Under the pieces are notes generated by a model. The model ran no database searches, was not told where the DNA came from, and worked only from the letters and a program-made list of their open reading frames with translations. Below, one piece after another: positions 1 through 64,000 of a stretch of DNA of 64,000 bases (its first letter is position 1; each line of letters starts with the position of its first letter). A program made the translations under genes and the position numbers. The DNA comes from Rhizobium sp. Q54 (lineage in GTDB: Bacteria > Bacteroidota > Bacteroidia > Flavobacteriales > Flavobacteriaceae), in contig CALQAH020000002.1 of NCBI GenBank assembly GCA_943328505.2, positions 62,001 to 126,000 of the forward strand, given 5' to 3'.

Positions 1-463
1 TCAATTTTTGCAATCTCGTGTTTACATTACCACGCAAATCTTCCACTTTATGATTGGGATATCTGTTTAACCAAAGTGCCTGACGACGTAAACTTCCGGT
101 TGCTATGGTTCCTGCTGTTTCTAGAAAATCGAGATTGTTATTATAAACTAAAATATCTTTTTCATCGGCTCTTTGTAAAACGGCTGCTTGAACAATTCCA
201 ATTGGCAAGGCAGTTGGAACATCTTTCATGGAATGAACTGCAATGTCAATTTGCCCATTAATCATGGCAACATCTAGTGTTTTGGTAAAAATTCCGGTAA
301 TTCCTAATTCGTAAAGCGGTTTGTCAAGTTGAATATCACCTTGGGATTTAACGGCTATAATTTGAGTTTTATGACCCAAATCGTTAAGTTTTTTTTCGAC
401 ATCATGCGCTTGCCAAAGTGCGAGTTCGCTATCACGAGTTCCAATGCGTATTGTCTTTTTCAT
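1..463 (-). CDS. hemC: Porphobilinogen deaminase (hydroxymethylbilane synthase), 3' end cut by window edge
   Basis: HemC polymerises four porphobilinogen molecules into hydroxymethylbilane in tetrapyrrole synthesis. The reverse strand reads from an ATG at 463 without a stop to position 1, giving about 154 N-terminal residues. The start IRIGTRDSELALWQA and the later segments KSQGD, GIFTKTLD, AVHSMKDVPT and ATGSLRRQALW are all characteristic of the family; the catalytic-cofactor cysteine would lie beyond the edge. The ATG overlaps the hemA stop by one base (TAATG), so hemA-hemC are translationally coupled. Only the N-terminal half is visible, so nothing can be said about hemD or hemE further left. 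Confidence 0.93.
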   Translation of the reverse strand, partial: MKKTIRIGTRDSELALWQAHDVEKKLNDLGHKTQIIAVKSQGDIQLDKPLYELGITGIFTKTLDVAMINGQIDIAVHSMKDVPTALPIGIVQAAVLQRADEKDILVYNNNLDFLETAGTIATGSLRRQALWLNRYPNHKVEDLRGNVNTRLQKL

Positions 464-1719
464 TATTTCTCAGAAGCTTCTATTTGAAATATTTTTTCAA
501 TCCATTCAATGCTTTCGTCCACAACAGTATCATCGGCTTTCAGATGATTGGCAAAATGGTTGGTTATTTTTTGAATAATGCGGTTGCTAATTATTTCCGC
601 TTGTTCTTCATCAAAATTGGATAGTTTTTTTCTTTGAAAACTAAGTTCTGAATCTTTAATAGTATTTAGTTTTGCTTTGAGCGCATGGATTGTTGGTGCA
701 AATTTTCGACCACGTGTCCAAGTTATAAATTCCTCTTTTATTTCATCAATAATAGCTTCAGCTGCAGGAATATGAAGTTTCCTGTTTTCCAATGTTTCAT
801 CCGTAATTTGAGATAAATCATCCAAATGAACTAAAGTAACATTGTCTAAATCATTCACGTTTTCATTGACGTTTTTTGGAATGGATAAATCCAAAATCAA
901 TAACGGTTTTTTTAAATTCAAGATGGCTTTATCGATAGTTGGGTTTTGTGCTCCCGTTGCCACAACAACCACATCTGTTTTTTGAAGTTCCAATTGCAAA
1001 TCGGCATAATCTTTTACAATAAGATTTAGTTTTCCAGCTAATTTTTCGGCTTTGTCCTTGGTTCTATTGATGAGAGTGATGTGTTCGTTTTTGGAATGTT
1101 TAACTAAATTTTCGCATGTATTTCTTCCTATTTTCCCGGTTCCAAAAAGTAAAATATTTTTTTCGCCTATTTGCTCCACATTCTTCATAATGTATTGCAC
1201 CGCCGCAAAGGAAACCGAGGTTGCTCCAGAAGAAATAGCAGTATCTGTTTTGATTTTTTTACTTGCCTGAATGACGGCATTGATTAATCTTTCCAAAAAA
1301 CTATTGGCTAATCCTAGAGATTTACTGGCTACAAATGAGGTTTTTAATTGGCTTATAATTTCAAAATCGCCTAAAATCTGACTGTCTAAACCCGTTCCAA
1401 CACGGAACATGTGTGAAACTGCTTCTTGATTTTTATAGACATAGGCCACTTTTTGAAATTCTTCAACAGTTCCTTTACTGTTTTCACAAAGTAATTTTAT
1501 GAGTTGAAAAGGATGTTGTGCAAAGCCATAGATCTCAGTTCTGTTGCAAGTGGAAGTTACTATTAAACTCTCAATTCCTTCTTCTTTGGCTTGTGCTAAT
1601 ACTTTAGATTTAGCTTCAGCATCCACACTAAATTTTCCTCTTATATCCGCATCTGCTTTCTTGTAACTCAAACCAATTGAGTAGAAAGTAGTGTGTTTAG
1701 ATATATTTCTGTTTTCCAT
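463..1719 (-). CDS. hemA: Glutamyl-tRNA reductase
   Basis: This 418-residue protein reduces glutamyl-tRNA(Glu) to glutamate-1-semialdehyde, the first committed step of C5-pathway heme synthesis. The catalytic cysteine is in TSTCNRTEIYG (Cys about 58), the DSQILGD segment lies at about 112-118, and the NADPH-binding GTGKIG is at about 193-198. The length is normal for the family. It begins at a clear ATG facing the divergent AraC regulator across about 240 bp, and overlaps hemC by one base, forming the head of a leftward heme operon. Confidence 0.96.
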   Translation of the reverse strand: MENRNISKHTTFYSIGLSYKKADADIRGKFSVDAEAKSKVLAQAKEEGIESLIVTSTCNRTEIYGFAQHPFQLIKLLCENSKGTVEEFQKVAYVYKNQEAVSHMFRVGTGLDSQILGDFEIISQLKTSFVASKSLGLANSFLERLINAVIQASKKIKTDTAISSGATSVSFAAVQYIMKNVEQIGEKNILLFGTGKIGRNTCENLVKHSKNEHITLINRTKDKAEKLAGKLNLIVKDYADLQLELQKTDVVVVATGAQNPTIDKAILNLKKPLLILDLSIPKNVNENVNDLDNVTLVHLDDLSQITDETLENRKLHIPAAEAIIDEIKEEFITWTRGRKFAPTIHALKAKLNTIKDSELSFQRKKLSNFDEEQAEIISNRIIQKITNHFANHLKADDTVVDESIEWIEKIFQIEASEK

Positions 1720-1958
1720 AAAATGCTTGTCAAACTAAAGTGAAGCAAAAGTATTGCTATCCTTTTTATAAAAGTAACGCTAAAAGTTCTATTTGTGTCG
1801 CTATGAGATATTTTGACATTAAAACTAATTTTTATCGATATTTATTTTATTTTTGTACTAAAATCAATGCTTATAGACTTTATTGTTTAGATTAATTCTA
1901 AATAGAATCGAATTAGCAATGGATTTTTAAACCCATTAAGCTTAAAAAAAATATCGCT

Positions 1959-2831
1959 ATGAGTACTCAAGAGATGATAACCATTGAGAACGATTTTACC
2001 CTATTTCGATTCCAAAACGACAGCGACGAAACGCTTGTTGTTGAACGTCAGGTAGATATCGGTTTAATTCAATTTCATTTTGGTTTAAAGGGAAGCGCTA
2101 AATTTATTTTCAATCAAGGGAATTATACGCTAGATTTGAAAGAAGAGAAGTCGCTTTTGTTTTACAATCCCCAAAAAGAGTTACCGTTGCATATAGAAAT
2201 TGCACCAAAATCTTGGTTAATTACCATTTTAGTTTCTATCAAAAAATTTCATGGATTATTTTCAACACATTCCGATCACATTCCTTTTTTGAGTGCCGAA
2301 AATCGTGATAAAAAATATTATGGTGAAGAAAATATTAGTCCGTCTATGGCAATTGTGCTTAATCAAATGTTTCATTACAATTTAAACCCTTCCATAAAAA
2401 ACCTCTACTACAAAGGAAAAGGCTATGAATTATTAAGTCTTTTTTTTAATAGAAATGAAGATCCAAATGCAGAGCAATGTCCGTTTTTAATAGACGAAGA
2501 AAATGTCTTGAAAATTAAAAAAGCCAAAGAAATTATCATTGCAAATATGGCTGAACCGCCTGGTTTACAAGAATTGTCAGATCAAATTGGTCTGAATTTA
2601 AAGAAGCTAAAAATGGGATTCAAACAAATTTATGGTGATACTGTTTATGGTTTTTTGTTTGATTACAAAATGAATTATGCCCGGCAATTACTGGATTCTG
2701 GTTCGTACAATGTAAATGAAGTTGGATTGAAAATAGGCTATAGCACCGGAAGTCATTTTATAGCGGCTTTCAAAAAGAAATTTGCGACAACACCTAAAAA
2801 ATATTTGATGTCAATCAATCCTTCGAATTAA
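1959..2831 (+). CDS. AraC-family transcriptional regulator
   Basis: A 290-residue DNA-binding regulator. The C-terminal third (about 190-285) is an AraC-type double helix-turn-helix, with LQELSDQIGLNLKKLKMGF followed by the second helix pair ending in YSTGSHFIAAFKKKFATTPKKY. The N-terminal two thirds are a divergent sensing domain I cannot assign. It is divergent from hemA-hemC and lies directly ahead of a DUF418-type membrane protein and then hemH-hemJ, so regulation of heme genes is a reasonable inference from position only. No ligand is suggested by the sequence. Confidence 0.87.
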   Translation: MSTQEMITIENDFTLFRFQNDSDETLVVERQVDIGLIQFHFGLKGSAKFIFNQGNYTLDLKEEKSLLFYNPQKELPLHIEIAPKSWLITILVSIKKFHGLFSTHSDHIPFLSAENRDKKYYGEENISPSMAIVLNQMFHYNLNPSIKNLYYKGKGYELLSLFFNRNEDPNAEQCPFLIDEENVLKIKKAKEIIIANMAEPPGLQELSDQIGLNLKKLKMGFKQIYGDTVYGFLFDYKMNYARQLLDSGSYNVNEVGLKIGYSTGSHFIAAFKKKFATTPKKYLMSINPSN

Positions 2832-2839
2832 AGTTGTTT

Positions 2840-3919
2840 ATGAAAGAAAGAATCATCGGTTTTGATTTAGCAAGAGCTTACGCCATTTTTGGGATGTTTA
2901 TCGTTAATTTTAATTTTAGTTTTGGAAATGTCTATCCAACTGAAAATGTAATGGGACGGTTTCTTAATTTATTTACAGGCAATTCCACTTCTATCTTTAT
3001 TATTTTAGCGGGCATGGGTGTTTCATTAATGACCAATAAAACGGGAATTTCGACAGAAGAAAAAGCAAAATATAAATCCATAATCTTGAAACGCTCTTGG
3101 TTTTTATTCATTATCGGATTACTCCTTTTTAATTGGTGGTCGGGTGATATTTTACATTTTTATGGAGGTTACATGCATATCGCAGCTTTTATTTTATTTT
3201 TGCCAAAGCGTTATTATCTGTGGATTATTTCTGTAATAATTGTAGTGTATCATATCTTGTTATGGCTTATTCCTGTTGGGACTTCATGGGATTTTCTCAC
3301 CTATAAATATACTGATTTTTGGACTCCAATTGGGTTTTTAAGAAACACTTTGTATAACGGTTGGAATTCCATTTTTCCTTGGTTTGCTTTTTTTGTAATC
3401 GGAATGTGGTTGGGTAAATTAGATTGGAATAATAAAGTAATACGGCGCAATATTTTTATTATTGGGCTGTTCCTTTTTACAATCATTCAATTAATTCGCC
3501 TTTGGGCAAAAAATCCATTCATTGATGATTTCACGCATCGTTATATTTTAAGCGAATATTTTCCGCCATATCTTCCATTTTTGATTATAACCGCTGGATT
3601 TGCTTTGATGGTAATCACTATTTGTATGTTTCTTGGAGATCAATTCAAGGATGCAAAAATCATTCACTATTTAGCAAAAACAGGACAAATGACATTGTCT
3701 CATTATGTAATTCACATCACACTTGGCATGTTGATTTTAGAAAAACTAACAGGTAAAACCTATACAGGTTTTTTAGAAGACGAAATGCCAACTGCACCTC
3801 AATATATTTTACTTTATGCAACATTGTTTTTTATTGTAAGCGTTTTTTTTAGTTGGCTTTGGAGTAAAAAATTTAAAAATGGTCCATTGGAAACAATTAT
3901 GAGAAAAATTTCAGTATAA
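2840..3919 (+). CDS. DUF418/YeiB-like polytopic membrane protein
   Basis: About 359 residues with roughly ten hydrophobic segments. The N-terminus GFDLARAYAIFGMFIVNF is typical of the DUF1624/DUF418 (YeiB) acyltransferase-like membrane family, and the C-terminal half (GQMTLSHYVIHITLGMLI) matches the DUF418 region. The longest frame begins at a TTG two codons earlier; I prefer the ATG at 2840, which follows the AraC stop by 8 bp. Biochemical function is unknown. Co-location with the regulator suggests one transcript. Confidence 0.75.
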   Translation: MKERIIGFDLARAYAIFGMFIVNFNFSFGNVYPTENVMGRFLNLFTGNSTSIFIILAGMGVSLMTNKTGISTEEKAKYKSIILKRSWFLFIIGLLLFNWWSGDILHFYGGYMHIAAFILFLPKRYYLWIISVIIVVYHILLWLIPVGTSWDFLTYKYTDFWTPIGFLRNTLYNGWNSIFPWFAFFVIGMWLGKLDWNNKVIRRNIFIIGLFLFTIIQLIRLWAKNPFIDDFTHRYILSEYFPPYLPFLIITAGFALMVITICMFLGDQFKDAKIIHYLAKTGQMTLSHYVIHITLGMLILEKLTGKTYTGFLEDEMPTAPQYILLYATLFFIVSVFFSWLWSKKFKNGPLETIMRKISV

Positions 3920-3988
3920 TCAAAAAACACACATTCATTCAACATTAAAAAGAAGTTTCAGTACTTTTATAAAAAATTAAAAACACAC

Positions 3989-5005
3989 ATGAAAGGAGTA
4001 TTATTAGTCAATCTTGGCTCGCCAGAAAGCCCAACTGCAAAAGATGTAAAGCCATATTTAGATGAATTTTTAATGGACAAATACGTAATTGACGTCCCGT
4101 TTTTATTACGTGCATTATTGGTTCGTGGTATTATTTTACAAACACGTCCTAAAAAATCGGCAGCGGCTTATGCTAAAATTTGGTGGAAAGAAGGTTCGCC
4201 CTTGGTTGTCATTTCACAAAGGATGCAAAAGAAAGTACAAAGTTTAACTGATATTCCTGTGGCTTTAGCCATGCGTTATGGTACCATAACCATTTTAAAA
4301 GGATTACAAGAATTGAAAGAAAAAGGCGTTACCGAAGTAATGCTTTTCCCTTTGTATCCTCAACATGCCATGGCTTCTACTACTACTATTTTAGTTTTAG
4401 CAGAAGAATTGCGCCAGAAACATTTTCCCGAAATGACCTTTACAATCGTTCCAGCTTTTTACAACAAACCTGGATATATTAAAGCCTTAGCAAATTCCAT
4501 AAAAAAATATTTAGACACTTTTGAATACGATCATTTATTGTTTTCCTATCACGGAATTCCAAAACGTCATATTCGCAAAACGGATATCACCAAATCACAC
4601 TGCAAAATAGATGGCTCATGTTGCAACACGCCTTCGCCAGCGCATGAATTTTGTTACCGTCATCAATGTTATGAAACCACAAAGCAAGTGGTACAGTATT
4701 TGGGAATTCCCGAAGGTAAATACAGCCAAACTTTCCAATCCCGATTGGCTGGTGACAAGTGGTTAACCCCTTATACAGATGTTGAAATTAATAAAATGCC
4801 TGGTCAAGGAATCAAAAAATTAGCGGTTGTAACACCTGCTTTTGTCTCTGATTGTTTGGAAACACTTGAGGAAATAGCCATGGAAGCTAATCATGAATTT
4901 AAAGAAAATGGTGGCGAGGAATTTATGGCAATTCCTTGTATGAATGATGATGATGAATGGTGCGAAACAGTTGCGCATTGGATTAAAGATTGGCAGAAAA
5001 CGTAA
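3989..5005 (+). CDS. hemH: Ferrochelatase, with cysteine-rich insertion
   Basis: HemH inserts Fe(II) into protoporphyrin IX (or into coproporphyrin III, depending on the pathway variant). The 338-residue protein starts GVLLVNLGSPESP and carries the active-site histidine in FSYHGIP (His about 188). Between that motif and HQCYETTKQVVQYLG there is an insertion of roughly 25 residues holding Cys 205, 211, 212 and 222, with Cys 227 just after. Some microbial ferrochelatases bind a [2Fe-2S] cluster, so a metal site is possible but not demonstrated. hemJ follows after 3 bp. Confidence 0.95.
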   Translation: MKGVLLVNLGSPESPTAKDVKPYLDEFLMDKYVIDVPFLLRALLVRGIILQTRPKKSAAAYAKIWWKEGSPLVVISQRMQKKVQSLTDIPVALAMRYGTITILKGLQELKEKGVTEVMLFPLYPQHAMASTTTILVLAEELRQKHFPEMTFTIVPAFYNKPGYIKALANSIKKYLDTFEYDHLLFSYHGIPKRHIRKTDITKSHCKIDGSCCNTPSPAHEFCYRHQCYETTKQVVQYLGIPEGKYSQTFQSRLAGDKWLTPYTDVEINKMPGQGIKKLAVVTPAFVSDCLETLEEIAMEANHEFKENGGEEFMAIPCMNDDDEWCETVAHWIKDWQKT

Positions 5006-5008
5006 CAA

Positions 5009-5554
5009 ATGGAGTACTACAACTACATAAAATCACTGCACCTCATCTTTGTCATCACATGGTTTGCTGGATTGTTTTACATTGTTAGATTGTTTGTGTA
5101 CCAAATTGAAGCCAACGATAAACCTTCGCCAGAGAAAGAAATTCTACAAAAACAATACAAAATAATGACCTACCGGTTATGGTACATTATTACATGGCCA
5201 AGTGCGATTTTAGCTACGCTATTTGCCATTTGGTTATTGATTTTAATGCCCGCTTGGATACAAATGCCTTGGATGCATGTAAAACTGGGATTTGTAGTTT
5301 TACTAATTGCCTACCACCTTAAATGCCAACAAATTTATTCACAATTGCAAAAAGATGCATTCCATTATAGTGCTAACTTTATGAGATTATGGAACGAAGG
5401 CGCCACTCTAATTTTGTTTGCCGTTGTTTTTTTAGTCATCTTAAAAAATGCTTTTAATTGGATTTATGGAATAATTGGAATTTTTGTTTTTTCGATACTT
5501 TTGATGTTAGGGTTCAAATTTTATAAAAAAATAAGAGCAAAAAACAACTCATAA
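5009..5554 (+). CDS. hemJ: HemJ-type protoporphyrinogen IX oxidase
   Basis: A 181-residue integral membrane protein with four or five transmembrane helices. The N-terminal SLHLIFVITWFAGLFY and the central MPWMHVKLGFVVLLIAYH are signatures of the HemJ/UPF0093 family, which oxidises protoporphyrinogen IX to protoporphyrin IX; the conserved histidine and lysine (MHVKL) are both present. It starts 3 bp after hemH, which uses its product, supporting the protoporphyrin branch of the pathway here. The stop codon is directly followed by the ATG of the sensor kinase. Confidence 0.9.
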   Translation: MEYYNYIKSLHLIFVITWFAGLFYIVRLFVYQIEANDKPSPEKEILQKQYKIMTYRLWYIITWPSAILATLFAIWLLILMPAWIQMPWMHVKLGFVVLLIAYHLKCQQIYSQLQKDAFHYSANFMRLWNEGATLILFAVVFLVILKNAFNWIYGIIGIFVFSILLMLGFKFYKKIRAKNNS

Positions 5555-7027
5555 ATGGTAAACGGATTCAAATTATCAATGCTATCGCTTCGAATTAGGA
5601 TTTTCCTATCGATGATTGTATTGGTTTTGATTGCTTCCATTTTAATGGCTTCGATTTCGATAATTCAATTTAAGAACGAAGCTAAAGATTATCATCAAGA
5701 ACGATTGGAACGCAAAGAAACAGCTATTAAAGCACACATTAATTATGTGCTCTCCAACACAACTTATCCGTTAATTGCCAATAATTTAGATTTAATTTTT
5801 AAAGATAAAATCCACGAATTAGCACAAATTCACAACCTTGAAATCAATATTTATAGTCTTGATGGTAGATTGCTTAAGTCCTCCAAAGCTTCTTTTTCTA
5901 TTGACGAAGTTTCACCACCTATTCCAAAGTATATTCTAAAATTGGTGCAATCTTCTATCGAAAAAAGATATGTTGATATTAAAAATATTGACGGTGTGAA
6001 AAATCGTTCTTCTTATAGTCAAATTAAAGATGAGAAATTTAAACCTTTAGGGATTTTGAATTTACCTTATGTTGAAGATGATGGGTTTTATGAAACCGAA
6101 TTGCAAAACTTTCTCATCCGTTTAGGGCAAGTTTATGGTTTTATGCTGTTGATAGCTTTTGCTTTGGCGTACTTCCTTTCGAGTTATATCACAAAATCAT
6201 TAAAAACAATTTCAGATAAAATCAACGAGACCAATTTGAATCAAATCAATGAAAAAATTGTTATTGAAGCGAACAGCAAAGAAATTAATTTATTGATAAA
6301 TGCTTATAATGGAATGGTCGATAAATTGGAAGAAAGCGCCACAAAATTAGCCCAGAGTGAAAGAGAACAAGCATGGCGCGAAATGGCGAAACAAGTAGCA
6401 CATGAAATCAAAAATCCATTAACACCCATGCGTTTAACCGTGCAAAGTTTCCAAAGAAAATTTGACGCAAATGATCCCGAATTAAAACAAAAACTCAACG
6501 ATTATTCCAAAACATTAATCCAACAAATTGATACCATGAGTTCGGTGGCTTCGGCTTTTTCCAACTTTGCCTCGATGCCAGCGCAACAAAACGAAACCTT
6601 AAATGTGGTTAATATTGTAGAATTGGCATTAGATATTTTCAATGAAGATTTCATTATTTTCGAAAGAGATAAAGAAGAAATTATTACCAAATTAGATCGA
6701 ACACAACTTATTAGAATCATTACCAATTTGGTTAAAAACGCGACGCAATCTATACCCGAAGAACAAGAAGAAAAATTTGTGTTAGTTACCGTTCTTGAAG
6801 CCGATAACAATGTAATTATTTCTGTAAAAGACAATGGCTCGGGTATTGAAACTGAAAACATCGAACACGTTTTTGAACCAAAATTTACCACCAAAACCAG
6901 CGGAATGGGGTTAGGTTTAGGAATTATAAAAAACATTATCGAAAATTACAAAGGAACTATTACATTTGAATCAGAACTTGGCAAGGGAACAACTTTTATA
7001 GTTACACTTCCAATAATTAAAAATTAA
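5555..7027 (+). CDS. Membrane sensor histidine kinase (NtrY-like, orphan)
   Basis: A 490-residue kinase. A transmembrane helix at about 15-35 and another at about 190-212 flank a periplasmic sensor region. A HAMP-like linker follows, then HisKA with the phospho-acceptor His283 in VAHEIKNPLTPMRL. The HATPase domain has the N box (NLVKNATQS), G1 (DNGSGI) and G2 (GMGLGLGI). The ATG abuts the hemJ stop, so it is probably cotranscribed with hemH-hemJ, although the internal Met at residue 9 could also be the start. No response regulator is adjacent, so its partner is encoded elsewhere. Confidence 0.88.
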   Translation: MVNGFKLSMLSLRIRIFLSMIVLVLIASILMASISIIQFKNEAKDYHQERLERKETAIKAHINYVLSNTTYPLIANNLDLIFKDKIHELAQIHNLEINIYSLDGRLLKSSKASFSIDEVSPPIPKYILKLVQSSIEKRYVDIKNIDGVKNRSSYSQIKDEKFKPLGILNLPYVEDDGFYETELQNFLIRLGQVYGFMLLIAFALAYFLSSYITKSLKTISDKINETNLNQINEKIVIEANSKEINLLINAYNGMVDKLEESATKLAQSEREQAWREMAKQVAHEIKNPLTPMRLTVQSFQRKFDANDPELKQKLNDYSKTLIQQIDTMSSVASAFSNFASMPAQQNETLNVVNIVELALDIFNEDFIIFERDKEEIITKLDRTQLIRIITNLVKNATQSIPEEQEEKFVLVTVLEADNNVIISVKDNGSGIETENIEHVFEPKFTTKTSGMGLGLGIIKNIIENYKGTITFESELGKGTTFIVTLPIIKN

Positions 7028-7090
7028 ACTTATAAATCATAAATTATTTTAATAATAATTTGCGAATTTGCGGTCATTAAAACAAAAACC

Positions 7091-7873
7091 ATGAACTTCG
7101 AAAACCTCATCATTACTACCGAAAACGGTATCGGACAAATCACTATCAATCGTCCATCAAAATTGAATGCATTGAATGTAAAAACTATTCAAGAACTACA
7201 TGATGCTTTTGATAATTTGAACGAAAATCCCGAAATCAAAGTCATTATTATTACTGGAGAAGGCGAAAAAGCCTTTGTTGCAGGCGCAGACATTTCAGAA
7301 TTTGCTCATTTTACTATTGAAGAAGGTGCACAATTAGCAGCACAAGGACAAGAATTGTTATTTGATTTTGTAGAGGCTTTAAAAACTCCGGTAATCGCTG
7401 CAGTAAATGGGTTTGCATTAGGTGGCGGATTAGAATTAGCCATGTCGTGTCATTTCAGAATTGCTTCTGATAATGCCAAAATGGGTTTGCCTGAAGTTTC
7501 ACTAGGTGTAATTCCTGGTTATGGTGGCACACAACGATTACCTCAATTAGTTGGGAAAGGTCGCGCCATGGAAATGATAATGACAGCCGGTATGATTGAT
7601 GCTGAAACCGCAAAAAACTATGGCTTGATAAATCATGTTGTGCCACAGGCTGAACTTTTAGAATTCACAAAAGGCATCGCATCCAAAATTATGAGAAATT
7701 CTCCTGTTGCAATCGGCAAAGCGATAAAAGCAATTAATGCTAATTATAAAAATGGCGTCAATGGTTTTGATACCGAAATTAGAAACTTTGGCAAATGTTT
7801 TGGCACCGAAGATTTTAAGGAAGGAACAAGTGCTTTTTTAGAAAAAAGGAAGGCAGATTTTAAAGGTAAATAA
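7091..7873 (+). CDS. Enoyl-CoA hydratase/isomerase family protein
   Basis: A 260-residue crotonase-fold protein, the usual length for a short-chain enoyl-CoA hydratase. The oxyanion-hole segments AFVAGADISEF and FALGGGLELAMSC are intact. Both catalytic glutamate regions are recognisable: the first in GGGLELAM and the second in GLPEVSLGVIPGYGGTQRL. The likely reaction is hydration of trans-2-enoyl-CoA in beta-oxidation or amino-acid breakdown. It is monocistronic in this window and converges with the HD-domain gene. Exact substrate cannot be read from sequence. Confidence 0.9.
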   Translation: MNFENLIITTENGIGQITINRPSKLNALNVKTIQELHDAFDNLNENPEIKVIIITGEGEKAFVAGADISEFAHFTIEEGAQLAAQGQELLFDFVEALKTPVIAAVNGFALGGGLELAMSCHFRIASDNAKMGLPEVSLGVIPGYGGTQRLPQLVGKGRAMEMIMTAGMIDAETAKNYGLINHVVPQAELLEFTKGIASKIMRNSPVAIGKAIKAINANYKNGVNGFDTEIRNFGKCFGTEDFKEGTSAFLEKRKADFKGK

Positions 7874-7903
7874 ATCGTTTAAATAGAATAAAATTACTGA
7901 ACA

Positions 7904-8548
7904 CTACTTTTCTCCTTCCCATTCCGCATAAAACTGCGAAAGAAAATTTTCCATGTATTTGTGGCGCTCCAAAGCAATTTTCTTTCCTGTTTCGGTATTC
8001 ATTTTATCTTTTAACAAAAGTAACTTTTCGTAGAAGTGATTTAAAGTCGGTGCTTCCGAATTTTTATATTCTTCTTTAGTCATGTTTAAATTAGGAGCAA
8101 TCTCAGGATTGTATAAGGCTCTATTTTTAAATCCCCCATAATTAAAGGTTCTTGCAATTCCAATTGCGCCAATCGCGTCTAATCGATCCGCGTCTTGAAC
8201 AATTTCTAATTCTTTGGAGTTGAATTGCTTTTCAAAATTTCCTCCTTTAAAAGAGATGTTTTCAATAATTTTAATAACATGTTGAATGGTGGCTTCATCC
8301 ACCTTTTCATTCTCTAAAAAAGCTCTTGCCGTTTTTGGACCTATTGTTTCGTCACCATCATGAAATTTACTATCAGCAATATCGTGAAGTAAAGCACCCA
8401 ATTGCACAACCGTCAAATCACAATCTTCCTCACTAGCAATTAAAAGCGCATTTTTATACACACGTTCCATATGAAACCAATCGTGTCCGCCTTCGGCATT
8501 TTCTAATTGCTTTTTTACAAAAATCACAGTGTTATCTAGTAATGACAT
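7904..8548 (-). CDS. HD-domain phosphohydrolase
   Basis: A 214-residue soluble protein of the HD superfamily (YedJ-like). The metal ligands are visible as His about 22 in HDWFHMERV, the HD pair in GALLHDIADSKFHDGDE, and the later DADRLDAIGAIGIART. Family members hydrolyse phosphomonoesters or nucleotides, but the substrate of this subgroup is not established. It lies downstream of the acyl-ACP desaturase, separated by a strong terminator, so it is probably its own transcript. Confidence 0.85.
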   Translation of the reverse strand: MSLLDNTVIFVKKQLENAEGGHDWFHMERVYKNALLIASEEDCDLTVVQLGALLHDIADSKFHDGDETIGPKTARAFLENEKVDEATIQHVIKIIENISFKGGNFEKQFNSKELEIVQDADRLDAIGAIGIARTFNYGGFKNRALYNPEIAPNLNMTKEEYKNSEAPTLNHFYEKLLLLKDKMNTETGKKIALERHKYMENFLSQFYAEWEGEK

Positions 8549-8561
8549 CTTTTTAAGGTTT

Positions 8562-8590
8562 AAAAAAATCCTTTCGGGCGGAAAGGATTT
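8562..8590 (-). terminator. Rho-independent terminator downstream of acyl-ACP desaturase
   Basis: On the minus strand a perfect 10-bp stem (AAATCCTTTC / GAAAGGATTT) closes a 5-nt loop and runs into a T tract. It sits just after the desaturase stop and before the HD-domain gene. Confidence 0.85.
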
Positions 8591-8621
8591 AAGTTCTATT
8601 ATCTATTTTCTATAAGATCAA

Positions 8622-9611
8622 TTATCTTATTAATGCGGGTTCCACCCATTTGAAAATCGTAGATTCCGCTGGAATAACTAATCTTTCGGAAACTTTTGCC
8701 ATACGTGCAGGCAATTTCATCAAGTAATCTCTTGCTTTTTCTGCTTCATCTGTCAATCCAGAAAGCTTTTCGATTTCCCATTTTTCAATTAACTTTTGCA
8801 TAATATCCACATAATCTGACGCGGTGTATACGCCTATTCGTTGAGCAGAATCGGAGAAATTCAAGAAAGCGGAACTAATTTTTTCGCCTGATTCTCTCAA
8901 AAATTGCGCTGGCATTACAATTTTTTGTTTCATCATATAGTTGAAAGCCAAAAGCATTTCACTTGGATCGACTTTAAAAATCTGAGTAACAAATTCAGAA
9001 TAGGCATGATGATGACGCATTTCATCTCCTGCAATCATTTTGCAAATTTTTGCCAATTTTTTGTCGCCATACTCTTTTGCAATTTGAGAAACTCTATTAT
9101 GAGAAATATAGGTTGCTAATTCTTGGAACGAAGTATATACAAAGTTTTTATAAGGATCACGACCCGTTCCAATATCAAATCCATCAGCAATTAAATGTTG
9201 GGTGGTCATTTCTATTTCACGCATGTTCACACGACCTGATAAATATAAATATTTGTTTAACAAATCACCGTGACGGTTTTCTTCGCCAGTCCAATGACGT
9301 ACCCATTTACTCCAACCGTTATTCTCAACTTGACCAACACCGTCAACGTCCATTAACCACGATTCATAAGTTGGCAAAGCTTCTTCAGTAATGGTGTCAC
9401 CCACAAGGGTTACCCAAAAGTCATACGGTAAGTCTTTGGCTATTTCGCGTAATTCTTTTACTTCTTCAAAGAAATTTTCGTCTTCGGAATTGGGTAAAAA
9501 ATCGGTAGGTTGCCAAATTTTTTCAATTGGAATTAAAAATTGATCCACAAAACCATCGATTTTGTTTTCCAAAAAATGCATTACTTCTAAACGGACATTA
9601 TGTGTAGACAT
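8622..9611 (-). CDS. Acyl-ACP desaturase (stearoyl-ACP 9-desaturase family)
   Basis: A 329-residue soluble di-iron desaturase that introduces a double bond into acyl-ACP. The two carboxylate-bridge motifs are present as EENRHGDLL and GDEMRHHHAY, the ferritin-like E-x-x-H pairs that bind the iron atoms. Length is normal for the family. Its 5' untranslated region contains four copies of a 7-bp repeat ending about ten bases before the ATG, discussed separately. A clear terminator follows the gene. Confidence 0.92.
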   Translation of the reverse strand: MSTHNVRLEVMHFLENKIDGFVDQFLIPIEKIWQPTDFLPNSEDENFFEEVKELREIAKDLPYDFWVTLVGDTITEEALPTYESWLMDVDGVGQVENNGWSKWVRHWTGEENRHGDLLNKYLYLSGRVNMREIEMTTQHLIADGFDIGTGRDPYKNFVYTSFQELATYISHNRVSQIAKEYGDKKLAKICKMIAGDEMRHHHAYSEFVTQIFKVDPSEMLLAFNYMMKQKIVMPAQFLRESGEKISSAFLNFSDSAQRIGVYTASDYVDIMQKLIEKWEIEKLSGLTDEAEKARDYLMKLPARMAKVSERLVIPAESTIFKWVEPALIR

Positions 9612-9620
9612 TAAAATTTT

Positions 9621-9648
9621 AGATTTTAGATTTTAGATTTTAGATTTT
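9621..9648. repeat. Four tandem copies of a 7-bp repeat (AGATTTT)
   Basis: Four uninterrupted AGATTTT copies lie just upstream of the desaturase ATG (9611, minus strand), inside the probable leader or promoter. A 7-bp unit can gain or lose copies by slippage, which would alter promoter or leader spacing. No coding frame is involved. Confidence 0.9.
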
Positions 9649-9669
9649 TGTTCTATCCTCAAAAATTGT

Positions 9670-10404
9670 TTATTTTTTTATTGAATTAACTATTACTTTC
9701 TCCGTTTTCTGTATCAAATCTTCAAATGAAAACTCGCTTACAGCAATGGGTTCGTGAATTATAAATTGTAATTTATTTCCCAATCCCATCGGAAAAACTC
9801 CAAATTTAACCATTTTCCACGAATTATTTACAGTTATTGGCACAACAACCGAAGAAGGAGCAAATTTACACAATATTTTAAGACCGCTTTGGGCAAATTC
9901 TATTGGTGTTCCGTCTTTGCTTCTGGTGCCTTCAGGGAAAATAACGGCAGAGCGTTTGTATTTTTCTATGTATTCTGATAAACTTTTAATTAATGGAATG
10001 GCTTGTTTGGGATCTTTTCTATCTATTAATATGGAACCGCCATGGCGAAGGTTATAGGAAACACTTGGAATGCCTTTTCCTAATTCTTTTTTACTCACAA
10101 ACTTGGGATGAAAACGACGCAAGTACCAAATCATTCCAATTATATCATACATGCTTTGATGATTGGAAACAAAGATAATAGGGACACCTTTAGGAATACT
10201 TTCTTTATTTTCAAAAGAATAAGTTGTTCCTAAAATATTGGTGCAACACACTAAGAAAAAATTCAAATAGTCAACACTTTTTTTATGGGCTTGATAACCA
10301 ATAAAATTAATGCAAACCCACTGAATAGGATGAAAAATAACCAAACACAATCCGAAGCACAGATAGTAGACCACTGAAATAGGATAGGATATAAGTTTTT
10401 CCAT
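9670..10404 (-). CDS. plsC: 1-acyl-sn-glycerol-3-phosphate acyltransferase family protein
   Basis: About 244 residues, membrane-associated, transferring an acyl chain to lysophosphatidate or a related lysolipid. The PlsC motifs are visible: NHQSMYD (catalytic His-Asp block), FPEGTRSKDG (phosphate-binding block) and VVPITVNNSW. A hydrophobic N-terminus anchors it. The open frame extends to a TTG seven codons upstream, but I chose the ATG at 10404. The neighbouring acyl-ACP desaturase suggests shared involvement in membrane lipid composition. Confidence 0.87.
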   Translation of the reverse strand: MEKLISYPISVVYYLCFGLCLVIFHPIQWVCINFIGYQAHKKSVDYLNFFLVCCTNILGTTYSFENKESIPKGVPIIFVSNHQSMYDIIGMIWYLRRFHPKFVSKKELGKGIPSVSYNLRHGGSILIDRKDPKQAIPLIKSLSEYIEKYKRSAVIFPEGTRSKDGTPIEFAQSGLKILCKFAPSSVVVPITVNNSWKMVKFGVFPMGLGNKLQFIIHEPIAVSEFSFEDLIQKTEKVIVNSIKK

Positions 10405-10620
10405 GAGGTATAATGTAGAGAACAAAAGTAAGGAATATGTTTTAAAATGTGAGGAATTATAAAATAGCGAAAATGAGAATTTTGTTTATGTTTTTTTACG
10501 TTTTCTTCATTCGCCATACAGTATTCTAATAAAAAATAAGAAAATTTTTATAATAAATAATGTATTTGTAAAATTATTCTTTATATTTGAAATAGTTTTA
10601 ACCAAAAAACAAACTCGCTT

Positions 10621-12165
10621 ATGCAACACTATTTCAAAAAGTTATCCATTTTTCTCTACATTTGTGTAGCATTGATTGTTTACAGTTGTGCGGAGGAAAA
10701 AGATTTTGTGAAAGAACAAAATCATGAAAAGATAAAGATGGAAGATCAATCTTTTGACAAATTGCTTCAACTTCCCGTTTTTAACGATGCTTATCAAAGG
10801 GTTGTAAAAGCGAAAGTGAAAATTCCAAATTCTGCAATGGCAAGAACTGCTCTTGAAGAACAATATGGCTTTGATATAGTAACACAAGTTCCTGTGAGGA
10901 TAATAACAACAACAGATAAAGGAACATATTATGTAATGCTTATTGAAAGACCAGCTAAAGAATATTTGAAATTTGAAAATCTGATTATAAATGTTAAAGA
11001 CACGATTGTTGGTGCGCTAATCATGAAATATGAACTTTCTAGACTTGCTGAAAAAGAAGTCTATCACGATTCCTATAGTATGGATATCGTAGATACATCT
11101 CTAACATTTTTAGAGGTCGACGGAAATAAAGTATGGTTGAACCCATGCGTAGAAACCGCCACATTAATGTGTAACTACCATACCATCAATCCGATTTATC
11201 AAACAGATCATATTGCTGATCAGAATTGTTTCAATGCTGCTATAGGTTTATATGTTGTTTGGGGAATTGATTGCAGCGGAGGCGGAAGTAGTGGACCAAC
11301 AGGTAATGGACCAACAGGTAGCGGCGATTCTGGTAGTGGGCCATCTGGTCCTTCAGGAGCAACTGGTCCAGCAGCATCAGGCGGTGGCGGTGCAGTAGGA
11401 AGTGTGTATACTGCTCCTTTACCTTGTTTGGAATGTATAGAAGAAACGCCGTGCGAGAAGTTAAAAAATTTACTAAAAAAAGATACCATAGTAAATCCCG
11501 GCACTCCTGAGGCTGATACAATAAAACGTGCAAACTTAAAACCAAAAATAGTTGCTTTAAGGCCAAGAGTTAATGAAACAAAAGAATATGGATGTTCGGT
11601 AGGATATTTGAGATTTGGTGATGTTTACGACCATACTTTTTTAGAAGCACCAACTGCAAATAATTCACTAGCTATGCCTACAGCCAGTACTGCTTTTGGC
11701 GGCATACATGTTCATACAAACACTGGCCAACCAATACCATCCTTTGGTGATTTAACTTGGTTATTGAGTTGTCATGATGATGCATTTGTTTATAATCAAA
11801 GCAATGTTTTTTCAATTGTAATTGTAAAAGACCTAACAGGAGTAACAGTTGGAAACATCCCAGCAACAATTACTTATGCTTTACATATTGACAATTACGC
11901 AGTCTTCAGCCAATATGTAAATACAACTTTAAATTGTGCAACATGTTCTGAAGAGCAAAAAGATAAAAAAATTAGAGAAATAAACAATTTACATGCTAAA
12001 AAATATACAGCAATGGGAACAGATCCTGCCGATTATGAAAAAGAATATCTAAGACTTCATCGTAATCATGGTTTTTCATTATATAAAGCCAATAATGATT
12101 TGACAAATTGGAGTAAATTAACTTTAGTAAATAATGTACTTGATTCTATACCCTGTAACAATTAA
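10621..12165 (+). CDS. Lipoprotein of unknown function with Gly/Ser/Pro linker and possible JAMM-like motif
   Basis: A 514-residue exported protein. It has a lipoprotein signal with the lipobox ending in VYSCAEE (Cys about 24), an N-terminal domain to about residue 215, a flexible Gly/Ser/Pro/Thr linker (about 220-260), and a C-terminal domain with several cysteines. Residues 363-377 read HVHTNTGQPIPSFGD, that is H-x-H-x8-S-x-x-D, close to the H-x-H-x7-S-x-x-D metal motif of JAMM/MPN peptidases. I do not recognise the family as a whole. A -7-like TATATTTG lies at 10582. The downstream small exported protein is probably cotranscribed. Confidence 0.7.
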   Translation: MQHYFKKLSIFLYICVALIVYSCAEEKDFVKEQNHEKIKMEDQSFDKLLQLPVFNDAYQRVVKAKVKIPNSAMARTALEEQYGFDIVTQVPVRIITTTDKGTYYVMLIERPAKEYLKFENLIINVKDTIVGALIMKYELSRLAEKEVYHDSYSMDIVDTSLTFLEVDGNKVWLNPCVETATLMCNYHTINPIYQTDHIADQNCFNAAIGLYVVWGIDCSGGGSSGPTGNGPTGSGDSGSGPSGPSGATGPAASGGGGAVGSVYTAPLPCLECIEETPCEKLKNLLKKDTIVNPGTPEADTIKRANLKPKIVALRPRVNETKEYGCSVGYLRFGDVYDHTFLEAPTANNSLAMPTASTAFGGIHVHTNTGQPIPSFGDLTWLLSCHDDAFVYNQSNVFSIVIVKDLTGVTVGNIPATITYALHIDNYAVFSQYVNTTLNCATCSEEQKDKKIREINNLHAKKYTAMGTDPADYEKEYLRLHRNHGFSLYKANNDLTNWSKLTLVNNVLDSIPCNN

Positions 12166-12175
12166 TAAAATAATT

Positions 12176-12781
12176 ATGAGAAAAATACAATTTGTTTTAG
12201 TACTATTATTAGTCATAAACTGCAAAGCTCAAACTGAAATTATAGGCTTAAAGGATAGAAGAGGCGGAGAAATTCCTCAAGGTGCTTATTTACAAGACAT
12301 CGATAACGATATGGATTCTTTTGTTGGCATATATGAATACAATAATAACGGAATTGTTTTTAGAATTCATCTTCTTAAAAAAACTATGGTGCATGTAGAT
12401 AATTATTTTACAGATACATTAATTGGCGAAATTGAATACTATGAAAACAATACTCAATTAGTAAATACAACATCTCAGCTATATACAAATTTTACCAATC
12501 CATATGATCATGCCATTGTAAATAGTGAAATTTTGAATAACTCCCCAAATATTTCCTTTCGTTGTCCAGAGTGTGTCTTAAATGAAATTGTTATTGATGG
12601 TAGCATTTTTGATACCCGATTAGGTGGTGATTTATTGTTACGTAGAATAACTGTTAATGGTAATCCCGCATTAAAAATTAGCATATTTACTTATGCAAGT
12701 TCAAAAAAAATACAACTTGGTGAGCCACAAACTTTACCCATTATTCCTGGCGGTGATTATATAATGGTTAAACTTCCTTAA
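12176..12781 (+). CDS. Exported protein of unknown function (possibly DUF6705)
   Basis: About 201 residues. The N-terminus MRKIQFVLVLLLVINCKAQ is a signal sequence, possibly a lipobox at INC. The remainder is predicted beta-rich and I cannot assign an activity; it resembles short Flavobacterium exported proteins that I recall being grouped as DUF6705, which is uncertain. The open frame extends upstream into the previous gene, but the ATG at 12176, directly ahead of the signal peptide and 11 bp after the upstream stop, is the convincing start. A strong terminator follows. Confidence 0.7.
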   Translation: MRKIQFVLVLLLVINCKAQTEIIGLKDRRGGEIPQGAYLQDIDNDMDSFVGIYEYNNNGIVFRIHLLKKTMVHVDNYFTDTLIGEIEYYENNTQLVNTTSQLYTNFTNPYDHAIVNSEILNNSPNISFRCPECVLNEIVIDGSIFDTRLGGDLLLRRITVNGNPALKISIFTYASSKKIQLGEPQTLPIIPGGDYIMVKLP

Positions 12782-12791
12782 ACTCAAAACC

Positions 12792-12817
12792 AATCCCGCC
12801 AAAAAGCGGGATTTTTT
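12792..12817 (+). terminator. Rho-independent terminator
   Basis: A perfect 8-bp stem AATCCCGC/GCGGGATT with a 6-nt loop is followed by a run of T. It closes the two-gene exported-protein transcript before recA. Confidence 0.9.
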
Positions 12818-12921
12818 AAAGCTTAAAATGAATGTTTATAATTCTTAAATATCCTCTTGTATTCACATCAAAAAAAGTACTATTTTTACGAAAAACAAGA
12901 GCAATTTAAATGAAAGAAAAA

Positions 12922-13926
12922 ATGAGTTCAGAAAAAGAAGCCAAATTAAAAGCCTTACAATTAACGCTTGACAAACTAGACAAAGCCTACGGAAAAGGAA
13001 CCGTAATGAAAATGGGCGATAAAGCCGTGGAAGAAGTGGAAGTGATTCCTTCGGGTTCTTTAGGACTGGATTTAGCGTTGGGCGTAAACGGTTATCCAAG
13101 AGGAAGGGTTATTGAAATATATGGTCCAGAATCTTCTGGAAAAACCACGTTAACATTACACGCCATAGCCGAAGCTCAAAAAGCAGGTGGTATTGCCGCA
13201 TTTATCGATGCAGAACACGCTTTTGACAGAACCTATGCAGAAAAATTAGGCGTTGATATTGAAAATTTAATCATATCACAACCCGATAATGGTGAACAAG
13301 CTTTAGAAATTGCCGAGAATTTGATTCGTTCAGGTGCGATTGATATTGTCGTAATTGACTCGGTTGCAGCCTTAACACCAAAAAGTGAAATTGAAGGCGA
13401 AATGGGTGATTCCAAAATGGGGTTACACGCGCGTTTGATGTCACAAGCGTTGAGAAAATTAACCGGAACCATTAGCAAAACAAATTGTACGGTTTTCTTC
13501 ATCAACCAATTGAGAGAGAAAATAGGTGTCATGTTTGGAAATCCTGAAACAACAACAGGTGGAAATGCCTTGAAGTTTTATGCTTCGGTTCGTTTGGATA
13601 TTCGTCGTTCCACACAAATAAAAGATGGCGATAATGTGCTTGGAAACCGAACCAAAGTAAAAGTGGTGAAGAATAAAGTGGCTCCACCTTTTAAAGTTGC
13701 CGAATTTGACATCATGTATGGCGAAGGAATTTCAAAAACAGGAGAAATCTTAGATTTAGCGGTTGAATTTGAAATTATCAAAAAAGCGGGTTCTTGGTTT
13801 AGTTATGGAGATACCAAATTAGGGCAAGGAAGAGATGCGGTGAAAGTTTTAATAAAAGACAATCCGGAATTGGCCGATGAATTGGAACAAAAAATTAAGA
13901 ATTTGATTAAAGAAAATAATGCCTAA
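12922..13926 (+). CDS. recA: Recombinase RecA
   Basis: The RecA strand-exchange ATPase for homologous recombination and the SOS response. The Walker A motif is [10 protein letters not shown], the Walker B region is [12 protein letters not shown], and the L2 loop area [20 protein letters not shown] is intact, as is the C-terminal acidic region. I prefer the start at 12922 ([12 protein letters not shown]), four codons inside the longest frame, because it matches relatives; 12910 remains possible. The gene stands alone between terminators. Confidence 0.97.
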
Positions 13927-13927
13927 T

Positions 13928-13957
13928 AAAAAAATCACGTTAAAAGCGTGATTTTTT
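13928..13957 (+). terminator. Rho-independent terminator after recA
   Basis: An inverted repeat (AAAAATCACG / CGTGATTTTT) separated by a short loop lies immediately after the recA stop and ends in T residues. The A tract on the other side could make it work in both directions. Confidence 0.85.
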
Positions 13958-14017
13958 GTTTTTAGACGCAACCTTTTCATGAAATTTGCATCTTTATACT
14001 AATTTGACATACTAACT

Positions 14018-14422
14018 ATGAAGAAATTTATTTTTTTATTGCTAATCACTGTAACCTTTGTTTCATGTGCATTAAACGATGAGCCAAGTAGAGATTTTGT
14101 TGTTTTACCCGTAGAATCAGTAATAATGCCAGATAGTTATACCGCCGGAACTGTTTCGGAAATAATAATAAAATACAGACGCCCAACTCAGTGTCATATT
14201 TTTGATGGTTTTTATTTTGACGTTAACGGAAGTGAAAGAACGATAGCCATTCAAGCTGTAAAACTTAATCAAAATAATTGTACTGATGATACTGAAAGTT
14301 TATATGAAATCCCTTTTGATTTTAGACCAACAGTATCTGGTGAGTACACCATGAAATTTTGGTTAGGCACAGATGAGAGTGGAATTGATCAATATTTAGT
14401 GCATGAAATAATAGTACAATAA
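14018..14422 (+). CDS. Small lipoprotein of unknown function
   Basis: A 134-residue exported protein starting MKKFIFLLLITVTFVSCAL, with a lipobox cysteine at about 17. The mature part is short and beta-rich, with two cysteines (QCHIFDG, NNCTDD) and an Ig-like closing segment SGEYTMKFWLGTDE. I do not recognise a family. It ends 15 bp before the ECF sigma factor and may be read with it, but no function follows from that. Confidence 0.68.
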   Translation: MKKFIFLLLITVTFVSCALNDEPSRDFVVLPVESVIMPDSYTAGTVSEIIIKYRRPTQCHIFDGFYFDVNGSERTIAIQAVKLNQNNCTDDTESLYEIPFDFRPTVSGEYTMKFWLGTDESGIDQYLVHEIIVQ

Positions 14423-14437
14423 TTAAAAATAATTATC

Positions 14438-14998
14438 TTGAGTCTAGAGGAGCTCATATATGGTTGCCAGAAAAATGATAGCAAATCTCAAGAACAATTA
14501 TACCGATTATATTCGCCAAAATTGTTAGGAATTTGCTTGAAGTATTCTCGCAATACTGTAGAAGCTGAAGATAATTTACAAGATGGATTTTTATTATTTT
14601 TTGACAAAATCAAACAATATAAATTTAAAGGTTCGTTTGATGGTTGGATAAAACGATTATTCATTAATCACATTCTTCAACAATACAGAACAGAAACTTT
14701 TTTGAGTATTGTAAAAGAAGACAACATAGAACAAGAGGTTGAAGTAGAACTTGATGAAGATGATATCACCATCGAGTATTTAACAGCTTTAATTCAAGAA
14801 TTACCTAACAGGTATCGATTGGTTTTTAACCTTTTTGTTATTGACGGTTATTCACATCAAGAGATTTCTGAAATGTTAGAGATTTCTGTTGGGACATCAA
14901 AGTCGAATTTAGCAAGAGCTAAAATGACTTTAAAAGAAAAAATAGCGAGTAGAACGGATAAAAATAGCGAGTACAAAAAATTTCCGAAAGCAAAATGA
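14438..14998 (+). CDS. ECF-type RNA polymerase sigma factor
   Basis: A 186-residue sigma-70 family factor. Region 2 covers about 10-85 (AEDNLQDGFLLFFDKI, then FKGSFDGWIKRLFINHIL). Region 4 covers about 115-170 with the helix-turn-helix YSHQEISEMLEISVGTSKSNL. There is no ATG near the conserved N-terminus; translation is inferred from TTG at 14438, giving MSLEELIYGC, which fits the family start exactly. It overlaps the next gene by four bases (ATGA), so the two are translationally coupled. Confidence 0.88.
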   Translation: MSLEELIYGCQKNDSKSQEQLYRLYSPKLLGICLKYSRNTVEAEDNLQDGFLLFFDKIKQYKFKGSFDGWIKRLFINHILQQYRTETFLSIVKEDNIEQEVEVELDEDDITIEYLTALIQELPNRYRLVFNLFVIDGYSHQEISEMLEISVGTSKSNLARAKMTLKEKIASRTDKNSEYKKFPKAK

Positions 14999-16605
14999 AA
15001 GAGAAAAAAAACATAGATAACTTTTTTCAAGATAAATTCAAAGATTTTGAAGTTGTTCCCGACGAACATATTTGGGCAAACATTGAAGAAAAGTTAAAAG
15101 AAAAGAAACGTAGAGTGATTCCATTTTGGTGGAAACTTTCTGGTATTGCCGCATCATTACTAATTGGTTTTCTAATTACAAATGCTTTGTTTTTTAATTC
15201 TTCCAATGGCGAAACAAGAATTGTAATCCAAGAAAAAAAACCAACTACAATTGAAAATTCTAAAAACGAAAATCAAGCCGTAGTTGCCAATGAAATTAAT
15301 TCATCCGAAGATAAATCAAATCAAAATAATTTAACTAAAGACCATTCAAAATCAACTTTAAACAATTCAGAAAAAAACAAAATTGGTAATCGTACTAGTT
15401 TAAATGCTAAAAAAAATCAAGTCACTAATAATAATGCAATTGTTGCTTCTGAAGTTAAGTCGTCAAGAAATAAATCAAATCTTAATTCTAAAACAACCTC
15501 AAATAAATCAATAAAATATCCTGATGGCATTGTGTACGAAGCGGGGAAAAAGAAAAAAGGAAATGTAAATCCTAATGGATTAAAATCTAAAAAAGAAACA
15601 TCGCTGTTCAATACAAATAAGCCAACTGAATCAAGTTCTAATCCAATTGCTACTATTGAGAGAAAAGAAGTTATTCAACCTAAAAACGCTTTTGAAAAAG
15701 TAATAAACAATAACGAAAACAATATTGTTATAGAAGACAAAGACACCAAAAACAACTCTAATCAAGTTGTTACTGAAAATAAAATCATTGATATAAAAAA
15801 TATTGACACAACAAAAATTGCGGTTGTGGCCAATGCGCTGGAAGAATTGCTTAAAGAAAAAGAAAAAGAATCCAAAAAGAAAGCTGAATCTAAATTAAAT
15901 AGGTGGCAAGTTGCTACGAATGTTGCCCCTATTTATTTTAGTTCAACTTCTGGCGGTTCTCCTTTAGATTCTAAATTTGTTTCCAACGACAAAAAATATG
16001 AACCAAGTTATAGCTATGGATTGGGTGTAAATTATGCTTTAAACAAAAAATGGAACATTAGAACAGGTTTAAATTCATTGGCTTTTGAATACAACACTAA
16101 TGATGTTGTTTTCTTTCAAAACACCAATGCAAGCCCAATTCAAAATGTGAAAAGCAATTTGCAAGGTTCTTTAATTGAAATACAGAATAAAAGTAGTGCT
16201 ACTACGCCAGAAATAGGACTTAATAGTGCTGTAATTGAAAAGTATGACGGAAGCATCAATCAAAAAATGGGATACCTTGAAATTCCCTTAGAAATGAGTT
16301 ATCAATTAGTAGATAAAAAGTTTGGATTACAAATAATATCAGGTTTTAGTTCATTGATTTTAAATCAAAATTCTGTGGCCGTTCAATCCAACGGGCAAGT
16401 TATTACCATTGGAGAAGCTACTAATTTAAATGATATCCATTTTAGTGGTAATGTTGGTTTTGGAGTGAGATATCGCTTTTTAAAATCATTTAATGCCAAT
16501 TTAAATCCTATGTTTAAATATCAATTCAATACATTTAGTAATGATTCTGGCAATTTCAAACCGTATCTTTTTGGTTTGTATACAGGCATTAGTTATACGT
16601 TTTAA
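14995..16605 (+). CDS. Sigma-factor-coupled membrane protein with C-terminal beta-barrel-like domain
   Basis: A 536-residue protein coupled to the ECF sigma factor. The N-terminal 40 residues are charged and cytoplasmic-looking (DNFFQDKFKDFEVVPDEHIW), followed by one transmembrane helix (about 42-66). A long Asn/Lys/Ser-rich low-complexity region (about 80-290) follows, and a C-terminal region of about 230 residues (WQVATNVAPIYFSS to GLYTGISYTF) resembles an outer-membrane beta-barrel ending in an aromatic residue. I infer an anti-sigma-like or envelope-sensing role from the coupling; no recognised zinc anti-sigma motif is present. Confidence 0.7.
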   Translation: MKEKKNIDNFFQDKFKDFEVVPDEHIWANIEEKLKEKKRRVIPFWWKLSGIAASLLIGFLITNALFFNSSNGETRIVIQEKKPTTIENSKNENQAVVANEINSSEDKSNQNNLTKDHSKSTLNNSEKNKIGNRTSLNAKKNQVTNNNAIVASEVKSSRNKSNLNSKTTSNKSIKYPDGIVYEAGKKKKGNVNPNGLKSKKETSLFNTNKPTESSSNPIATIERKEVIQPKNAFEKVINNNENNIVIEDKDTKNNSNQVVTENKIIDIKNIDTTKIAVVANALEELLKEKEKESKKKAESKLNRWQVATNVAPIYFSSTSGGSPLDSKFVSNDKKYEPSYSYGLGVNYALNKKWNIRTGLNSLAFEYNTNDVVFFQNTNASPIQNVKSNLQGSLIEIQNKSSATTPEIGLNSAVIEKYDGSINQKMGYLEIPLEMSYQLVDKKFGLQIISGFSSLILNQNSVAVQSNGQVITIGEATNLNDIHFSGNVGFGVRYRFLKSFNANLNPMFKYQFNTFSNDSGNFKPYLFGLYTGISYTF

Positions 16606-16660
16606 AACTAGTTGGTTTGTTTTAAGATTAGTTAAGTTGGTGTTATTGCTTGAGAGTAAT

Positions 16661-16702
16661 AACAAAAAAAGTGTTCTTCAAGGGGAACACTTTTTTTTGT
16701 TA
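16661..16702. terminator. Bidirectional terminator between beta-barrel gene and sufD
   Basis: A long stem combining AACAAAAAAAGTGTTC with its near-perfect complement, loop about 8 nt, carries A and T tracts on both sides. It lies between two converging genes and can serve both. Confidence 0.85.
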
Positions 16703-16729
16703 TTTGCTAAAATCAAATTGAAATCTATC

Positions 16730-18046
16730 CTATAAATCAAAACCCATTTTTACACCCAACTTTGTAGCGATAATTTTGGTGATTCGTTGTTTCAATTCTG
16801 GAATTTTAATGCTTTCTATAACCGCATTTGAAAACGCGTACATCAACAAGGCTTTTGCTTCTTTCTTTGGAATTCCGCGTGATTGCATATAAAACATGGC
16901 GGTTTCATCCAATTGACCTATTGTGCAACCATGAGAACATTTTACATCATCTGCAAAAATCTCCAATTGTGGTTTAGCATTGATAGTAGCTTTATCACTC
17001 AATAAAATATTGTTACTTTTTTGAAAAGCGTTGGTTTTTTGAGCTTCTTTTTCAACGAAAATCTTCCCGTTAAAAACGCCTGTTGCGCGATCCGCAAAAA
17101 TACCTTTATAATCTTGATGGCTTTCACAATTTGGTGTTGCGTGCTGCACCAAGGTATAATGATCTACGTGTTGCTTTTCTCCAATTATGGTAATTCCATT
17201 AAGGTTACTAACAATTCGTTCACCAAAATGATAAAAATTAAGGTTGTTTCTTGTCAAGTTCCCACCAAAAGAAAACGTATTTACCGAAACGATGCTTTCT
17301 TGCTTTTGAGACACAAAAGTATTGTCTATCAAATTCGCTTCAAGCGTATCGTTTTGAATTTTATAGTAATCAATTATAGCTCTTTTTTGAGCAAAAATCT
17401 CTGTTACCGAATTTGTTATACCTGGATTTTCATTCAAACTTTGATGCCGTTCTATAATTTGGACATGAGCATTTTCTCCAACAATTACCAAATTCCGAGG
17501 TTGTAACATTAACGCCGTTTCTGAACCAGTTGAGAAATAAATAATCTCAATTGGTTTTTCAACTACTTTGCTTTTTGGAATATTGATATAAGCGCCTTCA
17601 CTAGCAAAAGCAGTGTTTAAGCTCGTTAAACTATCGTCTTGGCTTGCAATTTTGTTGAAAAATTCATCGATAATCATTTTATATTTTGGTTTGTTCAATG
17701 CCGACGACATCAAACAAACATCCAGACCATCATGTGTTGTTGCCGATAAAAAAGAGGAAAATATTCCATCCACAAAAATTACTTTGTGTGTATCTATTTC
17801 GTGTAAAAAGAATCTTTTAACATCTTTAAATTCAATATTATTTTCCTTTTTAGGAAATACACTAAAATCATTTTTTAAAATTGAATTTAATGACGTATAT
17901 CTCCATGCTTCCTCTTTTTTAGTTGGAAATCCTTTGTTTTCAAAATTCTTTATCGCATGTGTACGAACATCGTGAAGCTCAGAATGAACATCGATTTGTT
18001 CTTCAAAAGCCATGAAAGAAGATATAAGTTTGTCTTTTAATTCCAT
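16730..18046 (-). CDS. sufD: Fe-S cluster assembly protein SufD
   Basis: A 438-residue subunit of the SufBCD scaffold that assembles [Fe-S] clusters. The beta-helix core is recognisable from NLVIVGENAHVQIIERH onward. The conserved C-terminal block contains KCSHGCTIGQLDETAMFYMQ and RGIPKKEAKALL, both shared with SufB. It starts one base after the sufC stop and is the last gene of the visible leftward suf operon; a terminator follows. sufS and sufE are not in this window. Confidence 0.95.
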   Translation of the reverse strand: MELKDKLISSFMAFEEQIDVHSELHDVRTHAIKNFENKGFPTKKEEAWRYTSLNSILKNDFSVFPKKENNIEFKDVKRFFLHEIDTHKVIFVDGIFSSFLSATTHDGLDVCLMSSALNKPKYKMIIDEFFNKIASQDDSLTSLNTAFASEGAYINIPKSKVVEKPIEIIYFSTGSETALMLQPRNLVIVGENAHVQIIERHQSLNENPGITNSVTEIFAQKRAIIDYYKIQNDTLEANLIDNTFVSQKQESIVSVNTFSFGGNLTRNNLNFYHFGERIVSNLNGITIIGEKQHVDHYTLVQHATPNCESHQDYKGIFADRATGVFNGKIFVEKEAQKTNAFQKSNNILLSDKATINAKPQLEIFADDVKCSHGCTIGQLDETAMFYMQSRGIPKKEAKALLMYAFSNAVIESIKIPELKQRITKIIATKLGVKMGFDL

Positions 18047-18047
18047 T

Positions 18048-18794
18048 TTAATTCTCCGCTTTTATCCAATCGTACCCTTTTTCTTCTAACTCATAAGCTA
18101 GTTCTTTTCCGCCACTTTTTACTATTTTCCCATCCAACAAAACATGTACAAAATCAGGAATAATATAATCCAACAAGCGTTGGTAATGTGTAATTACAAT
18201 CACCGCGTTGTCTTTGCTTTTCAATTTATTAACACCATTGGCAACAATTCGAAGTGCATCAATATCTAATCCCGAATCGGTTTCATCAAGAATGGCTAGT
18301 TTTGGTTCCAACATCGCCATTTGAAAAATCTCGTTACGCTTTTTCTCACCGCCAGAAAATCCTTCGTTTAAAGATCGTGACAAAAACTTTCTGTCAATTT
18401 CTAACAATTCCGATTTTTCACGAATCACTTTAAGCATTTCATTGGCTGGCATTTCCTCTTTCCCTTGTGCTTTCCGGGTTTCGTTGATGGCGGTTCTCAT
18501 AAAGTTGGTTACCGAAACTCCTGGAATTTCTACTGGATATTGAAAAGACAGAAAAACACCTTTATGTGCTCTTTCCTCTGGCGCTAAATCGGCAAGATCT
18601 TCACCATCAAGAACAACCGTTCCATCGGTTACTTCATAATTTTCGTTTCCAGCAATAACAGCCGAAAGTGTGCTTTTCCCAGAACCATTTGGTCCCATAA
18701 TCGCATGCACTTCACCAGCATTTACTTGTATGTTGATTCCTTTTAGGATTTCTTTATCGCCAATTGAGGCATGTAAATTTTTTATTGATAACAT
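18048..18794 (-). CDS. sufC: Fe-S cluster assembly ATPase SufC
   Basis: A 248-residue ABC-type ATPase driving conformational change in the SufBCD complex. The Walker A motif is GPNGSGKST, the ABC signature region is NEGFSGGEKKRNEI, and Walker B with the catalytic acidic residue is LAILDETDSGLD. The ATG at 18794 lies directly next to the left arm of the inverted repeat that encloses the S23 gene, so expression of sufC from the sufB promoter would have to read through that structure. Confidence 0.96.
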   Translation of the reverse strand: MLSIKNLHASIGDKEILKGINIQVNAGEVHAIMGPNGSGKSTLSAVIAGNENYEVTDGTVVLDGEDLADLAPEERAHKGVFLSFQYPVEIPGVSVTNFMRTAINETRKAQGKEEMPANEMLKVIREKSELLEIDRKFLSRSLNEGFSGGEKKRNEIFQMAMLEPKLAILDETDSGLDIDALRIVANGVNKLKSKDNAVIVITHYQRLLDYIIPDFVHVLLDGKIVKSGGKELAYELEEKGYDWIKAEN

Positions 18795-18795
18795 A

Positions 18796-19224
18796 ATTAA
18801 TTTGGAAATTAGATAATTTGGAAATTTGGAAATTTCAACATTACTTTTGTTTTGATGTTATTATTATTTTATTGATTATTCTTGAAATATTATTTACTTG
18901 TTCTATTAATTCATCTACACCGGGATAGTTTTCTGAGAATTTACATAGCTCTAACCAGTATATTGTTTCTTCTAATTCTTTTGCCGAAATTTTAAATTTA
19001 TGAATGAAATCTGCTTTACTTTCTGCATTTTGTGCTTCTCTAATATTGGCTCCGATTGATGTGCCCGATTTTAGAAGCTGATTCGCTATAACAAATTTTT
19101 TGTTTTCTTGTAATATTTCGCAATATTTGATAATATCTAAAGCGAACTTAAAAGTTAATTTGATAATTACGTTGTCTTTTGATTCCATTTTCAAATTTTC
19201 AAATTACCTCATTTTCAAATTATC
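18796..19224. repeat. Long inverted repeat enclosing the S23 gene inside the suf operon
   Basis: The arms 18796-18832 and 19189-19224 are imperfect inverted repeats built from AATTTGGAAATT-like units. By hand I pair about 31 of 36 positions (including two G-U) on the minus-strand RNA; most mismatches are A-C. The right arm abuts the S23 ATG and includes the sufB stop codon, while the left arm ends one base from the sufC ATG. The whole S23 ORF sits in the loop, the same layout as intervening sequences of 23S rRNA. Confidence 0.85.
18841..19188 (-). CDS. Four-helix-bundle protein, S23/IVP family
   Basis: A 115-residue all-helical protein. The segment SGTSIGANIREAQNAES followed by FIHKFKISAKELEET is the signature of the S23 (23S rRNA intervening-sequence protein) four-helix-bundle family, related in fold to the Avd protein of diversity-generating retroelements. 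The biochemical role is unknown. The ATG at 19188 is preferred to a TTG two codons earlier. It lies between sufB and sufC, in the loop of a long inverted repeat, and has no evident relation to Fe-S assembly. Confidence 0.92.
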   Translation of the reverse strand: MESKDNVIIKLTFKFALDIIKYCEILQENKKFVIANQLLKSGTSIGANIREAQNAESKADFIHKFKISAKELEETIYWLELCKFSENYPGVDELIEQVNNISRIINKIIITSKQK

Positions 19225-20668
19225 CAACTGAACCTTCAAGAGAAATTTCCAATAATTTCTGTGCCTCCACAGCAAATTCCATTGGTAATTTATTTAAAAC
19301 CTCTTTACTAAAGCCGTTTACGATTAATGCAATGGCTTTTTCGGTAGGAATACCTCGTTGGTTGCAATAGAATACTTGATCTTCACCAATTTTACTTGTT
19401 GTAGCTTCATGTTCTATTTTTGCTGAAGGGTTTTTGCTTTCGATGTATGGAAAAGTATTCGCACTACAATTGTTTCCCATTAGTAATGAATCACATTGCG
19501 AAAAATTTCTAGCATTATCTGCTCGTGGACTAATTTGAACCAAACCACGATAACTATTGTGTGATTTTCCAGCCGAGATTCCTTTGGAAATAATCGTCGA
19601 TTTGGTGTTTTTCCCCAAATGTATCATTTTGGTTCCTGTATCGGCTTGTTGAAAATTATTGGTCACGGCTATCGAATAAAATTCACCAACCGAATTATCT
19701 CCTTTCAATACACAAGAAGGATATTTCCAAGTTACTGCCGAACCGGTTTCTACTTGTGTCCATGAAATTTTTGCGTTCTTTTCACACAAGCCTCTTTTGG
19801 TAACAAAATTAAAAACACCGCCTTTACCTTCCTTATTTCCAGGATACCAGTTTTGAACGGTTGAATATTTTATTTCGGCATCATCCAAAGCGATTAATTC
19901 CACAACGGCAGCGTGCAATTGGTTTTCATCACGACTTGGCGCTGTACAGCCTTCTAAATAACTTACATAACTTCCTTCGTCAGCAATAACAAGCGTTCTT
20001 TCAAATTGTCCTGTTCCCGCTTGATTGATTCTAAAATACGTTGAAAGTTCCATTGGACAACGAACGCCTTTCGGGATATAACAAAAAGAACCGTCTGAAA
20101 AAACAGCCGAGTTCAATGCGGCGTAGAAATTATCTTTTTGAGGCACAACTGTGCCTAAATATTTTTGAACTAATTCTGGATATTCACGAATAGCTTCTGA
20201 AATCGAACAGAAAATAATTCCTTTTTCACCCAATGTTTTTTTGAATGTTGTAGCCACAGAAACACTATCAATTACTATATCCATAGCAACTCCAGAAAGC
20301 ATTTTTTGTTCATCGATAGAAATTCCTAATTTTTTAAACGTTTCCAATAATTCGGGGTCCACTTCATCCAAACTTTCATATTTTGCTTTGCTTAAAGGAG
20401 CAGAGTAATACGAAATGGCTTGAAAGTCGGGTTTGTCATAATGAACGTTTGCCCATATGGGTTCTGTCATTTGTTCCCAAGCACGAAAAGATTCTATACG
20501 CCAATCCGTCATCCATTGTGGCTCTTCTTTTCGTAAAGAAATGGCACGAACAATGTCTTCGTTTAATCCAACTGGGAAAGTATCCGAAGCAATATCGGTA
20601 TAGAATCCGTATTCGTATTCTTTATTTTCTAGTTCGATTTTTAAATCGTCCTCAGTATATTTTGACAT
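19220..20668 (-). CDS. sufB: Fe-S cluster assembly protein SufB
   Basis: A 482-residue core scaffold subunit. Conserved blocks include [39 protein letters not shown] (split across the Cys-bearing loop), [14 protein letters not shown] and the C-terminal [19 protein letters not shown]. Length is normal. It begins 16 bp after the SufA-type carrier gene, and its stop codon lies inside the right arm of the inverted repeat enclosing the S23 gene. Confidence 0.97.
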
Positions 20669-20684
20669 TTATTTGTTTTTTAAT

Positions 20685-21014
20685 TTAAAGCGAAAAAGAT
20701 TCTCCGCAACCACAAGTTCTACTTGCATTTGGATTATTAAATACAAATCCTTTCCCGTTTAATCCTCCTGAAAATTCCAATATAGTTCCTGCCAAATAAA
20801 GGAAACTCTTTTTCTCAACGGCTATTTTCACATCATTATCTTCAAAAACTTTATCGTTTTCACCTATTTTATTGTCAAATTTTAATTCATAGGACAATCC
20901 CGAACAACCACCGCTTTTTACGCCCACTCGAACGTAATCTTTGGAAGCGTCAAAACCATCGTCTTTCATCATGTCGACGATTTTTTTTCTTGCTGTATCT
21001 GAAACTTTGATCAT
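20685..21014 (-). CDS. HesB/IscA/SufA-type Fe-S carrier protein
   Basis: A 109-residue A-type carrier delivering or storing [Fe-S] clusters. The three conserved cysteines are in GVKSGGCSGLSYEL and the C-terminal RTCGCGESF. The open frame extends 31 codons upstream, but the ATG at 21014 (MIKVSDTARKKI) matches the family start. A Bacteroidota -7 box TATATTTG lies at 21044-21051 on the minus strand, about 30 bp upstream, and probably marks the promoter of the operon sufA-sufB-S23-sufC-sufD. Confidence 0.93.
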   Translation of the reverse strand: MIKVSDTARKKIVDMMKDDGFDASKDYVRVGVKSGGCSGLSYELKFDNKIGENDKVFEDNDVKIAVEKKSFLYLAGTILEFSGGLNGKGFVFNNPNASRTCGCGESFSL

Positions 21015-21180
21015 TGTTATTTTGATTTTGTCTAAATAAAAGGCAAATATATTACTTTTAAACGTTCTCGCTATACTTCTTAACATTTTTGTGATAGATG
21101 ATTGCATAGAAAATGTCTATTCGCTTGACTAAAAGCGAATGTATTTATTAACTTTGACACTTGTATTAAAACTAATAAAA

Positions 21181-22041
21181 ATGAAATTATATCCTATAGA
21201 GTCAGGTAATTTTAAGCTAGATGGCGGAGCTATGTTTGGCGTTGTCCCTAAAACTATTTGGAATAAAAGCAATCCTGCCGATGAAAACAACATGATTGAC
21301 ATTGCCGCAAGATGTCTTTTGATAGAAGACGGAAACCGTTTGATATTGATTGATACTGGGATGGGCAACAAACAATCGGAAAAGTTTTTTGGCTATTATT
21401 CACTTTGGGGAACGCATTCTATGGATAAATCGTTGGCTAAATATGGTTTTCATCGTGATGATATTACCGATGTTTTTATGACGCATTTGCATTTTGACCA
21501 TTGTGGCGGAAGCGTACAATGGAATACAGACAGAACGGGTTATGAAGTCGCCTTCAAAAACGCGAAATATTGGACCAATGAGAACCATTGGGAATGGGCT
21601 ACAAAACCTAATGCAAGAGAAAAAGCATCTTTCCTTTCAGAAAATATAGCACCTATGCTTGAGAGCGGACAACTCAATTTTATTAAAAGAACTGAAGGTG
21701 ATTTCCTTTTTAAATCAGAACTCGATTTTGGGATTTTCTTCGTTGATGGGCATACGGAGAAAATGATGATTCCACACATTCAATATCAAGAAAAAACTCT
21801 TGTTTTTTGTGCCGATTTAATTCCTACAGCTGGACATATTCCTTTGCCCTATGTAATGGGATATGATACACGACCGCTATTAACTTTGCCTGAAAAATCA
21901 AAATTTTTAAATGCTGCCGCTGATAATAATTATTATCTTTTCTTAGAACACGATGCGCACAACGAAATTATTACCGTTGAAAAAACTGAAAAAGGAATTC
22001 GTTTAGCGGATGTTTTTAAATGTGATGAAATCTTAAAATAG
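21181..22041 (+). CDS. Metallo-beta-lactamase-fold hydrolase
   Basis: About 286 residues. The zinc motif THLHFDHCGG is at about 101-110, with further ligands in FVDGHTEKMM and LEHDAHNE. Family members include lactonases and other hydrolases; the substrate is not evident. The longest frame starts 14 codons earlier, but the ATG at 21181 begins the family-like MKLYPIESGNFKLDGG. It has no export signal, so it is cytoplasmic, and stands between the suf operon and the M1 peptidase. Confidence 0.88.
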   Translation: MKLYPIESGNFKLDGGAMFGVVPKTIWNKSNPADENNMIDIAARCLLIEDGNRLILIDTGMGNKQSEKFFGYYSLWGTHSMDKSLAKYGFHRDDITDVFMTHLHFDHCGGSVQWNTDRTGYEVAFKNAKYWTNENHWEWATKPNAREKASFLSENIAPMLESGQLNFIKRTEGDFLFKSELDFGIFFVDGHTEKMMIPHIQYQEKTLVFCADLIPTAGHIPLPYVMGYDTRPLLTLPEKSKFLNAAADNNYYLFLEHDAHNEIITVEKTEKGIRLADVFKCDEILK

Positions 22042-22052
22042 CGTTAATCTCT

Positions 22053-22082
22053 TTTGATTGTAGTGCAAACAAAATACTTTTG
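22053..22082 (+). promoter_or_regulatory. Bacteroidota-type promoter for the M1 peptidase gene
   Basis: TTTG at 22053-22056, an 18-bp spacer, then TACTTTTG at 22075-22082 match the TTG-N17-23-TAnnTTTG consensus. The peptidase ATG follows 24 bp later. Confidence 0.75.
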
Positions 22083-22106
22083 ACTTCAGTTATATTTTAA
22101 TATTAT

Positions 22107-23984
22107 ATGAAAAAAATACTTTCTTTTGTGTTAATTACAGTATGTAGCACAACTATTTCAGCTCAAAACAATACGTATTGGCAGCAAAAAGTAGCGTATA
22201 AAATGGACGTCACTATGGACGTCAAAAACTATCAATACAAAGGGAAACAGGAATTGGTTTATACCAACAATTCCTCAGATACCTTGCGTCGTGTTTTTTA
22301 TCATTTGTACAATAATGCGTTTCAACCAGGCAGTGAAATGGATATTAGAATTCAAAATATTTCTGATCCAGATGCTCGAATGATCAACAAAATTAAAAAC
22401 CTTGATGGTTCGGAGAAAAAAGAAAGTCGCATTTCAAAATTACTTCCCAACGAAATTGGCTATTTGAAAATCTCTAATTTCAAACAAGATGGTGTTATAG
22501 CAAAAGCAATTGAAGTGGGAACTATACTAGAAGTTACTTTAGCGAAACCTCTTTTACCAAATTCAAAAACAACATTTACATTAGATTTTGATGGTCAAGT
22601 TCCTGTTCAAATTCGTCGTTCAGGCAGAAATAATAAAGAAGGCGTTGCGCTTTCAATGTCGCAATGGTATCCAAAAATGGCCGAGTTTGATTTTGAAGGT
22701 TGGCATGCCGATCCTTATATTGCGAGAGAATTCCATGGAGTTTGGGGTGACTTTGATGTAAATATCACCATTGATAAAAATTACATCTTAGGTGGTTCGG
22801 GATATTTACAAAACAAAAATGAAATAGGTTGTAACTATCAAGATGAAGGAGTTGTAGTCGCTGTTCTTAAAAAAACTAAAACATTGACTTGGCATTTTTA
22901 TGCGCCAAATGTTCATGATTTTACTTGGGCAGCAGATAAAGAATATTTGCATGATGTAGTGCAAGTTCCAGATGGGGCAACGTTGCATTTTTTATACAAG
23001 AACAATCCTAAAATTATTGATAACTGGAAAAAATTTCAACCTAAAATTGTTGATTTAATGCAGGTTTACAACAAGACTGTTGGGAAATATCCTTATGATC
23101 AATATTCAATAATTCAAGGTGGTGATGGAGGAATGGAATACGCCATGTGTACGTTGATTTTAGGAGAAGGAACTTATGAGGGTTTGGTTGGAGTTACTGC
23201 TCACGAAATGGCACATTCCTGGTTTCAGCATGTTTTAGCTTCAAACGAAAGTAAACATGGATGGATGGACGAAGGATTTACTTCTTTTTTAGAAGATTTT
23301 GGTTTGAATGAAGTTGCAGAAAAGAAAGCAGAAAATCCTTTTATAGGTGCTTATAATGGTTATTTTTCGATGGTGAAATCTGGAAAAGAATTACCACAAG
23401 CAACACATGCAGATCGTTTTGACGACAACAGAACCTATAGTATCACATCTTACAGTAAAGGAGAAGTTTTTTTAGCACAATTACAATACCTCATTGGCAA
23501 AGAAAATGTTTTGAAAACTTTAAACCGTTATTACGCTGATTTTAAGTTCAAACATCCAACTCCTAATGATATCAAACGTTCGGCTGAAAGAGTTTCGGGA
23601 GCCAATTTAGATTGGTATTTAGTAGATTGGACACAAACCACAAACACTATTGATTATGGGATTAAAGAAGTTGCAGACAAAGTAACAACCACAAAAATAT
23701 CATTAGAAAGAATTGGACGTATGCCAATGCCCATGGATATTATAGTAGAATATGTCGATGGGTCAAAAGAAGCCTTTTATATTCCCTTACGAATGATGAG
23801 TTATGAAAAAGAAAATCCAACGCCAGAAATAAAAAGAACTATTTTAAAAGATTGGGCATGGGCAGAAATGAATTATGTTTTAGAAATTTCTAAACCAAAA
23901 AGCACAATTAAAAAAATTACGCTCGACCCAAGTGGATGGATGGCTGATGTGAAGAAAGACAATAATTTTTTTGAAAATAAATAA
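22107..23984 (+). CDS. Exported M1-family zinc aminopeptidase
   Basis: A 625-residue peptidase with an N-terminal signal peptide ending near ISAQN. The gluzincin motif HEMAHSW (His366, Glu367, His370) is followed about 19 residues later by the third zinc ligand in MDEGFTSFLED. The substrate-binding motif GGMEYAM (canonical GxMEN-like) precedes it. It should remove N-terminal residues from peptides in the periplasm or outside the cell. It has its own promoter and appears monocistronic. Confidence 0.93.
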   Translation: MKKILSFVLITVCSTTISAQNNTYWQQKVAYKMDVTMDVKNYQYKGKQELVYTNNSSDTLRRVFYHLYNNAFQPGSEMDIRIQNISDPDARMINKIKNLDGSEKKESRISKLLPNEIGYLKISNFKQDGVIAKAIEVGTILEVTLAKPLLPNSKTTFTLDFDGQVPVQIRRSGRNNKEGVALSMSQWYPKMAEFDFEGWHADPYIAREFHGVWGDFDVNITIDKNYILGGSGYLQNKNEIGCNYQDEGVVVAVLKKTKTLTWHFYAPNVHDFTWAADKEYLHDVVQVPDGATLHFLYKNNPKIIDNWKKFQPKIVDLMQVYNKTVGKYPYDQYSIIQGGDGGMEYAMCTLILGEGTYEGLVGVTAHEMAHSWFQHVLASNESKHGWMDEGFTSFLEDFGLNEVAEKKAENPFIGAYNGYFSMVKSGKELPQATHADRFDDNRTYSITSYSKGEVFLAQLQYLIGKENVLKTLNRYYADFKFKHPTPNDIKRSAERVSGANLDWYLVDWTQTTNTIDYGIKEVADKVTTTKISLERIGRMPMPMDIIVEYVDGSKEAFYIPLRMMSYEKENPTPEIKRTILKDWAWAEMNYVLEISKPKSTIKKITLDPSGWMADVKKDNNFFENK

Positions 23985-24060
23985 AAAAAGAGGCGCTTTT
24001 TTTAGAGGTGCTTTTTTAGAATAGAATTTGTAATTTTACCACCGATTAAATTTCTCGAAA

Positions 24061-24474
24061 ATGAAACTACTACAATTGGTTTTTTTAGGTCTCTTTCTCA
24101 GTTTTGGTGCACAACAAACTTCAGCACAAATCTATCGTTTTAAAACCAGCAGCTTAAGTGTGATGGAAAAAGACGATAAAGGCAAATGGAAAGAGTGGTC
24201 TGAATTTGGTAAAGCGGAACTTATTATCACGCTAGATGGGACAAAAAACAGAATTACTGTCAACTCACTAGAAATGCAGTTGTTCAAAATTATAAGTTAT
24301 GGCGAAAAAATTTCTACTGAGTATGATGATACACTAACGTTTGAATGTCAGAACAATGATGGTGGTGCTTGTACCATTATGATTGTCACTCGAAAAAATC
24401 AAAACAACCGTATGCAATTTTACATCAATTACAATGATGTAAAAATGGTGTATAATATTTATAACGTTGAATAA
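24061..24474 (+). CDS. Exported protein of unknown function
   Basis: A 137-residue protein with a cleavable signal peptide (MKLLQLVFLGLFLSFGAQQTSAQ). The mature domain of about 110 residues is beta-rich, with two cysteines (LTFECQNNDGGACTIM) that could form a disulfide. I do not recognise the family. It ends 12 bp before rnpA and may share its transcript, a placement that suggests conserved synteny rather than function. Confidence 0.7.
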   Translation: MKLLQLVFLGLFLSFGAQQTSAQIYRFKTSSLSVMEKDDKGKWKEWSEFGKAELIITLDGTKNRITVNSLEMQLFKIISYGEKISTEYDDTLTFECQNNDGGACTIMIVTRKNQNNRMQFYINYNDVKMVYNIYNVE

Positions 24475-24486
24475 GTTTAAGTTATA

Positions 24487-24876
24487 ATGGAAACCAAGAG
24501 TTTCAAATATCCTAAAACAGAAAAACTTAAAAGCAAAAACACTATTGATTTACTTTTTTCAGAAGGAAAATCGGTGAGTAAATATCCCTTGCGTTTGGTA
24601 TTTGTTCCAACTGATTATGAGGAAGCTGTAGGTTTAAAAATGGGTGTTTCTGTTTCTAAAAAATATTTCAAAAATGCAGTAGATAGAAACTATTTCAAAC
24701 GTGTTTTAAGAGAATGTTATCGCTTGAACAAACACTTGCTTTCGGATAATTTAGAAAAAAAATACGCTTTCATGTTCTTTTATCAAACCAAAGACAAACT
24801 GTCCTATCAAGAAATTCATGAAAAGACACAACAGTTGTTTAATAAATTCTTGACTATGCATCAACTAGAAAAATAA
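24487..24876 (+). CDS. rnpA: Ribonuclease P protein component
   Basis: A 129-residue basic protein that helps the RNase P RNA mature tRNA 5' ends. The family motif is seen as KNAVDRNYFKRVLRECYRL, a variant of the usual RNRIKRxxRE. It is not next to rpmH, unlike in many bacteria, and instead lies between a small exported protein and an S41 protease. Confidence 0.93.
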   Translation: METKSFKYPKTEKLKSKNTIDLLFSEGKSVSKYPLRLVFVPTDYEEAVGLKMGVSVSKKYFKNAVDRNYFKRVLRECYRLNKHLLSDNLEKKYAFMFFYQTKDKLSYQEIHEKTQQLFNKFLTMHQLEK

Positions 24877-24966
24877 GTAGTAATAGATGCGTCTTCCTAC
24901 TTGGTATTTAAAGATAATTGCTATATTCGTTCGCTTGATTTCATCAAAAAAGTTAAAACAAATACT

Positions 24967-26604
24967 ATGTTTTCAAAAGTTAAAAAAAGATATTTTATAC
25001 CCGTCATTTTAAGTGGGTTTTTGTTAGTTGGCGTTAGTTTTAAAGATGACTTTTTTGAAATTGCCAAACAAATAGAAATCTTTACTACCTTATTCAAAAC
25101 CGTTAACCAAAACTATGTTGACGAAACGAATCCTGCGGAAATGATGGACAAAGCCATCAAAAGTATGTTGGCAGATTTAGACCCTTACACCAATTATTTT
25201 AACGAGGCAGATGTAGTCCGATTTAAAATCAACAATACTGGGGAATATACCGGAATTGGAGCTTTAATAAGCCGAAAAGAGGATAGAGTTATCATTAAAG
25301 AACCTTATAAAAACTTTCCTGCAGATAAAGCTGGGCTTAAAGCTGGCGATCAAATTATTCAAATTGGAGATATACTTTTAGCCGATTTTAAAGACGATGT
25401 TTCACAACTTTTAAAAGGTGCCAAAAACACCAAAGTTGCCATAAAATATATTCGTCAAGGAAAAACATTGACAACCCAATTGATTTTGGATGAGGTAGAG
25501 ATTAAAGCCGTGCCGTTTTTTGGTAAAATTGACGAAACCACTGGCTATATTGTTTTAACACAATTCAACCGTAAAGCTTCTCAAGAAACCAAAGAAGCGT
25601 TGGAGAGTTTAAAAGCAGATGGCGCCACAAAAATTGTTTTAGATCTAAGAGGAAATCCAGGTGGATTATTAAATGAAGCGGTGAATATTTGCAATTTGTT
25701 TGTGCCAAAAGATGAAACAATTGTAACAACAAAATCTAAAAACGAAAAATACAATATCACTTATAAAACCACTAAAGAACCAATAGATACTGAGATTCCT
25801 TTGATTGTAATAGTAGATGGAAAAAGTGCATCGGCATCGGAAATTGTTTCTGGAGCTTTGCAAGATTTGGATAGAGCTGTTATTGTTGGTAGTAGAAGTT
25901 TTGGTAAAGGATTGGTGCAACGCCCAATTGATATGACCTATGGCACACAAGTAAAAGTTACTATTTCAAGATATTATACACCTTCTGGAAGATGTATTCA
26001 AGCTTTGGATTATTCTCATAAAGACAATAGCGGTAAAGCCATTCGTACCGAAGAAAAAAACTACAATGCTTTCCAAACTAAAAAAGGCAGAACGGTTTAT
26101 GATGGTGGTGGAATTTTACCCGATGTAGAAATTGAAGAAACGAAACTGTCTTTTATTTCAGAAGCATTACAAAAAAATGATGGAATTTTTAATTATGTAA
26201 CCCAATATTATTATAAAAATCCAACACTTGGCGATAAAATCCCAACGATAACCGATGCTGATTTAACTGATTTTAAATCGTTTTTGAAAAAAGAAAAAAT
26301 TAGTTTTGATACCGAAACTGAAGTAGCTTTGAAAAACACTTTAGAAAAAGCCAAAAAAGAAAAAATTGATGCAACTATTGCAAATGAATACCAACAATTG
26401 TTAACTGCGCTCCAAAAAAGTGAAGAGACTTTAATTGACAAAAATCAAAAGGAAATCAAGAATTTGATACTAGATGAGATAATTAAACGTTATCAATACA
26501 AAGAAGGATTGTATCAATACTATATTAAAAACAATATTGAAATAAAAAAATCGGTTGCTTTATTAAACAACACAACCGACTTCAATAAAATTTTAAAAAT
26601 TTAA
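24967..26604 (+). CDS. S41-family C-terminal processing protease
   Basis: A membrane-anchored or exported serine protease of about 545 residues. It has an N-terminal hydrophobic segment, a PDZ domain (GIGALISRKEDRV to GDQIIQIGD) and the S41 catalytic core. The Ser/Lys dyad is in GKSASASEIVSGAL (Ser about 287-291) and RSFGKGLVQ. A helical tail of about 150 residues follows. The longest frame begins at a TTG 22 codons upstream; I prefer ATG 24967, just before the signal-like segment. The OmpA-like gene follows at once. Confidence 0.92.
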   Translation: MFSKVKKRYFIPVILSGFLLVGVSFKDDFFEIAKQIEIFTTLFKTVNQNYVDETNPAEMMDKAIKSMLADLDPYTNYFNEADVVRFKINNTGEYTGIGALISRKEDRVIIKEPYKNFPADKAGLKAGDQIIQIGDILLADFKDDVSQLLKGAKNTKVAIKYIRQGKTLTTQLILDEVEIKAVPFFGKIDETTGYIVLTQFNRKASQETKEALESLKADGATKIVLDLRGNPGGLLNEAVNICNLFVPKDETIVTTKSKNEKYNITYKTTKEPIDTEIPLIVIVDGKSASASEIVSGALQDLDRAVIVGSRSFGKGLVQRPIDMTYGTQVKVTISRYYTPSGRCIQALDYSHKDNSGKAIRTEEKNYNAFQTKKGRTVYDGGGILPDVEIEETKLSFISEALQKNDGIFNYVTQYYYKNPTLGDKIPTITDADLTDFKSFLKKEKISFDTETEVALKNTLEKAKKEKIDATIANEYQQLLTALQKSEETLIDKNQKEIKNLILDEIIKRYQYKEGLYQYYIKNNIEIKKSVALLNNTTDFNKILKI

Positions 26605-26605
26605 A

Positions 26606-27421
26606 ATGCGTTTCTTAAAATATTTGCCCTTTTTATTATTTTTTGGATTACTTCAAGCTCAAGAAGAAGTAGTTTATTCTGTTTATTTTGATTTTGACAA
26701 AGCCTTGTTGAATGAAAAGCAAGCCAGTGAGGTTGTAGATTTTATCAAAAAAACCGATTCAACCCGAATAGAATCCATTCAAATTTTTGGCTATACGGAT
26801 GATGTTGGGAAAGAAGCTTATAATTATAAACTTTCTACAAAACGTGCTTCGGCAATTCAAAATCAATTTATTCTAAGTGGTATAAAAAGCAAAGTTATTG
26901 TTACTATTGAAGGAAAAGGGAGAGTTTTAATTGATGATGATATTCTTGAAAATTTACCTGAGAAACGCTCCAAAAACCGCCGTGTTGATGTCGTATTAAA
27001 TTTAAAAGAATTACCAAAAATTGTAATTCCAGGTATGTACAATACCATTCCAAAAAACGCAATTATTGGTGATCATATATATTTGGATAATGTATTGTTT
27101 GAAAGAGGAAGTAGTAAACTTACTTTTAAAACTAAAACGGCATTGGACAAAATTGCGAAGTTGTTATTAAAATATAAAAATCTTGAATTTGAAGTTCAAG
27201 GTCATGTTTGTTGTACACCTCCGTATCAAAAAGAAGCCATCGATATGGAAACAAAAAAACGCCAACTATCTGCAAATCGAGCCCAATCAGTATATAAATA
27301 TTTGATTTTTAAGAAAGTTCAAAAAACCAGAATGACCTTCAAAGGATATGGCAATACAGTGCCTTTAGGAAAAGGAACTGAATACGACAGAAGAGTAGAA
27401 TTGGTAATTACAAAAATCTAG
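26606..27421 (+). CDS. Exported protein with two OmpA-like domains
   Basis: A 271-residue protein with a signal peptide ending LLQAQ. It carries two tandem OmpA C-terminal (peptidoglycan-binding) domains, at about 25-135 (VYFDFDKALL, FGYTDDVG, NRRVDV) and about 150-271 (NVLFERGSSKL, VQGHVCCTPP, YDRRVEL). The second domain has an unusual Cys-Cys pair in the ligand-loop region. It begins 1 bp after the S41 protease, so both envelope genes form an operon. Its stop codon abuts that of the convergent GNAT gene with no spacer. Confidence 0.87.
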   Translation: MRFLKYLPFLLFFGLLQAQEEVVYSVYFDFDKALLNEKQASEVVDFIKKTDSTRIESIQIFGYTDDVGKEAYNYKLSTKRASAIQNQFILSGIKSKVIVTIEGKGRVLIDDDILENLPEKRSKNRRVDVVLNLKELPKIVIPGMYNTIPKNAIIGDHIYLDNVLFERGSSKLTFKTKTALDKIAKLLLKYKNLEFEVQGHVCCTPPYQKEAIDMETKKRQLSANRAQSVYKYLIFKKVQKTRMTFKGYGNTVPLGKGTEYDRRVELVITKI

Positions 27422-27868
27422 TTATTCTATTTTCATTTCAATATGCGGAATGTCATCTTCCAAATACATTTCACTTGTTTGAATAAATCCGTGACTTTCG
27501 TAGAACTTTTTTAAGTATAATTGTGCCGAAATGGTGATTTGGCTTTCTCCAAAATGCTCTCGAATTCCATCAATGGATTCCCGTAATAAAATATGTCCTA
27601 TTTTTTTGTCTCTACAGCTTTGGTCAACAACAACGCGTCCGATAGAGGCTTTTTTGAAATAATCTTTGGGCTTAAACAATCTAGCATATGCCAAAATTTT
27701 ACCCTCATATATTCCAAATACGTGAAGAGCTTTTTGGTCTTTACCATCAATGTCTTGATAAACGCAATTTTGCTCCACTACAAAGACTTCAGAACGCAAA
27801 TGCAATATTTGATATAGTTCGTTTAGAGATAGCGCTTCAAATCGCTTAATTTCCCATTTTAGTAGCAT
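27422..27868 (-). CDS. GNAT-family N-acetyltransferase (ElaA-like)
   Basis: About 148 residues. The motifs LRSEVFVVEQNCVYQDIDG and IGRVVVDQSCRDKKIG are typical of the ElaA branch of GNAT acyltransferases, with the acetyl-CoA loop being the latter. Target is unknown. The open frame extends 19 codons upstream into the DUF4837 gene; the ATG at 27868 (MLLKWEIKRF) gives the family start and leaves a 16-bp gap, so I use it. Confidence 0.85.
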   Translation of the reverse strand: MLLKWEIKRFEALSLNELYQILHLRSEVFVVEQNCVYQDIDGKDQKALHVFGIYEGKILAYARLFKPKDYFKKASIGRVVVDQSCRDKKIGHILLRESIDGIREHFGESQITISAQLYLKKFYESHGFIQTSEMYLEDDIPHIEMKIE

Positions 27869-27884
27869 TTGTTCTTTTTTTAAT

Positions 27885-28850
27885 TTATAAAAATTGAATT
27901 GACTTAATAATAGATTCCGCCTCAAACATCAAATCTCTTTTTTCTTTTGATGGTGCGTAACAAAAACCTTCTAGAACAATTATTCGTTTGTTCTTTTTAT
28001 CAATGATTGCATAATTAATAAATGGTCCTGACATGAAATCATTTTTCATCTCCCAAGTTCCTTTGGTTTCAAAAGCTTTTTTTCCTGCTAAATTAATTTT
28101 AGAAAAATAGGGAGAATAGGCTGCTTCTGTTATCATTTTACTTCGAGATTCTTTTGCGTGTATATATAAATTCCCGATAGAATCTCGTTTTCTTGTGATG
28201 CTTTTGATTTCATTATTTCTTGAAATGGCTCTTAATGGCAATTGATAAATCAAAATACTTATATTCCCGCTTGTAATTTCTTTCTTCATCCAAATAAAGT
28301 TCTTTCTCCTCATGACATAATTATACTTTGAGGGAACTTGCAATGTAATATTAAATTTGTCTTTTATTTTTTTGGGGTTTAATAACGAATCTTTATTGAT
28401 TCTTTGATTCTCAATAATTTCTGTTGACCGCATTTTATTAATAATAGTGGCTTTATTCTTTTCTAGAATATCAATAATCTCGGTGGTGTTTTTTCCAGAA
28501 ATATGAATTGCATTTTGAGGGGTTGCGTATTCGTTTTCCTTAATTTCAAAATTGGTTTTGCCTTCTTTTTTTACAATAATAATATTGCGGCTATCCGTTG
28601 AAAAGCCTTCAAATAATTTTACTGGATATTGATTAATGCTAAAAAGTGGCTCTTCTTGAGGTAATCCTAAAACGGGAGAAGCAAATTTATTCCGAATGCT
28701 ATCCCCTAATTCGCCATTCCAAAGTTGCTCGTCAATAATTACTGAAATGGTATTGATGGGTCCAGAAGTGCCTTGAATAGATTGTTTTTCTTTCTTTTGA
28801 CAAGAAAGAAATGAAATGAAAAAGCATAAAAAAAGGGTTTTATTCATCAT
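27885..28850 (-). CDS. DUF4837-family lipoprotein
   Basis: About 321 residues beginning MMNKTLFLCFFISFLSCQKK, with a lipobox cysteine (LSC). The rest matches my memory of DUF4837, a family seen in Bacteroidota: ISVIIDEQLWNGELGDSIR and the later NFIWMKKEITSGNISILIY are typical. Its function is unknown. The frame opens at a TTG earlier; ATG 28850 or 28847 is more likely. It lies between the lytic transglycosylase and GNAT gene, all leftward. Confidence 0.83.
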   Translation of the reverse strand: MMNKTLFLCFFISFLSCQKKEKQSIQGTSGPINTISVIIDEQLWNGELGDSIRNKFASPVLGLPQEEPLFSINQYPVKLFEGFSTDSRNIIIVKKEGKTNFEIKENEYATPQNAIHISGKNTTEIIDILEKNKATIINKMRSTEIIENQRINKDSLLNPKKIKDKFNITLQVPSKYNYVMRRKNFIWMKKEITSGNISILIYQLPLRAISRNNEIKSITRKRDSIGNLYIHAKESRSKMITEAAYSPYFSKINLAGKKAFETKGTWEMKNDFMSGPFINYAIIDKKNKRIIVLEGFCYAPSKEKRDLMFEAESIIKSIQFL

Positions 28851-28886
28851 TGAAATAAAACCCAAATTTATAGAAGATTTTCGGAT

Positions 28887-31172
28887 TTACCCGTTAATTT
28901 TTAATTTCATACCTGGTTTTAAGCTTTCAACTTTAATGTCTTGATTCCATTTTTTAATATCTGAAACTGTAACACCTGATTTTTTAGCAATGCTAAATAA
29001 AGAATCCCCTTTTTTAACTTGGTATAACTTGGCTTTTTCTTTTTGAACAGTAGCTATATATTCTTTATTAACAGGTTTTGATTTAGCATCAGTAGTTACA
29101 ATCAATTTTTTTGAAACAATCAGTTTCATACCCGCTTGAATTGAACTATCGTCAATATGATTCCAATCTTTTAAATCAGAAACTGCAACATCGTGTTTTT
29201 TGGCAATGGTAGCCAAATTATCTCCTTTTTCTACTAGGTATTCTGTAGTTTTAGTTTCTGTTTTATAAGTAGTCTCTGTTGTGTTATCGTTTGTATTTGC
29301 TAAAGTTAGTTTTGAACCTTGTTGGATATTTCCATTGTCTAAGTTATTCCATTTCATGATATCTTCATAACTAACATCGAATTTTTTAGCTATGGTAAAT
29401 AAATTATCCCCTTTTTGAACTTCATAATAATCGCTAGGTTTTTCGGAAGGTGCTTCCTTTGAATTAGTAAGTGCAATGCTCGATTCAACTTTTGTATCAA
29501 GAATAGTTTTATCCGTTTTAATTTCTTTTTTAACAGTAGTAACTACTCTTTCGTTTTTGATTATTTTCAAACTTTTTCCAACAGAAATATTACTTCCTTT
29601 TATATGGTTCCATTTTTTAATATCAGAAACTGCGACATCATATTTATTAGAAATTTCGCCTAGATTGTCTCCGCTTTTTACTTTGTGGATTTTCACAACA
29701 TCTTTATACGAAACTACTTTTTCTTCTTTGTATTGTTTAACAACCTTGCTATCCGTTGCAACTAAAGGATTATTGGTTTGTTTTACTTCAACGGTATCAA
29801 TTTTTGATTCCTTTTTAGGCGAATAAGCAACGTTTTCTGAAGTGATTATTTTCAATTTTCTGCCTAAAGGCGCTTTGCTACCTCGCAAATGATTCCATTT
29901 TTTCAATTCAGACATTGTAATTCCGTATTTATCTGAAATCTCGCTTAAGCTATCGCCGCGTCTTACTTTATGGTATTTTACTCTTGTAACGATTCTATCT
30001 CCTTCAACAAATGAAGAATCTCTTGAAACCAATCTGCTTTCATATGGTCTTTCTCTTTTGTTTGCTTCATATTCTACATAAGCATATATTTTATCTTCAT
30101 TCGAAGTAAACATGGCTATTTTATCAACCGGCAATCTTAAAAAGTTATTTTGACCTGAAATGTATGGAACTTCTTCTCTTTTATACGATGGGTTTAAAAA
30201 CTGTAATTCCGCTATTGGAACATCTAACAAATTTGAAATTTGTTTGAACGTCATAGCCTTTTTAATCATAATTGTATCCGTTGCAAAATTATTTGCAATT
30301 GGTCTATTTGGTTTTATTCCGTGTTCTTTGTGGTATTCAAAAATATACATCGTTGCTAAGAAAGCGGGTAAATAACCTTGAGTTTCTTTTGGAAGATTTT
30401 TTCTAATATTCCAATAATTTTGTTTTCCTCCAGATCTTCTTATCGCTTTTGCTACATTTCCTGGTCCAGAATTATACGATGCTAAAACCAAATCCCAATC
30501 ACCAAAAATCTTATACATATTACTCATGTACTGAGTTGCTGCTTGACTTGCTTTTAAGGGATCGCTTCTTTCGTCAACATAAGAATTGATTTCAAGATCG
30601 TATTGTTTTCCTGTTTGATACATAAACTGCCACAAACCGGTTGCGCCTACTCTTGAAACTGCTCTTGGGTTTAAAGCCGATTCGACAACGGCTAAATATT
30701 TAATTTCTAATGGAATATTTTGAACCGCTAATGCTTCTTCAAATAATGGAAAATAGAATTGAGAAACGCCCATTAATCTTTCAAATGCTTTTTTACGATT
30801 CTTTAAAAAAGATTTAATTACATTTTCTAAACCTATATTGTATTCAATATTAAATGGTGATTTCTCATCCATTTTTTTTAATCTTTCTTTTAAAAGTTCT
30901 GTTGGCAGTTCATACTCTACTTTTTCATCAATATTGATGTTTTTTATATCGAGGGTAAGTTCTTCATACAAATCCAAACCAGCTAATTCTTTCATCCACA
31001 AGCTGTCAATACACGACGCAATATTGTCATGAACAAAAGTTGCTTTTATGGAGTCCAGAACCTGTTTACTCGTTTGTGGTTTTTGGAAAGGAGTTATATT
31101 TAGGTTGTCTTGAGCAAAGATTGCCGAACCAAAAGAAAGTAACGCGATTGCGGTTATTTTTTTTAAATTCAT
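28887..31172 (-). CDS. Lytic transglycosylase (MltD-like) with five LysM domains
   Basis: A 761-residue exported murein hydrolase. A signal peptide (ending IFAQ) is followed by an SLT lysozyme-like domain (about 140-265) with the catalytic Glu in VVESALNPRAVS and the GATGLWQFM motif. The C-terminal half has five LysM repeats (about 397-441, 493-536, 583-629, 643-690 and 717-760), each starting with a VxxGDxLxxI pattern and separated by Lys/Thr-rich linkers. It cleaves peptidoglycan glycan strands in the periplasm. Confidence 0.93.
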   Translation of the reverse strand: MNLKKITAIALLSFGSAIFAQDNLNITPFQKPQTSKQVLDSIKATFVHDNIASCIDSLWMKELAGLDLYEELTLDIKNINIDEKVEYELPTELLKERLKKMDEKSPFNIEYNIGLENVIKSFLKNRKKAFERLMGVSQFYFPLFEEALAVQNIPLEIKYLAVVESALNPRAVSRVGATGLWQFMYQTGKQYDLEINSYVDERSDPLKASQAATQYMSNMYKIFGDWDLVLASYNSGPGNVAKAIRRSGGKQNYWNIRKNLPKETQGYLPAFLATMYIFEYHKEHGIKPNRPIANNFATDTIMIKKAMTFKQISNLLDVPIAELQFLNPSYKREEVPYISGQNNFLRLPVDKIAMFTSNEDKIYAYVEYEANKRERPYESRLVSRDSSFVEGDRIVTRVKYHKVRRGDSLSEISDKYGITMSELKKWNHLRGSKAPLGRKLKIITSENVAYSPKKESKIDTVEVKQTNNPLVATDSKVVKQYKEEKVVSYKDVVKIHKVKSGDNLGEISNKYDVAVSDIKKWNHIKGSNISVGKSLKIIKNERVVTTVKKEIKTDKTILDTKVESSIALTNSKEAPSEKPSDYYEVQKGDNLFTIAKKFDVSYEDIMKWNNLDNGNIQQGSKLTLANTNDNTTETTYKTETKTTEYLVEKGDNLATIAKKHDVAVSDLKDWNHIDDSSIQAGMKLIVSKKLIVTTDAKSKPVNKEYIATVQKEKAKLYQVKKGDSLFSIAKKSGVTVSDIKKWNQDIKVESLKPGMKLKING

Positions 31173-31269
31173 ATTGTTTTGTTTAAAGTGGTATTATTCA
31201 AATATTTAAGTTTCGCAAACATAAAACGTATTAACGGATATAACTGTTTATTTATTGTTAAACTATTTG

Positions 31270-32457
31270 TTAATTTAAAATGGCTGCAATTCCAGGCAAA
31301 ACTCTTCCTTCTAACATTTCAAGCATGGCGCCACCACCAGTAGAAACATAACTCATTTTATCTTCAAAACCGAATTGTTTCACAGCCGCAACTGAATCTC
31401 CACCGCCAACAAGGGAAAAGGCGCCTTTGGATGTTGATTCGGATATAAAATTTCCAAGTTCTATGGTACCGTTGGCAAAATTTGACATTTCAAAAACACC
31501 CAATGGACCATTCCAAAGTATGGTTTTTGAATCTAAAATTACTTGTTTGAAATTTTCCAAAGATTTTGGTCCGGCATCTAAACCTTGCCAACCGTCTGGA
31601 ATTTCACGAACATCAACAACCTTTGTATTGGCATCGTTTGAAAAAGCATCGGCAGCAACAACATCAACAGGAATAAGAATTTGAACATTTTTTTGTTTTG
31701 CCAAACGCAAAATTTCTAAGGCTAATTCTTGTTTATCGTCCTCACAAATGGAGTTTCCAATTTTTCCTCCTAATGCTTTAACAAAAGTAAAGGTCATTCC
31801 TCCACCAATTATCATGTGATCTACTTTGTCTAAAATATTCTCAATAACTGTAATTTTTGAAGAAACTTTTGACCCGCCAAGAACTGCTGTTACAGGTTTT
31901 ACAGAATTATTCAATACACGGTTTAAGCTTTCAATTTCTTTAGCTAAAAGCAAACCAAAACATTTATTATTTGGAAAAAATTGAGCAATAATGGTTGTGG
32001 AAGCATGCGCTCGGTGTGCTGTACCAAAAGCATCATTCACATAAATATCGCCAAGAGAAGCTAATTCTTTTGCAAAAACAACATCGCCAGCTTCTTCTTC
32101 GGGGTAAAATCTTAAGTTTTCAAGCAATAAAACTTCTCCAGGTTTCAAATCTTCGGCAGCTTTTTTTGCAATTTCTCCTCTACAATCCGTTGCAAATTGC
32201 ACATTTAAACCTAGTATTTCTGATGTTTTAGCCAAGATATGTTCCAAAGAAAATTGATCCTCTTTTCCTTTTGGTCTTCCAAGATGTGACATCAATATTA
32301 CGCTTCCGCCATCAGCAAGAATTTTATCTATAGTAGGCTTTGCAGAAGTAATTCGGGTATCATCGGTAACCTTGAAATTTTCGTCCAATGGCACATTGAA
32401 GTCAACTCTAATTATTGCCTTTTTATTATTAAAATTAAAATCTTGAAGCGTTTTCAT
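31270..32457 (-). CDS. pgk: Phosphoglycerate kinase
   Basis: A 395-residue glycolytic kinase making ATP from 1,3-bisphosphoglycerate. [42 protein letters not shown] and the nucleotide-binding GGGDSVAAV are all in place. It is monocistronic and leftward. A -7 box of the Bacteroidota type (TATATTTG on the minus strand, 32486-32493) lies about 30 bp upstream. Confidence 0.97.
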
Positions 32458-32665
32458 GTAGTTCTTTTGTAGGTTAGATACATCGCAAATATAATAAATT
32501 TTTGATTTAGTCGATGTTTTTTGTGCTTTTATCGATGAAATGTGTTTGTTTTTTGAATTCCAATGTTTTAAAATTCAGCTTATTATGCTGTTTTTTCCTC
32601 TTCAAAACCTACTTTTAAATTCCTTTTTCATTTTATGCTGTAAAAGAATCTGCTATATTTGCTCT

Positions 32666-33814
32666 ATGCAATTTTCAGAAATTTTAGGACAAGAGTACAT
32701 TAAAAACCATTTAACCACTAGTGCTTTGTTGGGAAGAATTCCTCATGCACAATTATTTATTGGTCCCGAAGGTTGCGGCACTTTAGCCATAGCAATTGCT
32801 TATGCGCAATTTGTTTTGTGCAATAATATAGATCGTGAAAATGCTGGTGGAAACGATTCTTGTAATTTAAAATTTAAAACTCTTTCGCATCCTGATTTGC
32901 ATTTTGTATACCCAAATGTTACTAATGAAGAGGTAAAAACGAAACCTAAAAGCTCCGATTTTATAATAGATTGGCGGGAATTTGTATCGCAAAATTCTTA
33001 TGGCAGCTTGTTCGATTGGTACAATCATTTGGGTGTTCAAAACAAACAAGGGGAAATTCGTGTTGATGATGCACAAGACATATTGAAATCATTGGCATTA
33101 AAATCGTATGAAGGTGGTTATAAAATTATGATTGTTTGGATGGCTGATAAAATGAATATTGCAGCGTCGAATAAATTATTAAAACTACTTGAAGAACCAC
33201 CTGAAAAAACGCTTTTTATACTTATTTCAGAAAATGAAGAAGATATTATTCAAACTATTCGTTCTCGTTGTCAGGTGTTGCATTTTGGTGCATTACCAGA
33301 AAGCATTATTTCTGAAGCGTTAGTTTCGCGTTTAGATGTTGAGCCTAAAAAAGCGGCAATTTTAGCACATCAAGCGCAAGGAAATTACAATAAAGCATTA
33401 CATTTATTACATGAAGACGGTGAAGAATTTCCTTTTGAAAAGTGGTTCGTGGATTGGGTTCGTGCTGCTTTTAGAGCTAAAGGTAATGCAACGGCTATTT
33501 TAGATCTAATTTCTTGGAGTGAAGAAATTGCAAGTTTAGGAAGAGAAGCACAAAAGAAATTTTTGAATTATTGTATTGATATGTTCCGTCAGGCTTTGTT
33601 GTTGAATTATCACACGGAGAAATTAGTTTATATTGAAACGACCGTAGAGAAATTTAAGTTAGAGAACTTTGCCCCTTTTGTAAACGGTAATAATATAAAT
33701 GCAATTTTTAGCGAGCTTTCAGATGCTATTTATCATATTGAACGCAACGGAAACGCTAAAATTATATTAACTGATTTATCGATAAAATTGACTCGTTTAA
33801 TCCATAAAAAATAA
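32666..33814 (+). CDS. holB: DNA polymerase III delta' subunit
   Basis: About 382 residues, a clamp-loader subunit. The N-terminal FSEILGQEYIKNHL and GRIPHAQLFIGPEGCG are typical. The Walker A position reads GPEGCGTLA with no lysine, so it should not hydrolyse ATP, as is usual for delta'. NKLLKLLEEPPEKTLFILIS and TIRSRCQ (sensor/SRC region) follow. The longest frame begins 42 codons earlier but ATG 32666 matches relatives. A -7-like TATATTTG ends only 4 bp before this ATG, so the mRNA could be nearly leaderless. Confidence 0.92.
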   Translation: MQFSEILGQEYIKNHLTTSALLGRIPHAQLFIGPEGCGTLAIAIAYAQFVLCNNIDRENAGGNDSCNLKFKTLSHPDLHFVYPNVTNEEVKTKPKSSDFIIDWREFVSQNSYGSLFDWYNHLGVQNKQGEIRVDDAQDILKSLALKSYEGGYKIMIVWMADKMNIAASNKLLKLLEEPPEKTLFILISENEEDIIQTIRSRCQVLHFGALPESIISEALVSRLDVEPKKAAILAHQAQGNYNKALHLLHEDGEEFPFEKWFVDWVRAAFRAKGNATAILDLISWSEEIASLGREAQKKFLNYCIDMFRQALLLNYHTEKLVYIETTVEKFKLENFAPFVNGNNINAIFSELSDAIYHIERNGNAKIILTDLSIKLTRLIHKK

Positions 33815-33819
33815 TAATT

Positions 33820-34203
33820 ATGAATAATGCAGCTTCTATTTTAGTACTCCTTTTTCTTGCTGTTACTTTTGTACAATCTGCCTATGAAAAAGTTTTTGGT
33901 TGGAACGCAACTATTACTTGGATGAAGGAACATTTTGCAAAGTCGGTTTTAAAAAATAATGTTCCTCAAGCGTTATTTATCTTATTAGTAATAGAACTTG
34001 TTGCTGGAATATTCAGTTTAGTAGGTTGCATGGAGCTTTTTATCAATGGCGGTCGTACTTTTGGATTTTATGGCGCTGTTTTTTCGTGTATTGCTCTACT
34101 TTTTATGCTACTAGGACAACGATTAGCCAGAGATTATGATGGCGCAAGAACCATTGCAATATATTATATTCCTGCAGTTTTAGCCGTTTTTTGGTTAAGT
34201 TAA
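33820..34203 (+). CDS. DoxX-like integral membrane protein
   Basis: A 127-residue protein with four predicted transmembrane helices. The N-terminal VTFVQSAYEKVFGWNATI and the pattern of helices match the DoxX/DoxX-like family, whose molecular function is not settled. It starts 5 bp after holB and is probably cotranscribed. Its stop codon directly abuts the stop of the convergent helicase gene. Confidence 0.75.
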   Translation: MNNAASILVLLFLAVTFVQSAYEKVFGWNATITWMKEHFAKSVLKNNVPQALFILLVIELVAGIFSLVGCMELFINGGRTFGFYGAVFSCIALLFMLLGQRLARDYDGARTIAIYYIPAVLAVFWLS

Positions 34204-36468
34204 CTATAAACTAGCCTTGAACATTTTCAATTCGTCCCAAGTAAATTTATTTCCCACTTGTTCTTTCAATTCGTTGAGACTTTCTTCTTTATAGTATTTG
34301 AATATTTTGGTTAATTCTTGGATTTTTTCTTCTGGTAAAACATCCGAAATTAAGATAGTTTCGGTTTCTATTAATTTGGCAATATGAGTACTTATGGTTT
34401 GTGTTGTTAGTTTTCTAATAGCCGCAATTTCTTTGATCGAGTTTCGCTGAAACCATAATTCATATGTTTCTTCAACTGTTGTTTTCTTTGGTGCTGCATT
34501 GCTTTTTTTCTTTTTGGTGTAGCGTTCTAAATCAACTTCGTCTTCAATTAAAGTGACGTTTATATTTTTAAATTCTTCTCGAATTGAATCTAATTTCCTG
34601 ATTTTATAATATTTAATTTCATCCGAAGACAATTTTTCTTTAGAAATGGTTTCGCCATTCACAACCGTTTCAATTAATAATTTTGCTTTCATTAATCGCA
34701 AAACAGTTTTTATTTGAATTGCTTCTAAAACAACTAGTTCGTCGTGAAACGCTTTTACTTTTTTTATTCTGATGACCTCTTCTAATTTCCATAGGATTTC
34801 ATAAACTAAATTATCTAAAGGTTGGAAAAAATAGGAATACGCGGCTTTAATTCTCTCATATACAAACTTAAAATCAACTTCGTCTTCTCTGAAAAGGTTG
34901 TTTAATTGTGCTGTGAATTTTCTTGATGAATCCAATAGATTTTCAATGGCTTCTGTTTGACTTTTTGCCCATACAGCATGTTTTGATTTGGCCGATATTT
35001 CTGAATTTTCATTATAACTGAATTGATGATTACGCCATTCTTGAGCCAAATCCGTCCAATCGAAACTGGAATTCAAATAGTTATGAATAAATATTTTAGT
35101 TTCTTGCTTTAACGAATCTTCTAAAAATGATGCAGTAGCTTTATTTTCAGCATATTCCATCACATCTAGATCGTTGGAAATACCATTCATTTGTAAAGCA
35201 GAAAGCAAAACCAAGCCCTTTAAAGATCTCAATCTAGAAAGCGCAACATAGGCTTGCCCTGGAAGAAAAACTTGAGAAACATCGAGTGCTGCTTTTTCAA
35301 AAGTTAAACCTTGACTCTTATGAACAGTAATTGCCCATGCCAATTTTATAGGATAATGGGTAAAAGTTCCTAGAACTTCCTCATTGATTTCTTTAGTGTT
35401 TTCGTCAACATAATATCGAATGTTTTCCCATTCATAGCGTTCCACTTCGATAGTTTTATTTTCTTCAGGAAAATGAACAAGTATTTCTTCATCTGAAAGG
35501 GATTTTATGACACCCATTTTGCCATTAAAATAATTTTTATCAAAGGATAAATCATTTTTAATAAACATTACTTGCGCACCTATTTTTAATTCCAACTTTT
35601 CGTCTAATGGATAGATTTTTTCAGGAAAATCGTCAACAATTAAGGCTTTGTACGTTTTTGTTTTTCCATTTAAATCGATTAATGATTGCGAATTGATGGC
35701 GTCTGCTTTCGCATTATGTGTTGTTAAAGTAATGTAACCTTTATTGGCTTTTAAATCAAAATTTGGGTGTACAAATTGGTTAAGAATTTGAATGTCACTT
35801 GGTGCTATTTGATTGTTTCTTAAATTGTTTAAAATTGATATGAATTGTTCATCCGTTTGACGGAAATTTTTTGACAATTCAATATAAAGTGGTGGATTTT
35901 GCTGAATTACATGCGAATGAAAAAAGAATTTCCCATTATAATACGAACGCAATGTTCTCCATTCCTCGTCTCGAATAACTGGTGGTAATTGCAATAAATC
36001 ACCAATAAAAAGTACTTGTACTCCCCCAAAAGGTTGGTTTTTTCTTCGGACTGATTGTAACATAAAATCAATTGCATCCAACAAATCAGAACGCAACATA
36101 CTCACTTCGTCAATAATGAGCAATTCCATGTTTTGAATTACTGATTTCTTTAATCCGCTCATTCTAAAGTGTCTACGTAAAGTTGCTTTAGTTTCAAACT
36201 TGGAAGTGTCTGAGAATTTAGGGTTGGAATTATCGGGAATAAATCCTCCAAAAGGCAATTGAAACATGGAGTGAATGGTAACACCTCCAGCATTTAAAGC
36301 GGCAATACCTGTTGGTGCTACAACGACACAGTTTTTATGAGTTGATTTAATTATTTCTTTGAGTAGCGTTGTTTTACCTGTTCCTGCTTTTCCTGTTAAG
36401 AAAATAGAACGGTTGGTTTGATTGATAAATTGCAACACATAGTTTGCTTCTGCTGATACTGAATTCAT
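34204..36468 (-). CDS. Pif1-like helicase with C-terminal helix-turn-helix
   Basis: About 754 residues. Superfamily 1B helicase motifs are clear: Walker A TGKAGTGKTTLLK, Walker B LLIIDEVSML, motif III FIGDLLQLPPV, and the late VHKSQGLTF and YVALSRLRSLKG. The last 70 residues contain an HTH segment, NSIKEIAAIRKLTTQTIST, as in RecQ-linked HTH_40 domains. It probably unwinds DNA during repair or resolves secondary structure. ATG 36468 is preferred to a start 14 codons upstream. Confidence 0.88.
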   Translation of the reverse strand: MNSVSAEANYVLQFINQTNRSIFLTGKAGTGKTTLLKEIIKSTHKNCVVVAPTGIAALNAGGVTIHSMFQLPFGGFIPDNSNPKFSDTSKFETKATLRRHFRMSGLKKSVIQNMELLIIDEVSMLRSDLLDAIDFMLQSVRRKNQPFGGVQVLFIGDLLQLPPVIRDEEWRTLRSYYNGKFFFHSHVIQQNPPLYIELSKNFRQTDEQFISILNNLRNNQIAPSDIQILNQFVHPNFDLKANKGYITLTTHNAKADAINSQSLIDLNGKTKTYKALIVDDFPEKIYPLDEKLELKIGAQVMFIKNDLSFDKNYFNGKMGVIKSLSDEEILVHFPEENKTIEVERYEWENIRYYVDENTKEINEEVLGTFTHYPIKLAWAITVHKSQGLTFEKAALDVSQVFLPGQAYVALSRLRSLKGLVLLSALQMNGISNDLDVMEYAENKATASFLEDSLKQETKIFIHNYLNSSFDWTDLAQEWRNHQFSYNENSEISAKSKHAVWAKSQTEAIENLLDSSRKFTAQLNNLFREDEVDFKFVYERIKAAYSYFFQPLDNLVYEILWKLEEVIRIKKVKAFHDELVVLEAIQIKTVLRLMKAKLLIETVVNGETISKEKLSSDEIKYYKIRKLDSIREEFKNINVTLIEDEVDLERYTKKKKSNAAPKKTTVEETYELWFQRNSIKEIAAIRKLTTQTISTHIAKLIETETILISDVLPEEKIQELTKIFKYYKEESLNELKEQVGNKFTWDELKMFKASL

Positions 36469-36514
36469 GGCTTTTAGTTTAAGAAACAAATATAAAACAT
36501 TGCAAGTCAATATT

Positions 36515-36553
36515 CAACAAAAAAAAGGTCTTCAAATATGAAGACGTTTTTTT
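36515..36553 (-). terminator. Rho-independent terminator downstream of OmpH-like gene
   Basis: Read on the minus strand, a stem GTCTTCA/TGAAGAC with a 4-nt loop extends through A and T tracts and ends in a run of T. It separates the OmpH-like gene from the helicase. Confidence 0.8.
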
Positions 36554-36573
36554 GAGAAAATATATATTAGTTT

Positions 36574-37137
36574 TTATTTTTTTTCTTCAGCTATTTCTTC
36601 TTTTTTTGCAGCCGATTTGTATTTATCATTCACAAGTTTAATAACATCCTTTGAGATATCATAAGAATCTTTAGCATATAAAATTGAAGCCGCTTCTCCA
36701 GTTCCATATATATAATCATAACCTTTTTCTTTCCCGTAGTCTTTTATTAATTTCTTATACAATTTTACCAAAGAGTCCATTTCAACACTACTTTCTTGTT
36801 GCAATTGTTGTAACATTCCTTGTTGGGCATAGGTCAATTGTTGCTCTCTTTTTTGTAATTCTGAACCTTTTTGTTCAGCCCAAGCTTGACCGTTAGCAAT
36901 AGCATTTTTCTTAAAATCTGCTGCATCCGATTTGAATCGAGTAACTTCTATCTCAAGTTCTTTTCCCATTTCTTCAGATTTAGCTTTGTATTTGGCTTCA
37001 ATATCTTTTGCTTCTGTGGATTCTTCTAATAATTTTGATGTGTCCACATAAGCTGTTTTTGCTTCATTTGAATTTGATGTTTTGTTACAGCCAATTATTG
37101 CAATTGCGAAAACAAAAAGGATAAAAGATTTTTTCAT
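36574..37137 (-). CDS. OmpH/Skp-like periplasmic chaperone lipoprotein
   Basis: A 187-residue protein with a lipoprotein signal (lipobox IIGCNK, Cys about 17). The long central coiled coil (about 45-125, rich in Lys, Glu and Gln) and the closing GYDYIYGTGEAASILYA match OmpH/Skp-type chaperones, which hold unfolded outer-membrane proteins in the periplasm. Lipidation would tether it to a membrane, unlike soluble E. coli Skp. It is monocistronic with its own terminator. Confidence 0.85.
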   Translation of the reverse strand: MKKSFILFVFAIAIIGCNKTSNSNEAKTAYVDTSKLLEESTEAKDIEAKYKAKSEEMGKELEIEVTRFKSDAADFKKNAIANGQAWAEQKGSELQKREQQLTYAQQGMLQQLQQESSVEMDSLVKLYKKLIKDYGKEKGYDYIYGTGEAASILYAKDSYDISKDVIKLVNDKYKSAAKKEEIAEEKK

Positions 37138-37382
37138 GCTATTTTTTTTAAATTTTTTCCAAAAGTATAAAAATAAACCACACTATTCTATTGAGAATTT
37201 AAAAAGTGATTTAATTTGATTTTTTTATCACTATAAGATTTAATTATTGTTGCTCTTTCTTAGATAAGAAAATATTATTAATTTTGACTTCAAACAAGGC
37301 GTTTTAAGAGCGTTTTGCAATTTTAAAGAAGTCTTATTCGTTTTGCTAGCTTACGGCTTAACCACGCTTTTTATATGAGCTT

Positions 37383-38228
37383 TTAGTTGTTTTTTATGAT
37401 GTAAATGTGTGAAGAGTATTCTGAATTTCGTTTTCCATATCGATTTGATTTCCATCCGATCCAAAAGGCATTAAAAAAATTCATAGTGCCATTTTTATAT
37501 TTTTCAGATAATAAACTGACGTAAAAACTATCAAATTTCATTGGAAGAACTTTTACTAATTGAAGTTTTTCATTGGCGAAAAGTTTTTCAATGGCGGTTT
37601 TTGAGAAGTGCCATAAATGTCTAGGTACATCAAAAGCTGCCCAAAATTTTCCATAATAATTTGCATCATATGATTTGAAATTTGGCACCGCAATTAGAAT
37701 TGTTCCGTTTGGTTTTATCAATCTTTTTAATTCTTTTATTTGAAATTCTAAATCAGGTACGTGTTCTAAAACGTGCCACATTGTAATAACATCAAAAGAA
37801 TTATCTTCTAAATCTGATAGATTATTTGCAAAAGAAACTCCTTTTTGAATGGCGCTATTTCTAGGTTTTTCTCCCGGTTCGATTCCCGTAATTTCCCAAC
37901 CGTCTTTTTTAGCGACTACTAAAAAATCGCCCGTTCCAGCTCCAATATCTAAAAGTTTGCCTATTTGTGATTGTGAATTGATTAGCTTTAATTTATTTTT
38001 TAAAGCTATGTTTTTAATGAACTGATAAAGTTTTTCAAACAATGACCGCTTTCCATCCGTGTGCGAAATATAATCTTCGCTTTCATAATAACTAGGTAAT
38101 TCTTCTAAACTCGGTTTAGGATAGGTTAACAATAAATCAAATTCTGGATTGTGATGCAAATCGAAAATTTGTTTTGAAACTGAATAGTCTCTTACTTTTT
38201 GATAAAAAATATTGTTTTGAAAACTCAT
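37383..38228 (-). CDS. Class I SAM-dependent methyltransferase
   Basis: A 281-residue protein. The SAM-binding motif I is KLLDIGAGTGDFLVVA, followed by the acidic loop TGIEPGEK and motif VITMWHVLEHVPD. It belongs to the Methyltransf_23 type; many relatives act on small molecules or sugars but the substrate here is unknown. It lies just downstream of mnmG, with a parS-like site in the intervening 52 bp. Confidence 0.83.
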   Translation of the reverse strand: MSFQNNIFYQKVRDYSVSKQIFDLHHNPEFDLLLTYPKPSLEELPSYYESEDYISHTDGKRSLFEKLYQFIKNIALKNKLKLINSQSQIGKLLDIGAGTGDFLVVAKKDGWEITGIEPGEKPRNSAIQKGVSFANNLSDLEDNSFDVITMWHVLEHVPDLEFQIKELKRLIKPNGTILIAVPNFKSYDANYYGKFWAAFDVPRHLWHFSKTAIEKLFANEKLQLVKVLPMKFDSFYVSLLSEKYKNGTMNFFNAFWIGWKSNRYGKRNSEYSSHIYIIKNN

Positions 38229-38261
38229 GTAATGTCTCTATTAATATGGCTTGGTTCGATT

Positions 38262-38277
38262 CGTTTCACGTGGAACA
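38262..38277 (-). promoter_or_regulatory. parS-like ParB binding site (15 of 16 to consensus)
   Basis: Minus strand TGTTCCACGTGAAACG differs only in the last base from the Bacillus subtilis parS sequence TGTTCCACGTGAAACA. It lies between mnmG and the methyltransferase. A second, perfect site lies 1.9 kb away. Confidence 0.85.
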
Positions 38278-38280
38278 TAA

Positions 38281-40152
38281 TTATCTTCCCATATAAATTA
38301 GTAATACCGAAATGTCACTTGGTGAAACTCCGCTTATTCTTGATGCTTGTGAAATGGTTACTGGTCTAATTTTACTTAACTTCTGTTTTGCTTCAATCGA
38401 CATGGATTTTATTTTATTATAATCGAAATTTTCTGGAATTTTCATGTCTTCCAAACGCGTTAATTTATCCGCATTATTGCGTTCTTTTTCGATGTAACCG
38501 GAATACTTAACTTGAATTTCTGCTTGCTCTAAAATCTCTCTATCCAAATCATTCATTGCAACATATTCTTTTACTTTTTCAAATTTTAAAATATCTTCTA
38601 AATCAATTTGGGGACGAGAAAATACCTTAAACATTTTATCTGCTTGTACAATTTTAGCGCTTGCTTTAGATTCTAGAATTGGATTTGTTTCCGCGACCGT
38701 AACACTGGTTTCTTTAAAAAAATCAACCATCGCATTGCTCGAAATTTGTTTCTTTTCCATTCGCTTTAGTCTTTTTTCAGATGCTAAACCTATCTTGTAT
38801 CCTTTGGCTGTTAATCGAAAATCAGCATTGTCTTGACGCAGTAATATCCTGTATTCTGCCCTTGACGTAAACATTCTATAGGGTTCTTCAGTTCCCTTTG
38901 TGATTAAATCATCAATAAGAACTCCGATATAAGCTTCGTCACGCTTTAAAATTAAAGGTTCTTTTTCTTGGACTTTTAAGGCGGCATTAATTCCTGCCAT
39001 CAATCCTTGAGAAGCTGCTTCTTCATAACCTGTAGTCCCATTGATTTGTCCTGCAAAATACAATCCTTCCACCAGCTTGGTTTCTAAAGTGTGCTTTAAT
39101 TGTGTTGGCGGAAAATAATCATATTCTATGGCGTATCCGGGACGAAAAAATTTTACTTTCTCAAATCCAACAACCGAGCGTAGTGCTTTAAATTGTATGT
39201 CCTCAGGAAGTGAAGTTGAAAAACCATTCACATATACTTCAACTGTGTTCCACCCTTCTGGTTCAATAAACAATTGATGTCTTTCTTTATCTGCAAAACG
39301 ATTGATTTTATCTTCGATTGAAGGACAATATCTGGGACCAATACTTTTAATTCGACCATTAAACATAGGTGAACGATCAAAACCTTCACGAAGAATGTCA
39401 TGTACTTCCAAAGAAGTATAGGTCATGTGACACAGTTTTTGATGCGTCAACGGTTTAGTTTCATCAGAATATGAAAATTTATCTGGATTTACATCGCCAG
39501 GTTCTTCAATCATTTTAGAATAATCCAAAGAGCGTCCGTCAACTCTTGGTGGAGTTCCTGTTTTCATTCTCCCCGACTCAAAACCTACCGCAGTTAAATC
39601 TTCTGTAATTCCGTAAGCTGCGCTTTCACCAGCTCTACCACCACCAAATTGTTTTTCTCCAATATGAATTAATCCATTGAGAAAAGTACCATTAGTTAAA
39701 ACAATTGTTTTAGCTTTAATCTCGATTCCAAGTGATGTTTTTATCCCTTCAACTTTTCCGTTGTTGATTATTAATCCTTTAACCATTTCCTGGTAGAAAT
39801 CAAGATTTGGTGTTTTTTCCAACATTAATCGCCATTCTTCCGCAAAACGCATCCGGTCACTCTGAACTCTTGGCGACCACATAGCTGGCCCTTTAGATTT
39901 ATTCAACATTTTAAATTGAATCGCTGTTTTATCTGAAACTATCCCCGAATATCCTCCAAGAGCATCAATTTCACGAACGATTTGTCCTTTAGCTATTCCA
40001 CCCATAGCCGGATTACAAGACATTTGAGCAATGTTTTGCAAACTCATCGTAACCAATAAAGTTGAGCAACCCATATTAGCGGCGGCCGCAGCGGCTTCAC
40101 AACCAGCGTGACCTGCTCCAACTACTATGACATCGTATTTTTCTAAAAACAT
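38281..40152 (-). CDS. mnmG: tRNA uridine-5-carboxymethylaminomethyl modification enzyme MnmG (GidA)
   Basis: A 623-residue FAD enzyme that, with MnmE, modifies the wobble uridine of certain tRNAs. The FAD-binding motif is VVGAGHAGCEAA near the N-terminus. SCNPAMGGIAKGQIVREIDALGG, split by family convention, and GTPPRVDGRS, NGTTGYEEAASQG and the C-terminal SRISGVSPSDISVL are conserved. Full length. It is bracketed by two parS sites and is a gene often found close to replication origins. Confidence 0.97.
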   Translation of the reverse strand: MFLEKYDVIVVGAGHAGCEAAAAAANMGCSTLLVTMSLQNIAQMSCNPAMGGIAKGQIVREIDALGGYSGIVSDKTAIQFKMLNKSKGPAMWSPRVQSDRMRFAEEWRLMLEKTPNLDFYQEMVKGLIINNGKVEGIKTSLGIEIKAKTIVLTNGTFLNGLIHIGEKQFGGGRAGESAAYGITEDLTAVGFESGRMKTGTPPRVDGRSLDYSKMIEEPGDVNPDKFSYSDETKPLTHQKLCHMTYTSLEVHDILREGFDRSPMFNGRIKSIGPRYCPSIEDKINRFADKERHQLFIEPEGWNTVEVYVNGFSTSLPEDIQFKALRSVVGFEKVKFFRPGYAIEYDYFPPTQLKHTLETKLVEGLYFAGQINGTTGYEEAASQGLMAGINAALKVQEKEPLILKRDEAYIGVLIDDLITKGTEEPYRMFTSRAEYRILLRQDNADFRLTAKGYKIGLASEKRLKRMEKKQISSNAMVDFFKETSVTVAETNPILESKASAKIVQADKMFKVFSRPQIDLEDILKFEKVKEYVAMNDLDREILEQAEIQVKYSGYIEKERNNADKLTRLEDMKIPENFDYNKIKSMSIEAKQKLSKIRPVTISQASRISGVSPSDISVLLIYMGR

Positions 40153-40189
40153 TCTTTTGCTTTTGATATTAGATTTTAAAATCTAAAAA

Positions 40190-40609
40190 TTATTGTTTCA
40201 CGTGGAACATTTTTATTTTTTCGTCTTCTTTAATGCGCATCGCCTTTTCGTCCTCTTCGGTTTTGTCTTTAAAACCACAATAATGAAGAACGCCGTGAAC
40301 CAACACTCTGTTTAATTCGTCTTCAAAAGACACATTAAAGTCTACGGCGTTTTCACGAACCCTATCTATTGAAATAAATATATCTCCGTGTAGTTCGTTT
40401 CCTACTGAATAATCAAAACTAATGATGTCGGTTAATGTATCGTGATCGAGATATTGTTGGTTAATTTCTAACAAATAGTCGTCATCACAAAAGATATAAT
40501 TTATGTCTCCTTCTTTTTTATTCTCAGAAATAATAACTTTAGATAACCAATCGGCGATAACGCTTTCGTTCTCTAGAGTAAATTCTAACTCGTAATTAAA
40601 ACTAATCAT
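40190..40609 (-). CDS. ybeY: Endoribonuclease YbeY (rRNA maturation)
   Basis: A 139-residue zinc-dependent RNase acting in 16S rRNA 3' processing and ribosome quality control. The motif reads HGVLHYCGFKD; the first two histidines are present but Asp stands where the third ligand (usually GYDH) is found, which I recall as common in this phylum. The start overlaps the upstream DUF4175 gene by 8 bp. The last six residues (MFHVKQ) and stop are encoded over a perfect parS site. Confidence 0.9.
   Translation of the reverse strand: MISFNYELEFTLENESVIADWLSKVIISENKKEGDINYIFCDDDYLLEINQQYLDHDTLTDIISFDYSVGNELHGDIFISIDRVRENAVDFNVSFEDELNRVLVHGVLHYCGFKDKTEEDEKAMRIKEDEKIKMFHVKQ
40194..40209 (-). promoter_or_regulatory. 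parS ParB binding site (perfect match), within the 3' end of ybeY
   Basis: Minus strand TGTTCCACGTGAAACA is identical to the well-known B. subtilis parS site. It overlaps the codons for the end of YbeY (MFHVKQ). Confidence 0.93.
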
Positions 40610-43600
40610 TGCTTTTAAAATATTCTTGAACCTTTTGATTAAAATTGGAGCGCAAAGGTAAGCTTTGTCTATTTAAAATTTCTATGCTATTGATATATTC
40701 TTGAAGTCGTGTTGGCAAAGCATTAGATTGATTGGTGTATTCTTTCTTGTTCGTTTCGGCTTGACGTTTCTTTTCTTCTCCTTGTTGTTGTAAAGCTTTT
40801 TCAAGTTTTAGCAACTCATATTTAACATTTAAAATCTTCTGAAGTGTTTCATTATTAAATCCTTTATTAAGCAATTGTTTTTCTATCTGCTTCATTTGAT
40901 CTAATGCATTTTGTCCATTTCCGCCAAATCCTTGTTTGTTTAATTCGTTTTGTAAAGCTTCACGGAGTTGTTGCTGTTCTTTGTAAATTTCCATTATTGC
41001 TCTAGCATCACCTTCACCATCTTGACCTTGTTCCCCATTACCGTTTCCTTGTCCAGAACCGTTTTCTCCTTTTTCACCTTTTTCGCCTTTGCTTCCTTTT
41101 TCTCCTTTGCCCGATTTTCCATCACTTCCCGATTTTCCATCTTCACCAGGTTTTTGTCCTTGCTCTCCTTTTTCACCATCGTCTCCTTCGCCGGGCTTTT
41201 TACCTTTTTTCATGCCTTTTTTGGCTTTCTCTCCAAGTCCTTCTTGTTTTTTAATAATATCTGGTAATTGCATACCTGGACTGTCGCCTTTCCCTTTTTT
41301 AGGTTTTCCTGCACCGGCACCTGACATTTCCATTTGCATTCCATTCAATAAATCACTCAACATATCAGCTAATTTGTTGGATGATGAGATAGCAAATTTT
41401 TGATGAGAATTCCCTTTTTGAATATCGGCTTCTACTAAACTTTCTATTGCTTTATCAACATTATAATGCACTTCGCCTATCTCTTTTGTAATCTCTTCAG
41501 CCATTTTTGGATTACGTAACGACATTGCAAACAAACTATCGTCAACATGTTTGAACTGTTGTTTCAAATCTTGTTGGATTTTTAAATTCTTATTAAAAGA
41601 TGGTGAACCACGTCTTAAGCCTTTAAATTGGCCCATAACATCTTCTTGGGAAAAAGAATACGCTAATAAATTATCCAATATTTGACGAAGCATAGCAACA
41701 TCTTCTTCCATTTGTTCCTTTTCACCAGAATCCATAGCCTCTTTCATGTCTTGACTCATTTGCTTCATTTTTTTGGAAGCACTTTTCTGTTTTGGTTTGG
41801 CTTTTTCTTTTTGTTGTTTTTGTAATTGCTCTTTAGCGTTTTTTAAATCTTCATCAATGCTTTTTTCTTTAGGTTCAGAATTTGGAATATCAACTGGGTT
41901 TTTCAACTCTTTATTGTCTTTTTCCAAATCTTTTAACTCTTCTTGAATTTTATCAAATTCTTTATTGATGTCGTCTTGTTTCTCCTCGTTGTTCTCTTTA
42001 TCGGACTCAGAAAGTTTGTCTTGTTTCTCAGAAAGTTTATCTAATTTATCCGCTATTTGTTCGGCTTTTTTCTCGACATAATATTTTTTAGTCAACTCCA
42101 CCAATTGCTCCAAACTTTTCATTTGATTCTTACTGGTTTTCTCGAACTTCTCCATTTTTTCAAGAAACTCTTCTTTACTAATTTTATCATTCAATTTTTT
42201 AAGTTCGTCCAAAAGCTTTTGATTTTTTTCTAAATCTTTCTGAGATTTTTCTAATCGCTCTTTTAAAACTTCTTTTAATTCGTCTTTCTTATCGGTTTTG
42301 ACTTTCTCGAGATTGTCTTTCATTTTCTCGGCAAACTCTTTCATCATATTGTCTTGCTCTTTCTGACGCTGAATAAAATCGTTTACTTTTTGTTGTTCTT
42401 TAAATTCAAATGTTTCTTTTTCTTTCCCCATTTTTTGCAATTTGTCCATTTCAAATAATTGTTTTTCTTGGGCATTTAATGATTTTTGTAACGAATTAAT
42501 ATTGTCGTTTTGTTGTTGAATCATTTGGTCTTCTTTCTCTGTTTCTGTGGCTATACGGTTGCTAAATACAGAGGATTTAGAACTTTTAAAGTTATGAATG
42601 GCATCGTTATCAAAAATCTCGAAATAATATTCGTAGGAAATACCTTCTTCTACTGGAAGATTGCTTGGAAATGAGAATACAAATTGGTCATAAACATCTC
42701 TTTTAACAGAAATTATTCCTCTTTTGACCAAATTTGGATTGTCTTTGGAATAGTATACTATTTGAAGTTTTGACAATCCATAATCATCTGAAACTTGTCC
42801 TAAAACGTAATTTTTACCAACACGTAAACTATCTGGAGCATTGTTGACGTTGATGGTTGGAAATTGATCTCTGATTACTGAAATTTGATAATTTAATTTT
42901 TCGTAATTTTGAACTTTATTATTAGAGGTAAGTATTTGATAATCGGTGTTTTGAGTAATGCTTCTAGTTAATGAAAACGTATTGTCTTGTTTTCCAAATG
43001 TGATTTTAGATTTAGCATCAACCCAATCCACTTTTTGGGTAGCTAAAGTGTTCATTTTCCAGGTAACTCTAGTTCCTTCTGGAATAATTGCATTTCCAGT
43101 TCCTTTTACATTTTCGGATTTTTTATTTAAATATTCCGGGAAATTTAAAACCATTTCAAAATTAGCAATTGAAGGAACAGTAACTACATTCAACTCATAT
43201 TCTTTTGAAGAAACAGTAGTTGACTCAATATGAAATGCAACATTTTGAGAAGGTTTAAGAATGACAAATTCAAACTCACCAGCATTATTGCTTTCCATAA
43301 AATAACTTTCATCACCAATGAAAATCATTGCGTTTTCTGGTACAATATTTCCTTTAGTGGTTATTTTTAATAAAAAGTCTTTGTTTTGTTCGGTTTGTAA
43401 ATTCTCATTTAAAACTACAAATTCAAAAGGAGCAGGTGGCAAAAACTGTTCTTTAAAATGCACTACTCTATTAAAACTTTGAGAAATCATCTGACTGTTT
43501 CCAGACAAGTAAAAGAAGGCAAAAAACAAAAAAGGAATAATCACCAAAGGCAAATATTTTTTGTTTTTTCCTAAATTAATAGCGTTCCCAAACGGAACCG

Positions 43601-44009
43601 GTTGCAGTGTTTTTGCTTTTTGTTCGATCGAAGCCAACAGCAATTCTGACTTGTTCTTATCTTGTGATAATTGCAAAAAATTGGTCAATTTATCGCCTAC
43701 TTCGCTAAAGTGATCCCCAATGATATTAGACGCTTCATTGTAATCTATTCCTTTTTGAAGTTTGAATAATTTAAATAATGGGAATAAAATAAAACGGGCT
43801 AAAAGAAATAATTCAACAGCAATAAACGACCAAAAAAGAAAGGCTCTTGCGGTTGGTTTTAACCAAAGAAAATATTCAACAAAAAGAGTAAATATAAAAT
43901 ACAGTAAGCCTATTCCAACAAAGAAAATTGTCCCACGTAACAATTCGTTGGTGTAAAACTTCTTGATAAAGCTTTCTAATTTGTGATAGATACGATTTGA
44001 ATTCTCCAA
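40602..44009 (-). CDS. DUF4175-family large membrane protein
   Basis: A 1135-residue protein. Two transmembrane helices near the N-terminus (about 22-45 and 55-78) and a third at about 150-168 precede a beta-rich periplasmic region (about 180-500). A long charged coiled-coil segment (about 490-760) and a Gly/Lys/Glu-rich collagen-like region with repeated GEKG triplets (about 930-1000) follow. The overall layout matches DUF4175 of Bacteroidota. Its function is unknown; an envelope role is likely. It overlaps ybeY by 8 bp and is upstream of it. Confidence 0.85.
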   Translation of the reverse strand: MENSNRIYHKLESFIKKFYTNELLRGTIFFVGIGLLYFIFTLFVEYFLWLKPTARAFLFWSFIAVELFLLARFILFPLFKLFKLQKGIDYNEASNIIGDHFSEVGDKLTNFLQLSQDKNKSELLLASIEQKAKTLQPVPFGNAINLGKNKKYLPLVIIPFLFFAFFYLSGNSQMISQSFNRVVHFKEQFLPPAPFEFVVLNENLQTEQNKDFLLKITTKGNIVPENAMIFIGDESYFMESNNAGEFEFVILKPSQNVAFHIESTTVSSKEYELNVVTVPSIANFEMVLNFPEYLNKKSENVKGTGNAIIPEGTRVTWKMNTLATQKVDWVDAKSKITFGKQDNTFSLTRSITQNTDYQILTSNNKVQNYEKLNYQISVIRDQFPTINVNNAPDSLRVGKNYVLGQVSDDYGLSKLQIVYYSKDNPNLVKRGIISVKRDVYDQFVFSFPSNLPVEEGISYEYYFEIFDNDAIHNFKSSKSSVFSNRIATETEKEDQMIQQQNDNINSLQKSLNAQEKQLFEMDKLQKMGKEKETFEFKEQQKVNDFIQRQKEQDNMMKEFAEKMKDNLEKVKTDKKDELKEVLKERLEKSQKDLEKNQKLLDELKKLNDKISKEEFLEKMEKFEKTSKNQMKSLEQLVELTKKYYVEKKAEQIADKLDKLSEKQDKLSESDKENNEEKQDDINKEFDKIQEELKDLEKDNKELKNPVDIPNSEPKEKSIDEDLKNAKEQLQKQQKEKAKPKQKSASKKMKQMSQDMKEAMDSGEKEQMEEDVAMLRQILDNLLAYSFSQEDVMGQFKGLRRGSPSFNKNLKIQQDLKQQFKHVDDSLFAMSLRNPKMAEEITKEIGEVHYNVDKAIESLVEADIQKGNSHQKFAISSSNKLADMLSDLLNGMQMEMSGAGAGKPKKGKGDSPGMQLPDIIKKQEGLGEKAKKGMKKGKKPGEGDDGEKGEQGQKPGEDGKSGSDGKSGKGEKGSKGEKGEKGENGSGQGNGNGEQGQDGEGDARAIMEIYKEQQQLREALQNELNKQGFGGNGQNALDQMKQIEKQLLNKGFNNETLQKILNVKYELLKLEKALQQQGEEKKRQAETNKKEYTNQSNALPTRLQEYINSIEILNRQSLPLRSNFNQKVQEYFKSND

Positions 44010-44092
44010 TTTTTAGTATTTCTTTTTACAACCGATAAAAATACAATTTTAATTGAATACCAAAGCGTTAAAAATTTGCCAAGAAAAAATAC

Positions 44093-44123
44093 TTGTTTTT
44101 ATGAATTTACTTTCCTAATTTTA
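44093..44123 (+). promoter_or_regulatory. Possible promoter for alkane monooxygenase gene
   Basis: TTG at 44093-44095 and TAATTTTA at 44116-44123, spaced by 20 bp, match seven of eight positions of the -7 consensus. The ATG is 19 bp downstream. Confidence 0.4.
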
Positions 44124-44142
44124 AATAAAAAACCAACTGATT

Positions 44143-45174
44143 ATGAAATATTTACTAGCGTATAGCATTCCTTTTGTTGGGGTTTTAGGGATTTATTTTG
44201 GAGGGATTTGGAGTTATACGGCCTTACTTTTTGCCTTTGTAGTTTTACCTATTTTGGAGTTATTATTACCTATCAATGAAAAAAATTACAACGAAATTGA
44301 AGTTACCGAACGATTAAAAAATGTTCTATTTGACGTTTTGTTATACCTTAATGTTCCTATTGTTTATGGCTCGATTCTATTCGCATTATATAAAGTAACT
44401 CATGTTAATTTGTCACTATTCGAAATTATTGGAATTACAATTAGTTTAGGAATTATTCTTGGAGCAAATGGAATTAATGTTGCTCACGAACTCGGGCATC
44501 GTGCAAATTTAATGGAGAGAGTTCTTGGTAAAATCCTTTTAATTCCTAGTCATTATACTCATTTTTTTATTGAACACAATCATGGTCATCATTTGCATGT
44601 TTCCACACCTGAAGATCCATCAACGGCAAAATACAATCAAAATTTATATCGCTTTTGGTTCCAAACCGTTACAGGTACATATTCGAAAGCATGGAAAATT
44701 CAAAAGAAACTAAATCAAGTTGAAAATCGTTCTTGGTTTTCAATAAAAAACGACATGTTTTGGTTTACAATCATTCAAATTAGTTATCTCGTTTTGATTT
44801 ATTATTATTTTGGAAATACTGGATTTATTGTGGCTTTATTTGCTGGAATAGTTGGTTTTTTATTATTAGAAACCATCAATTATATTGAGCATTATGGTTT
44901 AAAAAGAAGCCTGCTTGCTTCCGGAAGATTTGAACGCGTTTCCGAAAAACATTCTTGGAATTCTAATCATGTACTGGGAAGAATTATCCTATATGAATTA
45001 ACCCGACATAGTGATCACCATTTTAAATCCCAAAAGAAATATCAAATTTTGGAATACTATGATATTTCCCCACAAATGCCTTATGGATATCCAACTTCTA
45101 TGGTTTTGTCCTTTTTCCCGCCTCTTTGGTTTGCCGTGATGAATAAAAGAATTCCTTTGGAAATGAAGCCATAA
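44143..45174 (+). CDS. alkB: Alkane 1-monooxygenase (AlkB-like)
   Basis: A 343-residue membrane di-iron monooxygenase that hydroxylates terminal carbons of alkanes or related chains. All His clusters are visible: HELGHR, HNHGHHLHV and HSDHH, plus the HYG signature in NYIEHYGL. Several transmembrane helices precede them. No rubredoxin or rubredoxin reductase gene is adjacent, so electron donors are encoded elsewhere. The true substrate might be fatty acid or another chain. Its 3' end overlaps the promoter of gltX. Confidence 0.87.
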   Translation: MKYLLAYSIPFVGVLGIYFGGIWSYTALLFAFVVLPILELLLPINEKNYNEIEVTERLKNVLFDVLLYLNVPIVYGSILFALYKVTHVNLSLFEIIGITISLGIILGANGINVAHELGHRANLMERVLGKILLIPSHYTHFFIEHNHGHHLHVSTPEDPSTAKYNQNLYRFWFQTVTGTYSKAWKIQKKLNQVENRSWFSIKNDMFWFTIIQISYLVLIYYYFGNTGFIVALFAGIVGFLLLETINYIEHYGLKRSLLASGRFERVSEKHSWNSNHVLGRIILYELTRHSDHHFKSQKKYQILEYYDISPQMPYGYPTSMVLSFFPPLWFAVMNKRIPLEMKP

Positions 45175-45185
45175 TTGTATCTTTG
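45156..45185 (+). promoter_or_regulatory. Bacteroidota-type promoter for gltX
   Basis: TTTG at 45156-45159, an 18-bp spacer and TATCTTTG at 45178-45185 match the consensus fully. It overlaps the end of the alkB reading frame and leaves a leader of about 45 nt. Confidence 0.75.
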
Positions 45186-45235
45186 CGCAATTCGGGCCTA
45201 AAAAGGTCAATCAGTACAAAGTAAAATTTACAATA

Positions 45236-46741
45236 ATGTCTAAACAAGTTCGAGTGCGTTTTGCACCAAGTCCAACTGGCCCTTTACATATTGGAGGTGT
45301 GAGAACTGCCCTTTTCAATTATCTTTTTGCTAAAAAAAATAACGGTGTGTTTTATTTGCGAATTGAAGATACCGACCAAAATAGGTTTGTTCCTGGAGCT
45401 GAAGCCTACATTATGGAAGCCTTGGAATGGCTTGGTATTGCACCAAGTGAAACCGTTGGGAGAAACGAAAAATTTGGCCCTTACCGTCAATCCGAAAGAA
45501 AACAGTTGTACAAACAATATGTGGATCAATTGGTAGCTTCTGGAAACGCTTATTATGCTTTTGATACTGCAGAAGCATTAGATATTCAAAGAAAGCAACA
45601 CGAAGAACAAGGAAAAACATTTATTTACAATTGGCACAATCGTGAAAAATTAGATACTTCTTTAGTTATTTCAAAAAAAGAAAAAGAAAAGAGAATTGCA
45701 ACAGGCGAAGATTATGTTATCCGATTTAAAACGCCAGTGAACGAAACGTTGCATTTGCATGACATCATTCGTGGTGACATAAATTTTGACACCAATCTTT
45801 TAGACGATAAAGTTTTGTTCAAAAGTGACGGAATGCCGACCTATCATTTGGCAAATATTGTGGATGATCATTTAATGGAAACTTCACATGTTATTCGTGG
45901 TGAAGAATGGCTGCCATCCATGCCGTTGCATGTTTTATTATACAGAGCATTTGGTTGGGAAGCACCAGAATTTGCGCATTTACCTTTGATTTTAAAACCA
46001 ATTGGAAATGGAAAATTATCCAAACGAGATGGTGATAAAATGGGATTTCCTGTGTTCCCATTAGAATGGAAAACCGAAGAAGGTATTTCATCAGGTTATA
46101 GAGAAAACGGTTTTTTCCCAGAAGCAGTGGTGAACTTTTTGGCATTATTGGGCTGGAATGACGGAACCGACCAAGAGATATTTTCTTTAGAAGAATTAGT
46201 AGAAAAATTTGATTTGAATCGAGTTCATAAAGCTGGGGCAAAATTTGATCCAGAGAAAAATAAATGGTTCAATCATCAGTATTTACAAAAGCAGAGCGAT
46301 GAAAATTTAGCGAAAACCTTTGCTCCTATTGTCTATGAGAAAGGCATTGCTGTTGATTACACTACTTTGGTAAAAATAGTTTCCCTGATAAAAGAACGCG
46401 CTAATTTTGTTTCCGAATTTTGGGAAATGAGTAACTTTTTCTTTGAAGCACCATCGTCTTATGATGAAAAAGCAGCGAAAAATTGGAAAGAAGATACGTC
46501 TGATTTGATACAACAATTAATTGCTGTTTTAGCAACAATTGAAGATTTCACTTCAGTAAACATAGAAACTATTGTAAAAGATTGGATGACACAAAACGAA
46601 ATTGGAATGGGAAAAGTAATGCAACCTTTCCGATTGAGTTTGGTTGGCGCTTTGAAAGGCCCGCATCTTTTTGATATTGTTGAACTGATTGGAAAAGAAG
46701 AAACTATTAAGCGATTGGAGAAAGCGATTGCTACTTTATAA
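45236..46741 (+). CDS. gltX: Glutamyl-tRNA synthetase
   Basis: A 501-residue class I aminoacyl-tRNA synthetase. The HIGH motif is in FAPSPTGPLHIGGVRTA and the KMSKS motif reads KLSKRDGDK. Length and domain order are normal. It supplies Glu-tRNA for translation and for HemA, also in this window. As glnS is present too, Gln-tRNA can be charged directly. The gene has its own promoter and terminator. Confidence 0.97.
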   Translation: MSKQVRVRFAPSPTGPLHIGGVRTALFNYLFAKKNNGVFYLRIEDTDQNRFVPGAEAYIMEALEWLGIAPSETVGRNEKFGPYRQSERKQLYKQYVDQLVASGNAYYAFDTAEALDIQRKQHEEQGKTFIYNWHNREKLDTSLVISKKEKEKRIATGEDYVIRFKTPVNETLHLHDIIRGDINFDTNLLDDKVLFKSDGMPTYHLANIVDDHLMETSHVIRGEEWLPSMPLHVLLYRAFGWEAPEFAHLPLILKPIGNGKLSKRDGDKMGFPVFPLEWKTEEGISSGYRENGFFPEAVVNFLALLGWNDGTDQEIFSLEELVEKFDLNRVHKAGAKFDPEKNKWFNHQYLQKQSDENLAKTFAPIVYEKGIAVDYTTLVKIVSLIKERANFVSEFWEMSNFFFEAPSSYDEKAAKNWKEDTSDLIQQLIAVLATIEDFTSVNIETIVKDWMTQNEIGMGKVMQPFRLSLVGALKGPHLFDIVELIGKEETIKRLEKAIATL

Positions 46742-46744
46742 AAT

Positions 46745-46774
46745 TAAAAAGCTCCCGAATTTGGGAGCTTTTTT
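46745..46774 (+). terminator. Terminator after gltX (possibly bidirectional)
   Basis: Stem AAAAAGCTCCC with its complement GGGAGCTTTTT, loop 6 nt, followed by T residues. It lies between converging gltX and the beta-barrel gene; A residues on the left allow use from both sides. Confidence 0.9.
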
Positions 46775-47417
46775 ATATGTTAAAAATTACTTGACCATTT
46801 ATAGTTCCTAAGTTCCCTTTAAAGCTATTATTATTATTAAACTCCCGTAAATCGCTATCCTTATTGAGTTTATTCAATATATTAGTGAAACCATATTCAT
46901 AAAAAATCACGGCGCGAACCACTTTGCTACCTGCGGAACAACCCAAATAAAAATTACCACTAACCGTTGATACACCTGTAATTTGACTTGCTTTTAACAA
47001 TGTTCCTTCAATTATTTTATCTTCATCCGCAGCAGCAATTCCTAATTTACCATTCACTTGAAGTACAGGTCCAAAATCTAGAGAAACATGGTCTTCAACC
47101 ACATTATAACTCAATAACAATCTAACCTGAACACCTTGGATACTATATTTTATTTTTTGGTTTAAAGTTGATTCTAAAGAAAAATTATTAGCGAAAAACT
47201 GCATCCCAAAAATCATACTCCAATTATTGTAATAATTTCCCCGAACAGAAAGTCCTCCGGCAAACCCCATTTCAGCTTTGGCTTTAAAATTATTAGTAAA
47301 CAAGGTCGTTTGTGAAATTCCAGCTGATAAACCAATTCTGTTACCATCTCTGTTACCATATTGAGCGAAAGTAGCAGTTGAAATTAGAAGGCAGATAAGT
47401 AAAAACTTTTTTGACAT
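46773..47417 (-). CDS. Outer-membrane beta-barrel protein (PorT-like)
   Basis: About 214 residues. A signal peptide MSKKFLLICLLISTATFAQ leads into a series of amphipathic beta strands typical of PorT/OMP_b-brl-type small porin-like proteins. No enzyme motif is present. The open frame begins 11 codons earlier, but ATG 47417 starts the signal peptide. The gene is divergent from the SPFH gene and ends at the gltX terminator. Confidence 0.72.
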   Translation of the reverse strand: MSKKFLLICLLISTATFAQYGNRDGNRIGLSAGISQTTLFTNNFKAKAEMGFAGGLSVRGNYYNNWSMIFGMQFFANNFSLESTLNQKIKYSIQGVQVRLLLSYNVVEDHVSLDFGPVLQVNGKLGIAAADEDKIIEGTLLKASQITGVSTVSGNFYLGCSAGSKVVRAVIFYEYGFTNILNKLNKDSDLREFNNNNSFKGNLGTINGQVIFNI

Positions 47418-47492
47418 GGCGAATTTATTATTTGTAACAAACATAAACATATTTCGTATAAAGAGTATACTAACAATTTAAATATTTAAAAA

Positions 47493-48488
47493 ATGCCTGT
47501 ATTTTTAATTGGTTTTTTAGTTTTCGGGCTCTTTTTTTTATTGTCTTCTTTTTTTACGGTAAAACAGCAAACGGCTGTTGTGATTGAACGTTTTGGAAAA
47601 TTTACCAGTATTCGAAGTTCGGGTTTGCAACTTAAACTTCCAATTATTGATAGAATTGCTGGTAGAGTAAATCTTAGAATTCAACAATTGGATGTTATCA
47701 TTGAAACCAAAACCAAGGACAACGTTTTTATTAAAATGAAAGTTTCAGTTCAATTTAATGTGATTCAAGATAAAGTGTATGAGGCATTTTATAAATTAGA
47801 ATATCCTCATGATCAAATTACAGCATATGTTTTTGATGTTGTTCGTGCTGAAGTTCCAAAATTAATTTTAGATGATGTTTTTGTTAGAAAAGACGATATT
47901 GCCATTGGTGTAAAACGTGAATTAAACGAAGCCATGTCAACCTATGGTTATGACATTATCAATACTTTAGTTACTGATATCGATCCGGATATTCAAGTGA
48001 AAAATGCGATGAACCGAATCAATGCTGCCGATAGAGAAAAAACAGCAGCTACTTTCGAAAGTGAAGCGCAAAGAATTAGAATTGTTGCTAAAGCTAAAGC
48101 CGAAGCCGAAAGTAAAAAATTACAAGGTCAAGGTATTGCAGATCAACGTAGAGAAATTGCTCGTGGATTGGTAGAAAGTGTGGAAGTTTTGAACAATGTT
48201 GGAATCAATTCGCAGGAAGCTTCGGCACTGATTGTCATTACACAACATTATGATACGCTTCAAGCTATTGGTGCTGATACCAATTCGAATTTAATTTTGT
48301 TACCCAATTCACCTCAAGCTGCGAGTGATATGTTGAATAATATGGTAACGAGTTTTACCGCTTCAAGTATCATGGGAGAGCAAATGAAAAACCAGCCGAA
48401 AAGAGTGAAAAAAAATAAAGACACCACTTCACTGGATTACAATCCATCAGACACATCAAATCCTGAAGAGCCAACACAAACGGTATAA
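47493..48488 (+). CDS. SPFH/band 7 domain protein (stomatin/QmcA-like)
   Basis: A 331-residue membrane-anchored protein. A short N-terminal transmembrane helix (about 3-22) precedes the band 7 domain with TAVVIERFGKFTSIRSSGLQ. The helical region ADREKTAATFESEAQRIRI follows, as in stomatin-like and QmcA proteins that assemble into rings on membranes. Its specific role is unknown; relatives often associate with membrane proteases. No NfeD gene is adjacent. Confidence 0.88.
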   Translation: MPVFLIGFLVFGLFFLLSSFFTVKQQTAVVIERFGKFTSIRSSGLQLKLPIIDRIAGRVNLRIQQLDVIIETKTKDNVFIKMKVSVQFNVIQDKVYEAFYKLEYPHDQITAYVFDVVRAEVPKLILDDVFVRKDDIAIGVKRELNEAMSTYGYDIINTLVTDIDPDIQVKNAMNRINAADREKTAATFESEAQRIRIVAKAKAEAESKKLQGQGIADQRREIARGLVESVEVLNNVGINSQEASALIVITQHYDTLQAIGADTNSNLILLPNSPQAASDMLNNMVTSFTASSIMGEQMKNQPKRVKKNKDTTSLDYNPSDTSNPEEPTQTV

Positions 48489-48503
48489 TTTCAGATTCAA
48501 GAT

Positions 48504-48533
48504 AAAAAAAAGAGCCAAATTGGCTCTTTTTTT
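48504..48533. terminator. Bidirectional terminator between SPFH gene and glnS
   Basis: A near-perfect hairpin (AAAAAAAGAGCCAA with its complement TTGGCTCTTTTTTT) lies between two converging genes and has T tracts on both strands. Confidence 0.9.
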
Positions 48534-48554
48534 ATAAATATATTTAAAAGATAA

Positions 48555-50240
48555 TTACTCTTTACTTTCCACTTTCGCCCAAGTATCTCTAAGTCCAACT
48601 GTTTTGTTAAAAACCAATTTTTGATTCGTTGAATCTCTATCGACACAATAATAGCCCAATCGTTGAAATTGAAATCGATCACCATCTTTTGCGGTTGCCA
48701 AACTAGGTTCCAAATAACCTGTTATCACTTCCAATGAATTAGGATTGATGTATTCTTTAAAATCAACTTCTTTATCACCATCGGGATTTTCATGAGTAAA
48801 CAATCGGTCATACAGGCGAATTTCAGCAGTAATAGCATGTTGAATCGAAACCCAATGAATCGTTCCTTTTACTTTTCGTTGAGACGCTTCGGTACCGCTT
48901 CCGCTTCGAGAATCTTCATCATAAGTACAATGTATTTCGGTAATGTTACCATTCGAATCTTTTACAACACTTTCGCCTTTGATAATATAGCCGTTTTTCA
49001 AACGGACTTCGGTTCCTAATGTCAATCGGAAAAATTTCTTGTTGGCTTCTTCCTGAAAATCTTCTCTTTCGATATATAACTCATTAGAAAAAGGCACTTC
49101 TCTAAAACCTAAATTAGCATCTTCTTGACTGTTTTCTGCCTCTAATAATTCTGATTTTCCATCAGGATAATTAGTAATCACCAATTTCACTGGATTTAAA
49201 ACCGCCATCACTCTTGGTGCCGTTTTATTCAAATCTTCACGAACACAAAATTCTAAAAGTGAAACATCAATTAAATTGGAGCGTTTTGCAATTCCAATTG
49301 TCGTTGCAAAATTCCGAATTGCCATTGGTGTATAACCACGTCTTCGCATTCCAGAAATGGTACTCATTCTTGGATCGTCCCAAGAAGTCACGTGCTTTTC
49401 TTCCACTAATTGCAATAATTTACGCTTAGAAACAACGGTGTGTGACAAATTTCTACGAGCAAATTCTCTTTGTTTTGGACGTACTTTAGTACTATCATAG
49501 ACTTGATCTAAAAACCAATCATACAATTCTCGGTGTGGTAAAAATTCCAGTGTACAAAACGAATGTGAAATTTGTTCTATATAATCACTTTCACCATGAG
49601 CCCAGTCGTACATTGGGTAAATGCACCAATCATTTCCGGTTCGGTGGTGATGTGAATGTAAAATTCGGTACATAATTGGATCTCGCATTAACATATTGGT
49701 ATGCGACATATCAATTTTGGCACGAAGAATATGAGTTCCATTTGGGAATTCTCCTTTTTTCATACGAGAAAACAAATCTAAATTTTCTTCAACGGAACGA
49801 TTTCTGTATGGGGAATCCGAACCAACTTGTGTTGGCGTTCCTTTTTGTTTGGCCATATCTTCGGAAGATTGACTATCAATATAAGCTTTCCCTTGTTTGA
49901 TGAAATCAACAGTCCAATCATATAATTGTTGGAAATAATCGGAGGCATACCGTTCTTCAGTCCATTTAAAACCAAGCCATTCGATATCTTTTTTGATGGC
50001 GTCAACAAATTCTTGCTCTTCTTTTGCGGGATTGGTATCGTCAAAACGCAGGTTCACGGATGCTTTATAATCAATACCTAAACCAAAATTCAAACAAATA
50101 GCACTGGCATGACCCACGTGTAAATAACCGTTGGGCTCTGGAGGAAAACGAAAACGCAATTTGTCCTGTGACAAACCATTTTTTAAATCTTCTTCAATAA
50201 TTTGTTCAATGAAATTAAGTGCTTTTTCTTCGGTTGACAT
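48555..50240 (-). CDS. glnS: Glutaminyl-tRNA synthetase
   Basis: A 561-residue class I synthetase. The HIGH-type motif is FPPEPNGYLHVGHA and the KMSKS motif is VVSKRKL; NLRFDDTNPAKEEQE and the C-terminal anticodon-binding beta-barrels are intact. Its 5' region is shared with the divergent folB gene and contains a long hairpin-forming inverted repeat. Confidence 0.97.
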   Translation of the reverse strand: MSTEEKALNFIEQIIEEDLKNGLSQDKLRFRFPPEPNGYLHVGHASAICLNFGLGIDYKASVNLRFDDTNPAKEEQEFVDAIKKDIEWLGFKWTEERYASDYFQQLYDWTVDFIKQGKAYIDSQSSEDMAKQKGTPTQVGSDSPYRNRSVEENLDLFSRMKKGEFPNGTHILRAKIDMSHTNMLMRDPIMYRILHSHHHRTGNDWCIYPMYDWAHGESDYIEQISHSFCTLEFLPHRELYDWFLDQVYDSTKVRPKQREFARRNLSHTVVSKRKLLQLVEEKHVTSWDDPRMSTISGMRRRGYTPMAIRNFATTIGIAKRSNLIDVSLLEFCVREDLNKTAPRVMAVLNPVKLVITNYPDGKSELLEAENSQEDANLGFREVPFSNELYIEREDFQEEANKKFFRLTLGTEVRLKNGYIIKGESVVKDSNGNITEIHCTYDEDSRSGSGTEASQRKVKGTIHWVSIQHAITAEIRLYDRLFTHENPDGDKEVDFKEYINPNSLEVITGYLEPSLATAKDGDRFQFQRLGYYCVDRDSTNQKLVFNKTVGLRDTWAKVESKE

Positions 50241-50275
50241 TTTTTTTGTTTAATTTTAGCAAAGATATGAAAAGA

Positions 50276-50343
50276 GTTTATAAAGTTTATGAGTTTAAAA
50301 GTTTAGTCGCTTTTAAACTCTAAACCCTATAACCTTTATAAAC
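50276..50343. repeat. Long imperfect hairpin between glnS and folB
   Basis: Two perfect nested stems: GAGTTTAAAAG/CTTTTAAACTC (50291-50301 with 50310-50320, 8-nt loop) and GTTTATAAAG/CTTTATAAAC (50276-50285 with 50334-50343). The repeated GTTTA units resemble in style the AT-rich arms around the S23 gene, but no ORF lies inside. It ends 19 bp before the folB ATG. Confidence 0.8.
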
Positions 50344-50361
50344 CTCCTAAACTTTTTAAAA

Positions 50362-50721
50362 ATGGGTACTATAAAACTCCAAAACATAAGAACTTTTTCC
50401 TTTCACGGCTGCCTGGAGGAAGAAGAAAAAATTGGTTCAGATTACCGAGTAGATTTAGAAATTAAAACCGATTTGAGAAAATCTTCAACCACCGATCATT
50501 TAAAAGACACTGTGGACTATGTGCTTTTAAACAAAATTGTTGTCGAAGAAATGGATATTCGTTCCAATTTATTAGAACATGTTGGACATCGAATCATTAC
50601 AAAAATATTCAAAGAAATACCTTCGGTTTCAAGGATTATTTTAGCGGTTTCAAAACTTAATCCTCCCATTGGTGGTGATGTTGAAGCCGTTACTATTGAA
50701 ATGGAAGAGTATAGGAATTAA
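50362..50721 (+). CDS. folB: Dihydroneopterin aldolase
   Basis: A 119-residue folate-pathway enzyme converting 7,8-dihydroneopterin to 6-hydroxymethyl-7,8-dihydropterin. The N-terminal IKLQNIRTFSFHGCLEEEEK, VDYVLLNKIVVEEM and LLEHVGHRI are typical of the family, and the final RIILAVSKLNPPIGGDVE contains the conserved lysine-Pro-Pro segment. It is small but full-length. No other folate genes are adjacent. Confidence 0.93.
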   Translation: MGTIKLQNIRTFSFHGCLEEEEKIGSDYRVDLEIKTDLRKSSTTDHLKDTVDYVLLNKIVVEEMDIRSNLLEHVGHRIITKIFKEIPSVSRIILAVSKLNPPIGGDVEAVTIEMEEYRN

Positions 50722-50728
50722 TATTTTA

Positions 50729-50754
50729 GATTCTTCGTTCGTCAGAATGACAAA
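50729..50754. repeat. Short intergenic element of a type dispersed in Bacteroidota
   Basis: The stretch reads on the minus strand TTTGTCATTCTGACGAACG and continues to GAAGAATC. I recall very similar strings scattered in intergenic regions of many Bacteroidota genomes; this is from memory and cannot be counted here. It carries a small ATTCT/AGAAT stem. Confidence 0.45.
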
Positions 50755-50763
50755 CTTAAAAAC

Positions 50764-51405
50764 CCTCCAACTCTACTTTAGGATTTCAAAAGCATTGTCC
50801 GGATTCGAACCTCGCTTTAATTAATTTTTCCTAAAAATTATCCATAAAAAACCTCCAATTTTCCTTGAAGGTTTCAGAGGCATCGTCCGGATTCGAACAT
50901 CACTTTAATTAATTTTTCTTAAAAATTATCCATAAAAAACTTCCAAGTTTCCTTGAAGGTTTCAGAGGCATCGTCCGGATTCGAACATCACTTTAATTAA
51001 TTTTTCTTAAAAATTATCCATAAAAAACCTCTAAGTTTCCTTGAAGGTTTCAGAGGCATTGTCAAGATTCGAACATCACTTTAATTAATTTTTCTTAAAA
51101 ATTATCCATAAAAAACCTCCAAGTTTCCTTGAAGGTTTCAGAGGCATTATCAGGATTCGAACATCACTTTAATTAATTTTTCTTAAAAATTATTCATAAA
51201 AAACCTCCAAGTTTCCTTGAAGGTTTCAAAAGCATTGTCAAGATTCGAACATCACTTTAATTAATTTTTCTTAAAAATTATCCATAAAAAACCTCCAAGT
51301 TTCCTTGAAGGTTTCAAAAGCATTGTCAAGATTCGAACATCACTTTAATTAATTTTTCTTAAAAATTATTCATAAAAAACCTCCAAGTTTCCTTGAAGGT
51401 TTCAG
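50764..51405 (-). repeat. Seven tandem 88-bp repeats carrying the tRNA-Cys 3' tail and a terminator hairpin
   Basis: The motif TTCGAAC recurs at 50804, 50892, 50980, 51068, 51156, 51244, 51332 and, in the real tRNA, at 51420: spacing exactly 88 bp throughout. Each unit on the minus strand contains a 21-nt copy of the tRNA 3' end (from G53 to U73), an AACCTTCAAG/CTTGGAGGTT stem with GAAA loop and a T tract, and a linker with an AATTTTT/AAAAATT hairpin. Copies 1 and 2 (50878-50898, 50966-50986) match the tRNA tail 21 of 21; the others have one to four or more changes. The copy nearest 50764 is degenerate in its hairpin. Confidence 0.95.
51382..51405 (-). terminator. Terminator hairpin directly after tRNA-Cys
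   Basis: In the minus-strand RNA, a 10-bp stem AACCUUCAAG/CUUGGAGGUU with a GAAA loop precedes a U tract. One base pair is G-U and would be C-A on the plus strand, so it is built for the tRNA direction. The same hairpin recurs, with small changes, in the tandem units (degenerate in the outermost). Confidence 0.85.
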
Positions 51406-51476
51406 AGGCATCGTCCGGATTCGAACCGGAGTAGGAGCTTTTGCAGAGCCCAGCCTAGCCGCTCGGCCACGACGCC
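51406..51476 (-). tRNA. tRNA-Cys (anticodon GCA)
   Basis: A 71-nt gene folds into a full cloverleaf. The acceptor stem GGCGTCG pairs with CGATGCC (one G-U), the D arm is GCCGAGCGGC-type, the anticodon loop is CTGCAAA with GCA, and the T arm is CCGG TTCGAAT CCGG. The discriminator base is U73, as expected for Cys. CCA is not encoded. Confidence 0.95.
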
Positions 51477-51492
51477 ATTATTTAATGGATAG

Positions 51493-51500
51493 CAAAAGTA
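51493..51500 (-). promoter_or_regulatory. -7 box of the tRNA-Cys promoter
   Basis: On the minus strand TACTTTTG matches the TAnnTTTG consensus and lies 17 bp upstream of the tRNA 5' end. I see no convincing TTG at the -33 position. Confidence 0.6.
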
Positions 51501-51541
51501 ACATATTATTTTATAATTAAAAATAAAATAATTAATTTCTC

Positions 51542-52216
51542 TTAATCTATCTTTTCTAAAACTTTTTTAGCGAGTTTGTTTTCATTTGGGAACCAACCTT
51601 GAAACATTAACACCAATCCAAAAACAATTAGTAAAACACTAATTAATTTTTTCATTTTTAAAATATTTACAGGTGTCATTTTACTTTTTAACTGTTTGGC
51701 TAATACTATTTTTCCAATATCAACTAAGAGATAAGTCCCAATTACAGTTGCAAAGAAAATAATCATTCTTGAAGTTTCAAGTTCTAGTTTTGGTCCAAAA
51801 GTGATTAGCACTAAAAACCAAAACAACAAAACGCCAACATTGATAAAGTTTAATAAGAATCCTTTAATAAAAAGGCTTAAATAATTGTTTTTTGTAATTT
51901 CAATAATCACATTTTCATCAAGGCTTTTTGTTGCTTTTTGTATTTTTACATAAGAAACCAAACCATAGGTTAGCATTAGAATTCCACCAAAAATATAAAT
52001 AGCAGGATCGTTTTTAATAGTTTGTATCAATCGATAACTACTAAAATAAGCAAGCGAAATAAAAACAATATCAGCAGTAACAACGCCAATATCAAAAACA
52101 AATGCTGCTCGAAATCCTTTGACAGCACTTGTTTCAAGTAGCACAAAAAAAACAGGACCAATCATAAAGCTTAAAAAAACGCCTAAAGGTATTCCTGATA
52201 AGATATCTTGTAACAT
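51542..52216 (-). CDS. LysE-family amino-acid exporter
   Basis: A 224-residue membrane protein with about six transmembrane helices. The N-terminal IPLGVFLSFMIGPVFFVLLE and central GFLLNFINVGVLLFWFLV are typical of LysE/RhtB-type exporters, with the conserved Gly-Pro near residue 20. Substrate is unknown. It lies between tRNA-Cys and rnr, all leftward, with its own start ATG after about 80 bp from rnr. Confidence 0.83.
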   Translation of the reverse strand: MLQDILSGIPLGVFLSFMIGPVFFVLLETSAVKGFRAAFVFDIGVVTADIVFISLAYFSSYRLIQTIKNDPAIYIFGGILMLTYGLVSYVKIQKATKSLDENVIIEITKNNYLSLFIKGFLLNFINVGVLLFWFLVLITFGPKLELETSRMIIFFATVIGTYLLVDIGKIVLAKQLKSKMTPVNILKMKKLISVLLIVFGLVLMFQGWFPNENKLAKKVLEKID

Positions 52217-52294
52217 GTAGTTGTTTTAAAATTTTGACTCTGCAATTTAGAATTTTATATTAAGAAAAAAGTTGTTAAAGTTCCTTTTTTACTA

Positions 52295-54475
52295 TTATTC
52301 ATTTTTTCTAATAAAATTAAAATCCAATTGTTTCTTCACTAAGTCAGCATTTTTCACTTTCACAATCACTTCATCTCCAAGTTGTAAAATACTTTGAGTT
52401 GTAGCACCAACGAGTGCATATTGTTTTTCATCGAAAGTATAATAGTCGTCTTTAATTTCACGAATTCTACACATACCTTCGCATTTATTTTCGATAATTT
52501 CTACATAAATTCCCCATTCGGTAACACCTGAAATAACTCCAATAAACTCTTGATCTTTGTGGTCTTGCATGTATTTAATTTGCATGTATTTTATAGAATC
52601 GCGTTCAGCATTCGTTGCTAAACCTTCCATATTAGAAGCATGCACACATTTTTCTTCATAGACTTCAGCATCGACCGATTTTCCTCCATCTAAATAAAAC
52701 TGCAATAATCGATGTACCATAACATCGGGATAACGTCTGATTGGTGAGGTAAAATGACTGTAGTAATCAAATGCTAATCCGTAGTGACCAATATTATCTG
52801 TAGAATATTTAGCTTTACTCATGGTTCGAATCGCTAACGTATCAATCAGGTTTTGTTCTTTTTTACCATTGACATCCGCCATTAATTGATTTAATGATTT
52901 TGAAATGTCTTTTTTCTCGCGTAAATCTATTTTGTATCCAAACTTAGAAATCAAGGCTTGCATAGCAAACAACTTATCTTCATTGGGTTCATCGTGTATT
53001 CTGTATACAAAAGTTTTCTTTTGTTTTCCAATATATTCCGCCACTTTTCTGTTGGCTAAAAGCATAAATTCTTCAATCAGATGATTGGCATCTTTAGACA
53101 CTTTAAAATAAACACCTTCTGGTTCACCATCTTCGGATAAATTAAATTTTACTTCAACTTTATCAAAAGAAATAGCACCATTATTCATTCGGTGTCTACG
53201 AAGAATTTTAGCTAATTCATCAAGTTTTAAAGTTGCTTCTACTATTTCATCTGAAGCTATAAAATCACTTCCCGTTAATGAAATTTCGGCTGGAATTTTA
53301 TTTGATTTAGTTTCTATAATTACTTGTGCTTCCTCATAAGCAAAGCGTTGATCGGAATTAATAACGGTTCTTCCGAACCATTGATTCATTACTGTTGCTT
53401 TGTGATCGATTTCAAAGATGGCTGAAAACGTGTATTTTTCTTCATTAGGGCGCAATGAACAAGTAAAATTGGATAACACTTCTGGTAACATTGGTACCAC
53501 TCTATCTACTAAATAAACCGAAGTTCCCCGTTTAAAAGCTTCATCATCCAGTATAGTTCCTTCTTGTAAATAATGAGAAACATCGGCTATATGAATACCA
53601 ATTTCGTAGTTGCCGTTTTCTAATTTTTTAAAAGACAACGCATCATCAAAATCTTTTGCATCTTTTGGATCAATTGTATACGTCAACGTATCACGCATAT
53701 CACGACGATTGGCTATTTCACTGGGATGAATAGAAGTGTCTATTTTTTGTGCAAAAACTTCTACATCAATCGGAAAATCATACGGTAGTCCATATTCAGC
53801 AAGAATAGCATGAATTTCGGTATCGTGATCACCAGGTTTTCCTAAAACCTTTATAACAGAACCAAATGGGGAATCGGCTCTTTTTGGCCAATCTTCAATT
53901 TTTGCAATAACCACATCACCTTGTTGAGCATCGCCTAATTTGTCTTTTGGAATAAAAATATCGGTGTACATTTTAGCATTCGCTGTCGTTACAAAAGCAA
54001 AATTCTTTTGAATATCGATAACACCAACAAATTCAGTTTTAGCTCTTTCTAAAACTTCAATCACTTCGCCTTCAGGACGTTTTCCACGACGACGATTATA
54101 AACATAAACTTTAACTTTGTCTTTATCTAACGCACGATTTAAATTATTGGTAGGAATAAAAACATCTTCTTCAAAATCTTCACAGAGAAAATAAGCTGTT
54201 TTTCTGGAAGTCATATCAATCGTGCCTTCATAATAATCTTGGCTAACAGCTTTGACTAAATATTTACCAGGTTCTGATTCTATAATGACTTTTTGAGCAG
54301 CTAGAATTTTTAAATCTTTGATGATTTCGTTTCTACTTTTGGTATCATCTAATTCTAAAACAGCAGCTATTTGTTTATAATTAAAAGGTTTATTGGCGTT
54401 TTGTGATAGTATTTTTAAAATCTTTTCAGAGAACGTTTTCTCTATTTTTCCAAACTTTTTTGGTTTCTTACTCAT
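52295..54475 (-). CDS. rnr: Ribonuclease R
   Basis: A 726-residue 3'-to-5' exoribonuclease (RNB family). Two cold-shock-type domains (about 85-220) precede the RNB catalytic domain with TIDPKDAKDFDDALS, which holds the metal-binding aspartates, and the YSHFTSPIRRYPDV segment. An S1 domain at about 640-720 closes the protein; the basic tail seen in E. coli is absent. It is the leftmost member at the orientation switch near 54.5 kb. Confidence 0.95.
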   Translation of the reverse strand: MSKKPKKFGKIEKTFSEKILKILSQNANKPFNYKQIAAVLELDDTKSRNEIIKDLKILAAQKVIIESEPGKYLVKAVSQDYYEGTIDMTSRKTAYFLCEDFEEDVFIPTNNLNRALDKDKVKVYVYNRRRGKRPEGEVIEVLERAKTEFVGVIDIQKNFAFVTTANAKMYTDIFIPKDKLGDAQQGDVVIAKIEDWPKRADSPFGSVIKVLGKPGDHDTEIHAILAEYGLPYDFPIDVEVFAQKIDTSIHPSEIANRRDMRDTLTYTIDPKDAKDFDDALSFKKLENGNYEIGIHIADVSHYLQEGTILDDEAFKRGTSVYLVDRVVPMLPEVLSNFTCSLRPNEEKYTFSAIFEIDHKATVMNQWFGRTVINSDQRFAYEEAQVIIETKSNKIPAEISLTGSDFIASDEIVEATLKLDELAKILRRHRMNNGAISFDKVEVKFNLSEDGEPEGVYFKVSKDANHLIEEFMLLANRKVAEYIGKQKKTFVYRIHDEPNEDKLFAMQALISKFGYKIDLREKKDISKSLNQLMADVNGKKEQNLIDTLAIRTMSKAKYSTDNIGHYGLAFDYYSHFTSPIRRYPDVMVHRLLQFYLDGGKSVDAEVYEEKCVHASNMEGLATNAERDSIKYMQIKYMQDHKDQEFIGVISGVTEWGIYVEIIENKCEGMCRIREIKDDYYTFDEKQYALVGATTQSILQLGDEVIVKVKNADLVKKQLDFNFIRKNE

Positions 54476-54583
54476 AATTCTTTTTGTAATAAAGTTGAAA
54501 ATTACGAAGAAGTATTAAGATATAAGAAATAAGTATTAAGATTTATCTAAAATGTAACATTTAACTACCTTTATATAAAAAAA

Positions 54584-54823
54584 ATGACTGAATTTGTAAC
54601 CGTTGCTACTTTTAATTTCACCCACGAAATTACTATTCTAAAGACTATTTTAGAGCATGAAGGTATTCCTTATTTGTTTCAAAATGAGAATTTAATTTCT
54701 GTTGATCCTTTAGCAAGTTTTGCTTACGGCGGTATTGATTTAAAAGTACATCCCAACGATGTTCTTCAGGTGAAAGATATTTTAAATAACCTTTCTGGAA
54801 AAGATGAATTAAAAATTGTCTAA
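54584..54823 (+). CDS. DUF2007-family small protein
   Basis: A 79-residue soluble protein. The start TEFVTVATFNFTHEITILK and the later DLKVHPNDVLQVKDIL match the DUF2007 (putative prokaryotic signal-transducing) family. Function is unknown. It is divergent from rnr and is the first rightward gene at the orientation switch. Confidence 0.75.
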   Translation: MTEFVTVATFNFTHEITILKTILEHEGIPYLFQNENLISVDPLASFAYGGIDLKVHPNDVLQVKDILNNLSGKDELKIV

Positions 54824-55436
54824 AAAAATCAAAGTTGTCAACACTTATTAAAAACAACAAAATAAAAAGGAAATTTAAATTTAATTTATGGTGGTTATAA
54901 TAGGGTGTTAATTGGTACAATAAGTTTTGTTTTAAAAGTTGTCTTTTGAAGTTATTTAAATTTACATTTATTTATTAACACACTTTTTAAATAGTAAATC
55001 ATTTATTTTGAAGTAATTTTTAAAGGTAATGAACAGTTGTTCACAACTCAAAAAACAATCTTTTTGTAAATAACTTTGTAACCACTTTTTTGTTGAAAAA
55101 CTACTTTTTTATAGTGATAACTTTTCTAAAAAAAAGCCAAACTAAATTAGCTTTTCTCAAACCACTTTTGGATTACAAATTATAATAATACCACCAAGAA
55201 AAACTTCTAATATTCTATCTAAAGTTGTTAACAACGAATGTTAATTTAAGGTTAACTGATTATCAATGAATTGCGATTCTCTATTAACAATGCAAAAAAT
55301 TAACATTTTTAATGTGGAATAACTACTGATTTAAAACATGTTATAAAATATTCTAATTACTGCTTATAGCTATTTCTTTTAAAATCAAAGGTTTAAAATA
55401 ATAGTAAAATCAATCCATTACTCCTTATTATATTCT

Positions 55437-55444
55437 TAAATTTG
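55437..55444 (+). promoter_or_regulatory. -7-like box before rpiB
   Basis: TAAATTTG matches the TAnnTTTG consensus. No -33 TTG is seen at the usual distance. The rpiB ATG is 66 bp downstream. Confidence 0.4.
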
Positions 55445-55458
55445 TACGGACAATTACA

Positions 55459-55496
55459 CCCGAGGCGAAGCCGAATTGTATGGAGCGCAGCGGAAT
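55459..55496 (+). other. GC-rich element in rpiB leader
   Basis: A 38-bp stretch with two related halves, GAGGCGAAGCCGAAT and GAGCGCAGCGGAAT, stands out in the AT-rich surroundings. A small GGC-GAA-GCC hairpin can form. I do not recognise it as a known riboswitch. Confidence 0.5.
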
Positions 55497-55510
55497 AAAA
55501 CAACAACACT

Positions 55511-55942
55511 ATGAAAATTTCAATTGGAAACGACCACGCTGGACCCGATTATAAAAAAGCCATTGTTGATTTTTTAAAAGCAAAAGGGTACGAAATAAAT
55601 AATTATGGTACAGACACAAACGATAGTGTTGATTATCCCGATTTTGGACATCCAGTTGCGTTAGATGTTGAAAATGGAAAAGTCGATTTTGGTATTGTAA
55701 TTTGCGGTTCAGGAAACGGCATTGCCATGACAGCTAATAAATATCAAGGAATTCGTGCCGCCTTGTGTTGGACAAAAGAAATTGCAGCTTTAGCTCGTCA
55801 ACATAATGATGCAAATATTATAAGCATACCAGCTCGATTCACTTCAATTCCACAAGCAGTTGAAATGGTAGACACTTTTCTTTCTACCAATTTTGAAGGC
55901 GGAAGACACGCTACTAGGGTCAATAAAATAGCTTGTCAATAA
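55511..55942 (+). CDS. rpiB: Ribose-5-phosphate isomerase B
   Basis: A 143-residue RpiB-type isomerase interconverting ribose-5-phosphate and ribulose-5-phosphate. The N-terminal ISIGNDHAGPDYK and the active-site CGSGNGIAMTANK (catalytic Cys in CGSG) are typical, followed by HNDANIISIPARF. It begins a rightward gene run, with the CDF transporter following after 3 bp. Confidence 0.95.
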   Translation: MKISIGNDHAGPDYKKAIVDFLKAKGYEINNYGTDTNDSVDYPDFGHPVALDVENGKVDFGIVICGSGNGIAMTANKYQGIRAALCWTKEIAALARQHNDANIISIPARFTSIPQAVEMVDTFLSTNFEGGRHATRVNKIACQ

Positions 55943-55945
55943 ATT

Positions 55946-56848
55946 ATGAGTAATGTACACATTCACAAACACGAAGTCAAAGGGAAAAATTTAGTCTATT
56001 CTATATTACTAAATGTACTAATTACTATTGCGCAATTAGTAGGTGGTATTATTTCAGGTAGTTTAGCTTTAATATCCGACGCGTTACATAATTTTTCTGA
56101 TGTACTTTCGCTTGGATTTAGTCTTTTTGCACATAAACTTTCCCGAAAAAAAGCCTCCATCAATCAAACCTTTGGTTATAAAAGAGCGGAATTGATTGCC
56201 GCTTTTGTCAATGCGATTACTTTAGTTGTAGTGGCTTTGATTTTAACGTACGGAGCCATTGAAAGACTTTTTAATCAACACCCAATACAGTCAGGTTTGG
56301 TAATTTGGCTGGCTATTTTAGGAATTGCAGTAAATGGCTTTTCGGTGCTATTGCTTCAAAATGATGCTAAACACAACATAAATATGAAGTCGGCTTATCT
56401 GCATTTGTTGACCGACATGATGGCCTCGGTTGCGGTTTTAATTGGTGGATTACTGATGAAATTTTACGGATGGTATTGGGTGGATAGTGTAATGACGATT
56501 CTAATTGCGGTTTACCTAATTGTTGTAGGCGTGGATTTAATCAAAAAAGCTACTAAAATGTTGATGCTTTTCACCCCTGAATTTATAGACATCAAAGAAA
56601 TAGTGCGCGAAGTTCACAAAGTTTCGGGCGTAAACAAATTACATCACATTCATGTTTGGCATTTGAATGACGAAGAATTACATCTCGAAGCGCATTTGGA
56701 TTGTTCAGAAGATATTAAAATGAGTGAATTCAATGATTTGTTGGATAAAGTGGAAATCGTTTTATTTGAAAAATTCCACATCAACCATATCAATATTCAG
56801 CCCGAATTTAAAAAAGAAGATCCCAAAGATTTTATTGTACAGGATTAA
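55946..56848 (+). CDS. Cation diffusion facilitator (zinc/cobalt exporter type)
   Basis: A 300-residue protein with six predicted transmembrane helices and a C-terminal cytoplasmic domain. The metal-site motifs on helices 2 and 5 are HNFSD and HLLTD, the H-x3-D/H-x3-D form of CzcD/ZnT-like zinc transporters. The His-rich VHIHKHE at the N-terminus and HHIHVWHL in the C-terminal domain fit metal binding. It is cotranscribed with rpiB by position. Confidence 0.9.
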   Translation: MSNVHIHKHEVKGKNLVYSILLNVLITIAQLVGGIISGSLALISDALHNFSDVLSLGFSLFAHKLSRKKASINQTFGYKRAELIAAFVNAITLVVVALILTYGAIERLFNQHPIQSGLVIWLAILGIAVNGFSVLLLQNDAKHNINMKSAYLHLLTDMMASVAVLIGGLLMKFYGWYWVDSVMTILIAVYLIVVGVDLIKKATKMLMLFTPEFIDIKEIVREVHKVSGVNKLHHIHVWHLNDEELHLEAHLDCSEDIKMSEFNDLLDKVEIVLFEKFHINHINIQPEFKKEDPKDFIVQD

Positions 56849-56870
56849 AAATTTTATGTAATATCTCATA

Positions 56871-59006
56871 ATGACTAATATACAATTTATAGCAAAATCA
56901 GTTGCTACAACTCCAATAAACATTGAAAAAACAGTACAGCTTTTACAAGAAGATTGCACTATTCCTTTTATTTCGCGTTATCGAAAAGATCAAACCGGAA
57001 ATCTAGACGAAGTGGTTATTGAGCAAATCGCCAAACTACAAATCGCCTACGAAACCATTGTAAAAAGAAAGGAAGCCATTCTAAAAGCAATCGAAGAGCA
57101 AGGACAATTATCGCCAGAATTGAAGAAAAAAATCCAAGAAAGTTTCGATTTGCAAGAGTTGGAAGATTTGTATTTGCCTTTCAAAAAGAAGAAAAAAACA
57201 CGCGCCGATGTAGCTAGGGAAAATGGATTGGAACCGTTAGCAAAAATCATTATGGCGCAAAACAATGACGATGTCGATTTTATTGCCACACAATATTTAA
57301 ACAAAAATGTCATCAATGAAGACGACGCTTTACAAGGCGCAAGAGATATTATTGCCGAATGGATTAATGAAAATATTTATGTTCGAAAGCAGTTGCGAAG
57401 AGTATATCAACGTAAAGCCATCATCACCACCAAAGTTTCTAAATCCAAAAAAGACGATTCAGAAGCTCAAAAATTTTCTCAATATTTTGATTGGTCAGAA
57501 AACGTATCAAAAGCACCTTCGCATCGATTATTAGCCATGCTTCGCGCCGAAAACGAAGGATTTGTAAAATTAAAAATTGAAATTGATCCAGAAAATTCAG
57601 GAAATGAACCTATTGAAATGATTAATGAAATTATTATCAAAAGGCAAAATGATACGACACCGCATTTACATTTAGCCATAGAAGATAGTTTTAAACGTCT
57701 GTTGCATCCCGCTATTTCAAACGAAACTTTGCAAGAAGCTAAAGCCAAAGCTGATACTAATTCCATTCAGGTTTTTGCTAATAATTTAAGCCAATTATTA
57801 TTGGCGCCACCATTGGGCGAAAAAAGAATTTTAGCCATTGATCCAGGATTTCGCAGTGGTTGCAAAGTGGTTTGTTTGGATGAAAACGGAGCATTACTAT
57901 ACAACGAAAATATTTATCCACACGCGCCACAAAATGAATCGGCTATGGCGATGAAAAAAATTCGTTCGATGGTGAACGCCTATCAAATTGATGCCATTTC
58001 CATTGGAAACGGAACAGCTTCCCGCGAAACCGAATTTTTTATCAAGAAAATTGCCTTTGATAAAACCATTCAAGTTTTTGTGGTTTCTGAAGCTGGAGCA
58101 TCCGTTTATTCAGCTTCCAAAATTGCACGGGAAGAATTTCCAAATTATGATGTAACGGTTCGGGGTTCAGTTTCCATTGGAAGACGACTTTCAGATCCAT
58201 TGGCGGAATTGGTAAAAATTGACCCAAAAGCTATTGGCGTTGGTCAATACCAACACGATGTAGATCAAACCAAATTAAAAGAAGAATTGGACAAAACCGT
58301 TATTCGTTGTGTGAATTCGGTTGGTGTCAATATCAATACCGCAAGTAAGCATTTGTTGAGTTATGTAAGTGGTATTGGAGAAAAACTAGCCGAAAACATT
58401 GTGCAATATCGTTCGGAAAACGGCCCTTTTACCGACCGAAAACAACTCAAAAAAGTACCTCGATTGGGAGATAAAGCCTACCAACAAGGCGTTGCTTTTA
58501 TTAGAATTAAAGACGGAAAAAATCCTTTAGACAATTCGGCTGTGCATCCTGAAGCCTATGAAATTGTGGAGAAAATGGCAAAAGATTTACAACTTTCCGT
58601 ACATGATTTAATAGCTAATAAAGAAAAGACAAAACTTATTCAACCCGAAAAATATACGACTCCAGAAATAGGAGTATTGACTTTAAAAGATATTGTAAAG
58701 GAACTCGAAAAACCAGGATTGGATCCAAGAAAAGCAGCAAAGATTTTTGAATTTGATGCCAATGTAAAATCCATAAAAGATATAAAAACAGGAATGGTTT
58801 TACCAGGAATTGTCAACAACATTACCAATTTCGGTTGCTTTGTAGATATTGGAATCAAGGAAAGTGGTTTGGTTCACATTTCCCAACTTCGAGCAGGTTT
58901 TGTGTCGGATGTGAATGAAGTGGTAAAATTACAAGAACACGTTCAGGTGAAAGTTACTGAAGTAGATGAAGATAGAAAACGTATTCAGCTTTCGATGATA
59001 TTATGA
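56871..59006 (+). CDS. tex: Tex-type RNA-binding transcriptional accessory protein
   Basis: A 711-residue protein. The Tex N-terminal helices (PFISRYRKDQTGNLDE), the YqgF-like RNase H-fold domain (ILAIDPGFRSGCKVV), helix-hairpin-helix units (INTASKHLLSYVSGIG) and a C-terminal S1 domain (GMVLPGIVNNITNFGCFVDI) are in the expected order and length. It binds nucleic acid and influences transcription; precise function is unsettled. The start at 56871 is 22 bp after the CDF gene. Confidence 0.95.
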   Translation: MTNIQFIAKSVATTPINIEKTVQLLQEDCTIPFISRYRKDQTGNLDEVVIEQIAKLQIAYETIVKRKEAILKAIEEQGQLSPELKKKIQESFDLQELEDLYLPFKKKKKTRADVARENGLEPLAKIIMAQNNDDVDFIATQYLNKNVINEDDALQGARDIIAEWINENIYVRKQLRRVYQRKAIITTKVSKSKKDDSEAQKFSQYFDWSENVSKAPSHRLLAMLRAENEGFVKLKIEIDPENSGNEPIEMINEIIIKRQNDTTPHLHLAIEDSFKRLLHPAISNETLQEAKAKADTNSIQVFANNLSQLLLAPPLGEKRILAIDPGFRSGCKVVCLDENGALLYNENIYPHAPQNESAMAMKKIRSMVNAYQIDAISIGNGTASRETEFFIKKIAFDKTIQVFVVSEAGASVYSASKIAREEFPNYDVTVRGSVSIGRRLSDPLAELVKIDPKAIGVGQYQHDVDQTKLKEELDKTVIRCVNSVGVNINTASKHLLSYVSGIGEKLAENIVQYRSENGPFTDRKQLKKVPRLGDKAYQQGVAFIRIKDGKNPLDNSAVHPEAYEIVEKMAKDLQLSVHDLIANKEKTKLIQPEKYTTPEIGVLTLKDIVKELEKPGLDPRKAAKIFEFDANVKSIKDIKTGMVLPGIVNNITNFGCFVDIGIKESGLVHISQLRAGFVSDVNEVVKLQEHVQVKVTEVDEDRKRIQLSMIL

Positions 59007-59010
59007 AATA

Positions 59011-59047
59011 AGAAATCCCAAACGCTAGCATAGAATTTGGGATTTCT
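59011..59047 (+). terminator. Terminator after tex
   Basis: A perfect 12-bp stem AGAAATCCCAAA/TTTGGGATTTCT with a 13-nt loop, followed by TTGTTTT. It lies between converging tex and tatA. Confidence 0.9.
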
Positions 59048-59067
59048 TTGTTTTAAGTACAGAAAAA

Positions 59068-59247
59068 TTATTCTTTAGTTTCTTCTTTTTTAGCATTAGC
59101 AGGTTGGTCTTCGCTTTTTGCTGCGTTTTTGAATTCTTTAATTCCGGTTCCTAAACCTTTCATTAATTCTGGAATTTTTTTGCCGCCAAATAATAAAACC
59201 ACAATTACTAAAATAATAAGAATTTCTGGTAATCCAATTCTTCCCAT
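59068..59247 (-). CDS. tatA: Sec-independent protein translocase TatA/E
   Basis: A 59-residue protein: one transmembrane helix ([16 protein letters not shown]), then the [14 protein letters not shown] motif, an amphipathic helix, and a charged tail. The residues phenylalanine-glycine and the early glutamate are the hallmarks of TatA. It forms the pore of the twin-arginine export pathway. tatC is not nearby. It is the only leftward gene in the last 9 kb. Confidence 0.92.
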
Positions 59248-59394
59248 GATATATAAATTTTATGCTTACGCAAATTTTTAATTAAACTGAACGACAAAGG
59301 TATAAAGAAAATAATATTGATAGCCTTTTATCAACAATATTTATAGTTAAACTTCGTTAAATAGCTATAAATCCTCAAAAACGACATAAATTTC

Positions 59395-59402
59395 TATATT
59401 TG
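59395..59402 (+). promoter_or_regulatory. -7-like box before membrane coiled-coil gene
   Basis: TATATTTG matches the -7 consensus and lies 17 bp upstream of the ATG. No clear -33 element is visible. Confidence 0.5.
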
Positions 59403-59419
59403 TAGTATAATAAAATACC

Positions 59420-59926
59420 ATGTCAGAAAAACGACTTAAAAGAAAACTATTAAAAAAGAAACTGTTCACAAAAAACCGTTTGGTGATTTTGAATGAAGAT
59501 ACTTTTGAAGAGATTTTTTCCTTGCGGTTAACCTTGATGAACGTTTTTGTAGTTGCCACTATAGGCGCTTTGTTAATCATTTTTATCACTACTTATATTA
59601 TTGCATTTACGCCATTACGCGAATACATTCCAGGCTATGCGTCTACTCAATTAAAAAAAGACGCCACAGAATTAGCCTTAAAATCAGACTCATTAACCAA
59701 TGCTTTGAAGAAAAACGAAGCCTATATTCATTCGCTTAAAAAGGTATTAACCGGCGATTTGGAATATGCAAAATTCAATAAAGATTCTATTTTAGCAACG
59801 CCAATTGAAGAGGTAGAAAAAGAAGATCTAAAGCCCACAGCTGCAGAAATAAAACTACGTGAGGAAGTTGCGGCCGAAGAAAAAAAAGCCAACTCAAAAA
59901 AGCAAAAAGATAAAAAGCGTAAATAG
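59420..59926 (+). CDS. Membrane protein with coiled coil, resembling N-terminus of Bacteroidota M23 peptidases
   Basis: A 168-residue protein: a basic N-terminus, one transmembrane helix (about 38-62, LMNVFVVATIGALLIIF) and a periplasmic coiled-coil/charged tail rich in Lys and Glu. The start LKRKLLKKKLFTKNRLVILN is like the N-terminus of membrane-bound M23 endopeptidases, but the catalytic LytM domain is missing. It may be an adaptor or a degenerate relative. The GH3 gene follows after 12 bp. Confidence 0.65.
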   Translation: MSEKRLKRKLLKKKLFTKNRLVILNEDTFEEIFSLRLTLMNVFVVATIGALLIIFITTYIIAFTPLREYIPGYASTQLKKDATELALKSDSLTNALKKNEAYIHSLKKVLTGDLEYAKFNKDSILATPIEEVEKEDLKPTAAEIKLREEVAAEEKKANSKKQKDKKRK

Positions 59927-59938
59927 TAAAGCCAAAAA

Positions 59939-61426
59939 ATGTCAATAAAGTCAGTAGCAGCAAAACTATTTGCTAAGATTATTTATAAAAAAACTTTGGC
60001 TTGGGCTTCAAATCCAGTTGTCACACAACAAAAAGTATTTCAAAATTTAATGCACCAAGCAATTGCAACTGAGTTTGGGAAAGACCACAATTTTGCTACT
60101 ATAAAAACTTTTGAAGATTTTGCAAAGCAAGTTCCAATAAGGGATTATGAAGCATTAAAACCCTATGTTGATAAGGTGGTAAATGGAGCATCGGACATTC
60201 TTTGGAAAGGAAAACCATTGTATTTTGCCAAAACATCTGGAACAACGTCTGGCGCAAAATATATTCCACTAACCAAGGAATCCATGCCCACTCATATCGA
60301 AGCAGCGCGAAATGCCATTTTGAATTACATTCACGAAACAGGAAACGCCAACTTTGTAAATGGAAAAATGATTTTTCTACAAGGAAGCCCAATTTTAGAA
60401 GAAAAAAACGGAATTCAATTAGGACGACTTTCTGGAATTGTAGCGCATTTTGTTCCAAAATATTTACAAAAAAACCGAATGCCAAGTTGGGAAACCAATT
60501 GTATTGAAGATTGGGAAACTAAAGTGGATGCTATTGTCGGCGAAACCATCAACGAGAATATGACGGTAATTTCGGGGATTCCATCTTGGGTTCAAATGTA
60601 TTTTGAAAAATTACAAAAAGAAAAGAATAAGCCCGTTGGAGACATTTTTAAAAACTTTAATCTTTTCATTTATGGAGGTGTAAATTACGAACCGTATCGC
60701 GCCAAATTCGAAAATTTAATAGGTAGAAAAGTAGATTCCATTGAATTATTTCCTGCTTCAGAAGGATTTTTTGCCTATCAGGATTCGCAAAAAGACAAAG
60801 GCATGTTGTTGCTTTTAAACGGAGGTATTTTTTATGAATTTGTTAAATCAGAGGAATTTTTTACCGAAAATCCAAGGCGTTATACTATTGGCGAAGTAGA
60901 ATTGGGAGTGAATTATGTTTTGATTATTTCCACCAATGCGGGACTTTGGGCATATAATATTGGAGATACAGTCCAATTTACTTCTTTAAAACCCTATCGA
61001 ATTATAGTTTCTGGAAGAATCAAACATTTTATTTCTGCTTTTGGCGAACATGTGATTGGGAAAGAAGTAGAATACGCTTTGAAAGAAGCAATGGAAAACA
61101 CAGAAATCCGCGTGAATGAATTTACGGTAGCGCCTCAAATTTCTCCAAGTTCAGGCTTACCGTATCACGAATGGTTGATTGAATTTGAAAATGAACCATC
61201 AAACCTTGATGATTTTGCATTACAAATAGATCACGCCATGCGTAAACAAAATACTTATTACGACGATTTAATAGTTGGAAATGTTTTGCGAACTCTTGTC
61301 ATTACTAAAGTTCAGAAAAACGGATTTCAAGAATATATGAAATCCATTGGGAAACTAGGTGGACAAAATAAAATCCCAAGATTGAGCAATGACAGAAAGA
61401 TTGCTGATTTATTAAAAAGAGATTAA
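59939..61426 (+). CDS. GH3-family (auxin-responsive promoter family) adenylating-type protein
   Basis: A 495-residue protein homologous to plant GH3 acyl-amido synthetases, found widely in Bacteroidota. The ATP-binding loop TSGTTSGAKYIPLT, the SGIPSWVQMYF segment and the C-terminal GRIKHFISAFGEHV are conserved and place it in the acyl-adenylate superfamily. Its natural acyl acid and amino acid are unknown; a link to plant hormone is not implied. Confidence 0.9.
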   Translation: MSIKSVAAKLFAKIIYKKTLAWASNPVVTQQKVFQNLMHQAIATEFGKDHNFATIKTFEDFAKQVPIRDYEALKPYVDKVVNGASDILWKGKPLYFAKTSGTTSGAKYIPLTKESMPTHIEAARNAILNYIHETGNANFVNGKMIFLQGSPILEEKNGIQLGRLSGIVAHFVPKYLQKNRMPSWETNCIEDWETKVDAIVGETINENMTVISGIPSWVQMYFEKLQKEKNKPVGDIFKNFNLFIYGGVNYEPYRAKFENLIGRKVDSIELFPASEGFFAYQDSQKDKGMLLLLNGGIFYEFVKSEEFFTENPRRYTIGEVELGVNYVLIISTNAGLWAYNIGDTVQFTSLKPYRIIVSGRIKHFISAFGEHVIGKEVEYALKEAMENTEIRVNEFTVAPQISPSSGLPYHEWLIEFENEPSNLDDFALQIDHAMRKQNTYYDDLIVGNVLRTLVITKVQKNGFQEYMKSIGKLGGQNKIPRLSNDRKIADLLKRD

Positions 61427-62305
61427 ATGCTAGAAAAAAAACGTTGGTTGCTCTTTTTATTATTTGGTTTTTCTTTGTCGGCTCAAGTTAAAGGAATTGT
61501 TGTTGATGAAAACAACCAACCCATTCCCTATGTAAATATTTGGGTAGAAAACGAAAATATAGGAACCACTTCAGAAGAAAATGGTTTATTTAGTATTTAT
61601 GTGAATGGAGAAAACAAGCAACTTATTTTTTCAGCATTGGGCTACGAAAAGAAAATTATAAAAGCTTCCCAAACCAAAGAAGTTGTTTTAAAAACGCTTG
61701 CTTTTGAATTAAACGAAATAGTAATTTTTAAAAGATTTGAAACAAAACAAAGAGAAATTGGGAGAACAGAAAACGAAACGTATCAAGCTTTTGATAATGG
61801 CCCAAAAATAGATGTGAAATTTTTCCCGTATCTATTAAAATATAAAAAAACTAAATACATAAAAAAGGTTTCCATTTATACCGATAGCAATATTGATAAC
61901 GCTTCGATAAGAATTCATTTTTATAGCCTCGATGCCAATGGTTTTCCAGGAGAGGAACTTTTAAAAAAAGATTATATAGTTCGTGTGATTAAAGGAATGA
62001 AAAAAAGCACTTTCGACATCACCGATTTTAATTTGATAATGCCGAAAAACGGAATTTTTGTTGGTTTTGAAAAGCTACTAATTGAAAAAAACAAAATCGA
62101 AACCACAATCACAGATTACAATTCCAATAGTACAAAAATCATGAAGACTTATTGTCCATTTGTTTTGTATAATTATGTAGAAAGAGAAAACCTTTTTACA
62201 TTTTCGGGCGGAAAATGGAATAAACAAAGCAATCCGATTGTTAGTGAATCTTCTAATATATTGAAGGGAAATGAACCCGCAATATATCTAACACTTACTA
62301 ACTAA
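61427..62305 (+). CDS. Exported CarboxypepD_reg-like domain protein
   Basis: A 292-residue protein. A signal sequence ending LSAQVKG leads into a CarboxypepD_reg-like beta-sandwich (GIVVDENNQPIPYVNIWVEN, GTTSEENGLFSIYV), as at the N-terminus of TonB-dependent receptors and in other surface proteins. The remaining 200 residues form a beta-rich domain I do not recognise. Its ATG abuts the GH3 stop. An envelope location is likely. Confidence 0.8.
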   Translation: MLEKKRWLLFLLFGFSLSAQVKGIVVDENNQPIPYVNIWVENENIGTTSEENGLFSIYVNGENKQLIFSALGYEKKIIKASQTKEVVLKTLAFELNEIVIFKRFETKQREIGRTENETYQAFDNGPKIDVKFFPYLLKYKKTKYIKKVSIYTDSNIDNASIRIHFYSLDANGFPGEELLKKDYIVRVIKGMKKSTFDITDFNLIMPKNGIFVGFEKLLIEKNKIETTITDYNSNSTKIMKTYCPFVLYNYVERENLFTFSGGKWNKQSNPIVSESSNILKGNEPAIYLTLTN

Positions 62306-62318
62306 ACTATAAAATCCC

Positions 62319-62326
62319 TATATTTG
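62319..62326 (+). promoter_or_regulatory. -7-like box before the last gene
   Basis: TATATTTG matches the -7 consensus 19 bp upstream of the ATG at 62346; a TTA at about N22 is a weak -33 candidate. Confidence 0.4.
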
Positions 62327-62345
62327 TGGGTTAGAAAACAAATTA

Positions 62346-64000
62346 ATGAAGGAAATTAAAAACATTTCGCGTTCTAGAGCGCAAGAATCGTCGGCAGCTA
62401 TCGAACGATTGTACATTACCATGAGGCATTTATTTAACCGAGGTTTTTATAAACCAATGGGTGTTTCGGGCGAAACTTTAAGAGAAGCATTGCTTTCGCT
62501 TCGACCAGAAATCTACGGAAGTATTGCTGGAGAAAAAGTAGAATTAAGTGGCTTATTATATGTAATAGAACGTTTACCTGTTGGTATTGAAGAATGCAGA
62601 TTTATCAATTTAACATCAGATGAAGGCTATTCAAAATCACACTTCAAAGCGATAGTTCCACCAAAAAGAAGAAGAAATTGTTACCGTATTGACGATGAAC
62701 AAATGAATGTGGAAATCACCCGTGGCCGTTCGGATATTTATGACATACTTACACATTTGACCTTTATTTTCATCGAATCGCATAAAATTAAAAACAGAGT
62801 TTTATTAGACGATATTGAGCTTGAAGTTACCCGAGATTGGGAAAAACTTGAAGAAGTTGTCAAACAAAATAAGAAACTTACTCAGATTGAAAAAGAGCGC
62901 GCCATTTCACATGTTGCGAATGTTTTAGGAAGAAGCTTTTCAGAGGTTTTAGAGGTTTATCCTTCTTTTGGAACCGCAGACAAACCCGATCGTTTTTTGC
63001 ATATTATTTATTGGTTAGGGAAATTAGCCATCGAAGAAATAATAGACAACAACAAAAGAACCATAACGTTCAGCCCAATTTTGAGAGAACGTTTGGGACA
63101 TCATATCCATGGAGAGATGTGGGCTACAACCATCAAAGAAACGCTGAAAGCAAATAATTTATTGGAAAGACCGATTCATGTTATTAGTGCCAATATGCAT
63201 AGTGTAATGAATTCTATTTTTGCCACACATGTTTTAAAAACAAAGTTTAAAGACAAACATGATTTCTTTATCTACGAAGAATTAAGTAAGTCGGGAGCGG
63301 ATGAAGTAAGAAATAAAGTAGAAGAAGTGGCTTTGAAACACGGAATGATATCGCTTCCGGATTCTTCAGGAACTAATATTGATGTTCAAATTTTTGATAC
63401 AGCCAAAATTAATTGGGTCAATTCAAGTTTTCCAAATGCAAAAGCTGGAAAAGAAAGCCCTGTACTTATTGTAATGGATTACGCTTTTGGTGAACAAGCT
63501 TTTGAAACTATTGACGAACTACTAAAACCATATAAAGAAGGCAAAAACAGAACATTCTTAAATGTAGAATCAGTTTCTATTATGGGGAAAGCGGGAATTC
63601 TTGAAGGAGGAAAAGGTGACATTATGATTCCTTCGGCACACATTAACGAAGGAACAGCGGACAATTACCCATTCGAAAATGAATTAACCGCAGCTATGTT
63701 TGAAGGAAACGATATTCCAGTTTGTTCTGGACCAATGGTTACCGTTCTTGGAACCTCTTTACAAAACAGAGATTTATTAAAGTTTTTCCACGAATCAACA
63801 TGGGGAGTAATCGGACTGGAAATGGAAGGTGCTTATTATCAAAAAGCAATACAATCCGCTTCCAAAATCAGAAAAAGTATTCATCCAAATGTGAAAGTTC
63901 GGTATGCGTATTATGCTTCGGATAATCCTTTGGAAACAGGAAGTACATTAGCTTCTGGTGGATTAGGAACAACAGGCGTAAAACCAACGTATTTGATTAC
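62346..64000 (+). CDS. Conserved protein with nucleoside-phosphorylase-like C-terminal half, 3' end cut by window edge
   Basis: At least 551 residues, open to the window edge. The N-terminal half (ERLYITMRHLFNRGFYKPMG) has no assigned activity. The C-terminal half includes GKAGILEGGKGDIMIPSA, PVCSGPMVTVLGTSLQ and GVIGLEMEGAYYQKAI, which recall the ribose-binding and Glu-Met-Glu motifs of the purine/uridine phosphorylase fold (as in AMP nucleosidase). I recall such proteins being grouped as DUF6909 in Bacteroidota, not certain. Function unknown. Confidence 0.72.
   Translation, partial: MKEIKNISRSRAQESSAAIERLYITMRHLFNRGFYKPMGVSGETLREALLSLRPEIYGSIAGEKVELSGLLYVIERLPVGIEECRFINLTSDEGYSKSHFKAIVPPKRRRNCYRIDDEQMNVEITRGRSDIYDILTHLTFIFIESHKIKNRVLLDDIELEVTRDWEKLEEVVKQNKKLTQIEKERAISHVANVLGRSFSEVLEVYPSFGTADKPDRFLHIIYWLGKLAIEEIIDNNKRTITFSPILRERLGHHIHGEMWATTIKETLKANNLLERPIHVISANMHSVMNSIFATHVLKTKFKDKHDFFIYEELSKSGADEVRNKVEEVALKHGMISLPDSSGTNIDVQIFDTAKINWVNSSFPNAKAGKESPVLIVMDYAFGEQAFETIDELLKPYKEGKNRTFLNVESVSIMGKAGILEGGKGDIMIPSAHINEGTADNYPFENELTAAMFEGNDIPVCSGPMVTVLGTSLQNRDLLKFFHESTWGVIGLEMEGAYYQKAIQSASKIRKSIHPNVKVRYAYYASDNPLETGSTLASGGLGTTGVKPTYLI

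Follow-up and report, generated by a model that had tools for sequence, protein, structure and literature searches.

The tRNA-Cys gene of the window (the whole 64,000-nucleotide stretch analysed) is followed by an array of displaced gene ends, each lying beyond a copy of a 26-bp palindromic element, here called E, that also adjoins other stable-RNA genes in related genomes. These loci have a fixed geometry of gene, E and displaced copy, a common E, and empty counterparts at two sites. They most likely represent a family of miniature insertion units served by a putative enzyme. The original prediction, which had interpreted the array from the window sequence, is partly supported as a whole.

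An 88-bp array downstream of tRNA-Cys

ARAGORN finds a single tRNA in the window, tRNA-Cys(GCA) on the minus strand at 51405-51476, which also gives an Rfam tRNA match of 50.6 bits. An octamer upstream of it, TACTTTTG (51493-51500, minus strand), is read from the sequence as a possible -7 promoter box of the TAnnTTTG type, which we take to be the Bacteroidota consensus. Given this strand, the array that follows the 3' end of the gene extends toward lower coordinates. Tandem Repeats Finder places the array at 50757-51426 with a period of 88, 7.6 copies and 93% matches, and a direct-repeat search of the window gives a spacing of 88 everywhere. Eight TTCGAA, the tRNA-Cys copy included, succeed one another in exact 88-bp steps, and seven extra tail copies lie exactly 88 bp apart beyond the gene's 3' end. 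The 88-bp tail array at tRNA-Cys is therefore real, as had been predicted.

Each unit comprises a tRNA tail (T-loop to discriminator), a GAAA-loop terminator and an AT-rich stretch with a hairpin, an anatomy that the original prediction described correctly, down to the degenerate outermost unit. Its AT-rich "linker with hairpin" fared less evenly: the hairpin is there, but the stretch is no mere linker. Rather, it holds the conserved element E, TAATTTTTnnnAAAAATTArnTAAAG. This 26-bp motif is present seven times in the window versus 0.02 times expected from shuffles, and chance is therefore excluded. An Rfam scan of 50300-52000 returned no family except tRNA at the gathering score; unlike a repeat of the rtT/tyrT type that belongs to a described RNA family, this one matches none, and a known Rfam family was dropped as a candidate.

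Inspection of the array on the minus strand, from the gene outward, places the GAAA-loop terminator of the functional gene, which is segment F of the innermost unit, at 51374-51401 (sequence and fold). Motif searches locate the E copies at 51343-51368 (copy 1, closest to tRNA-Cys), 51255-51280 (copy 2), 51167-51192 (copy 3), 51079-51104 (copy 4), 50991-51016 (copy 5), 50903-50928 (copy 6) and 50815-50840 (copy 7, outermost), all on the minus strand. The displaced tails, also on the minus strand, were classified by tail comparison. Tails 1 to 4 (51317-51338, 51229-51250, 51141-51162 and 51053-51074) have diverged, where the two closest to tRNA-Cys contain CTTGACAATGCTTT. Tails 5 (50965-50986) and 6 (50877-50898) match the tail of the gene perfectly, and the pattern of perfect distant tails and diverged near ones thereby holds as predicted. 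The outermost tail 7 (50789-50810), beyond which the terminator is degenerate, is an imperfect match.

Distribution of element E

Of 299 same-genus genomes, the own among them, 100 carry the exact pattern AATTTTTNNNAAAAATTARNTAAAG and 199 lack it; its reversed control occurs in none. Absence of the array from close relatives had been proposed as a sign of passive duplication; the 100 genomes with E, and the further tails at relatives' tRNA-Cys loci, show no such absence. Across the family, 7 of 299 genomes from 236 genera carry the pattern (own genome included) and none carries the reversed control, which also gave no match in one further search. Among the six family matches outside the own genome, one (L240) places E in a reading frame without a tRNA. 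A chance AT-rich palindrome was dropped as an explanation on the exact reversed control of zero; relaxed searches separate the two less well. With as many as two mismatches the reversed control gave 3 matches in 40 genomes, and at up to three mismatches in the own genome (G000) it gave 10 versus 33 for E. Counting only matches with at most one mismatch, G000 has five loci with E, four of them at stable-RNA genes. The fifth, G000:C87:954-979 (L074), is an E-like site with one mismatch and no stable-RNA gene near.

A 280-bp query from the tRNA array recovered 30 tRNA-Cys loci. The check proposed for relatives' tRNA-Cys loci gave a positive answer: in 15 of the first 30 loci, one or more extra TTCGAA tails lie at the spacing of the array. 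Besides these, L011, L015, L018 and L024 hold altered tail copies. In the same-genus search with E, all 30 loci among the matches listed adjoin a tRNA (27 Cys, 3 Leu(CAA)).

The named genome collection contains at least 117 stretches with E, mostly from Flavobacterium among the 80 titles listed, with Bizionia, Gelidibacter, Paucihalobacter, Algibacter and Hanstruepera also represented. Among the matches listed, a tRNA lies less than 700 bp away on the expected side for 90 of the 118 E clusters (77 Cys, 8 Leu-CAA, 3 Ser, 1 Ala and 1 Leu-UAA), and each tRNA kind keeps a single orientation relative to E. We read the remaining 28 listed clusters as four 5S loci, seven arrays ended by the contig and 17 chance matches; titles are available for 12 of these 17, nine from other phyla and three from Flavobacteriia (L132, L142, L154). 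Within arrays, E has an identity of 0.93 versus 0.86 for the rest and is the higher of the two in 34 of 40 arrays, a difference that is biased by searching with E and is not proof of selection. Three contigs filed as Chitinophaga (L111), Nitrotoga (L117) and Bifidobacterium (L178) carry Flavobacterium-type tRNA loci with E and look like misnamed or mis-binned assemblies.

Target genes and insertion geometry

E adjoins six kinds of RNA gene. Besides tRNA-Cys, these are tRNA-Ser(GGA) (L032, L134, L188, L221, L337 and L339, some being one genome met twice), tRNA-Ala(GGC) (L118 only), tRNA-Leu(CAA) (L072, L131, L190, L207, L217, L226, L335 and others), tRNA-Leu(UAA) (L073, L179, L338, L342, L344, L346, L347 and L349) and 5S rRNA genes (L075, L077, L123, L199, L208, L223, L340 and L341). 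In an Rfam run on six of the eight 5S loci, the 5S threshold was reached by L123 only; the other 5S loci are ended by the contig near E or contain the 5S end only, and were identified by likeness to L123. A Flavo-1 RNA (RF01705) match lies at 11-120 of L340 on the minus strand, about 500 bp from the 5S-type E site.

At these targets E is placed outside the gene and points away from it, with the TAATTTTT side facing the gene. A copy of the gene starts usually 4-6 nt past E, mostly at a hairpin loop, and extends to the gene end. At most printed sites, gene end and E are separated by about 37-42 nt (Cys), 10-15 nt (Ser), 12 nt (Ala) or 24-27 nt (Leu); larger Cys distances, where checked, reflect a first E off the exact pattern or an extra stretch (L161, L167). 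Segment F, a short target-specific stretch between gene and E, is the terminator at tRNA-Cys and other sequence of 10-27 nt at Ser, Ala and Leu.

A clear copy, defined by a score of at least 24, is present in 97 of 104 Cys loci, and the seven loci below this score were excluded from the position counts. The copy begins 4-6 nt past TAAAG in 82 of the 97. Its start falls at gene positions 50-58 in 82 of 97 (T-loop 52-58), at positions 28-38 in nine (anticodon loop 31-37) and elsewhere in six, two of which (L007, L185) resemble a T-loop and an anticodon-loop start masked by an insertion. The T-loop (TTCGAAT) and the anticodon loop of tRNA-Cys are the two insertion points observed in relatives. 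At L241, E adjoins tRNA-Cys and the copy is unrecognisable. For tRNA-Leu, E lies upstream and reversed, and the copy comprises nt 1-11 or 1-12, ending at what we take, by tRNA numbering, to be the D stem/loop border. The 5S copy starts at about CGAACAGAG, presumably loop C of the 5S fold. Duplicated length differs by target: 12 nt at Leu, and about 22 (T-loop start) or 39 nt (anticodon start) at Cys.

Displaced copies also carry small palindromes of their own. A palindrome of the type TCCCGAWAGCTWTCGGGA occurs in or beside the T-loop of many displaced Cys tails (L101, L115, L146, L157, L161, L167, L185, L227 and others); none was seen in the functional genes printed beside those tails. In the displaced 5S end of L123, 3' of E, a stretch is swapped for the longer palindromic TCTCGTCTTTTATGACGAGA, an exchange that resembles the T-loop palindromes of the Cys tails.

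Empty sites, terminators and array growth

Comparison of filled and empty sites reveals what is gained. The empty tRNA-Leu(CAA) site of genome G014 (L252) reads ...TTATTGTCTGTCAA-GCCCGAATGGCGGAATTGG, and the filled site of G000 (L250) reads ...GATTTTGTCTGTCAA-GCCCGAATGGCG-[53 bp with E]-GCCCGAATGGCGGAATTGG. The filled site has therefore gained 53 bp of new sequence and repeats nt 1-12 of tRNA-Leu as a 12-bp duplication, where the flank that adjoins the gene in L252 stands on the outer side, unduplicated and unchanged, and the stretch between E and gene is new. The site is likewise empty in L253-L263. At tRNA-Ser, the flank TAAAAATGTAAAAAATGCG lies directly 3' of the gene in the empty L311, and a near copy of it lies beyond the outermost displaced tail in the filled L188; the insertion is accompanied by a duplicated tail and a single flank.

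At tRNA-Cys, L026 is empty and L216, with 89.5% flank identity, carries three units. Inner and outer terminators are of different types at L209, L019, L147, L020 and L182, and at the first three the outer type is that of the empty locus L026; a unit can therefore bring its own terminator. Outer and inner terminators are alike at 5S (L199, L208) and at several to many Cys loci, and the outer flank of the Cys loci L216, L144 and L194 already contains TAATTTTT. For like terminators and TAATTTTT in the flank, duplication plus a shorter insert is an equally good account.

The number of E per Cys locus ranges from 1 to 16 (104 loci). L010 and L082, with 91% flank identity, have the outermost unit and flank in common, and L082 has three further units that are near copies of one another, a comparison that supports unequal recombination for array growth. 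That tails cannot be ordered by age with distance from the gene, as the original prediction had noted, is accounted for by this recombinational expansion. The three gaps of gene size examined in arrays contain ordinary insertion sequences: a DDE transposase (L181), IS21-type IstA/IstB (L041) and an IS3-like rve transposase pair (L227; all Pfam, the IS3 label by eye). With three kinds of IS found in them, arrays may be safe landing sites.

A model of miniature insertion units

Our preferred explanation, at about even odds, is that the units are miniature, non-autonomous and gene-less insertion units, probably moved by a site-specific recombinase supplied in trans and built into arrays by unequal recombination. 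Such a unit would consist of segment F, the constant 26-bp palindromic E and usually 4-6 nt, and would enter a stable-RNA gene at a hairpin loop. Entry points would be the T-loop or anticodon loop of tRNA-Cys, the T-loop of tRNA-Ser and -Ala, the D-stem/D-loop border of tRNA-Leu and, for 5S rRNA, probably loop C. The gene would be rebuilt by an identical copy of its sequence between the loop and its end, with the original end moved to the far side of E; tail 7 (50789-50810) would thus be the original end of the window's tRNA-Cys gene. We infer a reaction at tRNA loops like that of tyrosine integrases, a site-specific recombination with E as the putative binding site of a recombinase acting in trans. 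By analogy with L010 and L082, unequal recombination together with gene conversion among units would then have enlarged the window array. The tails left beyond E are probably passive.

No candidate for the recombinase lies in or beside any unit examined. A tyrosine integrase gene is absent, where the units are too short to code and the gaps examined in L041, L181 and L227 contain only IS transposase genes, and no full-size element with E beside a tail was found. Viral contigs gave one E match, which falls in a reading frame with no tRNA, and no match to E plus tail; the array had no match among phage sequences. A phage or plasmid source was accordingly dropped, the one plasmid match being 55 bp of a Pedobacter plasmid to the tRNA part, and E as part of a large integrative element was dropped with one reading-frame match, IS genes and nothing else. 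Against an integrase stands the use of one E for six targets, given that a classical integrase site carries the sequence of one target. A circle of less than 100 bp is also very short for known integrases. The like terminators at 5S and many Cys loci, the Cys loci that have E but lack a recognisable copy, and the reversed-control matches of the relaxed searches weigh against the model as well.

More tentatively, the units could be a new kind of mobile DNA: gene-less, tens of bp long, with one 26-bp palindrome, and recognising the hairpin loops of RNA genes rather than their sequence. Its targets would be the D, anticodon and T loops of tRNA and loop C of 5S rRNA, and insertion would be harmless because the gene end is rebuilt.

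Alternative explanations

A mechanism that dispenses with an integrase appears unlikely to us but has points in its favour. A staggered break or a back-jumping polymerase at the loops of stable-RNA genes would make a local copy of the loop-to-end stretch, amounting to a target duplication, as E and F go in, with E serving as the end of a tiny transposon-like element or as a preferred template. The copies have their own genome's alleles (GCCCGAATGG in L250, GCCCGGATGG in L190, a CTGC T-stem in L013), as local copying predicts, although integration within a lineage would give matching alleles too. Duplication lengths that depend on the target suit ends set by structure, and one E at all targets is accommodated; we know of no transposase whose duplications vary in this way with RNA structure, which counts against it. 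Least probable of all is plain tandem duplication with slippage, which would make the array a passive amplification of the tRNA-Cys tail with its terminator. The window's exact period of 88 bp, the near-identity of neighbouring units, the span of 1 to 16 E per locus, the near-identical expansion of L082 relative to L010 and the duplicated terminators at 5S are all as it would have them. It covers array growth, but not the presence of one E at six gene kinds, which refutes it as a complete account, and it leaves the usual 4-6 nt junction and the loop start unexplained. For the first unit, the empty Leu and Ser sites, with no flank duplication, already disfavour it.

A selected RNA function is scarcely more probable. 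Under it, displaced tails or E hairpins would be transcribed and serve as decoys, as regulators or as arrays of terminators, in the manner of rtT RNA at tyrT. The roles named in the original prediction (sponge, decoy, staged termination, tail-repair reservoir) gain no support from the analysis. The reading draws on folding: window units fold better than shuffles (z = -3.7 and -3.2), the first value being that of one unit of terminator plus linker against its dinucleotide shuffles. The G000 tRNA-Leu leader is predicted to form a single long hairpin with E at its tip, where the displaced head GAAUGGC pairs with GUCAUUC in F, and leader and tRNA folded together give z = -2.9. At tRNA-Leu(CAA), complementarity between displaced head and F reaches p<0.05 against shuffled F in 10 of 13 sequences, which are related to one another; the pairs are GAATG/CATTC in L072 and GGATG/CATCC in most others. 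At tRNA-Leu(UAA), by contrast, 0 of 7 reach p<0.05 against shuffled F. Tails also decay freely and vary between units of one array, and the exact motif is missing from 199 of 299 genus genomes. Masking a displaced head would be damage repair rather than use, and we read the Leu(CAA) pairing as masking a harmful duplicate rather than serving a function.

Relation to known systems

The tyrT repeats of E. coli, which give rtT RNA, follow a tRNA gene in tandem, and each contains the terminal nucleotides of that tRNA; their unit is 178 bp, and the window unit likewise carries a tRNA 3' tail. As a description, the likeness drawn in the original prediction is fair. MITE and REP-type elements are bounded by terminal inverted repeats and make short target duplications whose length is fixed. 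E units resemble MITEs, REPs and related palindromes in being short, gene-less, palindromic and recurrent in related genomes, but E is found at one unit end only, and the duplicated stretch, from RNA loop to gene end, varies in length (12, about 22 or about 39 nt). Williams is said to have published a study on integrase sublocations in 2002.

tRNA-gene islands offer the closest comparison. In the Islander paper, these consist of an intact gene, the island and a displaced end fragment, with the crossover in the anticodon or T loop; 159 of 3919 islands have a 5' fragment, and four tandems of three or more are recorded among the 3919 (PMC4383910). Islander demands an integrase and at least 2 kb, with 2-200 kb accepted (PMC4383910), and units of the form F-E-fragment would on that description be missed because of these two demands. 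For archaeal integrases, cleavage at D/T loop borders has been considered (PMC8371274), and a survey of 20 archaeal genomes traces partial tRNA genes to integrated elements of about 9-23 kb or, alternatively, to a CRISPR spacer (PMC9897764).

E units restore the gene and displace the end fragment to the other side in the same orientation, as such islands do. Set against the island features given in the Islander paper, the fragment starts at the anticodon or T loop or the T/acceptor junction in 91 of 97 Cys loci, and E-site tRNA-Leu has a displaced 5' head, the rarer kind of fragment in islands. In contrast to the described anticodon and T-loop starts, the tRNA-Leu fragment starts at the D stem/loop border; units are tens of bp (88 bp including the tail in the window) and without an integrase, and arrays reach 16 E where Islander reports the four tandems. 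Unlike tRNA-gene islands, the same E serves six target kinds, 5S rRNA genes included. An E unit works like a tRNA-gene island, yet it is not classed as one because no integrase lies in or beside the units examined. Judged by titles and opening lines, the open-access literature gave no account of such units.

If the insertion model is true, the tRNA-gene island principle would extend downwards by about two orders of magnitude, and 5S rRNA genes and the D-loop border would join the island targets. One would then ask which enzyme carries a 26-bp palindrome from one RNA gene to another. Related Flavobacterium species with filled or empty sites, and relatives whose arrays differ in length, offer natural experiments. 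Partial tRNA and 5S copies would also be explained, and annotation tools may call such copies genes.

Other tRNA genes of the genome

A survey of other G000 tRNA genes for tail copies, which covered 32 distinct genes (30 of 34 loci) among the matches listed, found a partial copy at three: tRNA-Leu(UAA), with E, and two tRNA-Pro(TGG) genes, without E. The displaced tRNA-Pro tails, at L384 (G000:C65) and L385 (G000:C3), cover positions 60-75 and 60-72 of their genes, offset by 129 and 171 bp respectively, and no E lies between. A palindromic AGGATCAnGAAnTAATCCT stretch replaces the T-loop in both displaced tails, which are possibly a second family of small insertions.
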